From: Akkermansia muciniphila
Lineage (GTDB): Bacteria; Verrucomicrobiota; Verrucomicrobiia; Verrucomicrobiales; Akkermansiaceae
Length of the DNA: 52,635 nucleotides
NCBI GenBank assembly: GCA_945901795.1
Contig: CAMDLP010000019.1
Span: 1-52,635, forward strand
Direction: 5' to 3'
Part shown: positions 1 to 52,635 of the stretch, in pieces
How the letters are laid out: each line of letters opens with the position of its first letter
Position numbering within the stretch: position 1 is the first letter of the stretch
Made by a program: the position numbers and the translations under genes
Notes under the pieces: model-generated
What the model saw: only the letters and a program-made list of their open reading frames with translations
Database searches by the model: none
Told to the model about the DNA's origin: nothing

Positions 1-417
1 AAGGGACATGTCTTCCAGGGTCGATACAAGGCGATACCGGTGAGCGGGAGCGACACGGATCGTTACTACTTCCGCACCGTGGCCGATTACATCCATCTCA
101 ATCCCGCCCGCGCGGGACTGGCCGGTGGACGGCACGGGAAACTGGCGGACTACCCCTGGAGCAGTCTGGCGTCGTATGCGCGGGGCACCGGGCCGGAATG
201 GCTGGAGATGGTCCGCGTGCTGCAATCCTTCGAACTGACCAAGGATGAGCGCAAGGCGCTGCTGGCGGTTTTGCTGGCCCGTAAAACGACCGTGAGCAGG
301 GAGCGGTTGGGTCAACGCCTGGCAATGGGGCATCCGGGATCGATCAGCCGTATGCTGGGTGAGGTGAAAAGAAGTCCGAAACTGGGGAAACGATTGAATG
401 AACTTGAGAGTTTGTGA
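1..417 (+). CDS. REP-associated Y1/IS200-like transposase, C-terminal part (5' end outside window)
   Basis: The reading frame is open from the first base, so the gene starts upstream of the window. The visible 138 residues begin with a GHVFQGRYKA motif and continue with a Y-I-H-L-N-P-A-R-A-G motif, then a YPWSS motif. These are characteristic of the C-terminal half of REP-associated tyrosine transposases (RAYTs, Y1 transposase superfamily). These single-strand-processing enzymes are typically single-copy and linked to short palindromic repeats. The last ~50 residues look helical and may be a DNA-binding tail. The N-terminal HUH metal site cannot be seen. An inverted-repeat element begins 16 bp after the stop codon, as expected for this family. 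I cannot judge whether the full gene is intact. Confidence 0.85.
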   Translation, partial: KGHVFQGRYKAIPVSGSDTDRYYFRTVADYIHLNPARAGLAGGRHGKLADYPWSSLASYARGTGPEWLEMVRVLQSFELTKDERKALLAVLLARKTTVSRERLGQRLAMGHPGSISRMLGEVKRSPKLGKRLNELESL

Positions 418-432
418 GACTGCGGGGACTGA

Positions 433-530
433 CCCGAATGGCACTAACTTAAGGTTCGTCTAGGATGTCGAATGCTCGCTCCCGTATGCGAAATCTCTCC
501 GAAATACGGCTTAAGTTAGCGCCATTCGGG
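433..530. repeat. Inverted-repeat element downstream of the RAYT gene
   Basis: Two 21-bp arms at 433-453 and 510-530 are inverted repeats matching at 20 of 21 positions. An inner 6-bp stem (482-487 with 504-509) is nested inside. Just outside the arms, the phrase GGGACTGACCC occurs on both sides in the same orientation (from 426 and from 528). This fits a small REP- or MITE-like element mobilised by the adjacent transposase. No open reading frame lies in the loop. Confidence 0.7.
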
Positions 531-619
531 ACTGACCCCAAATTCGTGGTTCCGCCGCGAGAAATGGCTCGCCGAAGTCCGGCTTTGACCCGCCGGGATC
601 ACTGCTCTAGACACTTCCC

Positions 620-2671
620 ATGAGCCGCATCCCAGAATTTCTGACGCTGTTTTTGCTGACGGTTCAAATGACGCTCGCTGCCGATGCCGGCTGGGACGAG
701 CGCTTGGCGCGGGTCTTTTCCGGGCGTTTGAAGGAGATTGAAAGCGAGTTGAAAACCCTCGCTCCCAAGCTGGAAGGCTTGCCGGAAATCCCGATCGACG
801 ACCAGGGCGGCACCGGCGGCTTCGCCAGCATTCACCCGCAAGCCACGCCCAATTCGCAATTCGCGATCGAAGTCCGCTGGCCGAAAATCGCGACGGTCGA
901 TCTGGTCGCGCTGGTCCCCAGCCGACGTTATGACGCGAGGGGCTTGGACGCCCAATACGGCTTGCCGGAAAGCTTCACCGTTGAACTGCTAGACACGGAG
1001 GGTGAGGTGCTTCATAACATCGCCCATGAGCGGAACACGAGCGCCCATCCGGTGCGGAAGGGTCATCCGTTTGTCTATCAAATATCCCCGCCGGTCGAAG
1101 CGGCGGGCTTGAGGATTTCCGCCGAGCAGCTGCATCCGGATGATGAGGGTGAAGGAAGCTTCGTCCATGCCTGGGCCGAGGTGTTCGCATTCGAAGGCAG
1201 TCACAACGTCACCCGCGGAGCCGAGGTCCGCAGCCTCGGCGGCTCCACACCGTCGGCACCATGGCACTGGAGCCCGCAATTTCTGGTCGATGGCCAGACG
1301 CCGTTAGGTTTCCCGGAAATTCCCGCCGAAGAACACCGAAATATCGGCTGGCTTTCGGAAGGTCGGGCGAGCGCGACTGAGTCGGCATCGATAACCATCG
1401 ACCTCGGCGAGTCCGCTTCAATGGACGCCATCCGTTTGCTTCCTGCCAGGAAACCAACGTCGGATCTACCGAGCGGATTCGGTTTCCCCCGAAAACTAAC
1501 AATATCTATTTCCGAGACGGGCGAATCCGCGGACCCTTCCAAGTGGTCGCTGGTCACTGAACACGAGATGCGAAATCCCGGACACAATCCGGTGGAGCTC
1601 CCCTTCCCCGCCGTCCGCAGCCGCTACGTCAAAATCGAAGCCATCGAGATGTGGAAAGCCTTCGAGAACTATCCCGCGTTTTTCGCCCTGAGCGAGGTGG
1701 AAGTCCTATCCGAAAATAAAAATTTAGCACTCGGCAAGGTGGTGCGCTCATCGGACGGAATGCTCAACATCATCGCTCCGGGCGGACGCTACTGGAGCGG
1801 GGCCGCGCTCAGCGATGGCTTCGGCCCGGACGGACGCCTCATTTCAACCCGCGAGTGGATGACCCTGCTGGACGGGCGGCTTCAGATTGAAACCCGCCGC
1901 CACGAATTGCGCGCCGAGTCCGATCGCCTGATCGCTGGCTGGCGGCGCACCGGGCAGATGGCCATTATCATTGTCGGGCTGGCCGGAGCGTTTCTCATCA
2001 TCGCCTTGCCGATCCGCTACCGCATTCGGGCGAACCAGGAGCTGATCAAGGTGCGCGAGCGCATCGCCGGGGATCTTCACGACGAGGTCGGCAGCAATCT
2101 CGGCAGCATCCAGATGATCGCCGATCTGGCAGAAGGCCGGTCGGGTCCGTCCAACGAGCTGAAGCGGATCCAGCGAATCGCCGCGGAGACAGTCAGCGCC
2201 GTGCGCGACATCGTCTGGTTGCTCCGGCCGGAAGGCGAGCACCGCATCGGCACGGTCGAGCATTTGCGCGAGACCAGCTCGATCATGCTGGAGACCTTGG
2301 AATGGAAATTCACGGCGAACGAGGAAGCCTGGCAGACCGAGCTTGCCGAAGAGGACACCCGCCATCTGTTTCTGTTTTTCCGCGAGGCGTTGCATAACAT
2401 CATGCGCCATGCGAAAGCCACGAAGGTGGAAATCCGCGCCGAGGTGGCGGACGGCGACTTCCGCCTAACCATCACCGACAACGGCATCGGCATCGACCCC
2501 GAGCGCCTGGACCGCACCGCCACCCTGCGCGCGCTGCGCCAGCGGACCGAGGCACTGGGCGCGGAGCTGGGAGTCGAAACCCGGCCCCGCGAGGGCGTGC
2601 GACTCAAGCTCGCCGTGCCGCTGGAACGGAAACGCCCGAAGAAATCCCGGATTCCCGCAACTAACCCGTAA
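620..2671 (+). CDS. Sensor histidine kinase (NarX/DesK-like, HisKA_3) with discoidin-like periplasmic region
   Basis: A 683-residue protein. It has an N-terminal signal peptide of about 20 residues, then some 420 exported residues. That region appears to hold two F5/8 type C (discoidin)-like beta-sandwich units, with phrases such as SFTVELLDTEG and ASITIDLGES, the latter followed by RYVKIEAIEMW. One transmembrane helix lies at about 447-468. The cytoplasmic part has a HisKA_3 motif GDLHDEVGSNLG with phospho-acceptor His487, an N box REALHNIMRH (Asn593) and a G box DNGIGID (from Asp620). It should phosphorylate the regulator encoded 25 bp downstream. Discoidin-like folds often bind carbohydrate, so a glycan signal is plausible but inferred. 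A related kinase is encoded at 27959-29974. Confidence 0.9.
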   Translation: MSRIPEFLTLFLLTVQMTLAADAGWDERLARVFSGRLKEIESELKTLAPKLEGLPEIPIDDQGGTGGFASIHPQATPNSQFAIEVRWPKIATVDLVALVPSRRYDARGLDAQYGLPESFTVELLDTEGEVLHNIAHERNTSAHPVRKGHPFVYQISPPVEAAGLRISAEQLHPDDEGEGSFVHAWAEVFAFEGSHNVTRGAEVRSLGGSTPSAPWHWSPQFLVDGQTPLGFPEIPAEEHRNIGWLSEGRASATESASITIDLGESASMDAIRLLPARKPTSDLPSGFGFPRKLTISISETGESADPSKWSLVTEHEMRNPGHNPVELPFPAVRSRYVKIEAIEMWKAFENYPAFFALSEVEVLSENKNLALGKVVRSSDGMLNIIAPGGRYWSGAALSDGFGPDGRLISTREWMTLLDGRLQIETRRHELRAESDRLIAGWRRTGQMAIIIVGLAGAFLIIALPIRYRIRANQELIKVRERIAGDLHDEVGSNLGSIQMIADLAEGRSGPSNELKRIQRIAAETVSAVRDIVWLLRPEGEHRIGTVEHLRETSSIMLETLEWKFTANEEAWQTELAEEDTRHLFLFFREALHNIMRHAKATKVEIRAEVADGDFRLTITDNGIGIDPERLDRTATLRALRQRTEALGAELGVETRPREGVRLKLAVPLERKRPKKSRIPATNP

Positions 2672-2696
2672 AGCTTGGCTTTCCGAACGTCCGCGC

Positions 2697-3389
2697 ATGC
2701 GTTATCAAGCTCCTCCCATGGCCTCATCATCATCTTCGAAGGAAAAACCCATCCGGCTGGTTCTCATCGAAGACCACGCCGATTTCCGCGAGTCGGTGTC
2801 GATGGTCCTCGAGGAGCGCGGCGGCTATCAATGCGTCGGCGGATTTTCCACCATGGAAGACGCGCTGGAGGCGTTCCGCGGCGGCCTGGTGGCGGACCTC
2901 GTGCTGTCGGATCTCGGGCTACCCGGGATGAGCGGCATCGTCGGCATCCGCAAGGTGCGCGAACTTCTGCCTGATGCGCGGGTGCTGGTGCTCACTGCTT
3001 TCACCGACAAGGCGAAAGTCTTCGCAGCGTTGGAGGCCGGCGCGCATGGCTATCTGGTCAAGGCCGGGAGCGCGACACGCCTGATAGAAACGCTCGAAGA
3101 AGTGCTCTCCGGCGGTACTCCGCTCGACCCCAAAATCGCGGGTATGATCCTCCAAACCTTCCGCCAGCTCAGCCCGATCACCGACGCGGAATCGCTCTCC
3201 GGACGCGAGTGCGAGGTGCTGCAACTCGCCGCAAAAGGCCTCACCCGCCAGGAAATCGCCGACGAGCTGACCCTCAGCACGCACTCGGTCACCGAATACA
3301 TCAAGCGCAGCTTCGACAAGCTCCACGTCCGCAACCTGCCCTCCGCCGTCAGTGAGGCGATCCGCCGCGGGTTCCTCGATCTGTCCTAA
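2697..3389 (+). CDS. NarL/FixJ-family response regulator
   Basis: A 230-residue regulator with a receiver domain (IRLVLIEDHADF near the N-terminus; phosphorylated Asp in VLSDLGLPG, residue 72 from this start) and a C-terminal LuxR-type helix-turn-helix (GRECEVLQLAAKGLTRQEIA). It is the cognate partner of the kinase just upstream, 25 bp away on the same strand. A second ATG at 2718 (MASSSSSKEKP) would shorten it by seven residues and is equally credible; neither has a clear Shine-Dalgarno sequence. The next gene, manA, follows after 14 bp and may be co-transcribed. Confidence 0.92.
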   Translation: MRYQAPPMASSSSSKEKPIRLVLIEDHADFRESVSMVLEERGGYQCVGGFSTMEDALEAFRGGLVADLVLSDLGLPGMSGIVGIRKVRELLPDARVLVLTAFTDKAKVFAALEAGAHGYLVKAGSATRLIETLEEVLSGGTPLDPKIAGMILQTFRQLSPITDAESLSGRECEVLQLAAKGLTRQEIADELTLSTHSVTEYIKRSFDKLHVRNLPSAVSEAIRRGFLDLS

Positions 3390-3403
3390 ATCACTAACGA
3401 CCC

Positions 3404-4342
3404 ATGGAACCTATCACCTTCAAACCCCTCTACATGGAACGCGTCTGGGGCGGCCGCGAACTCGAACGCGTCTATCAACGCGCCCTACCCGATCCGCAAA
3501 AGCCCTTCGGCGAGTCATGGGAAATCGTGGACCGCGAACAGGAACAGTCAGTCGTCGATCAAGGCCCATGGACCGGCAGCTCGCTGCATGAGCTGTGGAC
3601 GAATCACCGCGAGGAGATTTTCGGCCGGGGATTCCTGGATCACCCGCGTTTCCCGATTCTAATCAAGGTGCTAGACGCCCGCGACGAGCTCTCCATCCAA
3701 GTCCATCCGCCGGCCCATCTGGCAGCCGCGCTCGGCGGCGAGCCCAAAACCGAAATGTGGTTCATCGCCGACTGCGATCCCGGCGCGATGCTCTACGTCG
3801 GACTGAAAAAGGGCGTCACCCGCGCCGGTTTCGAGCAAGCCATCGCGGACGGAGCGGTCGCGGATTGCGTCCACGCGATCACTCCGAATCCCGGCGACTC
3901 GATCTTCATCGCCTCCGGCCGTCTGCACGCCATCGGCGCGGGATTCCTGATCCATGAAATCCAACAGAACTCCGATACAACCTACCGCGTGTTCGATTGG
4001 AACCGGCTCGGCCTGAATGGCAAACCGCGCGAGCTCCACGTCGCGGAATCCCTCGCCAGCATCGATTTCACCGACTTCGAGCCGACCATGGACACCGCCA
4101 CCGGCGACACGCTCGCCAGCTGCGAGTATTTCAAAACCGATCGCAAATCCATCGCGGCCGGGCAGACTATCAGCAACCCGCGCGACGACCGGTTTTCCAT
4201 CCTCTCGATCGTCGGCGGCAAGTTAGAGTGCGCCGCCGGCCGCCGCTTTGGGAAAGGCAGCTTCATCCTGCTGCCTCACGACTCCGCGCCCTTGAAGGCG
4301 CTCGAGAACTCCACCGTCCTGCAAATCACCTTGCCGCGCTGA
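3404..4342 (+). CDS. manA: Mannose-6-phosphate isomerase, class I (short form)
   Basis: A 312-residue cupin enzyme interconverting mannose-6-phosphate and fructose-6-phosphate. The metal-binding residues of the short Bacillus-type class I enzyme are visible: Gln99 and His101 in QVHPP, Glu117 in KTEMWF, and His175 in GRLHAIGAG. The conserved NSDTTYRVFDW stretch follows. The length of about 310 residues matches that subgroup. It lies 14 bp after the response regulator and precedes a hydroxyacid dehydrogenase on the same strand. A role in mannose use or in supplying mannose for glycan synthesis is the family expectation; which one applies cannot be read from the sequence. Confidence 0.93.
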   Translation: MEPITFKPLYMERVWGGRELERVYQRALPDPQKPFGESWEIVDREQEQSVVDQGPWTGSSLHELWTNHREEIFGRGFLDHPRFPILIKVLDARDELSIQVHPPAHLAAALGGEPKTEMWFIADCDPGAMLYVGLKKGVTRAGFEQAIADGAVADCVHAITPNPGDSIFIASGRLHAIGAGFLIHEIQQNSDTTYRVFDWNRLGLNGKPRELHVAESLASIDFTDFEPTMDTATGDTLASCEYFKTDRKSIAAGQTISNPRDDRFSILSIVGGKLECAAGRRFGKGSFILLPHDSAPLKALENSTVLQITLPR

Positions 4343-4412
4343 AAAAACGCGTCGATAGCATCCCGCGCACATGCCGCTTGATTCCTTCCGCACGATCCCA
4401 TTTCCTCACGCC

Positions 4413-5372
4413 ATGCGCATTCTCCTCACCACCTGCAGTTACCAAGACACCCCCGGCCCGCACCACCAACTGATGGAATCCCAAGGCTGGGAAATCGTCC
4501 GCGAGCGCGGCCCGCTTTCCGAGGCCCGCATGCTTGAACTCGCCGGTGACTTCGACGCCTTCCTTTGCGGCGATGACGCCATCACCCGCGCCGTCATCGA
4601 GAAATCCCTGCCCCGCCTCAAGATCATTTCCAAATACGGCATCGGCCTCGACAAGATCGACCTCCCAGCCACCAAGGAGCACAAGATCCCGGTTCTGTTC
4701 ACTCCCGGGGTCAATCACACCACCGTCGCCGAGCACACCTTCGGCCTGCTCATCGGCATCACCAAGCACATCGTCACCACCGCCGCCGCCGCCCGCCATG
4801 GCGAATGGCTGCGCCTCACCGGCCACGAAATTTGGGGCAAAACCATCGGCATCGTCGGCCTCGGCCGGATTGGCAAGGAAGTCGCCATCCGCGCCCGCGC
4901 GTTCGGCATGAAAGTGATCGCCTGCGATCCGTATTTTGACGAGGCCTTCGCTGCCGCCCACGAGGTGACCCGCTGCGCCACGATGGACGAAGTTTTGACC
5001 CAATCCGACGTCGTCTCGCTTCACTGTTTCCTGTCGGATGAAACGCGCGGCCTGATCCGCACCTCGAAGATCGAAGAGATGAAGGACGGCGTGATCATCC
5101 TCAACTGCGCCCGCGGCGAAATCGTCGAGACTGCCGACATCGTCGCCGCCCTTCACCGCGGCAAAGTCGGTGGCTACGGCGCCGACGTGCTCGACGTGGA
5201 GCCGCCGCCCGCCGACCATCCGCTGCTTTCCGCGCCGAACTGCGTAATCACCCCGCACATCGGCTCGCGCACCTACGAGAGCGTTCCCCGGCAGGCGATG
5301 AAGTCCCTAACCAACCTTATCAACGCCCTCAGCGGCGAAGGTGAATGCAATTGCGCCAACGGCGTGATTTGA
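4413..5372 (+). CDS. D-isomer-specific 2-hydroxyacid dehydrogenase (phosphoglycerate dehydrogenase-like)
   Basis: A 319-residue NAD-dependent dehydrogenase. It has an N-terminal catalytic half (ISKYGIGLDKIDL), the Rossmann dinucleotide motif GIVGLGRIGKEVA, and the signature NCARGEIV. The catalytic His is in TPHIGSRTYES. It resembles SerA but has no C-terminal ACT domain, so the substrate could be 3-phosphoglycerate or another 2-hydroxyacid. I chose the ATG at 4413 (MRILLTTCSYQ), which starts the conserved fold; an in-frame ATG at 4371 would add 14 residues without similarity. It is the last gene of the + strand run that begins with the kinase at 620. Confidence 0.88.
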   Translation: MRILLTTCSYQDTPGPHHQLMESQGWEIVRERGPLSEARMLELAGDFDAFLCGDDAITRAVIEKSLPRLKIISKYGIGLDKIDLPATKEHKIPVLFTPGVNHTTVAEHTFGLLIGITKHIVTTAAAARHGEWLRLTGHEIWGKTIGIVGLGRIGKEVAIRARAFGMKVIACDPYFDEAFAAAHEVTRCATMDEVLTQSDVVSLHCFLSDETRGLIRTSKIEEMKDGVIILNCARGEIVETADIVAALHRGKVGGYGADVLDVEPPPADHPLLSAPNCVITPHIGSRTYESVPRQAMKSLTNLINALSGEGECNCANGVI

Positions 5373-5470
5373 GCGGACGTGCGGTATTTTGGCAGGGGTG
5401 GAGCGGCCTGCCGGGAAGCGAGCGGTTGAGCGGGTCACGGACGATGAATCGGTAGCCGGGGAATTCCGCA

Positions 5471-5491
5471 CCGCCACTGGAAATGTGGCGG
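5471..5491. other. Short hairpin in the convergent intergenic gap
   Basis: A 7-bp perfect stem (5471-5477 with 5485-5491) and a 7-nt loop lie between the dehydrogenase and the convergent lipoprotein gene. No T-tract follows on either strand, so termination is possible but not demonstrated. Nothing else is recognisable in the gap 5373-5518. Confidence 0.3.
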
Positions 5492-5518
5492 GGCGATTCA
5501 GGCGTCCGCGCCGTTGGT

Positions 5519-7717
5519 TCAGCGGGTCTTGAAATGCACGCTCGACCGAAGCACAGCGTCCTCGCGGCGGGAGTGGACGGTGAGCTTGTCGAGGTCGCCG
5601 AGTGCGGCGATGGCGTCCCCTATCAGCCGCGTCCGGTCCGCCGGAATGGCGGCTCCGGTGACGGCTGCGGCGTTTTCATCGATCAGCTTCAGGGTCTCCT
5701 GCGAGTAGTTTTCGAGGGCTTTGAAATTCATGCGGAAGTAAAGACCATTGCGGGATTCGCCGCCGGCGTCCGCCTTGGCGATGAGCTCGAGCGCCTGGCT
5801 TTTCGAGGATGATGCAGCGAACCACTTGTCGCCCACGGTCACCGAGGGAAGGAAGTCATCGTTGAAAAACGGCATCGGGAAAAACCAGGTGATGTTGCCG
5901 TTTTTCTCGGAGCTGAGCGGCTTCTGCATCGGGATTTTCTGGCCGGTCATCTCGCTGATCTTGGCGAGCGTGCCGGTGAGGGTGGCGTTCATCTTGTCCC
6001 ACGAATCGGCGAGTTTGGCGCGGTCCGTCACTGGCGCGATGATCGAAATGCGGGGAACCTTCGCCGAGTCCACCACCGCTTGGGAAAGGCCGGGAATCGC
6101 GGGGGCGGAGCCCTTGAGATCGACGACCCATGCCCTTTCATGACCGAGGCTGGCGCCGAAATCGTTGCTGTAGGCGTCCCACAGCGCGAGCATGTCCGGA
6201 CGGAACTTGCCATCAAACAGCTTGGCCATTTCCCTAAACTGCGTGAGTTGTTCGCCCTCGATCGGCGCTTCCGCGACTCTCATGGCCATCGCGTAGGCGG
6301 TCTCCAACAGTGCTTCGGCGTAGGCGCTGGCCTTCTCGTCATAGACGGCGTCGGTCGTCATGTTAGCGAACAACACGACTTCTTCGGAATCGCCGAGGCA
6401 GGCGAGTTTGTTAGGAGATTTCCAATCGACCATGCCGTTGTCGGTGCCGCCGTAGGACTCGATCTTGAGGCCGTCCTCGAAGAAGGCGACCATCCCGAGC
6501 GAGTCGCTTCCGGCGAGCTTGCGCAGGGCGGATTCGCGTTCGGCGACGATTTTGAACATCGCCTCCAGATCGCGGGTGTCGCCGAGTCCGTCGGCTCCGG
6601 CAAGCCCGTCACGCAGGCCGTTAGTCATTTCCGCGATTCCGCTGGCGGCGCTGGCCAGAGTGTCCATGGCTTCCTTGCGGCCATAGACCACGGCGGCGAG
6701 TTCCTTGGAAACCCAGGCGTCGCTGAAGGCGAGGGCGTCGGACGCCGCGAGCGACTGGCCGACATCAGCGGCCAGCTTGAGATCATCGGCCGATCCGCCC
6801 AGGAAAAGGACGACGTAGTCCCCCACCGTGCCGCTGAGGATGTGCAGGTCTTTTTTCGCGACCGCGGCGAGCAACTGATCGACGGTGGCGGGGTCGAGTT
6901 CCTCGTCCATGTCCGCGCGGTCCCCGGCCATGGTGGCGGAAATTTTAGCACCGAGGATTTTAACGCCCTCGAACTTGCAGCCGGCGCTTTCGATTTCGAC
7001 GGGCTCGACCATATCGCCGAGCATGTTGGCGTTGGCGATCATCGCGGCGAGTTGCTGGGCTGCCGTGGCGCGATCGGCTTCTTTGGTTTTGAAAGCCATG
7101 TAAACCGGCGGCATCTTGGTTTTTTCGAGGAGTGAAATTCCCGATTGCGGGTCCTTGAGCAGGTCCTTGAACAATTCCGAGCCATAACTGTCGGCAAACG
7201 AATCTGCTAGCGAGGAAGCGTCGCCGGATTTCACGGCGGCGGCGAACGCCTTGGCGATCGACCGCATCTGGAAGTAGCCCATGCGGCGGTTGAAGGTGAG
7301 GAAGTTGCCAGTTTGTTCCGCAGTGGACTTGCCGAGCGCGAGCGTGAACTCGGTGCCGAACAACGCGGCCGGACCGGTCGACTCGCCTGCCTCGGTCTCG
7401 CCTGGCTCATCGCCGCCCACACCCATTTGATTTTCGACGAGCTTCCAGAGTTTCGTCGCCTTGACGCGGGCGGCGGTTTTCGTGCCGTGATGAAAAGCGA
7501 GCACGCCCTCGGTGTCCTGCGTCAGGTGTTTGACGAAACCCAGCTTGGCGGCCCGCTCCTCCGGCGTCACGGCGGGAACCGACAGCGGAGCCTCCGGCGC
7601 AGGCGCTTCGACCACCGCCGCCGGAGCCTCCGGGGCCTTGACCGCCTCTTTTTTCTTACAAGCCCCGAGGCTCAAGGCCAACACGGAGATCAACACCAAA
7701 CTCGCGCGCATTTTCAT
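5519..7717 (-). CDS. Large exported lipoprotein of unknown function
   Basis: A 732-residue protein starting with a lipoprotein signal peptide whose lipobox is LSLGAC, with the lipidated Cys followed by KKKE. A short Pro/Ala/Glu-rich linker comes next, then a long alpha/beta region with no domain I recognise. It contains repeated Ala-rich helices and several FF/WFF segments. A start two codons in (MRASLVL) is possible. The ATG is near the divergent polyprenyl synthase gene, with about 140 bp between the chosen starts. Large lipoproteins of this kind are common in Verrucomicrobiota genomes, but I can assign no function. Confidence 0.8.
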   Translation of the reverse strand: MKMRASLVLISVLALSLGACKKKEAVKAPEAPAAVVEAPAPEAPLSVPAVTPEERAAKLGFVKHLTQDTEGVLAFHHGTKTAARVKATKLWKLVENQMGVGGDEPGETEAGESTGPAALFGTEFTLALGKSTAEQTGNFLTFNRRMGYFQMRSIAKAFAAAVKSGDASSLADSFADSYGSELFKDLLKDPQSGISLLEKTKMPPVYMAFKTKEADRATAAQQLAAMIANANMLGDMVEPVEIESAGCKFEGVKILGAKISATMAGDRADMDEELDPATVDQLLAAVAKKDLHILSGTVGDYVVLFLGGSADDLKLAADVGQSLAASDALAFSDAWVSKELAAVVYGRKEAMDTLASAASGIAEMTNGLRDGLAGADGLGDTRDLEAMFKIVAERESALRKLAGSDSLGMVAFFEDGLKIESYGGTDNGMVDWKSPNKLACLGDSEEVVLFANMTTDAVYDEKASAYAEALLETAYAMAMRVAEAPIEGEQLTQFREMAKLFDGKFRPDMLALWDAYSNDFGASLGHERAWVVDLKGSAPAIPGLSQAVVDSAKVPRISIIAPVTDRAKLADSWDKMNATLTGTLAKISEMTGQKIPMQKPLSSEKNGNITWFFPMPFFNDDFLPSVTVGDKWFAASSSKSQALELIAKADAGGESRNGLYFRMNFKALENYSQETLKLIDENAAAVTGAAIPADRTRLIGDAIAALGDLDKLTVHSRREDAVLRSSVHFKTR

Positions 7718-7857
7718 AGATGCAAGTAGCTAGAACGCCCGGACCGCTTGCAGCAAGCAGATTGCCCGGGAATTCCGGGAAATTCTTTCCCATTCCCACC
7801 ATATCCAAGGTTGCGGGAATGCCCAGCCTGTGGAACCTATGGCCAGCCCGACTCATC

Positions 7858-8865
7858 ATGGCCACCACTACCTCCGCGCCTCCCAGCAGCGCCTTATTCC
7901 CCTTCGAACTCGTCCGCCCGGAACTCGAGCGGGTGGAAGTCTCGATCCGCGAACAAATCCGCGCCTTCGATCCCGCCGTCGAGCCTTACGTCGCCTACAT
8001 CTGCAACACCTCCGGCAAACGCATCCGTCCCGCCCTCGCCATCCTCGTCGGCGGCGCGATCGGCGGAGTCACCGATGACCACTTGAAAATCGGCCTCATC
8101 CTCGAGCTCATCCACATGGCCACGCTCGTCCACGACGATATCATGGACGGCGCCAACACCCGCCGGATGGTTCCCACCGCCAACGCGAAATGGGGCAACG
8201 CGCTCTCCGTCCTGCTCGGCGACGTGCTGTTCTCCCACGCCCTCACCCTCGCCACGGATTTCAACAGCATCGACATCTGCCGCAAAGTCGGCAACGCCGC
8301 GCGCGAAGTCTGCCAGGGGGAAATCATCCAGACCCAGCGCCGTTTCGACCTGACCTTCACTAGGGCCGAGTATTTCCGCGTCATCGAAATGAAAACCGGC
8401 GCGCTGTTCGCCGCCGCCACCGGCCTGTCCGCGAATCTATCCGGCCTCGACGCCGACGCCGAAGCCCGCCTCTACAGCTACGGCATGAAACTCGGCACCG
8501 CCTATCAAATCTACGACGACTGCCTCGACCTCGTCGGCTCCGAGGAAATCGTCGGCAAGACGCTCCGCACCGATCTCATCAAGGGCAAGCTCACCCTGCC
8601 GATCCTCAATCTCTTAGAAACCGCCTCCGAGGCCCAGCGCATGAAGCTCAACAAGCGCATCCTCGACCAGGAGCCGCTCGATCTTCCCATCCTGCTAGGA
8701 ATCGCCGAATACGAGGGAGCCATCGAAAGCGCCGTGGACACCGCGATGAACCTGCTGGCGGAATGCCGCGAGGACCTCGCCCCGCTCGGACAATCGATCC
8801 ACTCCGACGCCCTCGCGCAGATCACTTGGTTCCTCGCGGGCTTGTTGGAGAAATGCCGCCGTTGA
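7858..8865 (+). CDS. Polyprenyl (trans-isoprenyl) diphosphate synthase
   Basis: A 335-residue class 1 prenyl chain-elongation enzyme. The first Asp-rich motif DDIMD is at residues 93-97 (after VHDDIMDGANTRR). The second, DDCLD, starts at about residue 220 and is followed by GSEEIVGKTLRTDLIKGK. It condenses isopentenyl diphosphate onto an allylic primer, probably to make the side chain of a respiratory quinone, in the manner of IspB or HepT. The longer reading frame opens at 7720, but the ATG at 7858 (MATTTSAPP) leads directly into the conserved fold. A hairpin terminator follows at 8888. Confidence 0.92.
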   Translation: MATTTSAPPSSALFPFELVRPELERVEVSIREQIRAFDPAVEPYVAYICNTSGKRIRPALAILVGGAIGGVTDDHLKIGLILELIHMATLVHDDIMDGANTRRMVPTANAKWGNALSVLLGDVLFSHALTLATDFNSIDICRKVGNAAREVCQGEIIQTQRRFDLTFTRAEYFRVIEMKTGALFAAATGLSANLSGLDADAEARLYSYGMKLGTAYQIYDDCLDLVGSEEIVGKTLRTDLIKGKLTLPILNLLETASEAQRMKLNKRILDQEPLDLPILLGIAEYEGAIESAVDTAMNLLAECREDLAPLGQSIHSDALAQITWFLAGLLEKCRR

Positions 8866-8887
8866 AGCGATGGGACTGATGAGAATA

Positions 8888-8916
8888 ACGGGAATGATGG
8901 CTTCCATCATTCCCGT
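8888..8916 (+). terminator. Hairpin terminator after the polyprenyl synthase gene
   Basis: A perfect 13-bp stem (8888-8900 with 8904-8916) and a 3-nt CTT loop start 22 bp after the stop codon. A short pyrimidine-rich stretch follows (CACCTCACTTTTCC) instead of a clean T-run. It lies between convergent genes and may act on both. Confidence 0.6.
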
Positions 8917-8978
8917 CACCTCACTTTTCCGGTGAATAGGAATCCGCCGTAACAGTCAGGCCGGCGCTGGGCGTGCTG

Positions 8979-11594
8979 CTATTTTTGTCGGGGCTGTTCC
9001 TGTTGCCGCTGACGCGCCTGTTCCTGCTGCTCTTGCTGACGTTGCGCCTGCTCTTGCTGACGTTGCGCTTGCTCCTGTTGACGTTGCTGCGCTTGTTCTT
9101 GCTGACGTTGCGCTTGCTCTTGTTGACGTTGCTGCGCTTGCTCTTGTTGGCGTTGCTGAGCTTGCTCCTGTTGGCGCTGTTGAGCTTGTTCTTGCTGCCG
9201 TTGCGCTTGTTCTTGCTGCCGTTGCGCTTGCTCCTGTTGACGTTGTTGCGCTTGTTCTTGCTGACGTTGCGCTTGCTTATGTTGGCGCTGTTGCGCTTGT
9301 TCCTGTTGACGTTGTTGAGCTTGTTCCTGCTGCTTCATCGCTTCCCGCTGAGCATCGCGGGCCTGTTCGGCTTCACGTTGTTTTGCCTGTTGTTGGCTTT
9401 GGCGGGCTTGATCTTGTTGTTCGCGGCTCACCGCCTCCTTCTCAGCAGCATCGCGAGCCTTCTCCGACTCCTGCGCCTGCTGTTTCATCGCTTCCCGCTG
9501 AGCATCGCGGGCCTGCTCGGCTTCACGTTGTTTTGCCTGTTGTTGGCTTTGGCGGGCTTGATCTTGTTGTTCGCGGCTCACCGCATCCTTCTCAGCAGCA
9601 TCGCGAGCCTTCTCCGACTCCTGCGCCTGCTGCTTCATCGCTTCCCGCTGAGCGTCGCGAGCTTGCTCGGCTTCACGTTGTTTCTCTAGCTGTTGGTTTT
9701 GCCGAGCTTGCTCCTGTTGTTCGCGGCTCACCGCCTCCTTCTCAACATCGCGGGCTTTATCCGCCTCACGCTTTTTCTCCAGTTGCTGTGCTTGCTCCTG
9801 CTGATCGCGGTTGATCGCCTCCTTTTGGACATCGCGCGCTTGTTCGGCTTCACGCAATTTCTCCTGCTGCGCTTTCAATGCCTGCTCCTCCCGACTGCGC
9901 TTGGTCGCTTCCTTCTGAGCAACGAGTGCCTGCTCGCGCCGACTCGCATCCTGCTGGATTTTTTCGGTATCCACCGGACGCGCGGGCTTGTCGTCTGGAG
10001 CGACGCGAGGTTGGTCATTTTCCCGGGGCCTGCGCCGCTCGGTTGGCGATCCCGGAAGTTCCCGACCCTGATCCGGTTGTTGGACAAGGGGCTCCGGCAC
10101 CGCCTTTTCTTTCCCGTCCGGAGCGACCGGAATTTCCTTCTGCCCGGACTCGCGCTTGCCAAGATCCGCAGGCTGCGGGCGCTCCTGATTTCCTGCTGCG
10201 CCGTGCGCCTCCTTCTGGCGCGGTTGAGCCTCCGCCTGACGACGGCTTTCCTGCGAGCGCCGGGCACGGAGCTGGTCCAACTTCTCGCGTCCGCCCAGTT
10301 CCGTCACGGTCAGCTCGGCTTTGCTACGTCCCTCGTCACGGCTCTGGCGGTAGCGGCTGGCAACCTCGCTGTTCAGCGCTTCGTCGCGTTCGACTTTAAC
10401 GGATTCCATGCGGCCCTTGATCCGGGCAGGCTTGAGGGAGTCGTTCCATGCGGCGTCGATGTTAGGCGCGGCAACCACCAGCCGATCGCCCTGGAATTTC
10501 GGACGCATCGCCAGCGAGTCGCGGCTCTGACGGGCGTGTTGATCCACCTCCAGCCGATAGAACGGCAGCGGTCGGCCGATCCGGTCGGACACTCTATTGT
10601 ATTGCGGCCCGCCGGAAATGACCTGGCGGTTCTCGACGTGGATGTGGGTGATGTTGCGGGTTTGCTGGATGAACGTCACGTTGCGGGAAACCGGCAGACA
10701 GTGCCTGTAAACCGGGCTGCCGAAGTTACGGATTTCGACAAAATTAAACCAGAGCGCACCGATCCCGAACTGGACGTCCACGGTGGAATCCCAGGAATGC
10801 CCACGATAAGCCAAGGTCTCCGGCGGAAGCGGGGCCCAGCCGATGTGGCTGTCATTTTCACGCCATGAAACCCATGATGGAGCCCACTCGGTGCCCGGCA
10901 CCCAGATCCAGCCGCGGCCACGAAGCAAGGCCCAGCGGCCGTAATGATAGGTCGCCCAGCCGAAGGGCTCTTCGGAAATCCAGGTCCAGCCGCGATCGCT
11001 GCACGCCCAACGGCCGCGGGAATAGGGCCTCCAATTAGAATCCCGCACGAGCACCGGCTGCCAGACATAACCGTAGTCCGGCGTCTCGAACCAGGAGCCG
11101 TAAGAAGACAGCGAGTCGTAAAACATGCCATAATCCGCCACCGGCCGACTCTCCACGACCGGCACGAGTGCCAACGCCTCGCGCCCGGCCAAGTCCCGGT
11201 CACGCTCGCTGAGGTCATTTTGGCGGCCGCGAAGATCGCCATCTTTCTCCTCAAGATCCGACTGCAACTGCTCAAGCCTGCCCTCCCTGTTAGCCAGCGT
11301 CTCTTCGCGCTTGCGGATGGCTTCGTCTTGTGCGGCGACCGCCTCCCCCTGCTGACGCTCCAGTTCGGCGCGGTCTTCCTCGATTTGAAGCCGCTCGCGT
11401 TCGATCGCGTCTCGCTCTGTCGCTAGCTTCTGATCCTCGATCTGCTGTTCGAGATCACGCTGTCGCGCCGCAGCCTCGTTGTTTTTCTGTTCTAGCTCGG
11501 CGATCTTTTTCGCGACATCGGGCGATTGTTTGTCACAACCGGATGCGGCGAAGATGACCAAGGCGGCGATGGGAATCAGGTATGAGTTCTTCAT
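8979..11594 (-). CDS. DUF6600-like lipoprotein with very long Gln/Glu/Arg repeat tail
   Basis: An 871-residue protein. The signal peptide ends in lipobox AASGC. Residues ~28-145 are an acidic and basic coiled coil (IEDQKLATERDAIERERLQ). Residues ~155-265 are rich in Tyr, Trp and Gly with repeated GRW and W-x-P motifs (YGSWFETPDYGYVWQP, GRGWIWVPGTEWAPSWV). This is the pattern of DUF6600, usually found in envelope proteins. The final ~400 residues are low complexity: three 50-residue units (EQARDAQREAMKQQ core), then many copies of QRQQEQA. The mature protein is probably an envelope-anchored rod. The leucine-rich frame on the opposite strand is an artefact of these repeats. Confidence 0.82.
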   Translation of the reverse strand: MKNSYLIPIAALVIFAASGCDKQSPDVAKKIAELEQKNNEAAARQRDLEQQIEDQKLATERDAIERERLQIEEDRAELERQQGEAVAAQDEAIRKREETLANREGRLEQLQSDLEEKDGDLRGRQNDLSERDRDLAGREALALVPVVESRPVADYGMFYDSLSSYGSWFETPDYGYVWQPVLVRDSNWRPYSRGRWACSDRGWTWISEEPFGWATYHYGRWALLRGRGWIWVPGTEWAPSWVSWRENDSHIGWAPLPPETLAYRGHSWDSTVDVQFGIGALWFNFVEIRNFGSPVYRHCLPVSRNVTFIQQTRNITHIHVENRQVISGGPQYNRVSDRIGRPLPFYRLEVDQHARQSRDSLAMRPKFQGDRLVVAAPNIDAAWNDSLKPARIKGRMESVKVERDEALNSEVASRYRQSRDEGRSKAELTVTELGGREKLDQLRARRSQESRRQAEAQPRQKEAHGAAGNQERPQPADLGKRESGQKEIPVAPDGKEKAVPEPLVQQPDQGRELPGSPTERRRPRENDQPRVAPDDKPARPVDTEKIQQDASRREQALVAQKEATKRSREEQALKAQQEKLREAEQARDVQKEAINRDQQEQAQQLEKKREADKARDVEKEAVSREQQEQARQNQQLEKQREAEQARDAQREAMKQQAQESEKARDAAEKDAVSREQQDQARQSQQQAKQREAEQARDAQREAMKQQAQESEKARDAAEKEAVSREQQDQARQSQQQAKQREAEQARDAQREAMKQQEQAQQRQQEQAQQRQHKQAQRQQEQAQQRQQEQAQRQQEQAQRQQEQAQQRQQEQAQQRQQEQAQQRQQEQAQRQQEQAQQRQQEQAQRQQEQAQRQQEQQEQARQRQQEQPRQK
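8985..9330. repeat. Short tandem repeats encoding QRQQEQA-type heptads
   Basis: Some 15 imperfect copies of a 21- to 24-bp unit, alternating GTTGCGCTTG, CTGACGTTG and CTCCTGTTG segments on the + strand, encode the extreme C-terminus of the lipoprotein. Such arrays readily gain or lose units by slippage or recombination. Confidence 0.8.
9331..9780. repeat. 150-bp tandem repeat inside the DUF6600-like gene
   Basis: The phrase TTCATCGCTTCCCGCTGAGC recurs at 9334, 9484 and 9634, giving a 150-bp period, with a single T/C difference at the base before it. The first two units are almost identical over their full length; the third diverges after about 60 bp. Each unit encodes 50 residues of coiled-coil-like sequence. 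The near identity of units points to recent duplication. Confidence 0.85.
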
Positions 11595-11656
11595 GGTTTT
11601 CTGGAGTCAGCCCGTTACGACGCGACACGCGCGGGGGGCATTCATAAAATTTCGCA

Positions 11657-12319
11657 TCAAGGATTTCCAGCTGCGGCTACCTCGAAAACCACCTGCGGCT
11701 GGCCATTCCGGCCACCGGGGATTTCGCGGCGGGTCACTCTCGTTCCGAGCAAGTGCTCGATCATCCGCTGCTCCATCACGACGGCCCGCGGATAGCGTTC
11801 GAAAACCCGTTGCAGCGGGTTGTGAAATTCTTCGATCCGCAAGCCACCCTCCGGATCTTGCACGCAGCGGACCAGGCAGCCTTCCTTCCCTCTGAGAGAA
11901 GCCAGTTTGTCGGCCTTTTTACCAATCGACTGCGCTTTAGAAAGCAATGCTTGCCACTTCTCCTGCAGTTTTTGGAAGTGCTGGAAAAATAATTTATCCG
12001 GCGCGTTCTCGCCGAAAAGCGCCTTCAGTCCTTCCAGCAACTCGAGCGTGAAATCCGCCCCCGCCTGCGGGAACAGGGCATCCGCCTTGGCACTGAGGCT
12101 GTAAAAAATTTCCGGCCGCCCCACCACCGTCCGGGGAATCCGCGAGCGATCCAGATAGCCGGCCTTTTTGAGCTCCTCGCAATGCTGCTTCGCCGCCATG
12201 TAACTCACGTCCACCCGCCGGGCCAACTCGCTAACAGGCAAGCCACCGGACAGCTTGAGCTCCTCAAGCACCGCTCTCCATTGCGGTTTGATCAGGTCTT
12301 GGAATACGGGGAGAAGCAT
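11657..12319 (-). CDS. Winged-helix transcriptional regulator, SufR/ArsR-like
   Basis: A 220-residue protein. The N-terminal ~80 residues form a winged helix-turn-helix (LPVSELARRVDVSYMAAKQHCEELKKAG, then VGRPEIFYSLS), the layout of SufR- and ArsR-type repressors. The C-terminal half has the SufR-like arrangement (FHNPLQRVFERYP, then IEHLLGTRVTRREIPGG). The cysteines that bind the iron-sulfur cluster in SufR are not at the matching places (HNP instead of NCP; no Cys in the final segment). It may therefore sense something else. No suf genes are nearby. The target is unknown. Confidence 0.75.
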   Translation of the reverse strand: MLLPVFQDLIKPQWRAVLEELKLSGGLPVSELARRVDVSYMAAKQHCEELKKAGYLDRSRIPRTVVGRPEIFYSLSAKADALFPQAGADFTLELLEGLKALFGENAPDKLFFQHFQKLQEKWQALLSKAQSIGKKADKLASLRGKEGCLVRCVQDPEGGLRIEEFHNPLQRVFERYPRAVVMEQRMIEHLLGTRVTRREIPGGRNGQPQVVFEVAAAGNP

Positions 12320-12386
12320 GGCTAAGGCACTTTTCGTTTCATGGCGTGGCGGATTGCTGCGGGTGGATACGGAAAATCAGCGGCGC

Positions 12387-12782
12387 TTATTTGAAAAATT
12401 CCGGCGGCGGCGCGGGATGATCCGAGCCGAGCAGACGCTCGACTTGCGCGGCGGCTTTCATCTGATGCTCGTCCTTGATGTAAGCGGCGACCGTCCCGAG
12501 TGCGGCGACCAGCGCACCCCAATCGTCGCCAAAGCCCGCGCCGGGGATCATGTCCGGGATCAAATCGGTGGGTAAAACCAGATAGCCCAGCGCACCGACG
12601 ATGACGCCCTTCGCCCACGTCGGCGTGTCGCGATCCTGCAAGCAGTAGAAAAGCGTGAGGGCGGTGAGCAGGGTTTGCCGCCCGGCGCGGACCGCGGCCT
12701 TGCGCAAGGTGCGCCACAAACGCGGCGCGGAATACCAGCGAGGGGCGGAGAGCGGGATCGGTAAATGCGGAGGATCTGACAT
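12387..12782 (-). CDS. DUF1232 (YkvA-like) small membrane protein
   Basis: A 131-residue protein with the DUF1232 core: WAKGVIVGALGYLVLPTDLIPD followed closely by PGAGFGDDWGALVAAL. The LPTDLIPD motif between two hydrophobic segments defines the family, whose function is unknown. I chose the ATG at 12782 (MSDPPHLPIPL); the reading frame extends 15 codons further upstream. It starts about 120 bp from the divergent uracil-DNA glycosylase gene. Confidence 0.82.
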   Translation of the reverse strand: MSDPPHLPIPLSAPRWYSAPRLWRTLRKAAVRAGRQTLLTALTLFYCLQDRDTPTWAKGVIVGALGYLVLPTDLIPDMIPGAGFGDDWGALVAALGTVAAYIKDEHQMKAAAQVERLLGSDHPAPPPEFFK

Positions 12783-12902
12783 GAGCGGAACGGGCGAAAA
12801 CATGCCCCGGTTTCCCGCACCGGGCAAGGAGAAGCACCCGGCGGCGGCGGATCGGCGAATCCAGCGGTTGCACCCCGGCCGGCAAGTCGCTAGCGTCGCG
12901 GC

Positions 12903-13763
12903 GTGTCCCGTCCCGTCGATGTCCTCCTAGAATTTCTCGAAGCCGAGCAAGCCCGCGGGGTGACCCACGTGCATCTGGACGACGGCGCGCGCGGCGTCCT
13001 GCGCGAGGTTTTCAACTCCACCAAAGCCCAAAAAACCGCCCCGCCCCGCGAAGAGCCCGAAGCGCCGCCCGCGAAAATCACCTTGGACCCGCCCAAGCCT
13101 CCGGCCGCGGTCGCAAAAATTTCCATCGAAGGCACGACCCGTGAAGAGCAACTGGATTCGCTGCGCCGCCAGGCGGAGAACTGGCCACCCGCCAAATCGC
13201 TCAAATCCCTGCGCGAGACGATGGTCTTCTCCATCGGAAACCCCGAAGCGCGGGTGATGCTGGTGGGCGAAGCGCCCGGCTATCAGGAAGAGCGCGAGCG
13301 AAATCCTTTTGTCGGCGAGGCCGGCCAGAAGCTCGATGGCATCCTCAAGGCGATGGGACTCTCACGCGAGGAAACCTATATTTCCTACATCGTCAAATTC
13401 CGCCCGTCCACGCCGAATCAAACCACTAACAACCGCAAGCCGAACGCCGAGGAAATCGCCGCCTGCCTGCCCTTCATCCGCGCGGAGATTAGCATCGTCC
13501 GCCCGGCGTGCATCGTTGCGCTCGGCGAGACGGCGGCGGAAGGCCTGCTAGGAATCACCGGCATCGTCGCATCGATGCGGGAGAAGTGGCACGACTTCGA
13601 AGGCACGCCGGTGCGCGTCACCTATCACCCGAGCTACCTGCTGCGAACTAGCGACGGCCATCAGACCAAGCGCCAAGTCTGGGAAGACATGCTCGCGGTG
13701 ATGGAAAATCTCGACCTGCCGATCTCCGCGAAACAGCGCGGGTTCTTTTTGCCAAAAACGTGA
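12903..13763 (+). CDS. Uracil-DNA glycosylase, family 4-like, lacking most Fe-S cysteines
   Basis: A 286-residue protein starting at GTG. After a ~110-residue N-terminal extension (linker rich in Pro and Lys) comes a family 4-type UDG fold: GEAPG at 122-126, NPFVGEAGQKLD near 134, and the late motif YHPSYLLR with His242. These enzymes remove uracil from DNA in base excision repair. Family 4 normally binds a 4Fe-4S cluster through four cysteines. Here the N-terminal CxxC is absent, the KC of the third site is KF (Phe166), and only Cys188 of the fourth site remains. The protein may be a cluster-free variant; activity cannot be assumed. Confidence 0.85.
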   Translation: MSRPVDVLLEFLEAEQARGVTHVHLDDGARGVLREVFNSTKAQKTAPPREEPEAPPAKITLDPPKPPAAVAKISIEGTTREEQLDSLRRQAENWPPAKSLKSLRETMVFSIGNPEARVMLVGEAPGYQEERERNPFVGEAGQKLDGILKAMGLSREETYISYIVKFRPSTPNQTTNNRKPNAEEIAACLPFIRAEISIVRPACIVALGETAAEGLLGITGIVASMREKWHDFEGTPVRVTYHPSYLLRTSDGHQTKRQVWEDMLAVMENLDLPISAKQRGFFLPKT

Positions 13764-13769
13764 GACAGC

Positions 13770-13823
13770 CATTCTTGCCTGTTCTTCCAACCACACCCGT
13801 CATCCGAAAAACAGGCAAGAATG
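13770..13823. repeat. Inverted repeat with 14-bp perfect arms between convergent genes
   Basis: Arms at 13770-13783 and 13810-13823 are perfect inverted repeats (core CATTCTTGCCTGTT). The right arm is also the start of a smaller hairpin, ACAGGCA-AGAA-TGCCTGT at 13811-13828. It lies between the convergent UDG and LOG genes. It could terminate both transcripts, but the nested symmetry looks more like a dispersed REP-type repeat. Confidence 0.6.
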
Positions 13824-13829
13824 CCTGTA

Positions 13830-14642
13830 TCACAGGCCTTTTTCCCCAAGCACGCGCATCGCCTTGGGCGCGCGCTTGCGCCGCAGCCCGAACTGCCTAA
13901 CCGCGTGCCGCTGCAAATGAGCCGCCGCTTCCTCGACATCGTCCGTGAAGAATATCAGGTCCGGATCATCCGGGCTGAGCGTCCCCTCCTCCACCATTTG
14001 ATGGAGGAAATCCATCAACGGCTGCCAGTAATCCTTTCCCATCAGGATGATCGGGAAAATTTTCAGCTTGCCGGTCTGGATCAGCGTCATTGTCTCGAAC
14101 ATTTCATCCATCGTCCCCGATCCGCCGGGCAGGATGATGAAGGCGTAGGAATACTTCACCAGCACCACCTTGCGGGTGAAAAAATAGCGCATCGTCACTG
14201 ACCGCTGGACGTAGCGGTTGAGCTCCTGCTCGAAGGGCAGCTCGATGTTGACGCCGAGCGAGCGGCCGCCCGCCTCGAAGGCGCCTTGGTTTCCCGCCTG
14301 CATGATGCCCGGACCACCGCCGGTGACCACGGTGAAGCCGAGTTGCGCGCAGGCCGCCCCCATTTGCCGCGCCATCTCATAATATTGGCTCCCAGGTTTC
14401 GTCCTCGCGGAGCCGAAAATCGTCACACACGGTCCGGCGAAATGCAGCGCCCGGAAGCCCGTCAACAAATCTCTAGCAACCTGGATCAATGTCGCTAGAT
14501 CGCGGAGCCGGGAACTCGGCCCGGACAACAAGGTGCGGTCGGGCAACTCCAACTCGAAGATTTTCTGCTCGACGAACTCCTTCTCGGAAATCGGTTCCTC
14601 GACTTGTGGTAATTTCGGACACTCGGGTGAATTCACGGACAA
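13830..14642 (-). CDS. LOG-family Rossmann protein (TIGR00730-like)
   Basis: A 270-residue protein with the LOG signature PGGSGTMDEMFE at about residues 171-182 and the earlier GGGPGIMQAGNQGAFEAGG. The family includes cytokinin riboside 5'-monophosphate phosphoribohydrolases that release adenine-type bases from nucleotides, as well as many uncharacterised nucleotide hydrolases once mislabelled lysine decarboxylases. The PGGxGTxxE motif and the preceding Arg-containing segment support catalysis. The N-terminal ~50 residues are an acidic extension. A second, double-domain relative is encoded at 37901-38974. Confidence 0.85.
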   Translation of the reverse strand: MSVNSPECPKLPQVEEPISEKEFVEQKIFELELPDRTLLSGPSSRLRDLATLIQVARDLLTGFRALHFAGPCVTIFGSARTKPGSQYYEMARQMGAACAQLGFTVVTGGGPGIMQAGNQGAFEAGGRSLGVNIELPFEQELNRYVQRSVTMRYFFTRKVVLVKYSYAFIILPGGSGTMDEMFETMTLIQTGKLKIFPIILMGKDYWQPLMDFLHQMVEEGTLSPDDPDLIFFTDDVEEAAAHLQRHAVRQFGLRRKRAPKAMRVLGEKGL

Positions 14643-14689
14643 CTCTTAACACCATCCGAGCTTCCGGGAAAAACGAAAAACGCGCCACT

Positions 14690-14828
14690 TGGACTGCGTG
14701 CAGCCTGCTGCCGCTTTGATGCACGCAGCCTGCTGCGGCATGAGGCGGACGTTGGTTAGTAGAAACCGCGTCCACCCCCGCCAGCAGGCTGGCAACCCCG
14801 AAAGCGGCAGCAGGCTGCACGCAGTCCA
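14690..14828. repeat. Dispersed palindromic repeat, copy 1 (28-bp perfect inverted arms)
   Basis: Arms at 14690-14717 and 14801-14828 are perfect 28-bp inverted repeats. Between them is a second CGCAGCCTGCTGCGGCATG segment and a CGCCAGCAGGCTGGCAA segment, each internally hairpin-forming. A related, partly degenerate copy lies at 25509-25619, so this is a multi-copy element. The 200-bp gap 14643-14844 otherwise holds only the divergent upstream region of the LOG gene. Confidence 0.8.
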
Positions 14829-14844
14829 GGGCGACGACGCAAAA

Positions 14845-15468
14845 TCAGGCGGCGAAGTTCGCGGCGACCACGTCCCAGTTCACCACGCTCCAGAACGCGG
14901 CGATATAGTCGGGGCGGCGGTTCTGGTAGTTGAGGTAATAGGCGTGCTCCCAGACGTCGAGGCCGAGGATCGGCTTACCATCGCAACCGGCGATGGCCGC
15001 GCCCATGCAGGGGCAGTCCTGGTTGGCGGTGGAGCAGACGGCGAGCGAGCCGTCGGACTTTTTCACCAACCACGCCCAGCCGGAGCCGAAGCGGGTGAGT
15101 CCGGCCTTGCCGAATGCTTCCTTGAACGCGTCGAACGAGCCGAAGGCCTTGTCGATCGCCGCGGCGAGTTCACCGGAAGGAGCCTTTGCGCCGCTGGGGG
15201 CGATGACTTTCCAGAAAAACGAGTGGTTCGCGTGACCGCCGCCGTTGTTGCGGACCGCGCCGCGGATGTCCTCGGGGATCGAGGCGATGTCGCCGATGAT
15301 CTCGCAGAGTGACTTGGCTTCGAGCTCGGGCTTGCCAGCGAGCGCGTTGTTGAGATTGGTGATATACGCCTGATGGTGCTTCGAGTGGTGGATTTCCATC
15401 GTGCGGGCGTCGATATGGGGTTCGAGCGCATCGTAGGCGTAACCGAGGTCGGGGAGTGTGTGGGCCAT
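14845..15468 (-). CDS. sodA: Superoxide dismutase, Fe/Mn type
   Basis: A 207-residue enzyme converting superoxide to hydrogen peroxide and oxygen. It starts with [20 protein letters not shown], the usual N-terminus. Metal ligands are visible as the His in [12 protein letters not shown], a second His in the NHSFFW segment, and Asp and His in [19 protein letters not shown] chose the ATG at 15468, which begins the conserved fold; the longer frame adds 23 unrelated residues. Sequence alone does not settle the choice between iron and manganese, so the symbol is generic. No export signal is visible. Confidence 0.92.
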
Positions 15469-15574
15469 GGGAGTGTGTAGTTTGGTTTGCGTATCGCCAG
15501 GCCATCCGATACGACGAATGAGCGAAGCGACCGCCATACGAACCCGGACCGCACGCTATCCGCAAGGACAAACC

Positions 15575-17158
15575 ATGAATCTTCCTCCAGAAATCGCGCC
15601 CTATCTCCCGCAAATCATCGCCGCGATCGCGGGAATTTTCGTCGGTTGGTTGTTCACCCGGCTCGCCGCTTCCGGAAAAATTTCCGCCGGCAACGAGCGC
15701 TTGAAAGCCGAAGAACGCCGTTCCTTGGAAATCGAAGCCCGCCTCGCCCAGTCCGGCGCCGAGGCCGAGCGCAACGAGCAGGACGCCCAGACTTTCCGCA
15801 ACCAGCTCACTGAAATCCGCTCCCGTCTCGAAAGCGAGCTGAAGGCAGCCGCCGAGAAACAAGCCCTGCTCGAACGCGCGGAAATCAAGCTCTCCGACAC
15901 CTTCAAGGCGCTCTCCGCCGACGCCCTGCGCTCCTCGTCCGAGCAATTCCTCCAACTCGCGAAAACCTCGCTTTCCACCCAAACCGAAGAGGCGAAGGGC
16001 GAAATCGAAAAGCGCAAAACCGCCATCGAAACGCTCATCAAGCCGATGGCCGAGTCGCTCGGAAAATTCGATCTCCGCATCGGCGAGATCGAGAAATCCC
16101 GCGAAGGCGCTTACTCCGAGCTCCGCGAGCAAGTCCGCGCCCTCGGCGAAGGCCAGCTCGGCCTCCAGCGCGAGACCGCCTCGCTGGTCAAAGCCCTCCG
16201 CCAACCCACCGGCCGCGGCCAGTGGGGCGAAATGCAGCTCCGCCGCGTCGTCGAGCTCGCCGGCATGCAGGAGCACTGCGATTTCGAGGTGCAGCACAAT
16301 TCCACCACCGACGAGGGCAAGAAACTCCGTCCTGACCTCATCGTCCGCCTGCCGGGCGGCAAGACCATCGTCGTCGATTCCAAAACGCCGATGGATGGCT
16401 ACCTCGACGCGTTGGAAGCCAATGACGACACCGTCCGCGAGGAGGCGCTCAACCGCCACGCCCGCCAGGTTAGAACGCACATCCAACAGCTTTCCTCGAA
16501 AAACTACATCGCGCAATTCGCCCACACGCCCGAGTTCACCGTGCTGTTTTTACCGAGCGAGTCATTCTTCTCCGCCGCGCTCCAAAGCGACCCCGGCCTG
16601 ATCGAGCGCGGCGTGGACCAAGGCGTCATCCTCGCCACGCCGACCACGCTCATCGCGCTGCTGCGCGCGGTTTCCTACGGCTGGAGGCAGGAATCGATCG
16701 CGGAAAACGCCCGCGAGATTTCCCTGCTAGGCCGCACGCTGCACGAGCGCCTCGGCAAGCTCGCCGACCATTTCTCCAAACTCGGCCGCTCGTTAGGCAA
16801 CGCCGTCGAGCAATACAACAGTGCCATCGGCTCGTTCGAAACCCGCGTCCTCATCACCGCCCGCAAGTTCGAGGAGCTCAAGGCCGCGCCGGAAGCCGCC
16901 ACCATCGCCAACCTCGAACCGGTCGATAAAATCCCGCGCAGCTCGCAATCCACCGGTGCGCCACCCGCCGCGCTCGCCGCGCTCGCGAAAGCCAGCGAAG
17001 TCGCTGCGCGCCATCATGAACCCGTCACGCTAACACTCAATACCGAGGCCGCCGAAGCTCTCCTCGCACCCGGCGAGGACGACGATTTCACCTTCGTCCC
17101 CGACCCGCCCGCCAGCGCCCGCAGCGCGGCGGCAGATCTGAGATCGGCGTTAGAGTGA
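15575..17158 (+). CDS. rmuC: DNA recombination protein RmuC family
   Basis: A 527-residue protein. It has an N-terminal membrane helix ([14 protein letters not shown]), a coiled coil over residues ~35-200, and the RmuC nuclease-like core: [18 protein letters not shown], then [19 protein letters not shown], then [12 protein letters not shown]. RmuC limits rearrangements at inverted repeats in E. coli by an ill-defined mechanism; the core resembles restriction-type nucleases. The ATG at 15575 was chosen because the transmembrane helix follows directly. The gene ends 14 bp from the convergent glmS. Confidence 0.9.
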
Positions 17159-17172
17159 AGCGGCGGTCTTGC

Positions 17173-19014
17173 TCATTCCACGGTCACGCTTTTCGCGAGG
17201 TTCCGAGGCTGGTCGATCTCGCAGCCGCGGAGGCGGGCGACGTGATAGGCGAAGAGCTGGAGCGCGACGGCGGCCGGGATGGTGGCGACTAATGGATGAC
17301 TGGGCGGGATGGTGATAAAGTCGTCCATGCACTCGGCCGTCTCGTGGTCGCCCTCGGTGACGATGCCGAGGATGCGGGCTCCGCGGGCGCGGCATTCCTC
17401 GATGTTGCCGAGCGTCTTGTCCTTGCCGGGAATGTCCACGGCGAGGGCGATGATGGGTGTGCCTTTTTCCAACAGGGCGATGGGCCCGTGCTTGAGCTCG
17501 GCGGCGTGGTAGCCTTCCGCGTGGACGTAGGAAATCTCCTTGAGCTTGAGCGCGCCTTCGAGGGCGACGGGATACATCGGTCCTCGGCCGATGTAGAAGG
17601 CGTGCTCGTTCTTCGTGTAGTCCGCGGCGATCTTCGCGATCTTGTCGTTTTGCAAAATCACCTTGGCGACGAGCGCGGGGATGGACTCGATTTCGCGGGC
17701 GAGCTTGATGCCTTCCTCCCGCGAGAAGCGACGGCCACGACCGAGCTTGAGGGCCATCATCAGCAGCACGACGACCTGGCAGGTGAAGGCTTTGGTGGAG
17801 GCGACGGAAATCTCGGGGCCGGCGTGCAGATAGACTCCCCTGCCCGTCTCGCGGGCGATGGTGGAGCCGACGACGTTGCAAAGGCTCATGACGAACGCAC
17901 CCTTCTGGTTCGCCTCGCGGACGGCGGCTAACGTGTCGGCGGTTTCTCCGGATTGGGAAATGGCGACGACCAGATCGCGGCTGCCGAGGATGGGATTCCG
18001 GTAGCGGAATTCGGCGGCTTGCTGGACCTCGGCGTGAATGTCCGCCAGATCCTCGAATGCGTATTCGCCGACGAGTCCGGCATGGAGCGAGGTGCCGCAG
18101 CCGATGAGGACCACGCGGTCGAGCTCTGCCAGATCGCGCGGCGAGGTGCCCATGCCAGCGAGCACGGACGAGCCGAGATTGAAATCGAGACGGCCGCGGA
18201 TGGCGTTGCCGAGCGAGTCGGGCTGCTCGTGGATTTCCTTGAGCATGAAGTGGTCGAAACCACCCTTTTCCGCAGCAGCGGCGTCGAAGGCGAGCTGGGC
18301 GATCTCGCGGGTGACCGGGATGTTGTGGAGGTCGCGGATATCGACGGAATCGGCGGTGACAATGGCGATGTCGTTGTCGTCCAGATAGATCACGCGCTGG
18401 GTGTAGGCGACGATGGCGGAGGCGTCGGACGCGATGATGGTTTCGCCCTCGCCGATGCCGATGACGATGGGACTGCCGCGGCGGGCAGTGATGATCTTGT
18501 CCGGCTCGCGGGCGGAAAGCACGGCGATGCCGAAGGTGCCTTCGACCTGATGGAGCGCGTCGCAGACGGCTTGGAAAAGGTTGCCCTTGTCGCAGTCTCC
18601 GATGAGGTGGGAGAGGACTTCGGTGTCGGTCTCGGAGTAGAAGTGGTGGCCTTTTCCTTCGAGCCGGGCGCGGAGGGAACGGTAGTTTTCGATGATGCCG
18701 TTATGGACGAGCGCGATGTCGCCGGACTGGTCGAGATGCGGGTGGGCGTTGACCTCGGTTGGCGGGCCGTGGGTGGCCCAGCGGGTGTGGGCGATGCCGG
18801 TGGTGGCGCGCTGGAAAAGCTCGGGCGACCACTCAGCGTGGGCGCGGTCGTTGAGCTTGGCGACTTTTCCGGGTGCCTTGGCGACGACGATCCGTTCGTT
18901 ATCCAAAATCGCGACGCCCGCCGAGTCGTAGCCCCGGTATTCGAGACGACGCAGGCCGTTGATGAGCACAGTGGCTGCATCTACTTTTCCGATGTATCCG
19001 ACGATTCCGCACAT
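17173..19014 (-). CDS. glmS: Glutamine--fructose-6-phosphate aminotransferase (isomerizing)
   Basis: A 613-residue enzyme making glucosamine-6-phosphate from fructose-6-phosphate and glutamine, the first step to UDP-GlcNAc. The N-terminal class II glutaminase begins MCGIVGYIG with nucleophile Cys2 and has RWATHG. Two SIS sugar-binding domains follow (GCGTSLHAG, SQSGETADTLAA, ASTKAFTCQ). The C-terminus ends KSVTVE, the usual form. It is followed upstream on the same strand by a beta-helix acetyltransferase gene and glmM, forming an amino-sugar cluster. No glmS ribozyme is visible in the 24-bp gap before the start. Confidence 0.96.
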   Translation of the reverse strand: MCGIVGYIGKVDAATVLINGLRRLEYRGYDSAGVAILDNERIVVAKAPGKVAKLNDRAHAEWSPELFQRATTGIAHTRWATHGPPTEVNAHPHLDQSGDIALVHNGIIENYRSLRARLEGKGHHFYSETDTEVLSHLIGDCDKGNLFQAVCDALHQVEGTFGIAVLSAREPDKIITARRGSPIVIGIGEGETIIASDASAIVAYTQRVIYLDDNDIAIVTADSVDIRDLHNIPVTREIAQLAFDAAAAEKGGFDHFMLKEIHEQPDSLGNAIRGRLDFNLGSSVLAGMGTSPRDLAELDRVVLIGCGTSLHAGLVGEYAFEDLADIHAEVQQAAEFRYRNPILGSRDLVVAISQSGETADTLAAVREANQKGAFVMSLCNVVGSTIARETGRGVYLHAGPEISVASTKAFTCQVVVLLMMALKLGRGRRFSREEGIKLAREIESIPALVAKVILQNDKIAKIAADYTKNEHAFYIGRGPMYPVALEGALKLKEISYVHAEGYHAAELKHGPIALLEKGTPIIALAVDIPGKDKTLGNIEECRARGARILGIVTEGDHETAECMDDFITIPPSHPLVATIPAAVALQLFAYHVARLRGCEIDQPRNLAKSVTVE

Positions 19015-19038
19015 GGTGTTTGGTAGTTGAAGAAGTGA

Positions 19039-19740
19039 TCAGTGATCAGTGATCAGAGGAAGAAGATCGTGCTGGACGATCTCTCCAGGGCACGTGGTGG
19101 TGTTGGGCCAGAGTTTGCGGCCCGGATAGATGGAGGTGTTGATGCCGGTGTGGACGCCGTCGCCGATGATGGCACCGAACTTGCGGCGACCGGTATCGAC
19201 GAGGACGCCGCCGACCATCGAGCGGTGGTTCTTCCCGTCGTGGCGGAGGTTGGAGGTGGTGGTGCCAGCACCGAGGTTGACCTTCTCGCCGAGCACCGAG
19301 TCGCCGATGTAGGAGAGGTGGCCGACGTTGGTGTGGGAGAGAATCAGGCAGTTCTTGATTTCGACGGACTGGCCGATGTGGCAGTTGTCGCCGATGCTGG
19401 TGTTGCCGCGGATGTAGCAGTTCGGGCCGATCTTGCAGTTGGCGCCGATGACGACATTTCCCTCGATGAAAACGCCGGGCAGGATGCGGGTGCCGGGGCC
19501 GATGTGGACGATGCCTTCGATGACGGCCAACGGATGAACCTCGCCCCGGATGACGTTTTCAGTGAGCGAGGAAACGTAGAGCTCGTTGGCGCGGAGGAGG
19601 TCCCACGGGTAGCGGATGGAATGAGGGGACGAGACGTCCCCTCCCCTTAGGTGCCGAGAGAGCGGAATGTTTCCGATCGGGAAATCCTCGATCTTCCGGG
19701 TGAGGGAGAGCGAGCAGGGATAGGTCGGTTCGTCAGACAT
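19039..19740 (-). CDS. Left-handed beta-helix acyltransferase, GlmU C-terminal-like
   Basis: A 233-residue protein. From about residue 70 onward it consists of hexapeptide repeats (IGPGTRILPGVFIEGNVVIG, NCKIGPNCYIRGN). The later segments GHLSYIGDSVLGEKVNLGAGT and GRRKFGAIIGDGVHTGINT resemble the acetyltransferase half of GlmU and archaeal sugar-1-phosphate acetyl/nucleotidyltransferases. There is no N-terminal nucleotidyltransferase domain. Sitting between glmS and glmM, it probably acetylates glucosamine-1-phosphate, with uridylylation done elsewhere; this is inference. Residues 32-39 are encoded by a palindrome that may be an insertion. Confidence 0.85.
   Translation of the reverse strand: MSDEPTYPCSLSLTRKIEDFPIGNIPLSRHLRGGDVSSPHSIRYPWDLLRANELYVSSLTENVIRGEVHPLAVIEGIVHIGPGTRILPGVFIEGNVVIGANCKIGPNCYIRGNTSIGDNCHIGQSVEIKNCLILSHTNVGHLSYIGDSVLGEKVNLGAGTTTSNLRHDGKNHRSMVGGVLVDTGRRKFGAIIGDGVHTGINTSIYPGRKLWPNTTTCPGEIVQHDLLPLITDH
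19624..19642. repeat. 8-bp-stem palindrome inside the beta-helix acyltransferase gene
   Basis: AGGGGACG-AGA-CGTCCCCT forms a perfect 8-bp hairpin with a 3-nt loop at 19624-19642. It is read through in frame as RGGDVSSP at residues 32-39. GGGGACG/CGTCCCC palindromes of this kind look like a dispersed repeat, but only one copy is seen here. Confidence 0.55.
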
Positions 19741-19743
19741 CGT

Positions 19744-21090
19744 TCAGCCGATTTCCTCGTGGATGGCGGTGGAGAATTTGGTGACCCACGAGCGGACTTC
19801 ATCAAGCTCGCGGTGTTCCACGAGAACGCGAATTTTGTTTTCGGTGCCGGAGTAGCGGATCAGGTGGCGGCCGTTGTCACCGAACTCGGCGGTGGCTTGC
19901 TGCATGAGTTTTTGCAGCTTGGGCAGGGAATCCAGCGGCGGCTTGAAGGGCACCGGCATGTTGGCGAGCTGGGTGGGATACTCGTGCATCACGTTGGCGA
20001 GCTGGGCGAGCGTGGCCTTGCGCCCGATCATCATGCGGAGCACCTGGAGCGCGCTGAGGATTCCGTCGCCGGTGGTAACGTGGTCGCCGAAAATCAGGTG
20101 ACCGGAATTTTCGCCGCCGAAGGAATAGCCGTTTTTCCGCATGCACTCGATGACGCTGCGGTCGCCGACGGCGGTGGTTTCCACCCGGATGCCGTGCTGT
20201 TTCATCGCCTCGATCAGCCCGAGATTGCTCATGACGGTGGCGACGAGGGTGTCGTGCTTGAGTTTCCCCTGCTCCTTGAGGCCGATGGCGCAGAGCCCGA
20301 GAATCCGGTCGCCACTGACGACTTGGCCGGTCGCATCGGTAAAAATGACGCGGTCGGCATCGCCGTCGAAGGAAATGCCGATATCGGCGTTGTGCTTGCG
20401 GACGAGTTCGCCGGCGGCTTCGGGATGGAGCGCGCCGCAGCCTTCGTTGATGTTGAGTCCGTCCGGTTCGTTGCAGACGGTGATCACTTCGGCACCGAGT
20501 TCTTTGAAAATGAGCGGACCGATAAAGTAGGCGGCACCATTTCCACAATCGACGACAATTTTCAGCCCGTGCAGCGAGATATTGTCGGCGGTGTGTTTCG
20601 CAAACTCGATGTAACGCCCGCGGGCGTCGTCGATCCGGTGAGCCTTGCCGATTTGCGCGGGGGGCAAAGGCGCGGGCTCGGGTTCGTCGCCCATGATGTG
20701 GCGCTCGATGAGGGCTTCGATGTCGTCGGAAAGCTTGTACCCGTCAGGCCCGAAAATTTTCATCCCGTTGTCCTCATACGGGTTGTGGGAAGCGGTGATC
20801 ATGATGCCGGCGGCGGCTCCCATCGATTTCGTCAAATGCGCGACCGCCGGCGTGGGCATCGGGCCGACCAGATAGACGTCCATCCCCATCGAAACCAGGC
20901 CGCTGGTGAGGGCAGTCTCCAGCATGTAGCCGGAAATCCGGGTGTCCTTGCCGATGAGCACGCGATTGCGTCTCGGACCGGAGGAACGCAGCACATTGGC
21001 AACCGCCTTGCCCATCCGCAGAGAGACTTCGGCGGTGATGGGGAATTCATTCACCCGGCCTCGGATGCCGTCGGTTCCAAATAATTTCAT
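19744..21090 (-). CDS. glmM: Phosphoglucosamine mutase
   Basis: A 448-residue alpha-D-phosphohexomutase converting glucosamine-6-phosphate to glucosamine-1-phosphate. It begins MKLFGTDGIRGRVNEFPIT. The phosphoserine loop is GIMITASHNPYEDNGMK, the metal loop DGDADR is present, and the sugar-specificity segment GGENSGHLIF marks GlmM rather than a phosphomannomutase. The phosphate-binding loop near the C-terminus is RYSGTENKIRV. I chose the ATG at 21090; the frame extends 13 residues upstream without similarity. The stop codon is 3 bp from the next gene of the cluster, so co-transcription is very likely. Confidence 0.95.
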   Translation of the reverse strand: MKLFGTDGIRGRVNEFPITAEVSLRMGKAVANVLRSSGPRRNRVLIGKDTRISGYMLETALTSGLVSMGMDVYLVGPMPTPAVAHLTKSMGAAAGIMITASHNPYEDNGMKIFGPDGYKLSDDIEALIERHIMGDEPEPAPLPPAQIGKAHRIDDARGRYIEFAKHTADNISLHGLKIVVDCGNGAAYFIGPLIFKELGAEVITVCNEPDGLNINEGCGALHPEAAGELVRKHNADIGISFDGDADRVIFTDATGQVVSGDRILGLCAIGLKEQGKLKHDTLVATVMSNLGLIEAMKQHGIRVETTAVGDRSVIECMRKNGYSFGGENSGHLIFGDHVTTGDGILSALQVLRMMIGRKATLAQLANVMHEYPTQLANMPVPFKPPLDSLPKLQKLMQQATAEFGDNGRHLIRYSGTENKIRVLVEHRELDEVRSWVTKFSTAIHEEIG

Positions 21091-21180
21091 GAGGTGTTTC
21101 AATGAGTTCGAAAGGACCGAACTGTTCAAAAAAATCTGAACGAATCAAGACAAAACCCAGTGGATTGCAGGCGTCGTGAG

Positions 21181-22140
21181 TCAATCTGGGCCCGCTTGGG
21201 AAAACGCGCGGATCACGGCCCGGTAAACCACGCTTCTGGGCACCTTGATCCTGTGCTGGAGGGCCTCCCAGGTCGCGCCACGGAGCGGCTCCAGGGTCTT
21301 TCGGGCAATCAGCGCCGGCAACACGGTGGCCGCCCGCAAGCGCCTGGATCGCAGCGATTTGGCGTAATTTTCGCCCTCGCCGATCCACTCTTCGGCCCGC
21401 ACCAGCCACCGCGCATGACAGGCGAGCAGGGCCGCCGGATCATGCAGGTTCGCAACGGGCAGATAGCAGCGACCGGTGGCCAGATCCGCGGCGAGATCGC
21501 GCAGGATGTTCACGAGCTGGAGCCCTTTTCCATAAGCGATGCCCTGCGCCAATAACTCCGGCTCAGGCGATTTTGAAAAGCGATCACCCAAGGTGAGAAA
21601 TCCGAGTTTCGTCCAAAAAGCACCGACGCATCCGGCCACCCGCCATGCGTAATCCTCGAGCGCGGCATCGTCATCGAGCACCACCGGATTTTCACGACTG
21701 GCACCGGCGAAGCGCTCCAAATCCAGCGTTTGCCCGCTGGCGATCGTCGCCAGCACCTCGCGCACCAGGTCCGCCTCGCCGTCCGGGAGGCTCCGCAGCC
21801 AGGTGAAAATTTCGCCCGAGCATTCAAGCAAATGCCGCTCCCGGGAATCCGCCGTCGCGTTCAGGATCGCAGCCGGCCAGCGCGGCGCGTCCGATTTCGC
21901 GGCCACCGCGCGGCTGAATTGATCGAGGCATTGCAGCCGCGCATCTGCGGGAGCCGCCACGGAATCCGCCAGCGTGTCGCTGGTCCGGGCCAGCAGGTAG
22001 CCGAGGCTGGCAGCCCCGCGCATCGGTCCGGGGAGCAGTCGCAAGGTCAGATAAAACGACCGCGAAACCCCCTTGAGCACTTGTTTTTCCAATTCACCGG
22101 TCACCCGCTCCAAGCAAGGTCTGTCAGCGGGAAATGTCAA
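21181..22140 (-). CDS. Squalene/phytoene synthase family protein
   Basis: A 319-residue head-to-head prenyl transferase. The first Asp-rich motif is DTLAD at residues 55-59 (in LLARTSDTLADS) and the second is in QLVNILRDLAADLATGRCYLP. SRSFYLTLRLLP near residue 26 is the usual N-terminal signature. Such enzymes join two farnesyl or geranylgeranyl diphosphates to squalene or phytoene (precursors of hopanoids or carotenoids), or form one half of HpnC/HpnD. Substrate cannot be decided from sequence alone. No hopanoid or carotenoid genes are adjacent. Confidence 0.88.
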   Translation of the reverse strand: MTFPADRPCLERVTGELEKQVLKGVSRSFYLTLRLLPGPMRGAASLGYLLARTSDTLADSVAAPADARLQCLDQFSRAVAAKSDAPRWPAAILNATADSRERHLLECSGEIFTWLRSLPDGEADLVREVLATIASGQTLDLERFAGASRENPVVLDDDAALEDYAWRVAGCVGAFWTKLGFLTLGDRFSKSPEPELLAQGIAYGKGLQLVNILRDLAADLATGRCYLPVANLHDPAALLACHARWLVRAEEWIGEGENYAKSLRSRRLRAATVLPALIARKTLEPLRGATWEALQHRIKVPRSVVYRAVIRAFSQAGPD

Positions 22141-22202
22141 CCCGCCACACGGTGCGGGTGAACCCTTGCAGCCCGGCGGATGCGGGTTTATGAGTCCGCC
22201 CG

Positions 22203-24386
22203 ATGCCGTTCCGACTTGAGAGTGATTACCAGCCTGAGGGCGACCAAGCGCAGGCGATTGCCAAGCTCTCGAAATCGCTGGCGGCGGGAAACTCCCACCA
22301 GACCCTGCTCGGTGTGACCGGCTCGGGGAAGACGTTCACGATGGCGAACCTGATTCGAAATCACGGCAAGCCGACGCTGATCATGAGCCACAACAAGACG
22401 CTCGCGGCGCAGCTTTACTCGGAGTTCAAAAACTTCTTCCCGCACAACGCGGTGGAGTATTTCGTCTCCTATTTCGACTACTATCAGCCGGAGGCCTACA
22501 TCCCGCGCAGCGACACCTACATCGAGAAGGACTCGGCGATCAACGACGAGATCGAGCGGCTGCGCCTGAGCACGATGGGCTCGCTGCTGACGCGGCAGGA
22601 CACGATCGTGGTGGCGTCCGTTTCCTGCATCTACGGCTTGGGCTCGCCCGAGGACTATCAGAACATGATGGTGCCGGTGTGGACCGGGCAGAAGCTGACG
22701 CGCGAGGAATTCCTCAGCTCGCTGGTCGGCATGCTTTTCGAACGCAACGACATCGCCTTCGGCCGCGGGAAATTCCGGGTGCGCGGCGACGTGGTGGAGG
22801 TGCATCCGGCTTACCTCGACGAGACGGCGATCCGGGTGGAGTTTTTCGACGACGAGGTCGAGCGGATCACCAGCATCCACACGCTCACGGGCCACGCGAT
22901 CGAGCGCTTGGAGTCGCATACATTTTTCCCGGCGAAGCAGTTCGTGACGCCCGGCGACAAGATGAAGCGGGCGATGCTGGCGATCCGCAAGGAGGCGGAC
23001 GAGCAGGTGGCGATGTTCGAGAAGGCAGGCAAGCTCATCGAGGCCCAGCGGCTGCGGATGCGGACCGACTACGATTTGGAAATGATGGCGGAGATGGGAT
23101 TCTGCCAGGGCATCGAGAACTACTCGCGCCACATCACCGGCCGCGAGGCGGGAGCGCGGCCGCACACGCTGCTGGATTTCTTTCCGCGGGATTTCCTGCT
23201 GCTCGTCGATGAAAGCCACGCGACGATCCCGCAGGTCGGCGGGATGTACGAGGGCGACAAGAGCCGCAAGACGGTGCTGGTGGATCATGGTTTCCGGCTG
23301 CCGAGCGCATTGGATAATAGGCCGCTGCGCTTCGAGGAGTTCATGCAAATGACCGGCCAGCGGGTCTATGTCTCTGCGACGCCGGGGCCGTTTGAAATCG
23401 TCAACTCGCGGCCGGAGAACAAGACCTTCATCCCGGTGAAATCGAAAACCGCGGAGGGCAACATCCCGCTGTTTGATTTCAAGAAACTCAAGGTCAAGCC
23501 GAGCGGCAACGACGAGCCGGTGGAGAATTTCAATCCGGCCAAACGCGGCACGCCGCTGGTGGTGGAGCAGATCATCCGGCCCACCGGCCTGCTCGATCCG
23601 GTGCTGATCCTGCGCCCGCTGAAAGGCCAGATCGACGAGACCATCGAGCTCTGCCGCCAGCGCGTCGAGCGCCACGAGCGCGTGCTGGTGACCACCCTGA
23701 CGAAGAAAACCGCCGAGGATCTCGCGGAGTATCTGACAGGCACCGGGTTGAAGTGCCGCTACCTCCACTCGGACATCGACGCGGTGGAGCGAGTCGAAAT
23801 CCTCCGCCAGCTGCGGGCGGCGACCTTCGACATCCTGATAGGAATCAACCTGCTGCGCGAAGGATTGGATTTGCCGGAAGTCTCGCTGGTCTGCATCCTC
23901 GACGCGGACAAGGAAGGCTTCCTCCGCAACGAGACTTCCATGATCCAGACCGCGGGCCGCGCCGCCCGCCACATCGGCGGCGAGTGCGTGCTGTTCTGCG
24001 ACAAAATCACCGACTCGATCCAGGCGCTCATCGACATCACCGAGTATCGTCGCAGCCGCCAACAAGCGCACAACGAGCTGCACGGCATCACCCCGCAAAG
24101 CGTGAAACGCGCGCTGCAACACAGCCTCCACACCCACGAACACGCGAAGGAGCACGCCGACAAGCTCAACAGCTCGATGGTCGCCGACGACATCGGCACC
24201 TACGACAAGTTGCGGGTGATTTCCGAGCTGGAGGAGGAAATGCGCGAGGCGTCGTCGCGGTTAGAGTTCGAGCGTGCGGCGCATCTGCGGGACCAGATCG
24301 CGTCCTTGAAAAACAACACCCCCACCCCGTCGATGAAGCCGGTGAAATATCCCGCCGGGAAAAAGGGCCGCGGACGGAAGGTTTGA
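22203..24386 (+). CDS. uvrB: UvrABC system protein B
   Basis: A 727-residue DNA damage recognition helicase of nucleotide excision repair. It has Walker A GVTGSGKTFTMANLI near residue 38 and the beta-hairpin segment YFDYYQPEAYIPRSDTYIEK that clamps DNA. Helicase motif II is LLVDESH, motif V/VI GINLLREGLDLPEVSLV and QTAGRAARH. A C-terminal UVR domain (LEEEMREASSRLEFERAAHLRDQI) contacts UvrC. The C-terminal tail is slightly long and Lys-rich. A hairpin terminator follows at 24450. Confidence 0.97.
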   Translation: MPFRLESDYQPEGDQAQAIAKLSKSLAAGNSHQTLLGVTGSGKTFTMANLIRNHGKPTLIMSHNKTLAAQLYSEFKNFFPHNAVEYFVSYFDYYQPEAYIPRSDTYIEKDSAINDEIERLRLSTMGSLLTRQDTIVVASVSCIYGLGSPEDYQNMMVPVWTGQKLTREEFLSSLVGMLFERNDIAFGRGKFRVRGDVVEVHPAYLDETAIRVEFFDDEVERITSIHTLTGHAIERLESHTFFPAKQFVTPGDKMKRAMLAIRKEADEQVAMFEKAGKLIEAQRLRMRTDYDLEMMAEMGFCQGIENYSRHITGREAGARPHTLLDFFPRDFLLLVDESHATIPQVGGMYEGDKSRKTVLVDHGFRLPSALDNRPLRFEEFMQMTGQRVYVSATPGPFEIVNSRPENKTFIPVKSKTAEGNIPLFDFKKLKVKPSGNDEPVENFNPAKRGTPLVVEQIIRPTGLLDPVLILRPLKGQIDETIELCRQRVERHERVLVTTLTKKTAEDLAEYLTGTGLKCRYLHSDIDAVERVEILRQLRAATFDILIGINLLREGLDLPEVSLVCILDADKEGFLRNETSMIQTAGRAARHIGGECVLFCDKITDSIQALIDITEYRRSRQQAHNELHGITPQSVKRALQHSLHTHEHAKEHADKLNSSMVADDIGTYDKLRVISELEEEMREASSRLEFERAAHLRDQIASLKNNTPTPSMKPVKYPAGKKGRGRKV

Positions 24387-24449
24387 GTGCGGCGCAACAA
24401 CGCTTCACATGTGGTCCGTGGGAAATCTTCTTTGTAAGTAGTCCAGGCC

Positions 24450-24488
24450 CTTTAGGGCGTCTTAGTGCCCCATGAAGACGCCCTAAAG
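24450..24488 (+). terminator. Hairpin downstream of uvrB
   Basis: Perfect 14-bp arms at 24450-24463 and 24475-24488 (core CTTTAGGGCGTCTT) flank an 11-nt loop, 64 bp after the uvrB stop codon. The trailing T-run is weak, so it could instead be a dispersed repeat. The rest of 24387-24639 shows an AT-rich stretch before the next start and nothing else. Confidence 0.55.
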
Positions 24489-24639
24489 AGCTAGACGACA
24501 TACGGCAATCGCCAAATCCGGTCAAAATGTGCTGCCTGCCACTCCCGTGCGTCCAGTGCGAGCCTTCACAGGCAAGATTTTCATTTAAATTCGCAAAGTT
24601 TCGCGACAGAAACGGCAGGACTTCTTCGTTTATAAAGTC

Positions 24640-25218
24640 ATGCCACGGATCACGATCACCGTTCCTGAGAAAAACGCCCAGCCCTACCGCTTCCAGCTCG
24701 ACCGCCAGAAGGTCAGCCTCGGTCGCGGCAGCGACAACGATATCGCGATCGAATCCGGCTCGGTCTCGGTGCATCACGCGGAAATGCGCCGGGTCGAGGG
24801 CGGCTACGAGCTCCACGATGCCGGCTCGACGAACGGCATCAAACTCGACGGCGTCCGCTACGAGGTGATCTCCCTGCGCAGCGGCGCGACGGTGAAAATC
24901 GGCGACGTCTCGTTTGATTTCCAGCTCAACGACGAGGAATCCGAGGCGCTTGCCCGTGAAAAACCGCCTGAGCCGTCGCCCATCACTCGCGAAGCCGAAC
25001 TGCCGACGACACCATCGGCCCGCCCCGTGGCGGCCGCCGCATCCTCAGCCTCTGGCGGCAGCGGCTTTGGCGCGACCCTGATTCTACTGGTTCTAGCAGC
25101 AGCGGCGTTCTTCGCCGGCCTGGCCATCCGCCACCAAAAGGACACCGGCGGATCGCTCATCGAGGCGATCCAGGCCAAGACTGCGGTGAAAAGCGCACCC
25201 GCCACCCCGGTGAAGTGA
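24640..25218 (+). CDS. FHA-domain protein with C-terminal transmembrane helix
   Basis: A 192-residue protein. Residues ~1-100 form a forkhead-associated domain, a phosphothreonine-binding fold, with the signature LGRGSDNDIAIES, SVHHAEMRR and STNGIKLDG. A flexible Pro/Ala-rich linker follows, then one membrane helix at about 145-167 (GFGATLILLVLAAAAFFAGLA). It is probably an inner-membrane protein with the FHA domain in the cytoplasm, docking a phosphorylated partner. No kinase or secretion gene is adjacent, so the partner is unknown. No Shine-Dalgarno sequence is obvious. Confidence 0.88.
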   Translation: MPRITITVPEKNAQPYRFQLDRQKVSLGRGSDNDIAIESGSVSVHHAEMRRVEGGYELHDAGSTNGIKLDGVRYEVISLRSGATVKIGDVSFDFQLNDEESEALAREKPPEPSPITREAELPTTPSARPVAAAASSASGGSGFGATLILLVLAAAAFFAGLAIRHQKDTGGSLIEAIQAKTAVKSAPATPVK

Positions 25219-25268
25219 AAACCGGGGCCGTGGACAGCAGGGCTGTCTCTGGAGTTTGGCCCCTGACT

Positions 25269-25450
25269 AGACAATTGCCCGGGGTCGCCTTCCCTCCACC
25301 GGCGACCTGCTCCGCTTGTTGCGCGCGGAAATCTGGGCCCGGGTGCTCAATCCGGGGACTTTCGACCACTTCGCGACCGATCCGCCCGCGGACACGAGCG
25401 CCCAGAAACCCGCGCCAGACCTATCAGCCACTCTACTCGCCGCCGCATAA
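25269..25450 (+). pseudogene. Possible gene remnant (unidentified, no start codon)
   Basis: Between a stop at 25268 and the TAA at 25448, one frame reads about 59 codons. They look protein-like (DLLRLLRAEIWARVLNPGTF, then DHFATDPPAD) with natural amino-acid composition, but no start codon leads into it. It may be the 3' end of a decayed gene. I do not recognise the family. The surrounding 25219-25672 gap holds this and the repeat at 25509-25619. Confidence 0.3.
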
Positions 25451-25508
25451 TCAAGAACCGACCGAATCCACCCACTCTCTAACACAAGTTGTCGAGGCCA
25501 AACTCCAG

Positions 25509-26776
<1,268 letters not shown>

Positions 26777-26790
26777 CAGCGGCAAAATTT

Positions 26791-27807
26791 ATGGACATTT
26801 CGGACTCGATGGCCTGGCTGGCCAAGCGCGATGGCAGCGTGGTGATCGGCCATGGTCCGTTCGCGGAATCCGCCGTTCCGCCGTCCGAAGGGGTTTCGTT
26901 TTACGTGCAGAATTTCGCGCTGGAGGATGCGAAACCGTGGAAAACCCCGAGCCGCATCGAGCGGACCACCACGGCGGAGCTGAGCGGGCGTTTTCGCGAC
27001 ATCCCGCCGCTGTCCTGTGATTGGACTCCGCTAGACGCCGCGCCGTTTTCGGTGATTTTCCAGGAAGTCATGTCATCGATCCACGGCGGAGTTTTCGAGA
27101 AAACCGTGCCGGTGGTCACCGAGACCGGCACCGCACGCCAATCCCCCGGACCTGCGATCCTGGCGGCGATGATCCGCCAGGCCGCACCACTCCACTCCTA
27201 TGGCTGGGTCCAACAGAACGCTGGTTTCGCGGGTGCGACTCCCGAGCTGCTGTTTTCGCTTCATGGCAACCGGCTCGAAACCATGGCGCTCGCCGGCACC
27301 GCCCGCAGCGAGGACCGCGAGGTTTTCGCCGTCGATGAAAAGGAAATCCGCGAGCACGAATACGTCGCTCAAACGCTCGTCTCCAAACTTCTCGACCTCG
27401 GCCGCATCACGCGCAGCGCCCGCGAAATCCTCGATCTTGGATCCATCGTGCATTTCCTAACTCTCATCAGCCTCGATCTCCAATCGCCGCAGACGCCGGA
27501 AGACCACCTCCGGCGGCTCCATCCCACGCCAGCGCTCGGTCCCCTGCCGCGGACTGCGGAAACTCTCTCACTGCTGCTAGGTTGGCGCGACCGCCTCGGC
27601 AGCCCCACCCAATTCGGTGCCCCCTTCGGACTTTGGGATCAAGGCCGATTCGATGCCGTCGTCGCGATCCGCGGCATCTGGTGGGAGGCCGAAAATTTAT
27701 GGTTGCCCGCAGGATGCGGGATCATCGAAGCGAGCCGACTTGTCAACGAGTGGCGCGAACTCCGGCTCAAACGCGAGGCGGTCAAACGCTTCCTGTTGCC
27801 GCCCTGA
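26791..27807 (+). CDS. Chorismate-binding enzyme (isochorismate synthase / MenF-like)
   Basis: A 338-residue protein with the C-terminal catalytic fold of the anthranilate/isochorismate synthase family: GATPELLFS, MALAGTARS, EIREHEYVAQ, HPTPALGPLPR, and GCGIIEASRLVNEWRE near the end. The catalytic acids of the EIREHE and GIIEAS segments are present. At 338 residues it is shorter than MenF or EntC (about 390-430) because the N-terminal beta domain is reduced. Isochorismate synthase is the best guess; aminodeoxychorismate or salicylate synthase are alternatives. No men genes are adjacent. It may be co-transcribed with leuB. Confidence 0.8.
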   Translation: MDISDSMAWLAKRDGSVVIGHGPFAESAVPPSEGVSFYVQNFALEDAKPWKTPSRIERTTTAELSGRFRDIPPLSCDWTPLDAAPFSVIFQEVMSSIHGGVFEKTVPVVTETGTARQSPGPAILAAMIRQAAPLHSYGWVQQNAGFAGATPELLFSLHGNRLETMALAGTARSEDREVFAVDEKEIREHEYVAQTLVSKLLDLGRITRSAREILDLGSIVHFLTLISLDLQSPQTPEDHLRRLHPTPALGPLPRTAETLSLLLGWRDRLGSPTQFGAPFGLWDQGRFDAVVAIRGIWWEAENLWLPAGCGIIEASRLVNEWRELRLKREAVKRFLLPP

Positions 27808-27889
27808 ACGCCAAGTCCGGTCCGGCGATCCCCTCTTGAAAACGCCCACCCGAGCGGCAGGGCGCGAAGTCGAAACTATCACCGATAAG

Positions 27890-27958
27890 TTTTTAATTAA
27901 AAAACATTGATTATTTTAAAAAAACACACAGGATCGCGACGTATTGCTTCACTGAACC
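27890..27958 (+). promoter_or_regulatory. AT-rich upstream region of the second kinase/regulator operon
   Basis: In an otherwise GC-rich window, 27890-27930 is strikingly AT-rich and contains a perfect 14-bp palindrome, TTTTTAATTAAAAA (27890-27903). It lies 55-70 bp before the kinase start, where promoter or regulator-binding sites are expected. No clear -35/-10 pair is distinguishable. Confidence 0.4.
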
Positions 27959-29974
27959 ATGCCAGTCACCGGTCATTCCCGCCATCTCTACAGCGCAGCG
28001 CTGTGGTCTTTGGCTTGCCTCTCGCCCACTCCGGCGGCGGCTTTTGGGACGGCTCAGGTTACCAACCCGATCAGCACGATCGCCCGTGTTTTCGAACCGC
28101 AACTCGTTAAGACAGAAGACCGAGTCTTATGGTTGACTAACCGGGTGTCGACCTTGGCCCAGCGCCGCGAGCATGCGATGAAAGTCGGTTTGGGTTACCG
28201 GGGTGGCCGCGTCAACGCCCATTCACCAGACCCCACGGTGACACTCGATCTGGGCAGCGAATATCTGATCGAGACGATTTTCCTGATTCCTACCCAGAGA
28301 GAGTTTTTAGAAGATTCCGGAATTTTCCCAAAACGTTTTACGATTGAAGTGTCAAATGGGGCGGATTTCGCCCGACGCAGGGTAATTTACACCTCGGGCA
28401 CCACTCCCCGCTTTTCAGACGGTGCCCCGATGCCATTAGAAGCCCATGACACCGCCCGCTACGTGCGGCTGACCGTGCACGAAGGTCACAAGAAAGGAAC
28501 GATCGATCTCTTCGGCCTGTCTGAAATCGCGGTGATTTCACAAGGAAATCCTGTTTCATTCGGTGCTGCCGTGACCTGCACGGGAGACATGAATGCGCGC
28601 GGCACCTGGTATCCCGAGGCGTTGACGGACGGTCGCACCCCTCTCGGCGTCTGGCAGAACGGCACCGGGCCCATCGCCGAACCCGGCGATTCCGTGGCGG
28701 TTTCCAGCGCCACCGAAAGCGTTTCCTGGACCATCGAACTCGAGCAATCCAGCGCTTTGGATCGCATAATCATTTTCCCCTATCAGCTCAACCAGTCCTT
28801 CGAATCCTCGATTCTTCCCGAATCGATGACGATCCATCTCCAAGCGGCGGACGGCAGCGAAGAGCAACTGGCCTATTCATGGAGTAATCCCGTGGCAGGC
28901 TCCAGCAGCATGACCCCGCTGGTGATTCCTCTCGGCGGAAAATTCGCGAAATGCCTCCGCCTCACCGGAGTCAGCCCCTACCTGCTAGGAGATCAGAAAA
29001 TTCACGCCCTCTCGGAAATCGAGGTTTGGTCGCACGGTCAAAACTTGGCCAGCGGTCGCCCCGTCACCCGCTCGCACGGTGCCGAAACCTCCGACGTCAC
29101 CTCCCTCACCGACGGTTACACCTCGGAAAAGCGAATTTCCTCGGTCGGCACCTGGCTCGACCAACTCTCTGAGCGCGGCAAGATCGAACGCGAACTCGCC
29201 GCGCTCAAGCCCATCCACCACCAACTCGCTTCCGAAAGCGAACTCAACGCGACCTGGGGCTCCGCGATGATTCTCGGCCTGACATTCCTCATCCCCGTCT
29301 TCATCGTCGAGCGCCGGCGCTTGATGTCGAAGGACCAACTCGACCAAATCCGCAAACGGATCGCCTCCGACCTCCACGACGACATCGGCAGCAACCTCGG
29401 CAGCATTTCCCTCATCGCCCGCAGCGCCCGCAAGGACCTCGTCCGCCTCCACGGTCCGGAGGAAGTCGCCGAGGATCTCGGTGAGGTGGAATCGATCGCC
29501 CGGGAGAGCTCGCTGGCCATGCGCGACATCGTCTGGTTGTTGGAGCGCCGCCAGGACTCGATCGGCGACCTCGTCCAGCGGATGCGTGAAACCGCGGGAC
29601 GGCTCCTGCGGGAAATCAATTTCACCGTCGAATGCGAGTCCCACAAGACCGCCGCCAAGCTATCGCTCGATGCCAAGCGCCATCTGTTTCTCTTCTACAA
29701 GGAAGCGATCCACAACGTGCTGAAACACTCGCACGCCGACCGCGTTTCTATCCGCCTGTGGGATGAGGACGACAAGCTAGCTCTCGAAATCATCGACAAC
29801 GGCGTGGGCGTGCCCGTGAGTGCAGACCTCAAGCCGGCCGCGGTCAACAAGCTCCAAGACCGCGCGCGGGTGCTTGAAGGCACTCTTCACATCACCTCTT
29901 CCAAGGAAACCGGAACTCTCATCCGCCTGCTCGTCAAACGCTCCCACCTCACCTCAAACCCCGCCCTCGCATGA
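27959..29974 (+). CDS. Sensor histidine kinase with discoidin-like periplasmic region (paralogue)
   Basis: A 671-residue protein with the same architecture as the kinase at 620-2671. It has an N-terminal signal sequence (ALWSLACLSPTPAAA) and about 400 exported residues with discoidin-like patterns (PTVTLDLGSEYLIETIFLIP, TARYVRLTVHEG, then CLRLTGVSPYL before SEIEVWSHG). One membrane helix lies at about 436-453. HisKA_3 is SDLHDDIGSNLGSISLIA with His473, the N box is KEAIHNVLKH and the G box IIDNGVGVP. The stop codon overlaps the regulator start (ATGA, 29971-29974), so the two are translationally coupled. Ligand unknown; a glycan is plausible by analogy. Confidence 0.9.
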   Translation: MPVTGHSRHLYSAALWSLACLSPTPAAAFGTAQVTNPISTIARVFEPQLVKTEDRVLWLTNRVSTLAQRREHAMKVGLGYRGGRVNAHSPDPTVTLDLGSEYLIETIFLIPTQREFLEDSGIFPKRFTIEVSNGADFARRRVIYTSGTTPRFSDGAPMPLEAHDTARYVRLTVHEGHKKGTIDLFGLSEIAVISQGNPVSFGAAVTCTGDMNARGTWYPEALTDGRTPLGVWQNGTGPIAEPGDSVAVSSATESVSWTIELEQSSALDRIIIFPYQLNQSFESSILPESMTIHLQAADGSEEQLAYSWSNPVAGSSSMTPLVIPLGGKFAKCLRLTGVSPYLLGDQKIHALSEIEVWSHGQNLASGRPVTRSHGAETSDVTSLTDGYTSEKRISSVGTWLDQLSERGKIERELAALKPIHHQLASESELNATWGSAMILGLTFLIPVFIVERRRLMSKDQLDQIRKRIASDLHDDIGSNLGSISLIARSARKDLVRLHGPEEVAEDLGEVESIARESSLAMRDIVWLLERRQDSIGDLVQRMRETAGRLLREINFTVECESHKTAAKLSLDAKRHLFLFYKEAIHNVLKHSHADRVSIRLWDEDDKLALEIIDNGVGVPVSADLKPAAVNKLQDRARVLEGTLHITSSKETGTLIRLLVKRSHLTSNPALA

Positions 29975-30627
29975 TCGCCGAAGCCACCTCCACCCATTGC
30001 ATCTGGATTCTCGAAGACCACGAGGTGTTCGCCAAGCAGATCCGCCGCCTCATCAGCAACGAGGACGACCTCACCTGCCCGCATCACTTCTCCAGCGCGG
30101 CCGAGCTGTTCGACAAGCTGAAGTTCACCAACGAGCGGCCGGACCTGCTGCTTCTCGATCTCGGCCTCCCCCGCCGCGACGGCCTCGAAGTCCTGACCGA
30201 AATCCGCGCGCTGCTGCCCGAGGTCAAGGTGCTCATTCTTTCCGCATCCGATGACCGCGACAAAGTTTACCGCGCCATCTGCAACGGCGCATCCGGCTAC
30301 CTACTCAAGACCTCGGACCCGGACGAAATCCTCTCGGGCATCCGCGACGTGATCCACGGCACCTCGGCGCTCAGCGCGCCGATCGCTAACATGATCCTCC
30401 AGGGATTCGCCCGCTACGGTCCGGTCAAGCACATCGAACGGCTCACCCACCGCGAGGAAGAAGTGCTGGGCTTCCTGGTCCGTGGACTGATCAAAAAGGA
30501 AATCGCCGACGAGCTCTCCATTTCACAGCACACCGTGGACATGCACCTGCGCTCGGTTTACCGGAAACTGGAGGTCCGCTCGCAGACCGAGGCGGTTTCC
30601 AAGGCCCTCCGCCAGGGACTGGTCTGA
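29971..30627 (+). CDS. NarL/FixJ-family response regulator (paralogue)
   Basis: A 218-residue regulator: receiver domain with IWILEDHEVF at the N-terminus and phospho-acceptor Asp63 in LLLLDLGLPRRDG, then a LuxR-type helix-turn-helix (THREEEVLGFLVRGLIKKEIA, SISQHTVDMHLRSVYRKLEV). It overlaps the kinase gene by 4 bp. A strong terminator stands 30 bp after its stop, so the pair forms a closed two-gene operon, unlike the first pair, which continues into metabolic genes. Confidence 0.94.
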   Translation: MIAEATSTHCIWILEDHEVFAKQIRRLISNEDDLTCPHHFSSAAELFDKLKFTNERPDLLLLDLGLPRRDGLEVLTEIRALLPEVKVLILSASDDRDKVYRAICNGASGYLLKTSDPDEILSGIRDVIHGTSALSAPIANMILQGFARYGPVKHIERLTHREEEVLGFLVRGLIKKEIADELSISQHTVDMHLRSVYRKLEVRSQTEAVSKALRQGLV

Positions 30628-30657
30628 CCCTCCAATTTCGAGTTCGCGCTCAAAAAC

Positions 30658-30694
30658 AAAAACCCCCGGTTCGTCTGACGAACCGGGGGTTTTT
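30658..30694. terminator. Strong bidirectional intrinsic terminator
   Basis: An 11-bp GC-rich stem (30663-30673 with 30679-30689) encloses a TCTGA loop. It is flanked by AAAAA on the left and TTTTT on the right. It sits between the response regulator (+) and rplI (-), and its symmetry allows it to terminate both. Confidence 0.95.
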
Positions 30695-30716
30695 CATGAA
30701 AGCTATCAGCAGCGGA

Positions 30717-31187
30717 TCAGGCTTCGGCCTCTTCCGCGCCCGCATCCACCGAGATGGTGAGCGTGGCGATGACCTCAGGATGGAGGCGGATTTGCACTTC
30801 GGTCTTGCCGGACTTTTTCACCGGCTTCTCCAGCTCGATGGAGTGACGGTCGATGACGATTCCGGCCGCTTCGAGTTCCTTGTGGATGTCCATGTTGGTA
30901 ACCGATCCGAACGCCTTGCCGCCTTGGCCGGTGGAAAGCACGAACTTCGGCTTGAGCTTGGAAATCTTAGCGGCGAGTTCTTGGAGTCCGACGAGTTCGA
31001 CAGCTTCACGAGCCGCACGGGCGGTCTTGAGTGCCTCGACGTGGCGGAGGTTCGAGCGGTTGGCTTCGAAAGCCTTGCCTTGCGGGATGAGGAAATTCCG
31101 GGCGTATCCGGCGCGGACTTTAACAACATCAGCTTCGGCACCAAGGCCTTCGATTTTTTCTTTGAGAATAACTTGTGCGTTGGCCAT
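30717..31187 (-). CDS. rplI: 50S ribosomal protein L9
   Basis: A 156-residue protein with the typical L9 N-terminal domain: AQVILKEKIEGLGAEADVVKV, then AGYARNFLIPQGKA, and a C-terminal domain ending EVIATLTISVDAG. It binds 23S rRNA at the base of the L1 stalk. A short acidic tail (AEEAEA) extends the usual ~150 residues. I chose the ATG at 31187 (MANAQV); the frame is open 21 codons upstream but without similarity. rpsF, ssb and rpsR, its usual neighbours, are absent here, so it stands alone. Confidence 0.96.
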   Translation of the reverse strand: MANAQVILKEKIEGLGAEADVVKVRAGYARNFLIPQGKAFEANRSNLRHVEALKTARAAREAVELVGLQELAAKISKLKPKFVLSTGQGGKAFGSVTNMDIHKELEAAGIVIDRHSIELEKPVKKSGKTEVQIRLHPEVIATLTISVDAGAEEAEA

Positions 31188-31328
31188 GGGAATCAGTGGT
31201 AAAAGTTCGTTTGGGGGCGGCGATTTAGGCCTCGCCCCAAAACGAGTCAAGAAGAATGAAGCTTTATTCCTCGCCGAAGCTGAGAATTCCCAAAGACCGA
31301 AATATTTCCACTGCGCGGGCTTCCGGTT

Positions 31329-32192
31329 TCAGAGTTGGTTCAACGGCTTTTTCATAAACTCCTCATCGCGCAGTTTTCTCAAATATTCGAGATAACGCTG
31401 CTGGGCCAGCAGATCGGGGTTGTTCGCGGCCGGAGTCTCCTGCCCGTATTTTTTCCACGGCCCGTAGGGAACTTGTCCGGCCTCAACGAAACGCCAGTGG
31501 ACTTTTTGCCCGGAACGCAGTCCGAGGTAGTCGCGGATGGACGGTGAAAGGTCGATCCCCGCCGCGCCATTCTCGGTCGTCTTCGGTGGTTTGGTGCCGA
31601 AGACGAATTCCCAGTCGTCGGTCACCCACGGCCCGCAATCTTCCCATTGGCCGTAACAACTCCGGCTGCCGTTGTAAATCTGGACCCAGCGGCCTTTGCA
31701 AACCGTCTTGCCCGGCTCCGGACTCATCCGGCAGAACCACGGAATGACCCTCGCGGCTTCCGGTTTGTGCCTGCCGGCGCCCTGCACGTCGTTATACGGC
31801 AGGGCCACGTAGAACGGATTGAGCTTGGGCACGAAACCCTTCGGCCGGAATTCACCGGTCGTGTGGTTCGCCACCCGGTTTGCCGGGTCCGGATCATCAT
31901 AACCACCATAATTGAACGTCCAGTTCTGGTCCCAGGACGACTTGCAGTTCGGCGTCGGATTGCGCGACGTCGGCTGCTCGCCAATCCAGAAAATCGTGGA
32001 AGTCACGTGGGTTTTCCACGGATAGAGAACCCGCGCGGTGGCAGTCGCCGGCGGCCGCACCGGCACCACCGGGCGGCTGCCCGTGGGTACCACCACCTTC
32101 GGAGCCGTCACCTGCCCGACCGCTGCCCCGCTGGCGAAAACGCCAGGCACGGCCAGAAAGAGCAGAAGGGTTTTGAAACGAAATCGAACCAT
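31329..32192 (-). CDS. Exported protein of unknown function, possibly double-psi barrel
   Basis: A 287-residue protein. It has a signal peptide (LLLFLAVPGVFASGAAVG), then a Pro/Val-rich linker. The ~200-residue globular part contains five cysteines (NCKSS, WFCRM, TVCKG, SCYGQWEDCG), many Trp and Tyr, and FYVALPYND. A late GAAGIDLSPSIRDYLGL segment resembles the active-site strand of double-psi beta-barrel proteins such as RlpA and expansins. The similarity is weak and I would not assign a reaction. It lies about 140 bp upstream of rplI on the same strand. Confidence 0.75.
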   Translation of the reverse strand: MVRFRFKTLLLFLAVPGVFASGAAVGQVTAPKVVVPTGSRPVVPVRPPATATARVLYPWKTHVTSTIFWIGEQPTSRNPTPNCKSSWDQNWTFNYGGYDDPDPANRVANHTTGEFRPKGFVPKLNPFYVALPYNDVQGAGRHKPEAARVIPWFCRMSPEPGKTVCKGRWVQIYNGSRSCYGQWEDCGPWVTDDWEFVFGTKPPKTTENGAAGIDLSPSIRDYLGLRSGQKVHWRFVEAGQVPYGPWKKYGQETPAANNPDLLAQQRYLEYLRKLRDEEFMKKPLNQL

Positions 32193-32247
32193 GACACTTG
32201 GATCGACGGAGATTTAGGCAATCGACCGGGACCGCCCCGGCGCCGAT

Positions 32248-33015
32248 TCACTCATCCGTGCCGGAATCGTTTCCGTAGAAACTCTTGATGTATCCGTACT
32301 CGACGAGCGTGTCCTGCCAGGGCGCGAGCACGTTCGGATCCTGGAAAATCCGTCCGGCGATCGCGAGCCACTCTTCCGCCTTGATCAGGTCGTTGCTGTC
32401 GTAGGCGAGCGCCGCCTGCGCGTAGTAATAAAACGGCGAGTCATCGAGGAAATCGTATTTCCCCGCAAGGATCGTCACCTCGTCGTTCAAGCCGAGCTTC
32501 TTCTTGCAGAGCAGGATCTTGAACTCCACCAACCGGCCGAGCGCGACATTCTCCGGCGGCAGCATCTTCATGATTTTCTCGAACAGATCGACGGACTTCT
32601 TCCACTCCTTGGTGACGAAATAAACCTCGCCGATGTTGAACTCGATGCTGGCGTTGTCCTTGGTCAGGGCGCGGGCCTTTTCAAACTGGTCGAGCGCCTT
32701 GTCGAACGACCGCATTTCCACGAAGCAGCTGCCCCGCAGGTTGTAGATCTCCGGGCTGTCGGTGAAAATCTTCGCCGCCTTGTCGAGTTCTTCGAGGGTT
32801 TCAAAAACCCGCTTCTGTTGGAAAAGACGGTTGCCCTCGCCGAGATGCTTGATGAATTCATTGCGGCTTTCCTCCGGAAGATTGAGGAATGCCTGCTGGT
32901 TGGGCATCAAAGCCTCCTTGTTGATGACCGGGCTTTTATCGACGGCGGCGGTCTTGTCTTGAGCCGAGAGCGGGGCGACCAAAACGAACAGGGAGAGAAG
33001 GGAGATGGATTTCAT
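32248..33015 (-). CDS. Exported tetratricopeptide-repeat protein
   Basis: A 255-residue protein with a signal peptide (MKSISLLSLFVLVAPLSAQ). TPR-like helix pairs follow at about 75-210, for example FETLEELDKAAKIFTDSPEI, then YNLRGSCFVEMRSFDKALDQ and a third unit with NIGEVYFVTKEWKKSVDLF. TPR domains mediate protein-protein contact; the partner is unknown. It ends 55 bp from the next exported protein gene on the same strand, so the two may be co-transcribed. Confidence 0.85.
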   Translation of the reverse strand: MKSISLLSLFVLVAPLSAQDKTAAVDKSPVINKEALMPNQQAFLNLPEESRNEFIKHLGEGNRLFQQKRVFETLEELDKAAKIFTDSPEIYNLRGSCFVEMRSFDKALDQFEKARALTKDNASIEFNIGEVYFVTKEWKKSVDLFEKIMKMLPPENVALGRLVEFKILLCKKKLGLNDEVTILAGKYDFLDDSPFYYYAQAALAYDSNDLIKAEEWLAIAGRIFQDPNVLAPWQDTLVEYGYIKSFYGNDSGTDE

Positions 33016-33587
33016 AGGCGTCTGTTGAAGCGCAAATTAAACAGAGAATTCGGAAACGGCAAGCCGTCGTTCATGCGGATTTCTCCCCTCTCCCAGAGCC
33101 ATTTCATCTGGAACGGGTGATCTACCTGAAAAATCTCTGCCTCCCGCAGAAATAGTGCCTAAACATCCGAAATGGGCATTTTAACGATCTTTCCCACTCA
33201 ATCCCCGGATTTTCTCAAAAATCAACCAACTGTAAAATACTGTTGAAACATCCACACCGGACGTGTAAACACTCTTCCAGATGAAGCCATGCCCGCCCTC
33301 GTCCGTGCCGGCGTCTCCAACGAAATCCACCGCCTGCTCGCCGCAGGCATAGGCACTTGGCATAGGCACTTGGCATAGGCACTTGGCATAGGCACTTGGC
33401 AGCTATCCGCTGGGCAACGATGCCACTGCCCTTCCGCTGTCCTCGCTGAGTTCCATCCTGGTTTGATTCCTTGCCGATCTCACGGCGCGCAGGCTGCAGC
33501 CTGCCTCGTGAAGTGCGCCGGTCACAGATTGCCGTTGGGCATCTGCGCTCTTTCCGCCAACCTCACCAAACGCGAGCGGATCCGGGA
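33016..33587. other. 572-bp gap without a convincing gene
   Basis: This stretch holds the upstream region of the TPR gene, the 13-bp tandem repeat at 33348-33399 and a perfect 16-bp palindrome GCAGGCTGCAGCCTGC at 33489-33504. From 33247 one frame (after a stop) reads a protein-like piece ending MPALVRAGVSNEIHRLLAAG and then runs into the tandem repeat; it may be a decayed gene end, but I do not recognise it. Confidence 0.5.
33348..33399. repeat. Four exact tandem copies of a 13-bp unit
   Basis: The unit CATAGGCACTTGG occurs four times without interruption (33348, 33361, 33374, 33387). Because 13 is not a multiple of three, any reading frame crossing it shifts with copy number. Confidence 0.97.
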
Positions 33588-34049
33588 TCAAGCGCCACCC
33601 AGCGGAGTCTTCAATCCCTCGGCAGCGGCAAGCTCGATTTGGTTCGCATCGAACGACAGAAACTCCTTGGCATCGAGATCGATGGCAGTGGCGATGTGCA
33701 GGATATCGAAACTGCGGTGCCCGCCGCCGAAAGTGCGCGCTTTGGAAATGCGCTCGCCGGTGACGAGGATGTTGATGAAGTCGATTTCCACGGAAGTCAC
33801 GAGGCCATCGCGCAGGTCATCACCCAAGTCCGAGAGCATTTTCTCCGCCTCATGAAAGGGGTAGCCAACATTGCGGTTTTTGCTGTACCGGAATGCTTGG
33901 AAGCGTACGGATTGCCGGAATTCCCAGAGCAACAACCGCGTGACATGCAATGACTCGGACATCGCCCCACGGTAGGCCACGGCCCGATCCGAATTGTCCT
34001 GCGGCCGATAGAGGGCGCACAGGAATGAAGTGTCGGGGTAAGCGATCAA
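33588..34049 (-). CDS. vapC: PIN-domain ribonuclease toxin (VapC-like)
   Basis: A 153-residue PIN-domain protein. The four acidic metal-binding residues are visible: Asp6 in YPDTSFL, Glu43 in LLWEF, Asp115 in RSFDILHIA and Asp134 in LSFDAN. VapC toxins cleave tRNA or rRNA and are neutralised by a partner antitoxin. Its start overlaps the antitoxin stop by 4 bp (ATGA, 34046-34049), the usual layout. All four acidic residues are kept, so it may be active. Confidence 0.88.
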   Translation of the reverse strand: MIAYPDTSFLCALYRPQDNSDRAVAYRGAMSESLHVTRLLLWEFRQSVRFQAFRYSKNRNVGYPFHEAEKMLSDLGDDLRDGLVTSVEIDFINILVTGERISKARTFGGGHRSFDILHIATAIDLDAKEFLSFDANQIELAAAEGLKTPLGGA

Positions 34050-34300
34050 CTGCGGTCTCCGAGTTCGGCCTCCCGCATTTCCTTGACTTCCTCCGCAGTG
34101 AACACCCGGTCGCCCCAGGTTTCCTTCATTCGCCGGCGGTGGGTCTCGGCATCGAATTTCCGCACATCCCCAGTTCCCGGCGGCGAAAGTCGGGCCACCG
34201 GCTTGCCGTGCTTGGTGATTTCGATATCCTCGCCATCGGCCAACCAGGCTTCCACCTTGCCGAAATCATAGCGTAAGTCCCTGACTGTCAGTGTTTGCAT
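34046..34300 (-). CDS. vapB: Phd/YefM-like antitoxin partner of the PIN toxin
   Basis: An 84-residue protein beginning MQTLTVRDLRYDFGKVEAWL, followed by GEDIEITKHGKPVARLSP. This is the Phd/YefM N-terminal DNA-binding fold. The C-terminal half (FDAETHRRRMKETWGDRVFT) would wrap the toxin. Such antitoxins also repress their own promoter. I chose the ATG at 34300; an ATG at 34324 would add eight residues. It precedes and overlaps the toxin gene by 4 bp. The name vapB is by position; the fold is of Phd type. Confidence 0.85.
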   Translation of the reverse strand: MQTLTVRDLRYDFGKVEAWLADGEDIEITKHGKPVARLSPPGTGDVRKFDAETHRRRMKETWGDRVFTAEEVKEMREAELGDRS

Positions 34301-34399
34301 TGTTGTGATGATTAATTTCATCACAAATTACCATCTTTGCCACCGCCGTCAAGCGCCTTCCCAAAAAATGTCCGGACTGCCATGTTTTACGCGGCCCAA

Positions 34400-35287
34400 T
34401 TATTCCTTTCCCGTCGCGGTCTCTGTGTGCCGCGTGATGTGTCGATCATCTGTCATGACCCGGATCGCTGCTTCACATGGTGCGATCCGGCGGTTTCCCA
34501 CTTCAGCTGGGATGCCCGTCCTGTGTGGGCTCATGTAAGCCGATGGGTCAACCAGATCGCGGCCGATCCATCCCGGCTCGCCCTTCGCATCCACAAACAC
34601 CACGCCGATCGGCATGTCGGGCTGACTGTCGGCCAAATGGATCATTTCCGCCTCCGCCCGTTCGCACATTTCGATCCACTCCATTTTCATCTCGATGGGA
34701 TCCAGATGGCGGGCTTTCATTTCATCGAGTTCTCCCCGCACGGTTTTTGCGAAACGGCGCATCATTTTGAGCGGGAACAGCGGGCTGAATCCCTCGTCCT
34801 TGCCGCAGGCCGCCCACACGATGGCTTCCAGCGAATACAGCCTGCCAAGTTCGAGAATATCGACGTAGTCGCGGGTTTCGGTCCGTCCCGAAACCGCCAG
34901 AGCCTTGTTCACCGCCATGTCGAACAAATGCAGCCGCCAACCCAGCACCGGATCATGGACGATCGGGAAAAACCGCCATGCCGTGTCGTGCGCCCAATCC
35001 AGCGAAACATGGTCCGCACCGCGTCGCACGTCCGCCCGGCGGAACGAGGTGAGCGTATCCCAACTGCCGTAGCTTTCATTCGGGGTCACCTCATATCCGG
35101 CGGAACGCAATGCCGCCGCATCCCGTTCGCTCGCCTCGGCAAGCGCCTCCACGGCATCGTGGAAAAAACCAAAATCGGCTCGCCTGCGAGCCGCGCTCTT
35201 TCCCGGAGTTAATGGGTTTTCTCCGGGATCCAGGGGCCGCCCTTCGTAGCTGTAGCGAAGCAGGGCGGCCCCGCACTTTCGGGGCAC
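34400..35287 (-). pseudogene. 5'-truncated AbiEii-like nucleotidyltransferase
   Basis: From about residue 38 (position 35176) to residue ~200 this resembles AbiEii/DUF1814-type nucleotidyltransferase toxins: FGFFHDAVEAL, LDWAHDTAWRFFP, LHLFDMAVNKALAVSGR, RDYVDILELGRLYSLEA, VWAACGKDEGF. The N-terminus, where the family has a glycine-rich GG-x-A segment and an S-x-D-I-D active site, is replaced by sequence reading into a hairpin-rich repeat region. The retained part reads DFGFF where D-[LI]-D is expected. The frame is still open (295 residues), but the catalytic end is gone, so I regard it as inactivated. No AbiEi-type antitoxin lies beside it. Confidence 0.65.
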
Positions 35288-35297
35288 CCTGGTAGTG

Positions 35298-35460
35298 CGG
35301 ACTTCAGTCCGTATGCCTTTAAGGATTCAAGACGGGCAGTCTGTCCATCCCGGCACGAGTGCGGCAAGCTCTGCTGCCGCCTGCGGGGGATGGAGCTCTG
35401 CTCCATGCGGGGCGGAGCTCTTTGTTCCGCGGAAGACGCTCCGCACCGCATCCCGCCTCC
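35298..35460. repeat. Cluster of short imperfect hairpins
   Basis: At least five small stem-loops follow one another, including CGGAC-TTCA-GTCCG at 35298-35311, GGGCA-GTC-TGTCC (from 35334), GCGGCA...TGCCGC (from ~35361), ATGGAGC-TCT-GCTCCAT (from ~35389) and a CGGAGC...GTTCCG stem (from ~35411). Several carry the phrase AGCTCTGCT or AGCTCTTTG. This looks like a nested dispersed-repeat region, not a gene. Confidence 0.55.
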
Positions 35461-35466
35461 GGGCAG

Positions 35467-35699
35467 GAAGTGGCCATCGTGCTGGAAGACAGCGCGGGGC
35501 GCGTGGTCGGGATTGAAATGAAAGCCAGTGCCACCAAGGAGGCCACTGAGCGGATTTTGAATTCACTCGGACTCACGCCGACCGAGGCGATCCGGCTTTT
35601 CTACCGTCAGATTGCCGCGGTGACAAGTTTCCAAATCCTGATTTTACCAAGGGCGACATCATCCCCGCCAATGCGAAGCACGACTGGAATCTCGGAGCT
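35467..35699 (+). pseudogene. Mosaic of three gene fragments
   Basis: Three consecutive pieces come from unrelated families. At 35467-35538, EVAIVLEDSAGRVVGIEMKA matches the C-terminal end of DUF4143-type AAA ATPases (nuclease-like core with E-x-K). At 35536-35619, TERILNSLGLTPTEAIRLFY matches the N-terminal helices of RelB/DinJ antitoxins. At 35619-35699, in another frame, PDFTKGDIIPANAKHDWNLG matches the N-terminus of DUF6288 proteins. None is complete. The first two are fused in one frame, which runs on to 35907 over the tRNA gene on the opposite strand and is not a real gene. Confidence 0.6.
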
Positions 35700-35826
35700 C
35701 ATGACTCAGGTCGGAGGTCCGCACGTCCTCCCGCTCCCTGCCTTTCGCCCGTTGTTCACGGTTCTGGGGGGTGATTGTTCACGGTGCCCATTACAAGCCT
35801 GTTCAAATCACCACTCCAGAAAGGCG

Positions 35827-35860
35827 AAAGCCGCTCAACTCCTTGAAGTTGAACGGCTTT
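35827..35860 (-). terminator. Hairpin downstream of the initiator tRNA gene
   Basis: Fourteen-base arms at 35827-35840 and 35847-35860 pair with one mismatch around a CCTTGA loop. Read on the - strand it begins 3 bp after the tRNA 3' end and is followed by a T-containing stretch, fitting a tRNA terminator. Confidence 0.75.
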
Positions 35861-35863
35861 CAT

Positions 35864-35940
<77 letters not shown>

Positions 35941-36046
35941 ATTTGAACCATGCGCCTTTCGGCGCGGGGCGGCATAGTTACGGGTGGCGGACGAGGCTTG
36001 CAAGGGAAATTTTGCCTTTGTTTGAAGTTCGTGCTCTTCTCGCGGC

Positions 36047-36946
36047 GTGATGATTTCCAGCCCTGCGATGCCCCCTCTTTCCGACGCCGAATGGAAGGAC
36101 CACGCGGCCGCGCATCGGGCGCGGGCGGAGCGGTGGACCTTGCCGGCGCGGAGGCGGCGGGATCATGGCGAGCCGCATCCGGTGGAGGATTTTCTGTTCC
36201 AGTATTATCCCTATCCGTTCGTGCTGTTGGAAAATTGGCAGCCTGGGTGCGGGGTGGCGTTGGAGTGGAGCGCGGCGGAGGAATCTGCCGCGCCGCGGAT
36301 GTTTTCGGCGCGTCATTATTCCGAGCGGGATGGATTTCTGTTTGCGGATCCAGAGCGTCTGTCCGGGAAGGAGCGGGAGCGGCTGATATGGATTTCCGAA
36401 CTGCTAACGGCGATACGGGACCGCGCACCGAATTTCGCGTGCCATGGGCTGCACGAGTGGGCGATGGTTTACCGGGGCAAGGAGGTGCGGCACGAGAAGA
36501 CGACGCCGCTGCGCCTGCCGCAGGCGGAGATCGACGCGCTGGTGGAGTCGCGGGCGATCTGTTGCTCGCATCATGACGCGTTCCGGTTTTTCGCCGGCGA
36601 GGCGCGGCCGATGAACCGCTTGCAGCCGACGCTGGAAAGTCGGATTTCGCTGGAGCAACCGGGCTGCGTGCACGCGAACATGGATCTCTACAAATGGGCG
36701 GCGAAGTCGATGCCGTGGATCGGGACGGAGCTGCTGTTGGACTGCTTCGAGCTGGCGGTGGAGCTGCGGGACCTGGACATGCGGGCGAGTCCGTATGACC
36801 TAACGAAGTGGGGCTGCATGCCGGTCCGCATCGAGACGGCGGAAGGCCGCAGGATTTATGAAATGGAGCAGCGGCGGCTGGCGGCGGCGGCGGCGCTGCT
36901 GCGGGAGAGGTTGATTGGGAAGTTGGAAGTGATCAGTCAGCAGTGA
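36047..36946 (+). CDS. Conserved protein of unknown function (often labelled 3-methyladenine DNA glycosylase)
   Basis: A 299-residue protein with the conserved stretches HPVEDFLFQYYPYPFVLLENW, then FACHGLHEWAMVYRG and SHHDAFRFFA. I recall this family carrying the label '3-methyladenine DNA glycosylase' in some databases, but no helix-hairpin-helix or Mpg-type motif is visible, so I do not accept that activity. Histidines and Trp/Tyr are abundant. An ATG at 36068 (MPPLSDAEW) is an alternative start seven codons in. Its neighbours are the tRNA and NAD kinase; no operon is evident. Confidence 0.75.
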   Translation: MMISSPAMPPLSDAEWKDHAAAHRARAERWTLPARRRRDHGEPHPVEDFLFQYYPYPFVLLENWQPGCGVALEWSAAEESAAPRMFSARHYSERDGFLFADPERLSGKERERLIWISELLTAIRDRAPNFACHGLHEWAMVYRGKEVRHEKTTPLRLPQAEIDALVESRAICCSHHDAFRFFAGEARPMNRLQPTLESRISLEQPGCVHANMDLYKWAAKSMPWIGTELLLDCFELAVELRDLDMRASPYDLTKWGCMPVRIETAEGRRIYEMEQRRLAAAAALLRERLIGKLEVISQQ

Positions 36947-36999
36947 TCAGGGAGAGAGAAGAGAGAAGAGAATGAATGCGGAGCGACCGGTGATCGCCG

Positions 37000-37854
37000 C
37001 TACACTCCTTGCCAGTGGAGTTTCTGGCGCAGCGCGCCGTAAAAGGTGCTGCCTTCGAGACGGAGGAGGTGGAATGAGCGCGCCGCCTTTTTCACTTCGA
37101 TCCGGTCGCCGGGGCCGATGTGGATGTTGTCGCGGCCATCGACGGTGAAAATCATCGGGCCGCTTTCGCGGTCCTCGGACGAGAGTTCGACGGTGGCGTT
37201 GTCCGCTAGAACCAGCGAGCGCTGGCTGAGGCTGTGGGGGCAAATGGGGGTGATCACGAAAACCGCGGCGCAGGGCACGATGAGCGGGCCGCCGGCGGAA
37301 AGCGAGTAGGCGGTGGAGCCGGTGGGCGTGGCGACGATCAAGCCGTCTGCCCGATAGTCGTTGAGCAGCTCGCCGTTGACGCGGGCTCGCAGCGACACGA
37401 GGCGTCCGGTTTCGCCACGGGCGAGCGTGACTTCGTTGAGGGCGATGAAGGATTCGGGCGGCTTTCCCTGGCGTTGGACGGTGGCTTCGAGAAGCGTGCG
37501 GACGCTGGTGGTGTAGCGGCCTTCGGCGACGGCGGCGGCGAAGATGTCGAGCTCGTCGTCCTTGCAACTGGTGAGGAATCCGAGCGTGCCGATGTTGATT
37601 CCGGCCACGGGTTTTTCGAAATTCCCGAGCCGGGAAACGGCGTGGAGCATGGTGCCGTCGCCACCGAGCACGGCGGCGATTTGCACTTGCCGGGCAAATT
37701 CGGAGGCCGGAATGCCACCGTCTTCGCCGGCGAGCTGCGCGGTTTGGTCATCCAGCACGACGTTGCAGCCTCTGGATTTCAGCGCGGCCCGCAGCGCATG
37801 AAGGGTGGGAAGCGAGCCTGGCTTGTGAGGGTTGACGAGGATTCCGACGTTCAC
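37000..37854 (-). CDS. nadK: NAD kinase
   Basis: A 284-residue ATP- or polyphosphate-dependent enzyme making NADP from NAD. The GGDGT motif is at residues 64-68, preceded by AAVLGG, and the second signature is TPTGSTAYSLSAGGPLI. The N-terminal Rossmann-like half starts MNVGILVNPHKPGS. The DxxG-type end (DGRDNIHIGPGDRIEV) supports the family. It is followed on the same strand, 46 bp upstream, by the double LOG-like gene. Confidence 0.93.
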   Translation of the reverse strand: MNVGILVNPHKPGSLPTLHALRAALKSRGCNVVLDDQTAQLAGEDGGIPASEFARQVQIAAVLGGDGTMLHAVSRLGNFEKPVAGINIGTLGFLTSCKDDELDIFAAAVAEGRYTTSVRTLLEATVQRQGKPPESFIALNEVTLARGETGRLVSLRARVNGELLNDYRADGLIVATPTGSTAYSLSAGGPLIVPCAAVFVITPICPHSLSQRSLVLADNATVELSSEDRESGPMIFTVDGRDNIHIGPGDRIEVKKAARSFHLLRLEGSTFYGALRQKLHWQGV

Positions 37855-37900
37855 GATGGGGTAGCTAACGAATCATTGGCCCGGCTGGCAAGCGCCGGTT

Positions 37901-38974
37901 CTAGGCCACGGCGATCCTGGATGGCGCGATGAGATTTTGCACGGCCGGAATCAGTTCGCACAATTCATCGACGACGATGAATTCGCCGTCATCGCACCAG
38001 GTGCCGAGCATTTCGATAAGCGGGGTCCAGAAGGATTCGCCGTTGGCGTCCTTGCGGTTGAAGATAATGACGGGTTTGCCGATCATCGACGGATGGCCTT
38101 GGTGTTTGAAAATCATCAGTGCGAGCATTTCCTGGACGGTTCCCGAGCCGCCGGGAAAAATCACGAACGCGTCAGAATTACGGATCATGACCTGCATACG
38201 GGTGTAGATGTCCGGCATTAGCCAGAAACTGGAGAGCCCGACCGGAAGCCCTTCGAGCTCGATGATGTGCGGGACATTCGAGCCGCCGGTCCAGCCGCCG
38301 GCATCCACCGAACCGCGGACGACTTCTCCCATGATGCCGGAATTTCCTGCACCGGAAACGCAGCCAAGGCGGTTTTGCGCGAGCTGTTTTCCGAACTCGT
38401 ATCCATCACTGAGATAGGCGGGATCCTCGATGGAGGCCGAGCAGAAAACGCAGACATTGCCTTCGTGATCGAGCGGCAGCGGAGCCTCGAAGGAGTCCAT
38501 GGTGTTGGTCACGGTTTTCTCGCGACCCACGCTCGGAAGTCCCTCGCGGCGGGTGCTTTCGAGGATTTCGAGAACCTCTTCCGGCGACTCGGCGAGCAGC
38601 AGATAGTCGGTGTGGTTTTGCTTCACCGTGCCGAGGCTGTTCAAGTGGGTGAGCAGGGTGAACAGCCGGTCCCAAGAGCCGTCGGAGTTGAGTAAAACCG
38701 TCGGTTTTCCGGAGAGATTCACATCCAGCGTCTGATAGCCGACGAAGACGGAGACGGCTTTGAACAAGTCCTCAAGCGTGGCACCGGGCGTGAAGACGAA
38801 GGCGTCGGACTCGATGATTTTCCGCTCGATGTTGGAGAGGGAAATCCGCTGATCGCCGTTGGAATTGTAGATGTCCCAGCCCTTGCTGAAGAGGCTGTAT
38901 AGAAGGCATGCGCGGACTTCGCGGTTGGGGTCCTTTTCTCCACGGACGGTTCCTGCGAGGCGAACTTTGGGCAT
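37901..38974 (-). CDS. Tandem LOG-like protein, first domain degenerate
   Basis: A 357-residue protein with two Rossmann-type LOG-like halves. The second has the full signature VIFPGGSGTVQEMLALMIFK, with GCVSGAGNSGIMGEVVRGS earlier. In the first half the corresponding loop reads FVFTPGATLEDLFKAV, without the GGxGT. One half is therefore probably structural. Double LOG-like proteins in other bacteria act on nucleotides (compare PpnN), but the substrate here is unknown. I chose the ATG at 38974 (MPKVRLAGTV); the frame is open 20 codons upstream, and neither start has a clear ribosome site. Confidence 0.75.
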   Translation of the reverse strand: MPKVRLAGTVRGEKDPNREVRACLLYSLFSKGWDIYNSNGDQRISLSNIERKIIESDAFVFTPGATLEDLFKAVSVFVGYQTLDVNLSGKPTVLLNSDGSWDRLFTLLTHLNSLGTVKQNHTDYLLLAESPEEVLEILESTRREGLPSVGREKTVTNTMDSFEAPLPLDHEGNVCVFCSASIEDPAYLSDGYEFGKQLAQNRLGCVSGAGNSGIMGEVVRGSVDAGGWTGGSNVPHIIELEGLPVGLSSFWLMPDIYTRMQVMIRNSDAFVIFPGGSGTVQEMLALMIFKHQGHPSMIGKPVIIFNRKDANGESFWTPLIEMLGTWCDDGEFIVVDELCELIPAVQNLIAPSRIAVA

Positions 38975-39127
38975 TTTTTGAATGGGTGAGCGAACAAGGG
39001 CGAGGGAAACGCCGTTGCAGAGAGTGAAGCGCATGGATGGATTCTTGCAAGCGGCAGTTCGCGGAGGAGCAACCGTGGCGATCTGATATCGACATCCCCG
39101 CCTCGGCGTTTCATCGTCTCCGTGCGC

Positions 39128-39709
39128 ATGAATTCATTCAAAGCCATCCCGCTGATCCTTTTGGCCACCGTCCTGACGGCGGCCGCCGCTCCACGATTCG
39201 CGCTGGTCCGGGTCAAGGACCTCTACACCTCCCTGCCCTCGACGACAGCCCTCCAGCAGCAGATCAAGAGCGAGCGCGACTCAATCATGAGGGACCAGCG
39301 GGCCGAGCAACTCCGAAAGATCATCGGCGAGCTCCAAGCGCTCCAGGCCCAGCTCTCGGACAAAACCAACCCGCTCGACGAGGCGACCAACCGCAAGCTC
39401 GCCCGGACCTATGAAATCAAACGCCAGGAAGCACAAACGCTTCAGCAGGAGTTCGAAAATTTCAAAACCGAGCAGGAGAAGCTGATCAATCGCAAGATGG
39501 TCGAGGGTATGCGCGCCTCGCTCGACCGGATCGCAAAAATGTCCAGCCAGATCTCCAAGGAGCGGGGTTATGACGTGGTGTTCGACGGCTCTGGCGACAC
39601 CAACACTGGGGTGCCATTCATCTTATTCAGTAAAGACGCGCCCGATCTAACCGCCGACGTGCAAGCAGCGCTGAAGGACAGCGAGTCGGCCGCCGGGAAG
39701 CCCAAATAA
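39128..39709 (+). CDS. OmpH/Skp-family periplasmic chaperone
   Basis: A 193-residue protein with a signal peptide (MNSFKAIPLILLATVLTAAAA). The small beta core FALVRVKDLYTSLP follows, then a long coiled coil (~residues 45-150, rich in Gln/Glu/Lys) and the returning strand GYDVVFDGSGD. This is the Skp jellyfish-tentacle layout: trimeric chaperones carrying unfolded outer-membrane proteins across the periplasm. A GTG at 39122 two codons upstream is possible. A membrane/coiled-coil protein follows after 20 bp. bamA and lpx genes, frequent neighbours, are not here. Confidence 0.85.
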   Translation: MNSFKAIPLILLATVLTAAAAPRFALVRVKDLYTSLPSTTALQQQIKSERDSIMRDQRAEQLRKIIGELQALQAQLSDKTNPLDEATNRKLARTYEIKRQEAQTLQQEFENFKTEQEKLINRKMVEGMRASLDRIAKMSSQISKERGYDVVFDGSGDTNTGVPFILFSKDAPDLTADVQAALKDSESAAGKPK

Positions 39710-39729
39710 ATCCTCCGTTTCTAATCACC

Positions 39730-40242
39730 ATGGAACTCCTCACCGAAGCGCTCAAACATCCATTCACCTGGGGCCTGCTGCTCGGACTGCTGATCGCCGC
39801 CTTCATTTGGAAGGCCGGCTTCACCGCCCGTCGCAACGTCGCCCGCGATCTCATGCGGGTGGAAGGCGAGTTGAAAAACCTCCAGGGCCACCTCAACACC
39901 CAGCTCAAAATCACCGCCAGCGGCAATGATTCGCTGCAAGCCGAGCTCGACTCGCTGCGCAAACAGAACGAAATCCTGCGGGTCAACAACGCCGCTCTCC
40001 AACAGAAGCCCGGCCGCGCCGAGCAACGGCTTTTACAAATCCAGGAAATCGCGATCCGCACGATGCGCCAGCAGGCGCCCGGCTTCGCCCCCGCCTGGGA
40101 GAACGCGCTCCGCGATGCCGAGGCGGAGGTCAACGCCGCTGAGTCCGGCCTGACCAAACTCGTCCGCCGCGTGATCCCCGGGCTCGGGTCATCCGCGAAA
40201 GCTGCTAGAATCACCACCGGCGACGTCAACGATCAGCCGTGA
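39730..40242 (+). CDS. Small membrane-anchored coiled-coil protein
   Basis: A 170-residue protein: one membrane helix near the N-terminus (FTWGLLLGLLIAAFIWKAG, residues ~11-29), then a coiled coil at about 40-95 (VEGELKNLQGHLNTQLKITA, LDSLRKQNEILR). The C-terminal part, with RLLQIQEIAIRTMR, is predicted helical. I do not recognise the family. It starts 20 bp after the OmpH-like gene, so the two may share a transcript and act at the envelope. Its end overlaps the convergent fmt gene by 10 bp. Confidence 0.75.
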   Translation: MELLTEALKHPFTWGLLLGLLIAAFIWKAGFTARRNVARDLMRVEGELKNLQGHLNTQLKITASGNDSLQAELDSLRKQNEILRVNNAALQQKPGRAEQRLLQIQEIAIRTMRQQAPGFAPAWENALRDAEAEVNAAESGLTKLVRRVIPGLGSSAKAARITTGDVNDQP

Positions 40243-41159
40243 TTGAAGCCCGTCGGCTTGCGGCCTCGGAGGTAGTCGGCGGCGGACATCTTACGGCTGC
40301 CGTCGGGCTGGACGGTTTCCAGGCGGAGCGCTCCGCTGCCGCAACCGACGACGAGCTGACCGTCGGCGATGGCGATCTCGCCGGGTGATAGGTGCTGGTC
40401 GATGACCGTGACGGGCGGAAAGATTTTCAAGCGCTTGGCGCGGCCGTCTTCGGTGGCGAGGGTGAAAGTGCCCGGCCACGGATCGTAGGCGCGGATGCGG
40501 CGCTCGATGGCGGCGGCGTCCTGTGACCAGTCGAGCCGGCCGTCGTCGCGCTCGAGCTTGGAAATATAACTGGAGGCGGCGGCGTCCTGCGGGATGCGGG
40601 GCGCGGTGCCAGCGGCGAGCAGTTCCAAGGTTTCCGCTAACACGGATGGGGCGAGTTCCGCCAGACGGTCGTGGAGGCTGCCACCGGTCTCGTCGGGAGT
40701 GATGGGAATCGACGTGGATAGAATCATGTCCCCCGCATCGAGCTCGCGGACGACGTGCATCGCGGTGATGCCCGTTTCGCGGTCCCCGGCGTCGATGGCG
40801 GCCTGGATGCAGGCGGCGCCGCGATATTTGGGAAGCAGGGAGGCGTGGAGATTGATGATGGCCTTGCTGGCGAGGGTGAGAATGTTAGCCCGGAGGATCT
40901 GGCCGTAAGCCATGACGACGAGAACCTCCGGCTCCAAGGCGGCGAGCTCCGCGGTGATGTCGCCGATCTTTTCGGGCTGGAACACCGGAATCCCGGCGGC
41001 CAGCGCCTCCACCTTGATCGCGGGCGGAGTGAGCGTCTGGTGGCGGCCGGTCGGTTTGTCAGGCTGGGTCACCAGCGCGATGGGACGCAGCCCGTGCTCC
41101 AGCAAGTGACGGAACGCCGGTAGGGCGATCTCGCCGGTGGCGATGAAAATAAGCCGCAT
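40233..41159 (-). CDS. fmt: Methionyl-tRNA formyltransferase
   Basis: A 308-residue enzyme that formylates initiator Met-tRNA using 10-formyl-tetrahydrofolate. It begins MRLIFIATGEIALPAFRHLL. The folate-binding and catalytic signature is INLHASLLPKYRGAACIQAA with the conserved Asn and His, and GITAMHVVRELDAGDMI follows. The C-terminal domain, containing RLKIFPPV, binds the tRNA. Its substrate tRNA is encoded 4.3 kb away at 35864-35940. def and the 16S methyltransferase genes that usually flank fmt are not adjacent. Its 3' end overlaps the convergent gene by 10 bp. Confidence 0.94.
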   Translation of the reverse strand: MRLIFIATGEIALPAFRHLLEHGLRPIALVTQPDKPTGRHQTLTPPAIKVEALAAGIPVFQPEKIGDITAELAALEPEVLVVMAYGQILRANILTLASKAIINLHASLLPKYRGAACIQAAIDAGDRETGITAMHVVRELDAGDMILSTSIPITPDETGGSLHDRLAELAPSVLAETLELLAAGTAPRIPQDAAASSYISKLERDDGRLDWSQDAAAIERRIRAYDPWPGTFTLATEDGRAKRLKIFPPVTVIDQHLSPGEIAIADGQLVVGCGSGALRLETVQPDGSRKMSAADYLRGRKPTGFNHG

Positions 41160-41171
41160 GGGTGAAACAGG

Positions 41172-41807
41172 TTAGACGACGTGCTTCGCCATTTCATCAT
41201 ACACCGGCAGGCTGGTGATGCGCTGGATCATGTCCGCAAGGACTTTGACCGGCGGCTGGGTCGCGTTGATGGTGGTGATCAGCCCGTCCGGATAGAATTC
41301 GAGGATCGGCTTGGTTTCCGCCTCGTAAGTGGCGATGCGTTGGTCGATGACCTTGTCGCTCGCATCGTCGATGCGGTTGTCCTTGAGCGCCCGCTTGCGC
41401 ATGCGGCGGGCGAGCTCGTCGCGGTCCGGGCAGGAGAGATGGAAAACCTGATGGACCTCGATGTAGCGGCTGAGGATTTCCGCTTGGCGGACGTTGCGCG
41501 GGATGCCGTCGAGGATGAGGAAATCGATGTCCGGCTTGTAGAGATAGGCGTCGCTGAGGTTGTCGATCTGCGCCTTCCACAGCGCGATGGTCAGCTCGTC
41601 GGGGACCAGTTCGCCGCGGCTTGAATAGTCCACGAACTGCTGGCCGAGCGCGGTGCGGGTGTCGAGCGAGCGGAACACGTCGCCGCAGGCGCAATGGAAA
41701 AACCGGGGCACGCTGCCGAGGATCTGGCCTTGAGTGCCTTTTCCCGAGCCCGGCGCGCCGAGGATGATGAATGCGGGTCTTTTGATTTTGCTCTCGGACG
41801 GTGTCAT
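41172..41807 (-). CDS. adk: Adenylate kinase-like nucleoside monophosphate kinase
   Basis: A 211-residue protein with the P-loop GAPGSGKGTQ and the AMP-site elements ACGDVFRS and DFLILDGIPRNVRQAE. The LID region contains RMRKRALKDNRIDDASD, and a YEAETKPILEFY segment follows. It catalyses phosphate exchange between ATP and AMP. The LID lacks the four-Cys zinc site found in many bacterial enzymes. The short-LID form and GDVFR instead of GDMLR are mild departures, so another nucleotide as acceptor is conceivable. The ATG at 41807 was chosen; an earlier frame adds 14 unrelated residues. Confidence 0.87.
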   Translation of the reverse strand: MTPSESKIKRPAFIILGAPGSGKGTQGQILGSVPRFFHCACGDVFRSLDTRTALGQQFVDYSSRGELVPDELTIALWKAQIDNLSDAYLYKPDIDFLILDGIPRNVRQAEILSRYIEVHQVFHLSCPDRDELARRMRKRALKDNRIDDASDKVIDQRIATYEAETKPILEFYPDGLITTINATQPPVKVLADMIQRITSLPVYDEMAKHVV

Positions 41808-41852
41808 GGGAGAGGGGAAACTAGAACGCCCACCCCAAACGGCAAGCACCGA

Positions 41853-42710
41853 TCACGACTTCGATGCGGCGAGGAACACGATGAAAGGCACGATCAAGGC
41901 GACGTCCGCCAGCACCCGCATGGCATCCATCGAGAATCGCGCGCGAACGCGGTTGACGATTTGCAGCAGCGCGGCCCCGGTCAGAATCGCATAGAAAAAC
42001 GGCCGGGTGATCACATCCGGATCGCGCATGGCGAACACCAGCGAGGCCGCGCCTAACAATGTCAGCGGCAGTGTCAGCGACAATTCATCGGACGCCTTGA
42101 TCTCCGGATCGGACGAGCGGTTGGCGTGCTCCCACAGGTCGATGGCGGAAATATTGAGAATGCACAGGACCGCGAAACAAATCAGCTCGGGCGATTGGAG
42201 CAGGTCCTGCTTGTCAAAGCCGGTGTAGGCATGGGCGAGCATCGCGGTGCCGTAGGCGAACGAAACGCCCGCCAGGATGTTTTTCCCATACGGAAGATCG
42301 TTAGGCCCGGTCGTAGGAAAAACCGACAAGGTGAAAAATCCCGCGACCATCAGCGTGACAACGATGGCGTAGCTGTAAACCGTCACGGGCATTCCCGTGA
42401 TGACCAGAACCAGCGCAGCGACTCCGGCGACCACCGCTAACACGGCGAAGCGCCGCCGGTGCTTCCGATGAAAGTCGTGACGCGCTTCGAGTTTCTCCGG
42501 CGAACAGCCCCGGATCGATGCGTCCAACAGACGGTCCACCACGTAGATCAGCCAGACCATTAGACCCAGCGAGATGTAGGCACCCCACGGCAGGTATTCG
42601 ACCCGCCAGGTTTTTGCAAACATGTAGAGCCAAGCGACGGCGACCAGCGGAGCGTCCAGGCTCAACAAGTTGGGAATGAGCCAGAATGGCTTGCGACGCT
42701 CGGAAGGCAC
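41853..42710 (-). CDS. UbiA-like polytopic membrane protein
   Basis: A 285-residue protein with about eight predicted membrane helices. The first loop motif YVVDRLLDASIRG resembles the DRxxD of UbiA prenyltransferases and the second loop contains NISAIDLWEHANRSSD. UbiA enzymes attach isoprenoid chains to aromatic rings in quinone, haem and chlorophyll pathways. The first motif lacks the usual N-x-x-x-D form, so I call it UbiA-like only. It begins close to trpS on the same strand and ends 46 bp before adk. Confidence 0.65.
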   Translation of the reverse strand: MPSERRKPFWLIPNLLSLDAPLVAVAWLYMFAKTWRVEYLPWGAYISLGLMVWLIYVVDRLLDASIRGCSPEKLEARHDFHRKHRRRFAVLAVVAGVAALVLVITGMPVTVYSYAIVVTLMVAGFFTLSVFPTTGPNDLPYGKNILAGVSFAYGTAMLAHAYTGFDKQDLLQSPELICFAVLCILNISAIDLWEHANRSSDPEIKASDELSLTLPLTLLGAASLVFAMRDPDVITRPFFYAILTGAALLQIVNRVRARFSMDAMRVLADVALIVPFIVFLAASKS

Positions 42711-42786
42711 GACGGGCGGACCTTCCGCGACCGCCCCGACGAACGCAAGCGCTCATTGCCCGCGATTTGCTAGCGGAACTTGAAAT

Positions 42787-43752
42787 TCAAAGCAGTCCGA
42801 CCGCCCGTCGCACGCGGTCGAGCACCTTCGCGGCCTCCTCGCGCGCACGCAGCGCTCCGGCGGCGAGCACTTGATCCACGTAGCAGGGATCGGCCTCGAT
42901 TTCCGCCCGGCGGACGCGCATCGGGGCGAAAAAATCCCAGTAGGCGTCGGCCAGCCGCTTCTTGAAATCACCGTAACCGAAGCCGCCGTTTTCGTGATCG
43001 GCGAACATCGCTGCGTAGTCGGCCGGACTGGCGAAGAGCTTGTAGAGCGCGAGAATGGTCGAGCCTTCGGTGGGCTTCGGCGCTTCCACCGGGGTCGAGT
43101 CGGTGGTGATTTTCATGATGAGTTTCTTGAGCGGCGTCTCCTCGCCGAAGATGGGCAGCGTGTTGTGATAGCTCTTGCTCATCTTGCGACCGTCCAGGCC
43201 TAGCACCACCGCGGTGTCCTCGCGGATGATCGGGTCCGGCAGGACGACGGTGCCGTCGCCGTAGGTCTCGTTGAACTTCCCCGCAAGGTCGCGGGTGACT
43301 TCCAAGTGCTGTTTCTGGTCCTTGCCGACGGGCACCTTGTTGGAGTCATAAAGCAGGATGTCCGCCGCCATCAGCACCGGATAGGCGAACAACGCGTGAT
43401 TCGCGGCGATGCCTTGCGCGGTTTTGTCTTTGTAAGAGTGACATTTCGCCAGCAGGCTCATCGGACAAACGGTCGAGAGCAGCCAGGCGAGCTCGTTGAC
43501 TTCCGGCACGGCGCTCTGGCGGAAGAACACGGCGCGCGCGGGGTCGAGCCCGCAGGCGAGGAAATCCACCGCGAGCTCGCGGACGTTTTCGCGCAGCGCG
43601 GCGGGATTCTGGGAGGAGGTCATCGCATGATAGTCCGCGATGAAATAAAACGCCTCGCCCTCGTCCTGGAGACGGACGGCAGGCTCCATCGCGCCGAAGA
43701 AATTGCCGACATGAAGTTTTCCGCTGGGCTGGAGGCCGGTAAGGATTCGCAT
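42787..43752 (-). CDS. trpS: Tryptophan--tRNA ligase
   Basis: A 321-residue class I synthetase. It begins MRILTGLQPSGKLHVGNFFGAM, the HIGH-like motif being LHVGN. The KMSKS motif is GRKMSKSYHN and the tryptophan pocket is lined by FFRQSAVPEVNELAW and ILLYDSNKVPVGKDQKQHLE. The length fits the bacterial TrpRS family. I chose the ATG at 43752; four residues upstream are in frame. The gene ends about 75 bp before the UbiA-like gene on the same strand. Confidence 0.95.
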   Translation of the reverse strand: MRILTGLQPSGKLHVGNFFGAMEPAVRLQDEGEAFYFIADYHAMTSSQNPAALRENVRELAVDFLACGLDPARAVFFRQSAVPEVNELAWLLSTVCPMSLLAKCHSYKDKTAQGIAANHALFAYPVLMAADILLYDSNKVPVGKDQKQHLEVTRDLAGKFNETYGDGTVVLPDPIIREDTAVVLGLDGRKMSKSYHNTLPIFGEETPLKKLIMKITTDSTPVEAPKPTEGSTILALYKLFASPADYAAMFADHENGGFGYGDFKKRLADAYWDFFAPMRVRRAEIEADPCYVDQVLAAGALRAREEAAKVLDRVRRAVGLL

Positions 43753-43884
43753 GGCGCGGAGCATGGATTCCGCGCGGGGAATCGGTCAAGCGGCGAGGTG
43801 AACCACCGCCGGCTCTGAGGGTATAAGGAATTTTGTGTAAGTTGACTTCTGCCTTGTGGAGCAAGCCGCGCTTCGGGTTCCTGC

Positions 43885-44613
43885 TCATTTCTCGCCGAGC
43901 ACCTCGGCCAGCAGTCCGATCATCGCCTGCGCGGCTTGTTTGCCGGTTTCCAAAACCTCGTGATGATCCAAGGTGGCGGTGGTAATGCCCGCGGCCCAGT
44001 TAGTCAGGCAGGAAAAAGCGGCGACGGGCAGACCTAGCGAGCGGGCTTGGATGGTTTCAAGCACGGTGCTCATGCCCACGGCATCCGCGCCGATCGTGCG
44101 CAGCATCCGGATTTCCGCAGGCGTTTCATACTGCGGACCGCGCAGCCCGGCATAGACGCCTTCATGCAAAACCATGCCGGTGGACGCCGCCGCGGTGCGG
44201 AACTCGGCGCGCCAGACGGCGTCGTAGGCGACGGACATGTCGATGAAGTCCGGGCCTTCCAGCGGTGAAGTGCCGGTGAGGTTGAGGTGGTCGCTGAGTA
44301 TCATCCAAGTGCCGGGCGCGAAGTCGGGGTTCAAAGTGCCCGCCGCGTTGGTGAGGATGAATTTTTGAATCCCCTGCTCCGCCATCCAGCGCACGCCCGC
44401 CGTGACGAGCCGCGGCCCGTGGCCTTCGTAAAGATGCACCCGTCCCTTCATCAGGACCACGGGAGTGCCGCCCAATTTCCCGAGGATGAACTTCCCCGCA
44501 TGCCCCGGCACCGAGGACGCCGGCAGCCCGGCCTCGGCGAACGTGACTTCGCGCTCGACGGCAACGGTTTCGGCTAACAATCCCAATCCAGACCCCAGGA
44601 CGATTCCAATCAT
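43885..44613 (-). CDS. punA: Purine nucleoside phosphorylase, trimeric (PNP class I)
   Basis: A 242-residue enzyme that phosphorolyses purine nucleosides to free base and (deoxy)ribose-1-phosphate. The N-terminus GIVLGSGLG holds the phosphate-binding Ser, GRVHLYEGH and ILTNAAGTLNPDF follow, and the purine site includes LRGPQYETPAEIRMLR and CLTNWAAG (Asn). This pattern is that of the trimeric guanine/hypoxanthine enzymes. It is somewhat shorter than the usual ~270 residues at the N-terminus. The gene ends about 130 bp from trpS. Confidence 0.9.
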   Translation of the reverse strand: MIGIVLGSGLGLLAETVAVEREVTFAEAGLPASSVPGHAGKFILGKLGGTPVVLMKGRVHLYEGHGPRLVTAGVRWMAEQGIQKFILTNAAGTLNPDFAPGTWMILSDHLNLTGTSPLEGPDFIDMSVAYDAVWRAEFRTAAASTGMVLHEGVYAGLRGPQYETPAEIRMLRTIGADAVGMSTVLETIQARSLGLPVAAFSCLTNWAAGITTATLDHHEVLETGKQAAQAMIGLLAEVLGEK

Positions 44614-44661
44614 GCGGGGATGATAGTGAATTTAGCGGATGATGGAACTGAAAAGCTCGCC

Positions 44662-46644
44662 TCAAACCGCGGCGCGCGCCTTGCCATTTCCCTCGATGGC
44701 GCGGGCGATGACGCCGAAAACCAGGATCGCGAGGATGACGATGTAGAACAGCCAGATGGTCCCCTTCCCCGCGGTGAAGCCGTAGTTGTGGAGGCCCACG
44801 CCGAGGAAATTCACGTGCCACCAGGAGAAGGTGACGACCGCGCCGGTGAAGACGGCGGCGAAGTGCAGGCCCCATTCCTTGATGTAGCCGCCGAGGCGGG
44901 CGTGGAGGATCGAGAGTGTCCACAGCACGATGAGCAGCGCGCCGTTTTCCTTGGGGTCCCAGCCCCAGAAGCGGCCCCACGAGTCGTTCGCCCAGACGCC
45001 GCCGAGCACGGTGCCGACAAGTGATAGAAACAGGGTGAGACAGATCATGCCGTAAACCGCGCGGGTCAGCGAGCGGCGGATGTCCTTGTCGCCGTCGTCG
45101 AGGCCGAGGCCGCGCATGAGCAGATAGATGAAGGAAAGGAAGGCGCTCAGCAGTCCGGCGGCGTAGCCGAGCGTGATGGTGAGCACGTGGATGGTGAGCC
45201 AGTAGTTGGAATCCAGCACGGCGACGAGTGGGTCCATGTTGTCCTTGGCGTCGCCGAGCTCGAAGCGCCGGGCGAGGATGATGAGCAGCGTGCCGAGGAT
45301 GGGCGCGACACCGAGGGCGAAACGGCGGCGGGTCATCCACTCCATGATGAGCGCGATGAGCACGGCGGTGGCGGCGATGAAAATGATGGTGTCGTAGAGA
45401 TTCCCCACCGGCGGGCGCTGCATGATGATGCAGCGTTTCACGATGGGAATGATGCAATAGACTAGACCGGCGGCGGTGGCGGCGAGGGTGGTCCAGTAAA
45501 GGATGAGGGCGGCCTTCCCCTGACCTGCGGTGCACATCGCGAGCGCGGTGATGGTGCCGAAGATGAAGAAGACGAGCGCGTAGAGGAACCAGTTTTTCTG
45601 ATAGTAACTGGCTTCGAGCGGGACATGGCGGTATTCGCCGCGGGCTTCGGCGCGCTTGGCGAGGCGGTCGCGAAGGGTGACGAGTTCCTTGCGGAAAGCG
45701 CTTTCATCACTGACAGAGCGGGCGGTGGTTTCGAGGACCTTGATGTCGGCAATGGCGAGTTGCGGGTCGATCTTCGTCTCGGTGATCGGAACCATGATCG
45801 CGTTGCCCGCGCTGAGCCAGATGGGCTCCTTGGGGTCGGCGGGCGGCAGGATGAAGAGCCCGAACTTGGCGAAATTCGCGGCATCGAAAACCTGCTGCAT
45901 CAGACCCTGGAGATGGGAATCCATCGCCTTCCCCTGCGCTTGGGACTGTGAGATTTGCTGGCGGATTTGCGGCGCGGTCGCCATCACCGCGCTGATGTCG
46001 GCGTGTTGGTCGGGCGCGCCGTTCTTGCCGGAACCGTGAAGGGTGACGCCGAAACGGGCGAAGCCGAAATAACCGATCAAGCTCTCATAGTTGCGGAGAT
46101 TGTAGGCGAGATCGATGGTCTGGGCCTGGACGGGATCGCGCTTGTCCTTCTCGACGGCCTCGTAGGTTTTCGCGAGCTCAACGAGTTTCTCGCGGCCGGG
46201 CTCGATGTCGGCGTAACTGTAACGGTCGCGCTTGCCGCGCGGTTTCACGCCGATGGCTTCGAGCACCGCGGAATTGTCGATGCGGAAGGTCGGCAGCTTG
46301 ATGGCGAGCTGCGGGCGAAAGAGCGAGTCCATCAGCCAAGCGGTCGGCTTGATTCTAACCACCTTGCCGCCGCTACCTTCGACTTCCATCGAACGCGCGC
46401 CGTGCAGGCCGAGCATGGTGAATCCGGCGAAGGTCGAAAGCGGCTTGATCCGGCCACCGTTTTGGACGGGCAGAGTCTCGGCGATTTTGAGCGTTTCCTC
46501 GGACCACGGGGTGTAGCCCTCGACCTGGCGGACCTCGCCCTTCGGCATGTTGTCGATGACGAGGTTGGTGAAAATCGCGACGAGCACGAGCAGCGCGAGG
46601 GCGGCGGCGATCCAGCGCCCGGCTTTGGAAGATGAGTTAGACAT
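44662..46644 (-). CDS. ccsA: Cytochrome c biogenesis protein CcsA/ResC (System II)
   Basis: A 660-residue membrane protein. One N-terminal helix and a ~330-residue soluble region come first. Multiple helices follow in the C-terminal half, with the tryptophan-rich haem-handling motif WGRFWGWDPKENGALLIVLW and flanking His residues (the WWD domain). In System II, CcsA and ResB bring haem to apocytochrome c on the outer face of the inner membrane. The large N-terminal soluble region is unusual compared with CcsA of ~300-400 residues; similar fusions occur in Bacteroidota and Verrucomicrobiota. It overlaps resB by 8 bp, so both are translated from one transcript. Confidence 0.9.
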   Translation of the reverse strand: MSNSSSKAGRWIAAALALLVLVAIFTNLVIDNMPKGEVRQVEGYTPWSEETLKIAETLPVQNGGRIKPLSTFAGFTMLGLHGARSMEVEGSGGKVVRIKPTAWLMDSLFRPQLAIKLPTFRIDNSAVLEAIGVKPRGKRDRYSYADIEPGREKLVELAKTYEAVEKDKRDPVQAQTIDLAYNLRNYESLIGYFGFARFGVTLHGSGKNGAPDQHADISAVMATAPQIRQQISQSQAQGKAMDSHLQGLMQQVFDAANFAKFGLFILPPADPKEPIWLSAGNAIMVPITETKIDPQLAIADIKVLETTARSVSDESAFRKELVTLRDRLAKRAEARGEYRHVPLEASYYQKNWFLYALVFFIFGTITALAMCTAGQGKAALILYWTTLAATAAGLVYCIIPIVKRCIIMQRPPVGNLYDTIIFIAATAVLIALIMEWMTRRRFALGVAPILGTLLIILARRFELGDAKDNMDPLVAVLDSNYWLTIHVLTITLGYAAGLLSAFLSFIYLLMRGLGLDDGDKDIRRSLTRAVYGMICLTLFLSLVGTVLGGVWANDSWGRFWGWDPKENGALLIVLWTLSILHARLGGYIKEWGLHFAAVFTGAVVTFSWWHVNFLGVGLHNYGFTAGKGTIWLFYIVILAILVFGVIARAIEGNGKARAAV

Positions 46645-47869
46645 GGCGTTTCTTGCGTGAGCCGGCAGCGAGGAAGGAGCCGAGTTTGATCAGGAAGGTG
46701 ACGGCCATCCCGAAGGCGACGATCCAGAGGCTGTATTCCGGCCACTTGTCGGCGGGGTTTCTGACGATTTCAAAAACGGAATACATCCTCTCGCCCGGAC
46801 CGGCACCGGGCGGGCCGTAGCTGGCTTGGAAGAAGGTAAGTCCTTCGTAGCGCATCGGCTCGTTCATCTGGATAGTGACCTTGGCCTCGCCGCCGTTCTC
46901 GATGCGGGTGACCTCGCTGACGAACTTGGCGGGCCGCATGGTGCCGGGGTGGAAGGCGGCGGTGAACTTGTCGAGCTTGAGCGTGAACGGCATCACCCAC
47001 AGCCGCTTGCGCATGTCCACGGTGAAGACGCGGTCCTGATAGCGATAGGAAAACGGATGAAAGCTGGCACCGGCAAGAATGAACGGCTCGGACTTGGTGC
47101 CGTCGCGGTGGAGGATGCGGGCGTAGCAACCGGCGGTGAATCGCTCGGCCTCCTCGGCTTTCGCGAGCTTGGGCTTTTCCATCAGAAAATAACCGTCGGC
47201 GATGAGTTGCTGGCGGTCCGGCGCGCGCTCGTTGGCGGAGACGGGCACCGCGTTGTTCAGATAACCGGTGAGCTGGAGGTCGAAGGGCAGCTCGGGCAGC
47301 CGGAAGGTGCGGAGCTTGGCGTCCTGGAGATTGTCGATGTCCTTGCCGCGGATGACGTGGATTTGCCCGGCCTTGCCGTCCTTGATCTCGGTCACCTCGA
47401 CGACGTATTCGAAGTAGTCCTCCGCCGCGTTAGAAGACTCGCCTTCGCCGACGGCCATGTTTCCGCGCTCGGAGAAATGGTGGGCCACGCCGCCGCCGGC
47501 GAGCATGAAGATAATGCCGAAGTGGGAGATGAGATTTCCATAGTGCCGCCAGCCTTTGCGAATCCGGACGATGCCGCCGAGGATGAGATTGAGCAGCAGC
47601 ACGGCGCAGACCCAGTAACCGCCGGGCAGGGGCAGCGGGACCATCTTGCCGTTGAGCTCGGGGAGCAGGAAAAAGGACTTCCAGTCGAAATACTTGGTGA
47701 GCGTCGGATAGAGGCCGTTGTCGATCTGCTCCAGCGTGGCGAACCAGGTCAGCAGGCCGAGCAGCAGCATCGTGATGGTGGCGAGCCCGAAGCCGGAGAG
47801 CACGTCGTAGATTTTCCAGCAAATGGATCGGGGGGCTTTGCCGAGCGGCGGTGTTTCGGGAATTTCCAT
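46637..47869 (-). CDS. resB: Cytochrome c biogenesis protein ResB/Ccs1
   Basis: A 410-residue protein with membrane helices near residues ~20-45, 75-95 and 105-130 and another at the C-terminus (WIVAFGMAVTFLIKLGSF). A periplasmic domain of ~220 residues lies between them; this is the ResB layout. The conserved segment ISHFGIIFMLAGGGVAHHF holds a His. It acts with CcsA as the haem-attachment complex. I chose the ATG at 47869 (MEIPETPPLG); the frame is open another 14 codons. It overlaps ccsA by 8 bp, and a lipoprotein gene lies about 40 bp upstream on the same strand. Confidence 0.88.
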   Translation of the reverse strand: MEIPETPPLGKAPRSICWKIYDVLSGFGLATITMLLLGLLTWFATLEQIDNGLYPTLTKYFDWKSFFLLPELNGKMVPLPLPGGYWVCAVLLLNLILGGIVRIRKGWRHYGNLISHFGIIFMLAGGGVAHHFSERGNMAVGEGESSNAAEDYFEYVVEVTEIKDGKAGQIHVIRGKDIDNLQDAKLRTFRLPELPFDLQLTGYLNNAVPVSANERAPDRQQLIADGYFLMEKPKLAKAEEAERFTAGCYARILHRDGTKSEPFILAGASFHPFSYRYQDRVFTVDMRKRLWVMPFTLKLDKFTAAFHPGTMRPAKFVSEVTRIENGGEAKVTIQMNEPMRYEGLTFFQASYGPPGAGPGERMYSVFEIVRNPADKWPEYSLWIVAFGMAVTFLIKLGSFLAAGSRKKRHV

Positions 47870-47911
47870 GATCAAATTAGACGGGTCGCGATACGAAATT
47901 TCAGCGGCCAA

Positions 47912-48499
47912 TCATTCAGCCATCTTCAGGCTCTTTGCGAAGCTTTCGAGGACCGGCGTGGCGGCTTCGACCTCGGCCTTGGGGCCCACCATTTTCACGG
48001 TGAGGATCTGGCCGTTGACGGAGGCGACCACGCCGGCAAGGGCGAATCCGGGTTTCGGCGGAGCGCCCATGCCGCCGGCGTAATCACCCTCCGCGGTGAT
48101 CAGGACGCCGGTGGAGCCTGCGATGGAAGCGGTGGGAAGTTTCTCCAGCGCGGCGGCATCGACCGGGTCCGCGCCGAATTGCTTGAACCAACGGTTCACG
48201 TTGTCGAGGACCGAGCCGGAAGCCAGGGAAACCCAGACCTCGCCCATGCCGCTCTCGCCGAAGCGGTAGTTCAGCAAGCGGAATTGCGACGCGGGCAGCA
48301 CCAGCCAGCCTTGCGGCGTCTCGCCTTTGACCGGGCTCGGCTTGGCGTCGCGGAAACGCTCGTCGCTGGAGGCGAAAAGCTTGGGTGCCGCGTCGCGGGT
48401 GGTCGCCGCACGGGTTTCCGTGATGGTGATTTCCTCTTTCTCCCGGCAGGAGGAAAAGATCACAACGCAGGTAATCAGGCAGGCGACGCGGCATTTCAT
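47912..48499 (-). CDS. Small lipoprotein upstream of the ResB/CcsA genes
   Basis: A 195-residue protein with a lipoprotein signal peptide ending VIFSSC. The first residues after the lipid site are charged (REKEEITITET). The rest is a compact domain with QGWLVLPASQFRLLNYRFG and GEVWVSLASG, of no family I recognise. It starts at the ATG at 48499; the frame is open 12 codons upstream. Adjacency to ResB/CcsA suggests a role in the same envelope process, but this is position only. The divergent XerC/D gene starts about 245 bp away. Confidence 0.7.
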   Translation of the reverse strand: MKCRVACLITCVVIFSSCREKEEITITETRAATTRDAAPKLFASSDERFRDAKPSPVKGETPQGWLVLPASQFRLLNYRFGESGMGEVWVSLASGSVLDNVNRWFKQFGADPVDAAALEKLPTASIAGSTGVLITAEGDYAGGMGAPPKPGFALAGVVASVNGQILTVKMVGPKAEVEAATPVLESFAKSLKMAE

Positions 48500-48743
48500 T
48501 GCAGCTGCGATAAGCCTGCCCCCTGCCCCGCGCAAGTGGAAACGAGAACCGCGAGGCCTTCCTGTAAGCCTTCAAGTTGCTGGCCGCGGCTCCCGATCAG
48601 ATATCCAAGAAGCCAAGCGCCCCATTCCGGGGATAGCGTGTCCGAGGCGGCGGGGTGACCACGTCGGATGGGCCCGGAAATTTCCGATGCCCGCATGAAG
48701 ACTTTACTCCGGCACCACCCGGGGCGATTTTCCCGAACAGCCG

Positions 48744-49628
48744 ATGGAACCCAGCAGCGATCAATTCATCCGCTATCTCGCGACCGAGCGCGGGCTGTCC
48801 GAGGCGTATCAGCTGTCGGTGCGCCAGACGCTCGACGCGCTGGCCGGCTGGATGAAATCGCGGACCCCTTCCCTGCCCGACCTCGGGACCGACGAGCTCG
48901 CGGCATTTCTCAGCCAGCGCAAGAAGGACGGCCTCAACGCGGCCTCGCTGCGGATCACCACGGTGCATCTGAAGATTTTTTTCCGCTGGCTGGTGATGAA
49001 GGGCAAGCTGGAGATGGACCCGGCCGAGCCGCTGCTGGCCCCGCGACCGGACCAGACGCTACCAGAAACTTTGCATGCCTCCGAGTTGGTGAAACTGCTG
49101 GAGTCCATCGACCCGTCATTACCGTTAGGCCGGCGGGATTTGGCGATTCTCGAGTTGTTCTACTCCTCCGGCCTACGGCTTTCCGAGCTGTGCAAGGCCC
49201 GGCTGGAGATGATGGATTTCGAGGAGGGCTTCCTGCGGGTCACGGGAAAGGGCAGGAAGACCCGGATCGTGCGCGTCGGCAACAAGGCGCGCGAGGCGAT
49301 TTCCAACTACCTCGCCAACGAGCGCCCGGGCCTCGTCGGGAAGAAAACCTCGTCGCACGTATTCATCAGCGTCCGGGGCACCGCGCTCTCGCCGGACCGC
49401 GTCCGCCAGATCGTCAAGGAGCGTGCCAGGTTCGCGGGCATCGACCAGAACGTCTATCCGCACCTGCTGCGCCACTCGTTCGCGACCCACCTGCTGGAAG
49501 GCGGCGCGGACCTGCGGGTGATTCAGGAACTGCTGGGCCACGCCGACATTTCCACCACCCAGATCTACACCCACGTGGACCGACAGCGCTTGAAGTCGGT
49601 GCACAAGCAGTTCCACCCGCGCGGGTGA
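48744..49628 (+). CDS. xerD: Tyrosine recombinase XerC/XerD
   Basis: A 294-residue recombinase. The N-terminal SAM-like domain begins [20 protein letters not shown]. The catalytic residues are visible: Arg in [10 protein letters not shown], Lys in [10 protein letters not shown], His and Arg in [12 protein letters not shown], His in [10 protein letters not shown], and the nucleophile Tyr in TQIYTHVD. Xer recombinases resolve chromosome dimers at dif sites. It could be XerC or XerD; the FHLL/GLRLSEL form is common to both. It is not flanked by phage or integron genes, so a chromosomal housekeeping role is likely. Confidence 0.92.
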
Positions 49629-49711
49629 CTTTGAATCCACCATGGAATTATTTGAATTTTCAGCACCCACAAACCCACTCGACCCCTGATTTTTAAAATA
49701 TCTTTACATTC

Positions 49712-49717
49712 AAGGAG
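49712..49717 (+). promoter_or_regulatory. Strong Shine-Dalgarno sequence upstream of the CAP-domain gene
   Basis: AAGGAG at 49712-49717 is 4 bp before an in-frame TTG at 49722. This would extend the CAP lipoprotein by 10 residues relative to the ATG at 49752, which has no clear ribosome site. The upstream stretch 49691-49710 is AT-rich, as promoters are. Confidence 0.5.
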
Positions 49718-49751
49718 ATATTTGAGATTGGATTTTCAGCCCTGTCCCAGC

Positions 49752-50318
49752 ATGAAAACATACCTCTCCATCAAAATGATCGCGGTCGTTTGCGTTGCCA
49801 GCCTGCCGTCCTGCGCGCCGCCTCAGCAACCCACCAAGATGCACGTGTCGGCATCGATCCGGCCTGACCCCTCGCTCTCCGGACAGGTGTTCCAACGAGT
49901 CAACTCCTACCGCAGGAGCGTCGGCGCGTCGACCCTCCAACGTCACGCCGGACTCGACCGTCTGGCGCAGCAGCACTCGGAATACCTGCGGCAGCATCGC
50001 GGGACCTTCAAACTTCACGGGAAAAACGTCAGCCATTTCGGCTTCGAAGGTCGCGCTTTGGCGGCCCGCGAGCATTACCAAATGCAGAGCGTCAGCGAGA
50101 ATGTGGCGGCTGCCAACCATCCCGGACAAAATCCCGCTCCGGTGCTCGTTAAGCTCTGGCAGGGATCTAAGAATCACGATTCCAACATGCGCCAATCTTG
50201 GACCCACACCGGAGTGGGCGTGGTGGTGGACAGCGACGGCATGGTTTTCGCCACCCAGCTTTTCGCCACGGTCAGCAGTTCCAAGCTGGCCACCCGCGAG
50301 CGATTCAACCGGTTCTGA
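49752..50318 (+). CDS. CAP/SCP-domain lipoprotein
   Basis: A 188-residue protein with a lipoprotein signal peptide (KMIAVVCVASLPSC). A CAP (cysteine-rich secretory protein, antigen 5, PR-1) domain follows, with VNSYRRSVGAS, LDRLAQQHSEYLRQH, VSENVAAAN and TGVGVVVDSDG visible. Bacterial CAP proteins are usually exported and their activity is poorly known. The TTG at 49722 with a good Shine-Dalgarno sequence is an alternative start that would lengthen the signal peptide. rnhB follows 8 bp after the stop. Confidence 0.85.
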   Translation: MKTYLSIKMIAVVCVASLPSCAPPQQPTKMHVSASIRPDPSLSGQVFQRVNSYRRSVGASTLQRHAGLDRLAQQHSEYLRQHRGTFKLHGKNVSHFGFEGRALAAREHYQMQSVSENVAAANHPGQNPAPVLVKLWQGSKNHDSNMRQSWTHTGVGVVVDSDGMVFATQLFATVSSSKLATRERFNRF

Positions 50319-50326
50319 TCCGCGCG

Positions 50327-50950
50327 ATGCCCGATTTGTCGCTTGAAATCGCCCTGCAAGTCCGCGGCTTTTCCATCATCGCGGGCATCGACGAGGCGGG
50401 TCGCGGGCCGCTCGCCGGTCCGGTGGCGGCGGCGGCGGTGATTTTACCGGAAGGTTTCACCTGCCCCGGACTCGACGATTCTAAAAAAATCAGCGCACCC
50501 AAGCGCGAGCTGCTTTACGAGCGACTCACGACGGACCCGGAGATTCATTGGACCGTCGCCACCGCCGACCGCGAGGAAATCGACCGGCTCAACATCCTGA
50601 GAGCCACCCATCTGGCGATGCGGCGCGCCGCCGAGGCCCTGCGCCCGGTGCCGGATCATTGTTTGATCGACGGACTGCCTGTCAGGGATTTTCCGTTCGC
50701 CCACGACGGCATCGTCAAAGGCGACGGGCTTTCGCTCTCCATCGCCGCGGCAAGCATCATCGCGAAAGTCACCCGCGACCGGATCATGCGCGAGCTCGAC
50801 CGGGAGTTCCCTCAATTCGGCTTTGCGAAACACCAAGGATATGGCACCAAAGGGCATCTTGAAGCGCTACGGATTCACGGCCCTTGTTGCCATCATCGTC
50901 GCTCGTTTCAGCCGGTCGCTCAACTCGCCCTGCCGTTTGACGACGGCTGA
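50327..50950 (+). CDS. rnhB: Ribonuclease HII
   Basis: A 207-residue endonuclease that cuts RNA in RNA-DNA hybrids and removes misincorporated ribonucleotides. The catalytic acids Asp22 and Glu23 are in AGIDEAGRGPLAGP, a third Asp is in HCLIDGLP, and the late segment SIIAKVTRDRIM is the usual one. The frame is open from 50198, but the ATG at 50327 begins the conserved fold. It is followed directly by yraN. CHHRRSFQPV at the C-terminal end is typical. Confidence 0.95.
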   Translation: MPDLSLEIALQVRGFSIIAGIDEAGRGPLAGPVAAAAVILPEGFTCPGLDDSKKISAPKRELLYERLTTDPEIHWTVATADREEIDRLNILRATHLAMRRAAEALRPVPDHCLIDGLPVRDFPFAHDGIVKGDGLSLSIAAASIIAKVTRDRIMRELDREFPQFGFAKHQGYGTKGHLEALRIHGPCCHHRRSFQPVAQLALPFDDG

Positions 50951-50954
50951 CGGC

Positions 50955-51317
50955 TTGGCGCGCGACCGGATCTGGGTGGGCAACTACGGCGAGCAGGTCG
51001 CTGCGGCCTGGCTGCAATCCCAAGGCTGCAAGATCCTCGCGAAAAACTACCGCGGCCCGCGGCGCGGCGAGGTGGACATCATCGCGCGGGATCACAAGCT
51101 GTTACTGTTTGTGGAAGTGAAGACCCGCCGCGAAGGCAGCAAGATCCGCGGCCTCGACGCGGTGGGGAAGGACAAGCAGGCGTTGATCGAGCGTGGCGCG
51201 AACTCGTGGCTCAAACGCCTCGGCACGCGTGACTTGCCGTGGCGCTTCGATGTCATCGAGGTCTATGTCGAGGACGGCGAGCGCCCCCGGATCAACCATG
51301 TGAAGGACGCGTTCTAA
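50955..51317 (+). CDS. yraN: YraN/UPF0102-family nuclease-like protein
   Basis: A 120-residue protein when started at the TTG at 50955, 4 bp after the rnhB stop. It has the conserved core NYGEQVAAAWLQSQGCKILA, then NYRGPRRGEVDII and FVEVKTRR, matching the Holliday-junction-resolvase-like fold of UPF0102. The function of the family is not established. The frame is open far upstream inside rnhB, so the true start is uncertain; a GTG at 50976 is the other candidate. The usual rnhB-yraN pairing supports the call. Confidence 0.85.
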   Translation: MARDRIWVGNYGEQVAAAWLQSQGCKILAKNYRGPRRGEVDIIARDHKLLLFVEVKTRREGSKIRGLDAVGKDKQALIERGANSWLKRLGTRDLPWRFDVIEVYVEDGERPRINHVKDAF

Positions 51318-51334
51318 CTTTCGCCGTCCCGCAC

Positions 51335-52635
51335 CTAACCAACCGCAGGCTCCAGCGTGTAGCTGTCCTTGCCGTCCTTAACGAGCCAGCCTTGCTCGGC
51401 GAGTCGGGCGCGGAGGGTGTCGGACTCGGCCCAGTTTTTCGCGAGACGCGCCTGCCAGCGGGCTTCGGCGAGCGCTTTGACCGAGTCCGGAATCGCGCTG
51501 GAATCGTGATGAACTTCCTCCGGCAGGGTGAGGCCGAGGGCGCGCAGGAGGCGGTTGAATCCGGCGAGCGCAGCGGCGGCCTCCTCGCCAGTTAGGTTCG
51601 CGGCCTCGCGCAGGCCGGTGAACATCCCGCCGAGCGCGCCGGGGGTGTTGAGGTCGTGGTTCAAGCTGTCCCAAGCGGCTTGGAACGGGCCGAAGTCCGC
51701 GCGGGTGATCACGGTGCCGGGCTCGATTTTCGAGGCGAGCTGGCGGGCTCCTTTGGCGAGTTTCGCCAGGGCCTCGCGCGCGCCTGATAGGGAGTCGAGA
51801 GTAAAATTGAGCGGCTTCCGATAGTGCGCGCCGATCAGCACGTAGCGGACTTCCATCGCCGAAAAACCAAGGGCGGCGAGGTCTTCGAGCGTGTAGAGAT
51901 TGCCGAGCGACTTGGACATTTTCCCGCCATCGACGAGGAGGTGGGTGATGTGGAACCAGTGCGCGGCGAAGTGGCCGCCGCAGGCGCACTCGCTCTGGGC
52001 GATTTCGTTTTCGTGGTGCGGGAAAACCAGATCGACGCCGCCGGAGTGGAGGTCGAACGACTCGCCGAGGTATTCCTGGATCATCGCCGAGCATTCGAGG
52101 TGCCAGCCGGGGCGGCCTTCGCCCCACGGCGAGGGCCAGAAATTGTCGCCGTCCTCGGGCTTGCGGCCTTTCCAGAGGACGAAATCGGAGAGGCTGTCTT
52201 TTTCGTATTCGTCGGAGCTGGAGCGGGCGTTCTGGGTTTTGCCGATGTCGAGCTCGCGCTGGTCGAGGCGGGACAGGCGGCCGTAGCCGGGAAAGGAGGA
52301 GATTTTGAAATACACCGAGCCGTCGTCCGAAGCGTAGGCGTGGCCTTTTTTCACCAGCGTCTCGATCATCGCGATCTGCTGCGGGATGTGCTCGACCGCG
52401 CTCGGCTCGATGTGCGGCGGGAGCAGGCCGAGTTTCTCGCAATCGGCGTGGAATTTCGCCGTCCAACCGGCGGTGAATTCCTTGAGCGACTTGCCGGCTT
52501 TTTGGGAATCGCGGATGGTTTTGTCGTCCACGTCGGTGATGTTCCGGACATGGAGCGTGCGGGTGCCGCCGGTTTCCAAAGTGCGGCGCAGCACGTCCTG
52601 CAGCACGAAGGTGCGGAAGTTTCCGATGTGCGCGG
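51335..52635 (-). CDS. cysS: Cysteine--tRNA ligase, C-terminal part (5' end outside window)
   Basis: The frame runs to the window edge, so the N-terminus is missing. The visible 432 residues start AHIGNFRTFVLQDVLRRTL, which holds the HIGH-like motif, and continue with TDVDDKTI and GWHLECSAM (a zinc Cys). HHENEIAQSE (the second zinc region) and KMSKSLGN follow. The C-terminal helical domain ends with LRARLAEQGWLVKDGKDSYT. It charges tRNA-Cys. The convergent yraN stops 17 bp away. Confidence 0.97.
   Translation of the reverse strand, partial: AHIGNFRTFVLQDVLRRTLETGGTRTLHVRNITDVDDKTIRDSQKAGKSLKEFTAGWTAKFHADCEKLGLLPPHIEPSAVEHIPQQIAMIETLVKKGHAYASDDGSVYFKISSFPGYGRLSRLDQRELDIGKTQNARSSSDEYEKDSLSDFVLWKGRKPEDGDNFWPSPWGEGRPGWHLECSAMIQEYLGESFDLHSGGVDLVFPHHENEIAQSECACGGHFAAHWFHITHLLVDGGKMSKSLGNLYTLEDLAALGFSAMEVRYVLIGAHYRKPLNFTLDSLSGAREALAKLAKGARQLASKIEPGTVITRADFGPFQAAWDSLNHDLNTPGALGGMFTGLREAANLTGEEAAAALAGFNRLLRALGLTLPEEVHHDSSAIPDSVKALAEARWQARLAKNWAESDTLRARLAEQGWLVKDGKDSYTLEPAVG

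Follow-up and report, generated by a model that had tools for sequence, protein, structure and literature searches.

Gene pieces beside a tRNA-Met integration site in Akkermansia muciniphila: a probable scar of a decayed integrative element

The window analysed here is the whole of contig C19 (52,635 nucleotides) of a draft Akkermansia muciniphila genome of 3.28 Mb in 120 contigs (completeness 95.39, contamination 2.57). Just past the 3' end of a tRNA-Met gene it carries pieces of a DUF4143 ATPase gene, a relB antitoxin gene and a DUF6288 gene, packed within 242 bp. The gene pieces beside tRNA-Met reflect ordinary wear of the genome rather than a new gene, and they are most likely without function. 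We consider it likely, with a probability of roughly 0.7, that an integrative element decayed at tRNA-Met and left the pile as its scar, reworked by deletions or illegitimate joining. The usefulness of this reading is mainly that of an annotation warning, in that the open frames 35359-35907 (plus strand) and 34400-35287 (minus strand) look like genes and consist of joined debris. It also provides a worked example of decay at a tRNA-linked integration site, from a complete integrase in three relatives, to a truncated one in a fourth, to the repeat-bearing flank only in the present genome.

Internal pieces of unrelated genes

A preliminary description of this DNA, made from the sequence alone, had seen three unrelated gene fragments joined head to tail, and the three are real. 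The relB/dinJ antitoxin piece (35527-35616, plus strand) corresponds to codons 13-42 of 86. Over 35531-35616 it is identical to the intact relB of the congener G364 at 85 of 86 bases (98.8%, E 6.9e-37), and its DNA identity to intact relB is 95% in G015 and 87% in G002. In G364 and G015 a YafQ/RelE-type toxin gene comes directly after the intact relB in reading order. The window piece thus resembles the RelB/DinJ-YafQ type II toxin-antitoxin modules in these antitoxin codons but differs from them in having no start, no end and no adjacent toxin gene; no complete RelB/DinJ frame was found here, and what comes next is the DUF6288 piece. With hmmscan, the Pfam RelB profile scored below its cut-off on the piece (18-20 bits versus 22.4). 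The nearest named matches, among those listed, were Verrucomicrobia metagenome genomes.

The DUF4143 piece (35458-35535, plus strand) is the end of the DUF4143 domain, and aligns with codons 340-365 of 415 and 226-256 of 300 in two intact DUF4143 proteins. The domain was not found in the piece by hmmscan, and the best non-self match in 59 genomes had an E value of only 0.25. Its 25-residue peptide matched 163 plasmid records at an E limit of 10, each match spanning 80% or more of the peptide and the best E being 2e-3; the reversed peptide, used as a control, had zero matches in plasmid records. The likeness to DUF4143 (AAA_14) ATPases is one of about 25 residues at the domain end, the remainder of the gene being missing here. 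The DUF6288 piece (35625-35699, plus strand) covers codons 33-57 of an 800-residue protein, in a frame that differs from that of the other two pieces. It is 76% identical to the protein at locus L049 (E 8e-8 in a tblastn-type search of a 1.9-kb stretch only), and its DNA matches reach 86% (G258, E 6e-14). The likeness to DUF6288 proteins lies upstream of the named domain, which begins at residue 75 in a relative and is itself missing here, the piece ending at codon 57. No paper on DUF6288 was found in that part of the literature that was searched.

These alignments alter the earlier picture of the three pieces. What had been called the end of a DUF4143-type ATPase is the end of the domain and not of the protein; the supposed start of a RelB/DinJ antitoxin is internal to that gene; and the supposed start of a DUF6288 protein is near the start only. 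As described, the first two pieces are fused in frame (35458 and 35527 agree, 35625 differs), a join that is probably accidental, with one chance in three. The number of fragments was understated, two further pieces lying to the left. One is a GntR/LacI-type regulator piece (34310-34564, plus strand), cut at both ends, which corresponds to codons 279-364 of a 389-residue relative and is 42-45% identical to the intact genes L120, L122 and L123 (E 3e-17 to 7e-21, tblastn with a 1.9-kb stretch). These intact relatives contain GntR and Peripla_BP_3 domains; in the piece Peripla_BP_3 scored under its cut-off (22.6 of 26.5 bits). The other is an AbiEii-like nucleotidyltransferase piece (34556-35212, minus strand), with start and end both missing, which is 63%, 57% and 55% identical to L116, L117 and L118, and covers about 217-219 of their 287-295 residues. 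The AbiEii profile placed L116 just above its cut-off and L117 just below, and the window frame holding the piece had no Pfam match. The open frame 34400-35287 (minus strand) is made of this piece plus foreign ends. Between the nucleotidyltransferase and DUF4143 pieces sits a dispersed repeat (35298-35456), which matched eight other contigs of the same genome at 74-92% identity; most of the matches reach 35357-35456 only, and the identity to contig C84 is 91%. The repeat is GC-rich, has hairpin character and shows strand-opposed matches at two places. The regulator piece overlaps the end of a Phd-like gene by 15 bases. This gene belongs to a pair of PIN toxin and Phd-like antitoxin genes (open frames 33588-34324) left of the pile, in DNA already lacking homology to relatives; PIN scored above its Pfam cut-off, and Phd scored below that of Pfam and above that of NCBIfam. 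A short tandem repeat with a unit like GGCATAGGCACTT was read by eye at 33345-33402.

The positions given earlier for the two joints are approximately correct. At the first, one of the DUF4143 alignments stops at 35535 and the RelB alignments start at 35527-35531, so that 5-9 bases are assignable to either piece; a second DUF4143 alignment continues to 35550. At the second, 35617-35624 lies outside both the RelB and the DUF6288 alignments, and further right 35700-35736 lies outside the alignment of any piece. Farther left, the alignment of the regulator shares 34556-34564 with that of the nucleotidyltransferase. Microhomology is plausible at 35527-35535 and 34556-34564, judging from these overlaps; the 5-9 shared bases fit microhomology at the first joint, for which the preliminary description had suggested looking, but fall short of proof while a close DUF4143 donor is missing. 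A search for intact donors had also been suggested. In the same genome no intact close donor was found: its relB is a different one (38 bases at 84%), neither of its two DUF4143 genes is close to the piece, and DUF6288 had no DNA-level match. Close intact relB genes do occur in congeners.

No single gene family with the same combination came to light in the genomes searched, in agreement with the preliminary description. Among the matches listed for 58 relatives, none covered two pieces, and none of those listed spanned two pieces in 386 genomes of the order, drawn from a larger group with at most two candidates scored for each. Any match at all was present in 64 of the 386, a count that includes the window's own genome and some genomes that are also among the 58 relatives. 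The closest approach to the combination was in G242, where a 73% match covers 35530-35633, its last nine bases lying in the DUF6288 piece. A search of the genome collection confirmed at least 49 loci; among the matches listed, every one was on the RelB part, and the one extending furthest back (L104, 57%) begins at residue 14 of the query, within the DUF4143 piece. Window positions 35290-35863 had no match in phage and plasmid collections at an E limit of 1e-5. A real DUF4143-RelB fusion gene was rejected, given that the combination is absent from the other genomes searched and that the third piece lies in another frame. That the open frame 35359-35907 encodes a functional DUF4143-RelB fusion protein is the least probable of the alternatives, and verges on the negligible: the frame runs for 182 codons without a stop and holds both pieces, but it begins within the dispersed repeat, departs from the reading frame of DUF6288 and does not end until it is within the tRNA gene.

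tRNA-Met as an integration site

The tRNA-Met gene (anticodon CAT; 35864-35940, minus strand) was called by ARAGORN and scored 63.6 bits with Rfam tRNA; nothing else was above threshold in the Rfam scan. Displaced partial copies of the tRNA-Met 3' end were found in at least 10 of 58 relatives (G001, G004, G008, G031, G034, G039, G043, G044, G053 and G056). Six of these loci were inspected (L125, L127, L132, L133, L134 and L136), and ARAGORN called no tRNA at any of the six. In four an integrase lies within 100 bp, identified by Pfam and PHROGs for L125, by PHROGs for L133 and L134 (Pfam weak or none), and by 63% identity to L125 for L132 (tblastn). At L127 and L136 no integrase was in view, and the L127 copy, of only 70 bases, ends before the anticodon. 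Another integrase family occurs directly downstream of intact tRNA-Met in G044, G019 and G026. G031 has a truncated member, a fragment (L126) that had no PHROG match and owes its identity to tblastn. The gene thus serves as an integration site in relatives, and the data support the hot spot beside the tRNA that the preliminary description had suggested. In the tRNA flanks of five other genomes (L043, L044, L128, L056 and L052) the open frames, judged by eye, gave no clear sign of debris. In G008, at about 273-346 kb of contig C13, an intact tRNA-Met (L056) and the integrase-linked partial copy L125 share their orientation and are separated by 73 kb, and the pair may bound a large genomic island.

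The DNA adjoining the tRNA 3' end in the window is conserved in two parts. The segment next to the tRNA (35811-35863, minus strand) is found beside the tRNA in many congeners and contains an inverted repeat that, from its sequence, is probably the tRNA terminator. Beyond it, a 74-bp stretch (35737-35810) aligns with G044 and G307 beside tRNA-Met and contains two TTGTTCACGGT repeats, at 35752 and 35775, 23 bases apart; 0 were expected in window shuffles. In G044 and G019 this repeat-bearing stretch sits between the tRNA and the integrase. Among 198 loci compared, the exact TTGTTCACGGT pair occurs only beside the tRNA-Met of G000, G044, G019 and G307, and a degenerate pair lies beside the truncated integrase of G031. 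Because G026 has an integrase of that family and no exact pair, the TTGTTCACGGT pair does not mark the family in every case; the G307 contig ends before any integrase position is visible. The paired-repeat pattern had no exact match in viral contigs, and 35737-35863 as a whole had no match among phages. We infer that the TTGTTCACGGT repeats may be integrase arm sites of the attachment site. In this order, the tRNA-Met integrase family deserves proper definition, as do its paired repeats.

No integrase remnant was found in the pile by tblastn with the G019 and G044 integrases, whose only match in the window was a weak one at 49149-49604, to an unrelated Phage_integrase-family gene. No second copy of the tRNA was found in window positions 26001-35760, beyond short chance matches, and none elsewhere in the draft genome at E 1e-3.

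Origin of the pile

In the history we favor, an integrative element would once have sat at the 3' end of tRNA-Met, a gene that tyrosine integrases of more than one family target in the order. The tRNA and the element-side flank (35737-35863) would have survived, while the integrase and most of the cargo would have been lost. The DUF4143 ATPase, relB, DUF6288, AbiEii-like nucleotidyltransferase and regulator pieces, together with the dispersed repeat, would then be internal pieces that were left over or joined in later, the later joining being by illegitimate, possibly microhomology-guided, repair. The following observations argue for a decayed-element scar: partial tRNA-Met copies and integrases in relatives mark the integration site; 35737-35863 aligns with G044 and G307, and the repeat pair was seen only beside tRNA-Met in the loci compared; homology to relatives ends on both sides of the pile; and the joints are absent from every other genome searched. 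Counted against it are the lack of an integrase remnant and of a second tRNA copy, the absence of the exact pair from G026, and the contig end in G307. In addition, DUF6288 and the regulator are untypical as mobile cargo, and the flanks are rearranged relative to those of relatives, so that rearrangement alone could leave a scar. tRNA-integrated genomic islands are catalogued in Islander (PMC4383910). The present locus is like them in having an intact tRNA at one end with a probable integrase-side flank kept beside it, and the relatives are like them in the use of the tRNA 3' end by tyrosine integrases and in the displaced partial tRNA copies. It differs from intact islands in that neither an integrase nor a displaced tRNA copy was found here, gene fragments being all that is present.

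The pile might instead have formed at the joint of an inversion or translocation between dispersed repeats, with any role of integration at the tRNA incidental, which we regard as unlikely. Left-hand homology ends at or before 33117 in all 10 of the relatives compared, and right-hand homology resumes at the tRNA flank; at the intact tRNA loci compared it starts at 35811-35866 in congeners, at 35737 in G044 and, for the congener G307, at 35742. In most relatives the two flanking genes are on separate contigs; where they share a contig, they are separated by 16 kb (G050), 321 kb (G003) or about 600 kb (G041), and a dispersed repeat is indeed present in the pile. In the sister genome G012, tRNA-Met joins, after 557 bp, the window block starting at 14841, and G010 keeps 14686 and 14842 together. 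From the G012/G010 comparison and the split flanks, we conclude that chromosomal rearrangement has also acted on the neighborhood of this tRNA. Separate contigs in draft genomes, however, are no proof of distance, and a rearrangement leaves unexplained both the integrase-linked flank 35737-35810 and the integrases found there in relatives.

The preliminary description had spoken of precise joining and of repeated capture or deletion events, and a capture reading, in which short gene pieces were copied or ligated in successively by end joining at an integrase-broken site, seems somewhat less likely again than a rearrangement. Consistent with it, the pieces are unequal in similarity to known relatives (RelB 99%, DUF6288 86% at best), they are cut at both ends, and the alignments overlap by several bases at 35527-35535 and 34556-34564. 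Nevertheless, serial deletion gives the same anatomy with fewer special steps, the microhomology is unproved, and donors were not found in the same genome at the DNA level. Serial deletions or illegitimate joining during the decay of an island would account at least equally well for pieces that are truncated at both ends, and neither precise joining nor repeated capture is established. Slightly more doubtful still is the extended version, in which the tRNA-Met attachment site would be a recurrent break point, patches would be stitched in by microhomology-guided repair, and the pile would be a layered record of visiting elements. An assembly or binning artefact, with the contig joining unrelated reads, is very improbable. 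The genome is a draft with the contig number, completeness and contamination given above, and the joints occur in no other genome searched; but they sit in the interior of a 52.6-kb contig, the sequence shared at each is a few bases at most, assemblers require overlaps longer than that, and it is unlikely that such an error arose several times within 1.5 kb.

Two further features were seen elsewhere in the window. A segment of about 2.8 kb (27834-30609) is present here and missing at the matching place in G012. Another many-copy dispersed repeat, at 14687-14841, lies exactly at the G012 rearrangement point and is absent in G010.
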